Positions 1 through 16,953 of a DNA stretch of 16,953 nucleotides are shown piece after piece (the first letter of the stretch is position 1; every line of letters begins with the position of its first letter). The DNA lies in contig JABSRR010000140.1 in the NCBI GenBank assembly GCA_013215025.1, positions 4,121 through 21,073 on the forward strand. The letters are read 5' to 3'. A program made the translations under genes and the position numbers. A model generated the notes under the pieces. The model saw only the letters and a program-made list of their open reading frames with translations, did no database searches and had not been told where the DNA came from. The DNA comes from Pseudomonadales bacterium (GTDB lineage Bacteria; Pseudomonadota; Gammaproteobacteria; Pseudomonadales; DT-91).

Positions 1-1794
1 GGATGTGTTAACGCCCAACGATACATAGCTGATCAATTTAAAGAGCGTAAGGAGCGAGCCCAAGGAAATGTTGAATCTCTTAAAGAAGTAGATTTCGATG
101 GATCTGACCCAGATCTTTTAGAGGCTATAGATAAGGAGATCTATAAAGCAGCAAACTCTGAGAAACCAGAGGACTATGAGAAGCTTGAAGTTTCTCTTGA
201 TCAAGTAGCTGCTGATATGCAATATCGTCCAGGAGTTCTTAAGAAATTAGAGATATTCAAGTACGCTTCCAAATTAGGCAAACTATTGAATGGTGAGACT
301 AAAGATATTCCTCATTTAGCATTTGGATCTCTTTATGCCTATCGTAAGCAGGTTAGTTACTTTGATCCTACAGAATCAACTTTGATACCTGTGGAGGTAA
401 GCAGTTTTCCTTCTATCATACAGCCTTACATTGCTATTGTTAAGCAAGACGCAAAAGGACTGTTCAAGGTAGAGCCCTTGGATAACGATTCATGTAATAA
501 GTTAATTAAATCCCATCTGTTCTTAAAGGAACTTAGGGAAGTAGAGATTATGTCAGAAGTACCAGTGTTCAAGGAATTGGACAATGGCGCAGAATTAATA
601 ATGGAGTACGATGATGAAAAAGCTTGTTTAATTACTAAACCAGTTCAAGGTTATGGGTTCATGGATCTTAATGATGCCAAGGAGCTAATCTTGAGTCTAT
701 TTACAGATTTTGAATTTGTCAACGAATCGGATCTATCTCGATCAATTGCAGCTTTATTCGCACCAGCTATGTGTTTTGCAGATTTCTTTGAAGGAAATCA
801 CAGACCAGTATGGTACGTTGATGCAGATGCTCAAGGTGCAGGTAAGAACACTTTAGTTGATTTTATCACAGTTCCTTATGCAGATAGTCCAGCTAAGATC
901 ACCCAGGACGACTCCTCTATTGGGTCTCTTGATGATAAGCTCGGTAGTGCTGTTGCAGCAGGCGATAACTTGATCATTATGGATAACATGAAGCCGGACC
1001 GAAAAATGAAAGAGCTTAGTAGTTCTTTTATTGAATCAATGCTGACTTCTGATACCATGCGTCACCGTGAGGCAATGAAGGCCAGTACCACTCTAAAGAC
1101 TGACAAAGTATCTTTATACGTAACTACCAACGGCATGGCAATGTCCAAGGATATGGCAGAGCGTTCTATGTATATTTCTATACGTAAAAAGCCATACGGT
1201 TACAAGTTCAAGAGCTATCCAAGAGGTCACGTTAATTGGATCAAAGACAATCGCCCGATGATTATGTCAGCGATCTACACTATCATGAAAGAATATCTCG
1301 ATCATGGTAAACCCTCAAAAGATCTCGAAGAAGGCCACAGATTCCCTCAGACTACTAGTATACTCAATTACATAGTTACTGAGATATTTGGCCTACCAGA
1401 CATCTCCCTAGGACTACGTAAGAGAATGCTTAGTAAGAGTGATGTTAATAGTGACATTCTTAGAACAATTTGCTTCGTAGTTGAAAAGACTGGAAACCTT
1501 GGTAACGACCTTAACAATATTGACATCTTTGAATTACTTGATTCAGAGGGACAATCAGATGTACTAAGACTAGATTCTGGAATAGAGATCTACACTGATG
1601 AAGAAAATACAAAAATATCAGCAGATGCAAAAAGAGCTGTTGGCCAAAAGTTAAGTTCAGTAATGTCAAGACCCAATATCTTTGGTAAACCTAACAGTAA
1701 GAGAGAACCGTCGACCTGTATGATTGAAGAGTTTACAGTAGAGCGTTCTTATTGCCCATCTAATAGAACTCCAAGATATAAGGTGACAAAATGA
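1..1794 (+). CDS. SF3/D5-like AAA+ phage helicase-primase, C-terminal part (5' end outside window)
   Basis: The frame is open from base 1, so the gene starts before the window; the first in-frame ATG inside (217) lies within continuous coding sequence and is probably not the start. Visible is an ATPase domain: a Walker A (AQGAGKNT, bases 829-852), a Walker B-like stretch (LIIMDNM, about 970-990), a sensor-1-like VTTNG (about 1123) and a candidate arginine finger in MAERSMY (about 1156-1176). This order is typical of the superfamily 3 / D5-N-type helicase half of phage and plasmid primase-helicases, which unwind the fork as ring hexamers. The Walker A carries Asn after the Lys where Ser/Thr is usual, and the Walker B has Asp-Asn rather than Asp-Glu. 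Any primase domain would lie upstream and is not seen. The stop overlaps the next start by four bases (ATGA), and the replication-gene context supports the call. The family is inferred from motifs only. Confidence 0.72.
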   Translation, partial: GCVNAQRYIADQFKERKERAQGNVESLKEVDFDGSDPDLLEAIDKEIYKAANSEKPEDYEKLEVSLDQVAADMQYRPGVLKKLEIFKYASKLGKLLNGETKDIPHLAFGSLYAYRKQVSYFDPTESTLIPVEVSSFPSIIQPYIAIVKQDAKGLFKVEPLDNDSCNKLIKSHLFLKELREVEIMSEVPVFKELDNGAELIMEYDDEKACLITKPVQGYGFMDLNDAKELILSLFTDFEFVNESDLSRSIAALFAPAMCFADFFEGNHRPVWYVDADAQGAGKNTLVDFITVPYADSPAKITQDDSSIGSLDDKLGSAVAAGDNLIIMDNMKPDRKMKELSSSFIESMLTSDTMRHREAMKASTTLKTDKVSLYVTTNGMAMSKDMAERSMYISIRKKPYGYKFKSYPRGHVNWIKDNRPMIMSAIYTIMKEYLDHGKPSKDLEEGHRFPQTTSILNYIVTEIFGLPDISLGLRKRMLSKSDVNSDILRTICFVVEKTGNLGNDLNNIDIFELLDSEGQSDVLRLDSGIEIYTDEENTKISADAKRAVGQKLSSVMSRPNIFGKPNSKREPSTCMIEEFTVERSYCPSNRTPRYKVTK

Positions 1795-3593
1795 ATGAAG
1801 GATCTTTTAAACCTAAATCAAGCTCAATCAGTCAGTGTAATACTGAAAAAGATTGTACTCGCAAATGGGGCTATAGTTCAATTGACTACCTGCCCCAGCC
1901 ACCAAATAAATCTACAGGTAAGGGTTCTATTGCTCACGAGCAAATAGAGATCTACCTCGATGTGGACGAGAATGGTATCAGTAGAAGAACAGGTAAGGAA
2001 CCAGTCATGTACCAACCTGGCTGGGAGATTCTTTACGACTATTTCGGTAAGAAAGCCCAATTCCTGTTGAACTCTGATGAGCAGACTATGCTCAAGAAAG
2101 CCATTCAGATGGGTATTGATAAATCAGTACTTGTCAGAGAACCAAATGCAATTGTTGAATTTGAGAAAAGAATTCCAATACATGAACTCATGTACTTTAC
2201 TCTCAAGATTGACTATGCGTTTGGATTCGACATTGAGGATCACAAGACCTGTTCTAGCTTTGACTGGACTACAAATGAAGACCCAGATTCAGAACGCTAT
2301 GTAGGTAAAGACAGACAATTGCGATGTTATGCTTACTGGTGGGCTAAAGAATACAGCGAAATGTCCGGACTACCGATACCGGAGATGATCAACGTATGTC
2401 ACAATCAGTTCATGATTAATCCTAAGAAAAACGGACCACAGGTTCGTAAGGTTCAAGGTGTAGTATCATATGCAGATTGTGAAAAAACTTGGAATGAAGT
2501 TTACAAACAATCTCTTGGACAACTAGAGTATCGACTCAAGATCCATAGAGGTGAAATGACGACCTCACAATTACCCCGTGACATCAGTGCATGTGGTAAA
2601 TATAATGGTTGTCCTTATCGTAGTGTTTGTATGGCGCAAGAATCTCCCGATTCGTACAAGCGTAGAACAAATATGAAAATCAAAGAACTCGAACTTAAAG
2701 TCGAGCAACACTTAAAAAAGGATGAAGGAAAAATGGCTTTTAATATGTCAACCGGTGCAACAAGTGAACAAGCTGCTGTTCTCGAAGAAATCGAACAAAC
2801 AAGTAACACAACTGCAACCGAAGAAGTAACAAATCAAGCAGAAGAACCTGCAAAAGAAAATAACACACAGACTGTTGAAGAAGTAACAGAAGTGGCAGAA
2901 TCTAAGTCTGATGCCGTGAAGATCAAAGAGTACAAAGCAGAGATCAAGAAGCTTTCAGATGGTCTCATTGCAGCTGGCATGGAAGATCAAATTCCGAACA
3001 GTTCAAAAATTAATGATCTCAAAGCTCTTCTTAAACCATTGGAAGATGCTGAGAAAGCGCGTAAAGCAGCTGAACGTAAAGAAAAAGCTGAGGCCAAGAA
3101 GAAAGCTGAGGCCAAGAAGAAAGCTGAGGAAGAAGCTGAAACAGCCGCGAAAGCTGAACAGGAAGAAAAATCTTTTGCGGAGAAGACTGATGCCGAAAAA
3201 CACGCACAAATCGATCAGAAACTTGAGGCGGCTCGTACTCCTAAAACAAGCACTCAAGCCGATTTCACTATCAAGAAACTTAACAAGTCCCGATCAACTG
3301 GAATTACAGTCCTTATCGATTGTTACCCAGCAGGTGGAGTCCCAGGTGACTACATAAGACTCCAAGAGATCTTCGCTCTTAAGAGTGCACAATTAGCAAG
3401 TGAAGCTGGTGCAGAATCTTACTGGGAGCTCGATGCTTTCAAACGTAAAGATATGTTCCGTCAAGCTCGGGAGAATTTACTTGCAGAGCTCAAAGGTTAC
3501 ACAATTATTGCATGTGGTTATAGCCATGAAGAACAGGCTTTACTCAATGCGATCATTGAAGATCGTAACGTAACAGTTTACTCGGGTCGCTAA
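1791..3593 (+). CDS. Cas4/RecB-like Fe-S PD-(D/E)xK nuclease with coiled-coil and extra C-terminal domain
   Basis: A 600-residue protein starting at an ATGA overlap, with AAGGTG upstream. Residues 1-285 look like a Cas4/RecB-type exonuclease: GSIAHE (45-50, motif I His49), Asp141 in LKIDYAF, a D-H-K active-site triad (150-152), and Q176 with Y180 (QxxxY). Cysteines at 268, 274 and 280 (Cx5Cx5C), plus Cys16 or Cys22 near the N-terminus, match the four-Cys Fe-S arrangement of Cas4/AddB nucleases. Such enzymes resect single-stranded DNA ends. Residues 290-375 are a Gln/Glu/Thr-rich linker; 376-480 form a charged Ala-Lys-Glu coiled coil with a tandem repeat; 490-600 look like a separate globular domain (VLIDCYPAGG, TIIACGYSHEE) that I do not recognise. 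Usual Cas4-like proteins are about 200-300 residues, so this is at least twice that. It sits between helicase and exonuclease genes, suggesting end processing or recombination. The nuclease call is fairly firm; the tail function is unknown. Confidence 0.75.
   Translation: MNEGSFKPKSSSISQCNTEKDCTRKWGYSSIDYLPQPPNKSTGKGSIAHEQIEIYLDVDENGISRRTGKEPVMYQPGWEILYDYFGKKAQFLLNSDEQTMLKKAIQMGIDKSVLVREPNAIVEFEKRIPIHELMYFTLKIDYAFGFDIEDHKTCSSFDWTTNEDPDSERYVGKDRQLRCYAYWWAKEYSEMSGLPIPEMINVCHNQFMINPKKNGPQVRKVQGVVSYADCEKTWNEVYKQSLGQLEYRLKIHRGEMTTSQLPRDISACGKYNGCPYRSVCMAQESPDSYKRRTNMKIKELELKVEQHLKKDEGKMAFNMSTGATSEQAAVLEEIEQTSNTTATEEVTNQAEEPAKENNTQTVEEVTEVAESKSDAVKIKEYKAEIKKLSDGLIAAGMEDQIPNSSKINDLKALLKPLEDAEKARKAAERKEKAEAKKKAEAKKKAEEEAETAAKAEQEEKSFAEKTDAEKHAQIDQKLEAARTPKTSTQADFTIKKLNKSRSTGITVLIDCYPAGGVPGDYIRLQEIFALKSAQLASEAGAESYWELDAFKRKDMFRQARENLLAELKGYTIIACGYSHEEQALLNAIIEDRNVTVYSGR
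3084..3128 (+). repeat. In-frame 18-base tandem repeat in the nuclease coiled coil
   Basis: The unit AAAGCTGAGGCCAAGAAG occurs twice in a row (3084-3101 and 3102-3119), followed by a half copy (3120-3128). It encodes repeated KAEAKK and lies in the Ala/Lys/Glu-rich helix. It is a multiple of three, so copy changes would lengthen the coiled coil by six residues without a frameshift. Confidence 0.9.
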
Positions 3594-3594
3594 A

Positions 3595-3798
3595 ATGTAT
3601 CAGATCTCGGGAACATTCGCTCTCGATGATCCTCAACACCGACAAATAGCGTGGGAATGGCTCAAAGGCGTTCTCATGCTCTGTTGGCTCGACGATACAT
3701 ATGATCAGTGGGAAATCGCTGAAGTGGAAGAGAACGAAACAATTAACAAAGTGTACTATAAGTTCACAAGACCAAAGGAAGAAGATGGAACCAGATGA
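3595..3798 (+). CDS. Small hypothetical protein (67 aa)
   Basis: A 67-residue, acidic, Trp-rich protein (five Trp) that I do not recognise. It starts one base after the stop of the nuclease gene, with no good Shine-Dalgarno sequence before ATG 3595, so translation probably depends on coupling to the upstream gene. Its 3' end overlaps the exonuclease gene by 14 bases. There are no cysteines beyond one, no membrane segment and no known motif. The tight packing between two genuine genes and the length of the open frame are the main reasons to accept it. The sequence pattern (LDDPQHRQIAWEWLKGVLM, then a short acidic region and a YYKF strand) suggests a small folded domain. Confidence 0.7.
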   Translation: MYQISGTFALDDPQHRQIAWEWLKGVLMLCWLDDTYDQWEIAEVEENETINKVYYKFTRPKEEDGTR

Positions 3799-4339
3799 TT
3801 ATGAGCTCATGCTCGACATTGAGACATTAGGGACAAATAACAACGCAGTGATCCTATCGATTGGTGTTACAGTATTTTCAGTCTCGGAGAACAACCCCTG
3901 TGCAGACTCATTCTATTGTGAACTACCAGTACAGCCTCAGATCGACAATGGTAGAACTATCTGTGCAAGTACACTTAAGTGGTGGCAGAGACAGAAAACT
4001 GTTTGTCCTATAGTCCATGATGATGAAAATGAAGCCAATAACTTTGCTGAGACCGTAGAGAAACTCGTAGACCTATGTGAGTTCATTGGAACTAAATACC
4101 CAGGTAGAAAGATTTGGGCGCATGGTACTACCTTTGACATTGTTAGAACAGAATCTCTTTTAGAAGATTTTGGAATGAAAGTCCCTTGGTCATGGTGGTC
4201 TGTAATGGACTGCCGTACTGTAACGAACCTTATTGACTGTAGATCCAAAGCTAACAATCACAACGCCCTAGATGATGCTATCAATCAAGCACGATGGATC
4301 ATCAAGGCTAAAAAGAAATTAGCAAAAATTAAGGAGTAA
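3785..4339 (+). CDS. DEDDh-family 3'-5' exonuclease
   Basis: A 184-residue enzyme with the full DEDDh set: Asp11 and Glu13 in MLDIETLGT (Exo I), Asp118 in AHGTTFDIV (Exo II), and His159/Asp164 in HNALDD (Exo III). The N-terminal DIETLGT...AVILSIG pattern and TLKWW near residue 63 resemble phage exonuclease VIII-like / Rv2179c-type 3'-5' exonucleases, which trim nucleic-acid 3' ends using two metal ions. The open frame extends upstream to ATG 3701, but ATG 3785 is chosen: AAAGGAAGAAG lies just before it and the conserved domain begins right after. That start gives a 14-base overlap with the small gene before it. It is followed after three bases by the SF2 helicase gene, whose ribosome binding site overlaps this stop codon. 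It probably acts in replication, repair or recombination; DNA versus RNA substrate cannot be told from sequence. Confidence 0.85.
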   Translation: MEPDDYELMLDIETLGTNNNAVILSIGVTVFSVSENNPCADSFYCELPVQPQIDNGRTICASTLKWWQRQKTVCPIVHDDENEANNFAETVEKLVDLCEFIGTKYPGRKIWAHGTTFDIVRTESLLEDFGMKVPWSWWSVMDCRTVTNLIDCRSKANNHNALDDAINQARWIIKAKKKLAKIKE

Positions 4340-4342
4340 ACT

Positions 4343-6337
4343 ATGCCATTCGACATGTCCGCTGGTCTTGAACCCGACCGATTAAAAGAGTTCCAGATGC
4401 GCGAGATGAATCGAATACTAGATGCTCCAATCAACAGGCCATTGAGCTTACATTTACATGATAAGTTCTCTAAGGCCACGCTACTCCCCAGTGCAGAGAT
4501 TAAATCATTACTAGACACACAGTCCGAAGCGATTGTTGCATATCTCCGTAATGGTGGACTATTCGGGTACATTGGGGTCGGTAGAGGTAAAGCTTTAATA
4601 TCTATCGGTTGTGCATGTGCAGCGTACAGGAAAGGGCTCAGAAAGATTATCCTACTGATTCCACCAAAGCTCACATTGCAGACTGTTGAAAAAGTACTAC
4701 CATGGCTCCGAAGACAGATGCCCGTGAACTTACCAGTTCATGTTCTGTCTGGGAAAACAAAAGCAAATAGACTTAAAGCATCCCAGCAAAAATCTGGTTT
4801 GTTCATAATGTCTTGGTCACAGTTATCGATTGTAGATACGGATGATCTGATTAATAACATAGCTCCTCAACTGATAATTGCGGATGAGGCACACAACTTG
4901 AGTAACAAAACTTCCTCAAGATATAAGCGAGTTAATAGATGGATGGTTGAACATCCAGAGACTGAATTCATAGCTCTATCGGGAACTATGGCTAAGAAAG
5001 GAATAAAGGACTACGCACACTTATTGCGTTGGTGCCTTAAGGACAAAGCCCCTATTCCGGATACTGATTCAGAGCTATCCAATTGGCAAGCTGTCATCGA
5101 CACAACCTTCAGTGAATTCACTTCGAGTGCTGTTCTTCATCCCATGCTACTGTGGGCCAATAGAGACGGTAACAACTTTGAACGCGACATCGCAGGTTAT
5201 CGGAAAGCGTACAATCACCGCCTTGGTACCACAAGCGGAGTAGTGTTTGCTGTAGGTGACGGAGATCTCGGAACATCTATTACATTCAGTAATCAACCTG
5301 TAGAAGTACCGGACGATTACCCAGGAATGCCTCGATTACAGGAGCTTATTAAACAGTTGCACGATATGGACACAAGCCCAGACGGAGACATTATTGACTT
5401 CGCGATTCATAAGTTCAGATATGATTTTGAGCTTACGGCTGGGTTCTACAATTCCTTAACGTGGCCAACGGTTGAAGTGATCGCAGAGCGTAAAAAACTC
5501 TCGATCATGGATGCCGAAGATTTGCTTGAAAGATCTAAAGAATACCATAGAGCTGCCCAAGATTATCATAGACAAGTTAGAATCTGGTTAAGAGATTTCT
5601 CTTGTGAAGGTTTAGACACACCTCTGTTACTAGGCACTTCAATGAAGAACCACGGTGCAGAGCATGTAGGATCTGATCTTTACGATGCTTGGGTAGTCAT
5701 GAAAGCTTTAGACTTTGAGGGTCGCTTGGTTCGAGATTCAAAAGCCGTAAGGGTTTGTGATTACAAGATCCAGGCAGTACTAAATTGGGTGAAGAGTTTA
5801 CCCAAGAAACGTGGTGGTGTGATCATATGGTACAAACGCCAAGAAATGGGCAAGTGGTGCCATGAAGTATTACAGGAAGCTGGATTAGATTCAGTTCTTT
5901 GTGACTCTGGTAAACAGGGTTACGAGAACATGAATAATTCAGAATACCACAAAAGTAAAATATTGGTTGCAAGTATTGATGCTTACAATGCAGGTATCAA
6001 TGCTCAACCAGTAGAACACGTTTACTTTCTACAGTTCCCACGGGAAGCTGATAGAGCAGAACAAAGTATAGGACGGAACCACAGAACAGGAAGTCCTTAT
6101 GACGAATTAACTTACGTCACGAACTTCTCAAATAAGTTTGATCATAATATGTTCTCAGCCGTATTAGCGGATGCGTTGTTCCAGCACCAAGCCGGATCTC
6201 CGAATAAGCTCATATACGGTAACTATGAACATCAGCCTCATATTGCATCAAGTGCAGCTATGAAGGAGATGGGCATTATTGCGAGAGATATTGATCAAAG
6301 AGTAATAAAGGATCTGAAGTCCAGATTCGAACAGTAA
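4343..6337 (+). CDS. SF2 DEAH-type helicase
   Basis: A 664-residue superfamily 2 helicase/ATPase. Motif I is GVGRGKAL (78-85), motif II is DEAH (181-184), motif III is SGT (213-215), and a Q-rich motif VI reads QSIGRNHRTG (574-583); motif Ia-like LLIPPKL (104-110) and motif V-like ASIDAYNAGIN (543-553) are also in place. The two RecA-like lobes are separated by an unusually long middle section (about 230-470), as in SNF2/ERCC3-like phage helicases that unwind or remodel branched DNA. Two features are odd: Ala84 sits where Ser/Thr normally follows the Walker Lys, and motif VI has NHRTG rather than the common RxxR pattern. AAGGAG at 4331-4336 overlaps the preceding stop and fixes the start. Position among replication genes suggests a role in fork restart, recombination or replication initiation. 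The exact DNA substrate is unknown. Confidence 0.87.
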   Translation: MPFDMSAGLEPDRLKEFQMREMNRILDAPINRPLSLHLHDKFSKATLLPSAEIKSLLDTQSEAIVAYLRNGGLFGYIGVGRGKALISIGCACAAYRKGLRKIILLIPPKLTLQTVEKVLPWLRRQMPVNLPVHVLSGKTKANRLKASQQKSGLFIMSWSQLSIVDTDDLINNIAPQLIIADEAHNLSNKTSSRYKRVNRWMVEHPETEFIALSGTMAKKGIKDYAHLLRWCLKDKAPIPDTDSELSNWQAVIDTTFSEFTSSAVLHPMLLWANRDGNNFERDIAGYRKAYNHRLGTTSGVVFAVGDGDLGTSITFSNQPVEVPDDYPGMPRLQELIKQLHDMDTSPDGDIIDFAIHKFRYDFELTAGFYNSLTWPTVEVIAERKKLSIMDAEDLLERSKEYHRAAQDYHRQVRIWLRDFSCEGLDTPLLLGTSMKNHGAEHVGSDLYDAWVVMKALDFEGRLVRDSKAVRVCDYKIQAVLNWVKSLPKKRGGVIIWYKRQEMGKWCHEVLQEAGLDSVLCDSGKQGYENMNNSEYHKSKILVASIDAYNAGINAQPVEHVYFLQFPREADRAEQSIGRNHRTGSPYDELTYVTNFSNKFDHNMFSAVLADALFQHQAGSPNKLIYGNYEHQPHIASSAAMKEMGIIARDIDQRVIKDLKSRFEQ

Positions 6338-6368
6338 TTAAGTACATTAAGTAAAAAAGGAGATCCAA

Positions 6369-7016
6369 GTGGGATTTTTCAAAAGTGCATCAGAAGCAAA
6401 TAAAGGCGGCGGCCTTAAGTCAACAGTAATCAATAACATGTACGGTGAGTTCATCGGTCGTATTGAGAGCTTTAAAGTATCGGAAAGTTCAAAGGGGATC
6501 TTCGCAATCTCTACATTCACCCCAATCCAGATTATTGAATCTGAAGAGATCGGTGGTATTCCGAGTTTCATTGAAGGCCAACCTGTCCACACAATGATGA
6601 AGTACGATGACAATCACTCCATGATGGAGCAGTACATGAGCGAACACATTGCTGCTTGTAAAGGTATTGAGCGCACACACCGTTTCTCAGAAGTTGATGC
6701 AGAGAATGACGCAGAGTGGGAAAAACTCTGGGAAGAAGCTTATGGTGAACGTAAGCTTACAGCAGATCAAAAAGGTTTCGAATGGGTTGGTGATAATCCT
6801 TGGAAAGGTGGTCTATTGAAGATCAAATCTATCCGTGATTATCAAACAAATCGTAAAGAAGACAAGAAGAAGAAAGACGCAAACGGTAACGTTAAGATCT
6901 TTACGAAAGTTCTTGTTCTCGAAGCACCGGACCCATCTGAGCTCAGTGAAGAAGTAGTTGCTAAATACGGTAACACTCTTCATCCATCATATCAAACTGC
7001 TCTCGGTATTGGTTAA
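6369..7016 (+). CDS. Possible phage single-strand DNA-binding protein (OB-fold-like), GTG start
   Basis: A 215-residue protein starting at GTG 6369, supported by AAGGAG at 6357-6362 and no better ATG nearby. The N-terminal third (GEFIGRIESFKVSESSKGIFAISTFTPIQI) alternates hydrophobic and polar residues in a pattern expected of an OB-fold beta barrel, followed by acidic helices and a Lys-rich loop at about residues 156-166 (RKEDKKKKD). A position directly after the helicase, and this shape, are what I would expect of a single-strand DNA-binding protein, but there is no diagnostic acidic C-terminal tail: the protein ends in ALGIG. The call is therefore inference. Its stop overlaps the next start by one base (TAATG). 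A short direct repeat of TTAAGTA lies in the 31-base gap upstream (6338-6368). Confidence 0.35.
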   Translation: MGFFKSASEANKGGGLKSTVINNMYGEFIGRIESFKVSESSKGIFAISTFTPIQIIESEEIGGIPSFIEGQPVHTMMKYDDNHSMMEQYMSEHIAACKGIERTHRFSEVDAENDAEWEKLWEEAYGERKLTADQKGFEWVGDNPWKGGLLKIKSIRDYQTNRKEDKKKKDANGNVKIFTKVLVLEAPDPSELSEEVVAKYGNTLHPSYQTALGIG

Positions 7017-7327
7017 TGTCGGGCATGGTGAACTTTGGTGAGCAACAGCCAGATAAAGTTCGCACCGAGACCCTTAAAGCGATCAGCCGTGGAGATAATA
7101 AACACGGCTATCAGATCGTTAAACAGAAAGATGGATCTGAAACCATCATGTCTGACAAAGGTGCTTACTACGAAGGGAAGCGAAATGGCACAGTTACACC
7201 AACAGTGTCAATGTCGGAGATTAAGTCAGAGTGTAAACTCTTTGATACAATAATCGAATGCAAGGGCTGTGGTGCAGAAATGCTCCGTAGATGGTCCAAG
7301 TGCGAACAATGTGGGACAGAAAGATGA
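7016..7327 (+). CDS. Small zinc-ribbon protein (103 aa)
   Basis: A 103-residue protein whose C-terminus carries CKGCGAEMLRRWSKCEQCG (residues 82-100), two CxxC knuckles typical of a zinc ribbon. The rest is hydrophilic with no family I recognise. The start at 7016 overlaps the previous stop by one base (TAATG); a second ATG at 7025 in the same frame is an alternative, and neither has a strong Shine-Dalgarno sequence, so re-initiation is likely. It ends in a four-base ATGA overlap with the next gene. Small zinc-ribbon proteins in phage replication regions often bind nucleic acid or a host protein; here that is only inference from context. Confidence 0.75.
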   Translation: MSGMVNFGEQQPDKVRTETLKAISRGDNKHGYQIVKQKDGSETIMSDKGAYYEGKRNGTVTPTVSMSEIKSECKLFDTIIECKGCGAEMLRRWSKCEQCGTER

Positions 7328-7671
7328 ACAGAGTAGAACAGATTGAAGAAAAGATCGTAAATCTCGAATGTAAGCGTAAAAAGCTTGTTGAAAAAGATGC
7401 TAAGATCGGAAAAGAGATCAGTGACTTACAGGAAGAAAAAGATAGTATTCTAGCTCTTGAAGTGCAGATGGAAGCTTTAAAAGAATCAGCTGAAAAATAT
7501 CTTATTGAATATTCGCTGGAAAGACATAATGTTTTTATTAACTCTGGTCCAGGTTTACGCATCAGTGTTATTTTTCACGACAGCACTGAAATGACTTTCG
7601 AAGGACATGACAGAATTGAAGTTCTTAAAAGGACTAATAATACTATCCATTTCTACGGACAGTTTCTGTAA
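7324..7671 (+). CDS. Small coiled-coil protein (115 aa)
   Basis: A 115-residue protein. Residues 1-60 form a clear charged heptad-like helix (IEEKIVNLECKRKKLVEKDAK and on), followed by a compact beta-rich C-terminus (LRISVIFHDSTEMTFEG). I do not recognise a family. The start is taken at 7324 rather than an upstream in-frame ATG (7291), because 7324 gives the ATGA overlap with the zinc-ribbon gene seen elsewhere in the window and the upstream stretch is coding in the other frame. It is the last gene before the first non-coding block, whose pseudoknot begins nine bases after the stop. Confidence 0.7.
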   Translation: MNRVEQIEEKIVNLECKRKKLVEKDAKIGKEISDLQEEKDSILALEVQMEALKESAEKYLIEYSLERHNVFINSGPGLRISVIFHDSTEMTFEGHDRIEVLKRTNNTIHFYGQFL

Positions 7672-7679
7672 AAGATATA

Positions 7680-7730
7680 CCATGACAAACAGCGTATAAG
7701 GGCTCCCCTAGTAGGTCATGGAATTAGGGG
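7680..7730 (+). ncRNA. Predicted H-type pseudoknot
   Basis: Two perfect helices cross each other. Stem 1 pairs CCATGAC (7680-7686) with GTCATGG (7715-7721), seven base pairs. Stem 2 pairs CCCCTA (7705-7710) with TAGGGG (7725-7730), six base pairs. Loops are 18, 4 and 3 bases, a workable H-type pseudoknot geometry. It lies just after the stop of the coiled-coil gene and 73 bases before the tRNA-like gene, so it may be a 3' end structure, a processing signal or the 5' domain of a larger RNA. Both helices are read directly; the fold is predicted. Confidence 0.5.
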
Positions 7731-7776
7731 ACGGGTCGTACATCCTTCACCTAGAATCAAAAGTACGGAGTTTTAG

Positions 7777-7797
7777 GACGGTTCTCTCAAAACCGTC
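7777..7797 (+). ncRNA. Perfect 7-bp hairpin with 7-base loop
   Basis: GACGGTT (7777-7783) and AACCGTC (7791-7797) pair fully around the loop CTCTCAA. The stem-loop size copies a tRNA anticodon arm, but no D arm or T arm is present at the right distance on either side. It stands six bases before the tRNA-like gene. There is no U-run after it, so it is not an intrinsic terminator. Confidence 0.55.
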
Positions 7798-7803
7798 AAC
7801 ACA

Positions 7804-7900
7804 GGAACAGTAGCTCAGTTGGTAGTAGCAACTCAAATAACTAATGTCGAGGGTAGTACCCTGTTAGAGTAGGTCGTGGGTTCGAGCCCCACCTGTTCAG
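7804..7900 (+). tRNA. tRNA-like gene with an enlarged anticodon arm
   Basis: Acceptor strands GAACAG (7805-7810) and CTGTTC (7893-7898) pair; the outermost pair would be a G7804/A7899 mismatch. U8-A9 and a D arm (GCTC-AGTTGGTAG-TAGC, 7813-7829) follow. The T arm is canonical: GTGGG, loop TTCGAGC, CCCAC (7876-7892), preceded by a standard variable loop AGGTC (7871-7875). Between the flanking strands ACTC (7831-7834) and GAGT (7867-7870) the normal seven-base loop is replaced by some 30 bases. These can fold as CTAATG/TGTTAG capped by GGGT-AGT-ACCC. No U33-anticodon-purine loop can be read, so I give no amino-acid identity. CCA is not encoded. It may be a degenerate tRNA, one with a small insertion or intron, or a tRNA mimic inside a larger RNA. 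It is 96-97 bases long against the usual 75-90. Confidence 0.5.
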
Positions 7901-7902
7901 TT

Positions 7903-8013
7903 TAGATCTCGGTGATAGTACCTTGCAAACCCCAATAAGGAATGCTCTCTTCTCTCTAGGTACGTGGTTAAAAGTACACCATCTTTAGGAGTCGTGTCCA
8001 CGAGATCTATTTT
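7903..8013 (+). ncRNA. Structured segment closed by a 9-bp perfect helix
   Basis: TAGATCTCG (7903-7911) is perfectly complementary to CGAGATCTA (8001-8009), closing about 90 bases. Inside, GTACC (7918-7922) can pair with a downstream GGTAC, and TCGTG/CACGA form an alternative small hairpin. Four T bases (8010-8013) follow the closing helix, so this could end a transcript containing the tRNA-like gene, although the long interior is unlike a simple terminator. It starts only three bases after the tRNA-like gene, arguing for one joint transcript. Confidence 0.4.
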
Positions 8014-8045
8014 ATAATAAATGTAGCCACTTAGTATTAAATGGT

Positions 8046-8056
8046 GACAATTTGTC
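8046..8056. promoter_or_regulatory. Short palindrome GACAATTTGTC, possible operator
   Basis: An 11-base perfect inverted repeat with a single central base, 37 bases ahead of the first gene of the small-gene cassette. It could be an operator half-site pair or chance in AT-rich sequence. The rest of 8014-8078 shows no gene and no convincing promoter. Confidence 0.2.
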
Positions 8057-8078
8057 TACAAACGTCAACCGATGTAGT

Positions 8079-8092
8079 AAAAGGAGAACAGT
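8079..8092 (+). promoter_or_regulatory. Ribosome binding site, copy 1 of a repeated module
   Basis: AAAAGGAGAACAGT directly precedes ATG 8093. The same 17 bases including the ATG recur identically at 8226-8242. Confidence 0.85.
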
Positions 8093-8227
8093 ATGAAATA
8101 TAATCCCTATGGAAGAGACATTTGGTTCGCTTGGTTCCCTATAAGAACTGCTAACGGAACTTTTGTTTGGTTAGATAAAGTTAAAAGGATTCGTAGTAAA
8201 TATGGAACTATTTATTGGGATATTTAA
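8093..8227 (+). CDS. Small hypothetical protein (44 aa)
   Basis: A 44-residue open frame beginning MKYNPYGRDIWF and ending TIYWDI. It is accepted because ATG 8093 has a strong AAGGAG with good spacing, and because exactly the same start module opens the next gene. The protein is rich in aromatic and basic residues (three Trp) and has no cysteine or membrane segment. I do not recognise it. It opens a run of six small genes after the tRNA-like block, the kind of position where phages carry accessory early genes that act on the host. Confidence 0.65.
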   Translation: MKYNPYGRDIWFAWFPIRTANGTFVWLDKVKRIRSKYGTIYWDI

Positions 8228-8239
8228 AAGGAGAACAGT
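8226..8239 (+). promoter_or_regulatory. Ribosome binding site, copy 2 of a repeated module
   Basis: AAAAGGAGAACAGT before ATG 8240 is identical to copy 1 and overlaps the stop codon (8225-8227) of the preceding gene. Confidence 0.85.
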
Positions 8240-8437
8240 ATGACTCCCGAACTAATGATAGTACTATCTGGTCTAGGCGTAATTTTTGGACTAGTCATAA
8301 TACTTTGTAAGATATTATTTCCTACTCCTACTACTTGGGAAATGCACGAACAGAACAAAAAAGTCACAGAAGAACTTGTAAAACAATCTGTTTACTCTTT
8401 TAAGAACTACAATCCAGATTTAGTAAAAGGAGGATAG
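8240..8437 (+). CDS. Small single-pass membrane protein (65 aa)
   Basis: A 65-residue protein with one strong hydrophobic helix at residues 4-28 (LMIVLSGLGVIFGLVIILCK), followed by a charged, likely cytoplasmic tail. The hydrophobic segment runs almost from the N-terminus and has no cleavage-site pattern, so a membrane anchor is more likely than a cleaved signal peptide. The start has the duplicated ribosome binding module. The stop (8435-8437) lies within the ribosome binding module of the next gene. Function is unknown; small inner-membrane proteins in phage early regions can modify host membrane functions, but nothing here shows which. Confidence 0.7.
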   Translation: MTPELMIVLSGLGVIFGLVIILCKILFPTPTTWEMHEQNKKVTEELVKQSVYSFKNYNPDLVKGG

Positions 8438-8438
8438 T
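8425..8438 (+). promoter_or_regulatory. Ribosome binding site, copy 3 (variant) of a repeated module
   Basis: AAAAGGAGGATAGT before ATG 8439 differs from copies 1 and 2 at two positions, giving a longer AAGGAGG match to the 16S rRNA tail. It lies inside the end of the preceding gene. Confidence 0.8.
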
Positions 8439-8810
8439 ATGAAACTTTGGAACAAATTGTTTGGGTATCCCAAAAGAGACCCAAAGCATATAACTATATT
8501 AAAAGGGATGACTAATAGTGTTCTTAATTTACATACTAAAGAACCTTATGGCATAGGTGACGATTTTGCTTTTGGAGTCCATATAGGATACCTCATAGAT
8601 CTTAAAGAAAAATACGACATAATGAAAGGTGATTGGCTTTTTATAAGGGGTATAAAGTATTACATCACTGAAATAAAGGGTACTCGTTTATACACTAAAA
8701 CAGCTCGTAGAGTAGATAATGAGATAACAGACTCTCTGGACAAAGTAGAATCTCCTATGGACTATTTTAAATGGACTCATATTCCAGAGGTAAAGTATGA
8801 CCCCTCGTAG
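8439..8810 (+). CDS. Hypothetical protein (123 aa)
   Basis: A 123-residue protein that I do not recognise. It is mixed alpha/beta by eye, with a basic N-terminus (MKLWNKLFGYPKRDPKH), a hydrophobic middle (GVHIGYLIDL) and a strand-rich region WLFIRGIKYYITEIKGTRLY at about 68-87, compatible with a small beta-barrel or SH3-like fold; that is only impression. The strong AAGGAGG site fixes the start. The 3' end overlaps the next gene by 14 bases. The gene uses many AT-rich codons (ata, tta, act) compared with the replication genes, which could reflect recent acquisition, but no formal test was possible. Confidence 0.75.
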   Translation: MKLWNKLFGYPKRDPKHITILKGMTNSVLNLHTKEPYGIGDDFAFGVHIGYLIDLKEKYDIMKGDWLFIRGIKYYITEIKGTRLYTKTARRVDNEITDSLDKVESPMDYFKWTHIPEVKYDPS

Positions 8811-8982
8811 ACTAGTTCACGAACTCCTTGACACATCGATGGAGTGGGAAGAAGCTTCAGCCGACCCTACTCGTAATTCAAAAGTGATCGTAAAGGTCGG
8901 TAACGAAGAATATCCACTCAAGGATGTATATTGGCGTGGTGATGATAAATTAGTAATGGAGGTACGTGATGAGAGTCAATAA
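8797..8982 (+). CDS. Small hypothetical protein (61 aa)
   Basis: A 61-residue acidic protein (KVIVKVGNEEYPLKDVYWRGDDKLVMEV forms a strand-rich second half). The start ATG is preceded by AGAGG with reasonable spacing inside the upstream gene, and both its ends overlap neighbours by exactly 14 bases. There is no membrane segment or cysteine motif. I do not recognise a family. Confidence comes from position, ribosome binding site and lack of any competing frame. Confidence 0.65.
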   Translation: MTPRRLVHELLDTSMEWEEASADPTRNSKVIVKVGNEEYPLKDVYWRGDDKLVMEVRDESQ

Positions 8983-9304
8983 AAAAGTGACTAAACCTGC
9001 TCTAGAAGAGCGAGTAGTCGAAGAGTACGACCACACTAAATGTGATCGTTGTGGTAAAGATGTCAACTGGCAGAAGGAAGGAGATAGTTGGTTTGACCAA
9101 GATACTAAGATACAAAGCTTCAGTGGAGACGTATTCCCCGAATGTGACAGTAGAGAGGGTTGGTCTATTGATTGTTGTCCTAAATGTTTTGAGGACGCTG
9201 TACTCCCTGCACTTAAGAAGGCAGGATTTAAGATCCCCGAAAAAAGAGATATATGGGACGATGAGCCCGAAGAACTTATTGATGAAACAAAGGAAAAGAA
9301 ATGA
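8969..9304 (+). CDS. Small zinc-binding protein with two CxxC pairs (111 aa)
   Basis: A 111-residue protein with CDRCGK near residue 25 and CCPKC near residue 70, the two knuckles of a probable zinc site, separated by an acidic, Trp-containing loop. The C-terminus is strongly acidic then basic (DDEPEELIDETKEKK). An upstream in-frame GTG at 8966 is possible, but ATG 8969 sits six bases after GGAGG (8958-8962) and is preferred. It overlaps the gene before by 14 bases and the gene after by four (ATGA). Such cytoplasmic zinc proteins with widely spaced CxxC pairs are common in phages and rarely characterised; no function is assigned. Confidence 0.72.
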   Translation: MRVNKKVTKPALEERVVEEYDHTKCDRCGKDVNWQKEGDSWFDQDTKIQSFSGDVFPECDSREGWSIDCCPKCFEDAVLPALKKAGFKIPEKRDIWDDEPEELIDETKEKK

Positions 9305-9780
9305 AAGAAGAACTACTCGCAGCAATTGATTCAAATCTCCCAAGTATGGTAGGTGACGCACTCAAGAAAAGACTCGAACAAGGTGATAAAGCTGAAAAAG
9401 ATCTTGAGAAAAAGATAAAATCATATGATACTCTAACCAGAGATTACAATCTGATCATGAAGGATCTACGTGAAGAAAAAGATAAAAACAGATCACTTCA
9501 AGCAAGTAACGAACATCTTGAAAATATGCTTAACATCAGAGCACCTAAGCTCGAATTCCGTGAAGCTGTTGTTGAAGTTAAAGAACAACATGCAAAAGAG
9601 AAAGTTGATCTCATGAAAGAATGTTTCGGTATGGTTTTCCGTAATACAGTTGTGAAGAAAGATGTCCTCTCAAAAGCTCCAAGCTTTGTTCAAGAGCACT
9701 ATAGTAGTTCTGGCCATAATATTCCTGTGTCTGTTGATGGTGGAGAATTTAAGGACACCTTGATCACAGAAGAAACTTAA
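9301..9780 (+). CDS. Coiled-coil protein (159 aa)
   Basis: A 159-residue protein. Residues 20-75 are a charged heptad-like helix (DALKKRLEQGDKAEKDLEKK and on), probably a dimeric coiled coil; 76-120 is a second helical region (KEQHAKEKVDLMKECFGMVF); the last 30 residues look flexible and acidic. It starts in an ATGA overlap, with AAAGGAAAAG upstream. It is the last gene of the small-gene cassette, and the second non-coding block begins at its stop. I do not recognise a family; a structural or adaptor role is guesswork. Confidence 0.7.
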   Translation: MKEELLAAIDSNLPSMVGDALKKRLEQGDKAEKDLEKKIKSYDTLTRDYNLIMKDLREEKDKNRSLQASNEHLENMLNIRAPKLEFREAVVEVKEQHAKEKVDLMKECFGMVFRNTVVKKDVLSKAPSFVQEHYSSSGHNIPVSVDGGEFKDTLITEET

Positions 9781-9783
9781 TAC

Positions 9784-9843
9784 GCCCGTGACCTCTTGAG
9801 TGTAAAGGACTGCATTCCTGCGTCCCTCTACGTCACGGCTTTT
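9784..9843 (+). terminator. Long hairpin with T-run after the small-gene cassette
   Basis: GCCCGTGAC (9784-9792, one bulged C) pairs with GTCACGGC (9832-9839) and is followed by four T bases (9840-9843). Within it GGAC/GTCC and GCA/TGC form a second stem. It begins three bases after the stop of the coiled-coil gene, so it may end that transcript. The roughly 40-base interior is larger than in a simple intrinsic terminator, so it may instead be the first helix of the structured RNA that follows. Confidence 0.4.
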
Positions 9844-9911
9844 AAAAACAGATCCACTGCCCTCTCAAGGAAGTTGTAGCTTGCTCGTCCTTCAGACGTA
9901 CGGATCTATAT

Positions 9912-10008
9912 AAAGTCAAGCGCAATAGTTAGCGTGGTTTCCTTAGTCGCTTCCTAGTAGACCATCGAAAGACTACTAGTGGAATAATCCCACGTTAGCC
10001 GCCTCTGC
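9912..10008 (+). repeat. Structural module, copy 1 (AAAGTCAAGCG ... CGCCTCTGC)
   Basis: AAAGTCAAGCG (9912-9922) and CGCCTCTGC (10000-10008) bracket a long hairpin; the GCG (9920-9922) and CGC (10000-10002) ends can pair. Copy 2 follows after one base. Confidence 0.7.
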
Positions 10009-10009
10009 G

Positions 10010-10054
10010 AAAGTCAAGCGTACCAGTCTATGTTCCGACATAGAACGCCTCTGC
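10010..10054 (+). repeat. Structural module, copy 2 (AAAGTCAAGCG ... CGCCTCTGC)
   Basis: The same 11-base and 9-base sequences (10010-10020 and 10046-10054) bracket a shorter hairpin (10027-10044). GCGT (10018-10021) pairs with ACGC (10045-10048). The bracketed sequence is unrelated to that of copy 1, so the conserved parts are the flanks. Confidence 0.7.
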
Positions 10055-10060
10055 AAAACA

Positions 10061-10102
10061 ACGAGAGGAAAACTCGTAAAACTCCAAGATGTATTTTCCT
10101 CT
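10061..10102 (+). ncRNA. Hairpin whose loop matches a downstream segment (pseudoknot or switch)
   Basis: ACGAG (10061-10065) and CTCGT (10073-10077) enclose the loop AGGAAAA. That loop and two stem bases, AGAGGAAAA (10064-10072), are perfectly complementary to TTTTCCTCT (10094-10102). Loop pairing alone gives seven pairs and an H-type pseudoknot; full pairing would require opening the hairpin. Confidence 0.45.
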
Positions 10103-10243
10103 GAGCCGTCGTTATGAGGTTATCACGGATTGCATTGATAGGTAAGTGGTCGTGTACTACCTAGCTGATGTACAAGGTAAAAAGGGCGACACAACCCAAC
10201 ACAAGATAACACTAGTCAATGTCGATGATGTTGGAACCCTCAC

Positions 10244-10284
10244 GCACAGTCCGGAAACGGTGGGCCAAAGCTGTGCATTCTTTT
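10244..10284 (+). terminator. Hairpin with GNRA-capped inner stem and T-rich tail
   Basis: GCACAG/CTGTGC closes an arm that holds CCG-GAAA-CGG, and ATTCTTTT (10277-10284) follows. It may terminate the structured RNA; the tail is not a pure U-run and the arm is long, so termination is only possible. The next gene starts 24 bases later. Confidence 0.35.
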
Positions 10285-10307
10285 CAATTTAAAAAGGATG
10301 AAGAACA

Positions 10308-10550
10308 ATGGATATTCTAAGTCACTTAGATCCAGAAACAACAATTAACATGAAAGCTGGAGATCTAAAGGTAATTATATCTAAGACTAAAGCTGATGCA
10401 AAAGATAAATATGCCGAACTACTTGACCTGTGTATGATAGATATTAACCACCGTGAGGAAATCTCAGTATGTGCCAGAATACAATTATTCATGGAAGGCG
10501 ATGACAGATTCAGAAACCACAAACCAGAACAAATTTTAAGGCTGCGATAA
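10308..10550 (+). CDS. Small hypothetical protein (80 aa)
   Basis: An 80-residue protein, mainly helical by eye (TKADAKDKYAELLDLCMIDI, then REEISVCARIQLFMEGDD), that I do not recognise. AAGGA at 10294-10298 with nine bases of spacing supports ATG 10308, the first gene after the structured non-coding block. It ends in a one-base overlap (TAATG) with the following coiled-coil gene. No motif, membrane segment or signal peptide is visible. Confidence 0.68.
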   Translation: MDILSHLDPETTINMKAGDLKVIISKTKADAKDKYAELLDLCMIDINHREEISVCARIQLFMEGDDRFRNHKPEQILRLR

Positions 10551-11401
10551 TGAACGGAACAGAAGTAAAATTTCACCAAGAAGGAGATAGGCACTACGCT
10601 ACCTTCGAAACACCTCAACCACATGTTACAGACGACATCATGGATGAGTTCAACAAAAACTATTTAGAACATTTGAAAGGCGTTGAACAAACTGCCCAAG
10701 TTCAAATGTTGGCCAAACAAGCAAAGCAGATAAAGATTCTCCAGAACCAAGTGATCGGATTTAAGAAAGACCGAGATCATTGGAAAGAGGGGTACAAAGT
10801 CTTATTGAACTCAAACAATAAGCTCAAAGAAGAACGAACCCTGGCCATTAAGTTCGGTGGGTATTCAGAACAAGTTTTTACGGAGCTACAAGAAACGATC
10901 CAAGAAAAAGATGCGATCATTAAAAGTTTCGAAGAGGCTCCAGCAGCTCCAGATAATGACATTGCTGATCTAGCAGTAGCATTCGATAAGGAGCTCAAGG
11001 CAAGAGCTGAACGTAATGTAGAGCTTAAGAAAACCATTGAAGAACGTGATGAAACTATTCAATCTCACAAAGCTAACTATGCTTTTGTCCAGGAAGAAAA
11101 CAAAGCCCTCAAAGGTCGCATAGAAGTTCAGAAAGGCACGATCTCCGAACAGAACAAAGAGCTTGTTAAGGCTGAGAAAGAGTATAAAGAACTCAGTCTA
11201 GTAAAAGACCATATTGTTGGGGTTTCTAAACGTGAACTCAAATCTCTTAACGAAAAGTATAAAGCTCTAAACAATAGGCACGATGCTTTAATGGAACGAG
11301 TTACCGAAGCTGTTTCATTATCACAAACACCAAGTCCAATTTGTATTCAAGGACATGTACACATGGGGGGTCAAAATCATTATACAGGGAAACCAAAATG
11401 A
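10550..11401 (+). CDS. Long coiled-coil protein (283 aa)
   Basis: A 283-residue protein made mostly of charged heptad-type helix: about residues 45-115 (MLAKQAKQIKILQNQVIGFK and on) and 135-250 (KELKARAERNVELKKTIEER and on), broken by a short Ala/Pro/Asp-rich hinge near 125. The N-terminal 30 residues form a separate small segment and the C-terminus (QGHVHMGGQNHYTGKPK) is short, His/Gly-rich and uncoiled. Coiled-coil proteins in phage early regions can be scaffolds or SMC-like helpers, but no ATPase or other domain is present. Starts in a TAATG overlap and ends in an ATGA overlap, so it is translationally linked on both sides. Confidence 0.75.
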   Translation: MNGTEVKFHQEGDRHYATFETPQPHVTDDIMDEFNKNYLEHLKGVEQTAQVQMLAKQAKQIKILQNQVIGFKKDRDHWKEGYKVLLNSNNKLKEERTLAIKFGGYSEQVFTELQETIQEKDAIIKSFEEAPAAPDNDIADLAVAFDKELKARAERNVELKKTIEERDETIQSHKANYAFVQEENKALKGRIEVQKGTISEQNKELVKAEKEYKELSLVKDHIVGVSKRELKSLNEKYKALNNRHDALMERVTEAVSLSQTPSPICIQGHVHMGGQNHYTGKPK

Positions 11402-11763
11402 ACGATAAACAATTCAGAGCATTCGTAGAAGGCGATTGCCCAGTATTCTCACAACTATTTCACTATGAAGATATTGGCCAGGTGCTGATCCACAAAGTGA
11501 ACCACATTAACAATAACAAGAATCAGCACGTAGATGATAATAAATGTGCTATTCGTCTCGTTATTAATTACAAAGGAAACTTTTTCTCACAAGATACTAA
11601 GTTCCCTCAAACACAAGCCGGTTACGACGACCGTGACGAACTATTTGATCAAATTGATGAAAAGATGGCATATGGTCAGGGTCGCGCATTGATGTGCGAC
11701 TTACTTACGATGCTGTATCCTAATGGTTTACCAGAGATCGCAGAAAACAAAATTATAGTTTAA
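11398..11763 (+). CDS. Hypothetical protein (121 aa)
   Basis: A 121-residue protein I do not recognise. The first 50 residues hold an Asn/His-rich stretch (HKVNHINNNKNQHVDDNK), then a strand-like CAIRLVINYKG and an acidic helix DERDELFDQIDEKM-type region, ending in a short hydrophobic segment (LLTMLYPNGLPEI). The frame is open from 11341, but ATG 11398 is taken as the start since it makes the ATGA overlap with the previous gene and AGGGA lies upstream. The stop overlaps the ribosome binding site of the polymerase gene, which places it in the polymerase operon. Confidence 0.68.
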   Translation: MNDKQFRAFVEGDCPVFSQLFHYEDIGQVLIHKVNHINNNKNQHVDDNKCAIRLVINYKGNFFSQDTKFPQTQAGYDDRDELFDQIDEKMAYGQGRALMCDLLTMLYPNGLPEIAENKIIV

Positions 11764-11773
11764 AGGAGTCCCC

Positions 11774-14407
11774 ATGCAATACAAAATTGAAAACGCTTAC
11801 GCCATTGACTACGAGACCACTTTGATCGGTCCACAGCAGTTGGCACCAAAGTCCATCTGTCTGTCGTTAGCCAATAAAGGTCAAGGTGCTTTCCTGATTG
11901 CTAATGGGGACGAAAACTACAACGAATACCAAAGAAATTTAATAGAATACGTCTACACCACTGAACAAGAGTACATTGTTATTCACAATGCCAAATTTGA
12001 TATGTGGGTTTTCTTAAATGAGAACATAGATCTTTATGATAAGGTCTGTGAACTCTATGACCGAGGACAAATCATTGACACGATCCTCGTAGAAAAATTA
12101 ATTAACCTGTCCACTACCGGACGAATTGCAACAGAACCACCTCGTGACATGTTTGACGAAGATGCAAAAGGAAAGAAGATCGATTATGATCTAGCATCTG
12201 TTCTCGAACGATACACGGGTAAAGACATTAAGAAATCGAAAGAGGCTGAAGATGCAGTACGAACTCGCTACCAAGAGCTTGATGGAACACCTGCTGCCCG
12301 TTATCCCCGTAACTTTAGAGATTATGCTATCGATGATTCTAAATATCTTCTAACTGTATGGGACGAGCAGCTTAAACGAGCTAATCATATTAAAGACGCA
12401 CTGAACGTTGATGTATTCAAAACATTAGCACACAGATGCTCTCTTGACTTCCATATGTACAGATACTCTATCGAAGGGGTAAGAACTGATCCTAAAAAGA
12501 TCAAAGAGCTCAGAACTATGCTTGAGGATCAACTATCCAAGGAAAGGCTTAATCTCCTTTATCCACCGTATGTTCCGGATACTGACGACGAAAAGTTCTG
12601 GAGTGATTTTGAGAAGGTAGAAATTTATCTTAAAAGGGACCGTAATAAGGGATTCCTAAAACCTTGTTACCCTCCACACCCTTCTTTCTCTTGGAGTTGT
12701 TATAAAGGATGTCCAAAAGAAAAAGACGAGTACGGTATACTAAAATGCGACGACAGGTGTTTTAGACGAGCTACTAAATCCCACGTTGAAGGCTGTAAGA
12801 AGAAGCAAGACAAGTTCAATCGCGAATGGCTATGCGACTGTCCACCTAAAATGAAAGGTGCTGAAGAATACGTGAAGGCTGCTGGAGAATTTGTACTTGA
12901 TGACGATGGTAACAAAATTGAACGTTATTACGACAAGACCAATGGCGAAAAATTAAAGAAGCATATAATTTCTCTATGGATAGATCGTCCAGGAGATTTC
13001 GATATTCACTTCACTGATGGTGCCTATGATAAAAAAGGACAATTTATTGATCCTACTCTCAATAATTACACTTATTATCAAGAGAACGGTAAGAACAAAG
13101 AAGAAGCAATTGAAGCTGTAACAAGAAATTGGAGCAAGCTTAAACACGATTCTGAATGGTTAGATATTTATGCCTTTAAAGATCCTGTGCTTGAACAATT
13201 TGCTCACCGTGCATCTCTTATTAAATTACAAACAACTGAGCTTCCTCGTATGACGAATAGGAAGACAGGTGAAATAGCGGAGGTAGTACATGGGAACTTT
13301 GACGTTCTTAAAGAAACTGGTAGAACCAGTGGTTTCGCTGGCTCGCTCTATCCGAGTGCAAATCTCCAAAATGTCCATAAGATGGCCCGAACCTGTTTTA
13401 GAGCTAGAAAAGACCATTGGATCTTATCCACGGACTACTCGTCTCTCGAATTTGTATCCGCAGCTTACAGAGCCTACACTATCTTCGGAGAATCAGTATA
13501 TAAAAAGATTTTCGACAATGGATGGGATGCCCATGGGTACCTGGCAGCTCAAAGAGCTTACTTGTCAGAGCAATGGTTCCGTGAGGACTGTGATGGAAAA
13601 GGGATCTCCTCGGAAGACGATGAAGCGATCTACCACGAGTTCCATAAGTACAAAGCGAAGGATAAGTTCCTCTGCAACTATGAGGGCAAGATTGACGAAA
13701 AAGGTAATCCAGTCCCGAAATACTTCCACGCGCATTACCGTAACTCCGCAAAACCAATTGGTCTGGGGATACTGGGTGGAATGGGGGCGAAAACGATTGC
13801 TCACGTATCCGCAGCGGACTATGGCATCGAAATGTCTATCTCGGAAGCTGAAGAATACAAAGCGATCTGGGAAAGGATCTTTGCTCCGGAAGCGGAACTG
13901 GTAAGAATGATCAATAAGGAGATGAAAGATTATGACTTCTCCACCAAAAAGAAAAGTAAGTTCAAGTACGAAACGCCCATGGGCATGGTTCGTCCGAATT
14001 GCTCTTTTGCTGCTTGTAGTAATGGATTTATTCTACAAAGCCCTAGTGCTGAGGGTGCTACTCTTGCGGTAATCGAAGTAGCTAAAGCATGCTGGTCTCC
14101 AAATTCGACAAGTATTCTTAAAGGAAACTTTCATCCATGGGCATTTGTTCACGATGAGATACTTGGAGATGTGACTGCTGATCCAGAGATTGCTACCAAG
14201 GTTGCTAAAGAACTTGAAAGAATTATGTGCGAATGTTTGAACAAGGTATTACCAAATGTGTCTTGTGCAGCAGATAGTGCGCTCTCCCTAAACTGGGATA
14301 AAAAAGCCAAAGACGTTTTCAATGCAGACGGTTTATTAGTTCCATTTGAAGTATTGAAGAACGAGATCTTGGCTGAACAATTAAACTATGTAAAAAAGGA
14401 AAAGTAA
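11774..14407 (+). CDS. Family A DNA polymerase with 3'-5' exonuclease and Cys-rich insertion
   Basis: An 877-residue replicative polymerase. The proofreading domain has Exo I DYE (Asp12, Glu14), Exo II NAKFD (72-76) and Exo III YAIDD (184-188). The polymerase domain has GRTSG (516-520), motif A DYSSLE (554-559), motif B RNSAKPIGLGILGGMG (656-671) and motif C HDE (793-795), all the catalytic residues of PolA-type enzymes. Two departures stand out. Motif B has Leu664 and Gly668 where E. coli Pol I has Phe762 and Tyr766. Between the exonuclease and the palm (residues 298-356) lies an extra segment with eight cysteines (298, 309, 313, 325, 329, 341, 354, 356), likely two metal sites. There is no 5'-nuclease domain. 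AAGGAG at 11763-11768 fixes the start. At 877 residues it is longer than phage T7 polymerase (about 700), consistent with insertions. It is probably the main replicase of the phage. Confidence 0.95.
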   Translation: MQYKIENAYAIDYETTLIGPQQLAPKSICLSLANKGQGAFLIANGDENYNEYQRNLIEYVYTTEQEYIVIHNAKFDMWVFLNENIDLYDKVCELYDRGQIIDTILVEKLINLSTTGRIATEPPRDMFDEDAKGKKIDYDLASVLERYTGKDIKKSKEAEDAVRTRYQELDGTPAARYPRNFRDYAIDDSKYLLTVWDEQLKRANHIKDALNVDVFKTLAHRCSLDFHMYRYSIEGVRTDPKKIKELRTMLEDQLSKERLNLLYPPYVPDTDDEKFWSDFEKVEIYLKRDRNKGFLKPCYPPHPSFSWSCYKGCPKEKDEYGILKCDDRCFRRATKSHVEGCKKKQDKFNREWLCDCPPKMKGAEEYVKAAGEFVLDDDGNKIERYYDKTNGEKLKKHIISLWIDRPGDFDIHFTDGAYDKKGQFIDPTLNNYTYYQENGKNKEEAIEAVTRNWSKLKHDSEWLDIYAFKDPVLEQFAHRASLIKLQTTELPRMTNRKTGEIAEVVHGNFDVLKETGRTSGFAGSLYPSANLQNVHKMARTCFRARKDHWILSTDYSSLEFVSAAYRAYTIFGESVYKKIFDNGWDAHGYLAAQRAYLSEQWFREDCDGKGISSEDDEAIYHEFHKYKAKDKFLCNYEGKIDEKGNPVPKYFHAHYRNSAKPIGLGILGGMGAKTIAHVSAADYGIEMSISEAEEYKAIWERIFAPEAELVRMINKEMKDYDFSTKKKSKFKYETPMGMVRPNCSFAACSNGFILQSPSAEGATLAVIEVAKACWSPNSTSILKGNFHPWAFVHDEILGDVTADPEIATKVAKELERIMCECLNKVLPNVSCAADSALSLNWDKKAKDVFNADGLLVPFEVLKNEILAEQLNYVKKEK

Positions 14408-14408
14408 T

Positions 14409-15029
14409 ATGTCCAGCGATCAACAATGGCCGGAGTTCTCAGTACCCCAGGGACAATCCCTGGGACAATTCGGAGATGTGAACGTACTTGCAGCGGATAA
14501 ACTCGCTGTACCAGGTCGTCCTAAGCCAAAGAGAACTCGTAGAGAGCCCAAAGTATATATAACTGACAATGCGGGTGGATCAAGTAAGTTCGTAAACACT
14601 AACAAAGATCAGAACGATGCGGCTATTCCATTGGATCAAGCTATCCAAATGGGTCTAGTTAAACCAGAACATGTAAACAAAAACCCTAAGCTGGATTATG
14701 ACCCTAAGGAAGTTAAGGTCGAACCAGCTCCATTTGAAAAGGAGAAATCTGTGGCTAAAGACCCAAATGACGAAATAAACCTAACAGCAGAACAAAAGAT
14801 TGCTCAAGCTGTGGCTCAAGCACCAGTTGTAGAAGATGCTTCAGTTGCTCCTGCGTTCTATGAAGATCCTTTGGACAACATGACTCCAGAAGAAATACTA
14901 ACAATTCTCGCTGCAGCAATCACATACGAACGGAAATGTGGAACTACAATTCATCTTGTTGATCAAGACGGTAACAAGATCCATGGTTTACAAATCGTTC
15001 GAGATAAACCTGAATTTATTGGAATGTAG
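14409..15029 (+). CDS. Hypothetical, largely disordered protein (206 aa)
   Basis: A 206-residue protein with a Gln/Gly/Ser-rich N-terminus, a basic patch KPKRTRREPK (39-48), then a Pro/Asp/Lys/Glu-rich stretch without regular structure to about residue 150. The last 55 residues (TPEEILTILAAAITYERKCG, then a short strand pair TTIHLVDQDGNKIHGLQIVR) look like a small folded domain. It starts one base after the polymerase stop, with AAGGA upstream, so it is co-translated with the polymerase. A polymerase accessory or DNA-tethering role would fit the basic patch and position, but that is guesswork; I do not recognise the family. Confidence 0.72.
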   Translation: MSSDQQWPEFSVPQGQSLGQFGDVNVLAADKLAVPGRPKPKRTRREPKVYITDNAGGSSKFVNTNKDQNDAAIPLDQAIQMGLVKPEHVNKNPKLDYDPKEVKVEPAPFEKEKSVAKDPNDEINLTAEQKIAQAVAQAPVVEDASVAPAFYEDPLDNMTPEEILTILAAAITYERKCGTTIHLVDQDGNKIHGLQIVRDKPEFIGM

Positions 15030-15030
15030 T

Positions 15031-15147
15031 ATGCCTAAAAATTCTATCTGCGCATGCTTCTTAATCGGGGCAATATATTTAGCATCTATCCCAACGGCAG
15101 GTTGGGGATGGTGCATATTTGGTGCAATATTAACACACGAACAATAA
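15031..15147 (+). CDS. Tiny membrane peptide (38 aa)
   Basis: A 38-residue peptide beginning MPKNSICACFLIGAIYL and ending FGAILTHEQ. Nearly all of residues 6-34 is hydrophobic, enough for one long or two short membrane helices split by Pro-Thr-Ala-Gly. The frame is open further upstream (14938), but that part overlaps the previous gene; ATG 15031 is one base after its stop and is preferred. The Shine-Dalgarno sequence is weak (GGAATG), so coupling is likely. The stop overlaps the AAGGAG of the next gene. Function is unknown. Confidence 0.55.
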   Translation: MPKNSICACFLIGAIYLASIPTAGWGWCIFGAILTHEQ

Positions 15148-15156
15148 GGAGTACTT

Positions 15157-16737
15157 ATGGCACACAAAGATAAGCCTCATTGGAGGCAAATAATCGAAGG
15201 TTTTAAAGAAGCTGGCTCTATTTCTGCCTATGCTCGTGCCATAGGTAAGAAGAGGCGTATTGTTTCTTACTGGTACCACGAAGCTCTTATGGAGCAAGAT
15301 AAAGAAAAACTACGTGAAGCACTCGGTCATTATGAAAGAAAGACTTTTGTGATCACATCTGCTCAAATTGGAACTAAGGTTCATGAAGGTTTCCTTCGTA
15401 ACTTAGAAGCTTTTGCAGAGGCACACAATGCGGAGATCATGATCCCAGGCATTACTTATAATACCAATGACTCAGAGTGGGCTGGTGGTTTAGGGGATGC
15501 TCAAAAGAAAGTTCAAGCTTGTTATTATGATCGTAAGATACAAAGGTATCTAGTGAACGATCGTGTAGCATTGAACAATAAGGTCGAAGTGCTCGGTAAT
15601 TTAAATATTTTACCAACAGCTGTAAATCCTTTATCCGGTTACCAAACATTTACTGGTGAAAAATCAGCGATCATTCCTCACCCAAAAGTAGCACAAGAGC
15701 CGGTACCTACTCGTCCAGGTAAGCTTGCAAAGCATATCATGACTACTGGTTCTATTACTGAAGCAAACTTCATTCAAAAGAACGCTGGTATCAAAGGTGA
15801 ATTTCATCATCAAATTGGTGCAGTAGTAGTGGAGGTAGTTAATGGTAAACAGTTTCACACCAGACACATTTTGGCAGAACGCTGTGGAGCGTTCTACGAC
15901 CTCACAGATCGATATGAGCACGGCATGTGTACAACTGGTCACAGAGTAGACGCTATTACATGGGGTGATATTCATCATGCAACCCTCAACAAAGAAGTCG
16001 CAGAAGCCAACTGGTTCGGAGAAAAGAACCTTATCGATACTCTAAAACCTCGTTATCAATTCTTCCATGATACATTGGACTTTAAAGTTCGTAATCATCA
16101 CAATCGTGACGACAAATTGTTCATGAAGAAGATGAGTGGAGAATCAGTTAAGAAAGAAGTAAATGATGCTTGTAAGTTCTTAAATAGCACTAAAAGAGCT
16201 TGGTGCCAAAGTGTAGTGGTTAAGTCTAATCACGATAACGCATATGATCGTTGGGCTCGTGAGACAACTCATCACGAAGAACCCGACATTGACAATGCGA
16301 TCTATTTGTTAGAATCTCAGATTCGTCAGCACAAGGACATGAAGAACTGTGGTGAGACAAGAGATCTTTTCGCTTGGCGTTACATGGGTAACTACTTCGA
16401 TAGTTCTGTTAAGTTCCTTAAACAAGATGAGTCATTTACTGTAAACGGTATCGAGTGTGGTATGCACGGAGATGTAGGTCTAAATGGTGCTCGCGCTACT
16501 CCTAAATCTTTTATGAAGATTGGTATCAAAGTAAACTCTGGCCATACTCACTCAGCTGCCATTAATGAGGGTGTTTATACTGCTGGATGTTGCTGTGATC
16601 TCGAACAAGGTTACAATAAAGGCCCCAGTTCTTGGAGCCATTCTCAGATCGTTCAGTACGCTAATGGTACGAGAACTATTCTTACATGTATCAATGGCGA
16701 ATATTATGATCGCCCATTTCCAAAGGCTAGAGTATGA
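15157..16737 (+). CDS. Large calcineurin-like metallophosphoesterase with N-terminal HTH, T5 A1-like
   Basis: A 526-residue protein. The C-terminal half has the metallophosphoesterase set in order: GDIHH (270-274, Asp271/His273), HDTLD (304-308), SNHD (357-360), MHGD (436-439, His437) and GHTH (462-465), the residues that hold two metals in phosphodiesterases such as Mre11/SbcD-type nucleases. Residues 8-45 (GSISAYARAIGKKRRIVSYW) resemble a helix-turn-helix. A segment near 65-100 (FVITSAQIGTKVHEGFLRNL) has the look of a phosphoesterase first strand but lacks Asp-x-His. Layout and the SNHD/GHTH signatures recall the A1 family of phage T5, linked to host DNA breakdown and DNA transfer; that family link is from memory and not certain. 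AAGGAG at 15146-15151 fixes the start. The segment CCCDLEQGYNKG (478-489) adds three adjacent cysteines. The stop overlaps the next start (ATGA). Confidence 0.78.
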   Translation: MAHKDKPHWRQIIEGFKEAGSISAYARAIGKKRRIVSYWYHEALMEQDKEKLREALGHYERKTFVITSAQIGTKVHEGFLRNLEAFAEAHNAEIMIPGITYNTNDSEWAGGLGDAQKKVQACYYDRKIQRYLVNDRVALNNKVEVLGNLNILPTAVNPLSGYQTFTGEKSAIIPHPKVAQEPVPTRPGKLAKHIMTTGSITEANFIQKNAGIKGEFHHQIGAVVVEVVNGKQFHTRHILAERCGAFYDLTDRYEHGMCTTGHRVDAITWGDIHHATLNKEVAEANWFGEKNLIDTLKPRYQFFHDTLDFKVRNHHNRDDKLFMKKMSGESVKKEVNDACKFLNSTKRAWCQSVVVKSNHDNAYDRWARETTHHEEPDIDNAIYLLESQIRQHKDMKNCGETRDLFAWRYMGNYFDSSVKFLKQDESFTVNGIECGMHGDVGLNGARATPKSFMKIGIKVNSGHTHSAAINEGVYTAGCCCDLEQGYNKGPSSWSHSQIVQYANGTRTILTCINGEYYDRPFPKARV

Positions 16738-16953
16738 TTGAGGCTGTAACACTTGTCCTATTAATAACTTCCCTTTACTTGGGAGCTTGTCTATGGGACG
16801 ATAAGAAAAAAGTTAAACGACTCGAAGCACAAGTCAAAGAACTAGACAAAGCTCGATGTAAATTGAATGGTAGAGTTCAAGAATTGTCAGAAGTCAAATA
16901 TGATTGTTATAAAAGAATTAACAAATATTGTATAGAAAACTATGCACTAAAGG
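16734..16953 (+). CDS. Membrane-anchored coiled-coil protein, 3' end outside window
   Basis: The frame opens at ATG 16734 in an ATGA overlap and is still open at the last base (73 complete codons). Residues 3-21 (EAVTLVLLITSLYLGACLW) form a single hydrophobic helix at the N-terminus; from about 22 on the protein is a charged coiled coil (DDKKKVKRLEAQVKELDKAR). This topology, one anchor then a coiled coil, is also seen in phage inner-membrane spanins, but nothing in the window indicates a lysis module, so no function is given. Confidence 0.6.
   Translation, partial: MIEAVTLVLLITSLYLGACLWDDKKKVKRLEAQVKELDKARCKLNGRVQELSEVKYDCYKRINKYCIENYALK

Follow-up and report, generated by a model that had tools for sequence, protein, structure and literature searches.

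A non-coding orphan stretch in a phage-like contig, and a split RNA family of phages that resembles the GTPase-associated centre of 23S rRNA

Introduction

What might a stretch of 527 bases that holds no gene contribute to a phage-like genome? The question is raised by a contig of 21,073 bases, of which positions 4121-21073 were analyzed (16,953 nucleotides, hereafter the window). The genes of the window are phage-like and include a T5 A1-type 'DNA transfer protein', a family A DNA polymerase, a helicase, and an exonuclease. An earlier note on this DNA had proposed that the gene-free stretch, here called block A, is a candidate large phage RNA.

Results

Block A is non-coding

Block A (9781-10307) lies between two + strand genes, one ending at 9780 and the other starting at 10308, and these neighbors suggest that block A itself is read on the + strand; the polymerase gene is found about 1.5 kb downstream. 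Stops interrupt every frame, and the codon log-odds were below zero in all frames and all 150-base slices examined. The best open reading frame (10146-10292, 48 aa) reached a log-odds of -0.05, compared to +0.15 to +0.41 for the small genes of the window, and family and homologue searches found neither a family nor a homologue for it. Since the codon log-odds are negative and the sole sizeable reading frame is unsupported, we rejected a coding or pseudogene reading. The 527 gene-free bases claimed in the earlier note were thus borne out. Its description of the surroundings as otherwise packed with abutting genes was not, since a second non-coding block, block B, occupies 7672-8092 (+ strand). 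Block B harbors a tRNA-like element (7804-7900, + strand; RF00005, 34.7 bits), 1.9 kb upstream of block A, in which 32 bases lie between the anticodon stem strands, compared to 9 in the model; ARAGORN does not call this element. The G+C content of block A is 46.1%, against a window mean of 40.6%, which places it in the top 2.3% when every stretch of this length in the window is ranked. Its interior lacks promoter-like sites and has no terminator-like site on the + strand; the only one found there (10061-10077) is on the - strand.

The hairpins of block A are slightly above chance

We then listed the helices and repeats of block A on the + strand. In a single-sequence fold, CGCCC (9783-9787) and GGGCG (10184-10188) pair with a mean probability of 0.88 and could form a closing helix over 9783-10188. 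The stem search returned a 7-bp stem, CCGTGAC/GTCACGG (9786-9838), and a 9-bp stem, AGAGGAAAA/TTTTCCTCT (10064-10102), the latter also found in the repeat search. Stem search and fold agreed on the remaining helices, namely, AGATCC/GGATCT with an inner AAGGA/TCCTT (9850-9907), a 7-bp hairpin, CTAGTAG/CTACTAG, tipped by GAAA beyond an ACCA bulge (9954-9979), a 10-bp helix around this hairpin, GTTAGCGTGG/CCACGTTAGC, which includes two G-U pairs (9928-9999), a 7-bp hairpin capped by UCCG, TCTATGT-TCCG-ACATAGA (10027-10044), and a 6-bp stem, GCACAG/CTGTGC, with an inner CCG-GAAA-CGG (10244-10276). Two regions picked after the fact, 9784-9840 and 9925-10002, gave folding z values of -2.8 and -2.4, respectively. 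The repeat search showed two modules within 9912-10058, each in two copies: AAAGTCAAGCG at 9912 and 10010 and CGCCTCTGC(G/A)AAA at 10000 and 10046. The UCCG-capped stem, the GNRA-capped stem (two GAAA-tipped candidates, at 9954-9979 and within 10244-10276), and the repeated modules that had been pointed out beforehand are therefore all present.

How far these features exceed chance is a separate matter. When loops were limited to 40 bases, block A contained 4 perfect stems of 7 bp or more, versus 0.84 expected, a count reached in 6 of 300 shuffles; when loops of up to 60 bases were allowed, 10 of 300 shuffles reached the count of block A. At this latter limit, 6 such stems occur in each of three further segments of 527 bases in the window, whose first bases are 6576, 6839, and 10258 (the third segment shares 50 bases with block A). 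A UNCG or GNRA hairpin of at least 7 bp, a feature picked after the fact, was produced by 32 of 2,000 shuffles. The many perfect inverted repeats that had been claimed are thus real as stems, but their excess over shuffles is slight and three window segments hold more, while the suggested pseudoknots were inseparable from chance. Overall, block A is only mildly unusual in structure.

The inverted repeats, together with the location upstream of the polymerase gene, would also suit an element acting at the DNA level ahead of the DNA polymerase genes, such as a replication origin, a packaging region, or a promoter region. However, the repeats occur in two copies only and form no iteron array, the G+C content lies above that of the surroundings rather than below it, and promoter-like sites in 7500-10600 are not in excess (6 versus 7.3 expected), and we consider such an element quite unlikely. 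At its downstream end, block A adjoins the ribosome-binding region of the gene at 10308 (AAAAAGGATGAAGAACA before the ATG), and the fold puts ATTCTTTT/AAAAGGAT across this region with a probability of 0.58, as might be the case if block A were a long mRNA leader with structure, or a processing region, controlling this gene. Against this, a 527-base leader would be a long one, and the downstream gene, of 80 aa, fits no known family and matched only itself in homologue searches; the leader reading thus appears improbable to us.

Folding energy does not decide the case

The folding energy of the whole of block A was ordinary (z -0.57, with 33 of 100 shuffles as low), and the reverse strand folded better (z -2.08). 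The note had named a folding energy no better than that of shuffled sequence as grounds for refutation, and such an energy is what we found, but the test proved invalid when applied to other RNAs. A genuine ROOL RNA, from plasmid pMP118, gave a z of +0.15 and no stem excess, the RNA of locus L007 described below, which is supported by covariation, gave -1.03, and the tRNA-like element at 7804-7900 gave -0.37. Values of -1.4 to -2.6 were obtained for four coding segments of the window. Because the true ROOL, the L007 RNA, and the tRNA-like element fail to stand out, the energy test is uninformative, and we discarded it as a criterion. It follows from the ROOL comparison that neither energy nor stem counts support or refute a large RNA in block A. 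More generally, the case of block A illustrates that folding energy cannot decide what an orphan non-coding stretch is, since a real ROOL does no better.

No relative of block A was found

We searched for relatives of block A in several collections. No relative turned up when 50,697 phage records were searched with blastn (E up to 1, then up to 10); the seven matches obtained at the wider limit all had E values of 2 or worse and coincided with genes or fell in a record without annotation. There was none either among 72,556 plasmids, nor in three IMG/VR pattern scans, whose only two matches (L016 and L019) lie in DNA of coding type and were regarded as chance, nor among the fetched loci and 39 other comparable gap stretches. 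An Rfam scan up to E 5 returned a single chance match (E 4.1), and no family fits. Alignments to E. coli 16S and 23S rRNA scored 14 and 16, versus 14.6 and 15.2 for shuffles, and we rejected an imitation of rRNA by block A as these values are no better than those of shuffles. Two further likenesses of block A were dismissed: that of CCGGAAACGGT...GGCC-AAA (10251-10269) to the Milchi RNA described below was equaled by 47 of 150 shuffles, and an alignment to the UNO RNA (score 15, 5 of 150 shuffles) was one among 21 comparisons of block A. Block A is therefore an orphan, with no homologue found in phages, plasmids, IMG/VR, or comparable gaps.

Such a result could be expected if block A were a relic, that is, the degenerate and now functionless remains of a tRNA array, an intron, or a gene. 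The lack of detected conservation, the ordinary folding energy, and the abnormal build of the neighboring tRNA-like element are all in line with this possibility. Nevertheless, a search of block A for a cloverleaf whose T arm adjoins the acceptor strand gave no candidate, and ARAGORN and Rfam were also negative for a tRNA or tRNA array; there is no coding trace, and the stem excess, slight as it is, would not be anticipated for a relic. In addition, useless DNA tends to be lost from phage genomes. We hence regard a relic as unlikely.

The same interval in a relative holds tRNAs and a non-coding RNA

Relatives of the contig were sought through its polymerase. The protein database contained 16 homologues, including the polymerase itself, the nearest being 76 and 62% identical. 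Searches in 95, 390, 369, and 398 genomes (overlapping sets) returned, at the cut-offs used, only the genome itself besides G031, which has one weak local match to the polymerase, and a polymerase-alignment search of genome contigs gave no relative. IMG/VR yielded L007 (IMGVR_UViG_3300021425_000063), the closest readable relative, with a polymerase 55% identical, six more distant loci, and a weak partial match, L002. No comparable gap was seen upstream of the polymerase in the six distant loci, of which L010 and L012 extend upstream for only about 0.9 kb and L013 for 2.3 kb; queries with the helicase and with 9301-9780 gave no additional contig. The T5 A1 DNA-transfer homologue lies at 15157-16737 (phrog_1745, E 6e-157), close to the polymerase gene, and its best listed phage matches are 37 to 43% identical.

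In L007, a 1,493-base gap separates helicase and polymerase, the same interval as in the window. It contains a tRNA found by Rfam and not called by ARAGORN, in which 82 bases replace the 13 of the model (L007:4472-4614), a cloverleaf candidate above shuffles (L007:4619-4686), a 151-nt RNA (L007:4991-5141), and a tRNA-Ile (L007:5522-5593). tRNA-like genes with about 20 to 70 extra bases in the anticodon or variable region were observed at four places, namely, 7804-7900 of the window, L007:4472-4614, L007:5632-5787 (read by eye only), and L022:5357-5473, the last scoring 49.2 bits in Rfam and missing from the annotation of its record.

Gaps of at least 300 bases without genes are themselves common in such contigs: we counted 55 in 44 sources (420,636 bases, including some duplicate contigs). 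Many gaps of 300 to 834 bases without an ORF of at least 60 aa or an ARAGORN tRNA were seen in L036-L077, a set of IMG/VR loci described below; example regions are L048:11524-13115, L064:11575-12408, and L068:6021-6784. Some of these gaps have short similar pieces in common, and they are possibly further unnamed RNAs or odd tRNAs.

A split GAC RNA family in phages

Used as a query, the L007 gap matched unannotated DNA in unrelated phages. The shared piece resembles the H43 arm of the GTPase-associated centre (GAC) of 23S rRNA: in Aeromonas phage 4_4572, it is 94% identical over 34 bases to E. coli 23S 1055-1088. The H43 half corresponds to 23S 1051-1093. The H44 arm, which ends at the equivalent of C1104, was found 41 to 378 bases beyond the H43 hairpin in 34 distinct cases, whereas only 14 bases lie between H43 and H44 in E. 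coli 23S. The flanks of the phage RNAs pair with each other as a single closing helix whose register is that of H42.

This split GAC element is carried by 14 fetched records of named phages: Pseudomonas phages pf16, UNO-G1W1, Astolliot, and Milchi; Xanthomonas phages XacN1 and XbC2; Cronobacter GAP32, Pectobacterium CBB, Serratia BF, and Erwinia SNUABM_12 and Kaldavass; and Acinetobacter ME3, Aeromonas 4_4572, and Vibrio 2.275.O. In these records, it lies between annotated genes or, in Milchi, Kaldavass, and UNO-G1W1, over short hypothetical ORFs only. A fifteenth record, Paenibacillus Pd_22F, was rejected as an ordinary 23S-like sequence, and many further matches, which are either rRNA, whether annotated or evident, or close copies of the named phages, were left outside the 14. 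An IMG/VR pattern scan gave 42 loci, which include the contig of L007 itself (L051), a contig of 234,900 bases that matches ME3 in length and sequence (L056), and several near-identical contigs. None of the 42 has an adjacent rRNA H44, 37 have a distant H44-like half, and 26 have an ARAGORN tRNA within 2 kb. The loci thus collected are L007:4991-5141, L021-L026, L028-L035, and L036-L077. In Astolliot (L026:851-1380) and Milchi (L033:850-1373), two tandem GAC-like copies, the first strongly diverged, precede a tRNA-Met gene.

Covariation was examined in both parts of the element. Among 35 chosen distinct H43 sequences (34 from phages plus E. coli 23S), pair 1058:1080 is A-U in 12, G-C in 12, and U-A in 11 and is never broken. 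It is the sole covarying H43 pair, four others being invariant, one broken once, and 1065:1073 broken in 8 of 35; the upper-stem pairs are uninformative because the search pattern largely fixed them. Overall, 96.3% of the H43 cells are paired, compared to 24 to 72% after sliding by 1 to 3 columns. For the closing helix, 57 stretches were examined and 34 distinct ones with both halves and flanks were kept, the others lacking the second half, being cut short, or being duplicates. In these 34, the H44 pair is C:G in 20, U:A in 13, and U:G in 1, and closing-helix pairs 3 to 6 are formed in 108 of 136 cells, compared to 28 to 48 when shifted by 1 or 2. The helix is not a perfect copy of H42, as pair 4 is formed in only 19 of 34, and neither the Vibrio element (VIB) nor L046 has a convincing closing helix.

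Three GAC loci gave no family in Rfam 15 at E 0.05, and the L007 locus gave only a sub-threshold match to DUF805b (18.6 bits versus a gathering score of 35.6). In the literature searched, we found no paper on such RNAs. The split GAC RNA is thus a family absent from Rfam 15, as tested with four loci, and from this literature. Since the L11-binding domain is rebuilt, the RNA would probably act as a decoy for L11 or translation factors, or as a site where these dock.

Block A does not belong to the split GAC family

With a model of the H43 half, the best match in block A scored 3.6 bits over 14 bases, compared to 61.7 bits for L007 and 53.7 bits for E. coli 23S, both of which were among the training rows (L007's contig as L051). 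Ungapped matching gave 18 of 38 positions for the H43 half and 11 of 21 for the H44 half (GYGTNNNARCACAC), versus means of 18.1 for shuffles and 11.7 for the null, respectively. In a geometry search, no place in block A had more than 3 of the 10 conserved H43 letters, and neither an H44 pattern nor a closing helix was retrieved. Both halves being no better than chance, block A is not a member of the family, with the proviso that a strongly diverged copy could be missed by such matching, as the first copies of Astolliot and Milchi score only 19 to 21 of 38.

In block B, a weak H43-like hairpin sits inside the helix AGATCTCG/CGAGATCT (7904-8013). The H43-like place itself (7955-7994, 6.6 bits, E 4.2 over the window) was not accepted as a GAC RNA because of its weak score and the missing H44 half; 7904-8013 might represent a GAC RNA relative that has degenerated.

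Discussion

Our preferred reading, in which we have about as much confidence as doubt, is that block A is a non-coding part of the tRNA/ncRNA island in an undescribed phage lineage, and that its most likely product is one structured RNA, or a few, that would act through folding rather than as a message. Block A would be transcribed from the + strand along with the neighboring replication genes. The likeliest target of its RNA may be the translation apparatus, because the equivalent island of L007 holds tRNAs together with a GTPase-associated-centre RNA. Transcription, this target, and the existence of a single folded molecule are inferred. Of the large phage RNA first proposed, the non-coding block in a phage-like tRNA/ncRNA neighborhood (the 7804-7900 element in the window and the tRNAs and RNA of L007) has held up; a single folded RNA is still a candidate, no homologue having been found. 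For the present, block A is a further addition to the orphan non-coding stretches of phages. The larger gain, and what we value most among the results, comes from the split GAC family: phages of several genera, including the nearest readable relative of this contig, rebuild the L11-binding GTPase centre of 23S rRNA.

Among known RNAs, ROOL and GOLLD are described in PMC12286853 as occurring in phages, often near tRNA islands. The ROOL RNA of pMP118 (543 nt) is in the same size class as block A, is likewise non-coding, and has an equally ordinary folding energy. Nevertheless, the ROOL model (RF03087) gave no match in block A up to E 5 and nothing reaching its gathering score, while the positive control, pMP118, scored 130.4 bits, and the direct alignment of block A to ROOL was not clearly above shuffles (16 versus 13.6 ± 1.7, 22 of 150). 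The GOLLD model (RF02032) gave no match at Rfam sensitivity, in a comparison where no GOLLD positive control rang. The earlier note, which could place block A in neither family, was right to flag it without naming one. Phages ICP1 and K have orphan long non-coding transcripts that are abundantly transcribed and that the authors, in PMC7567579 and PMC9241854, liken to GOLLD and ROOL in length, location, or expression. Block A resembles them as a long orphan phage stretch whose transcription is predicted. By analogy with the GAC RNA, block A might even belong to an undescribed class of phage 'translation-island' RNAs, as a second RNA next to the split GAC RNA, and bind or imitate part of the host translation machinery, a suggestion to which we give little credence. 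The split GAC RNAs are, as block A would be, non-coding phage RNAs of a few hundred nucleotides, and in L007 the GAC RNA occupies the same gene interval.
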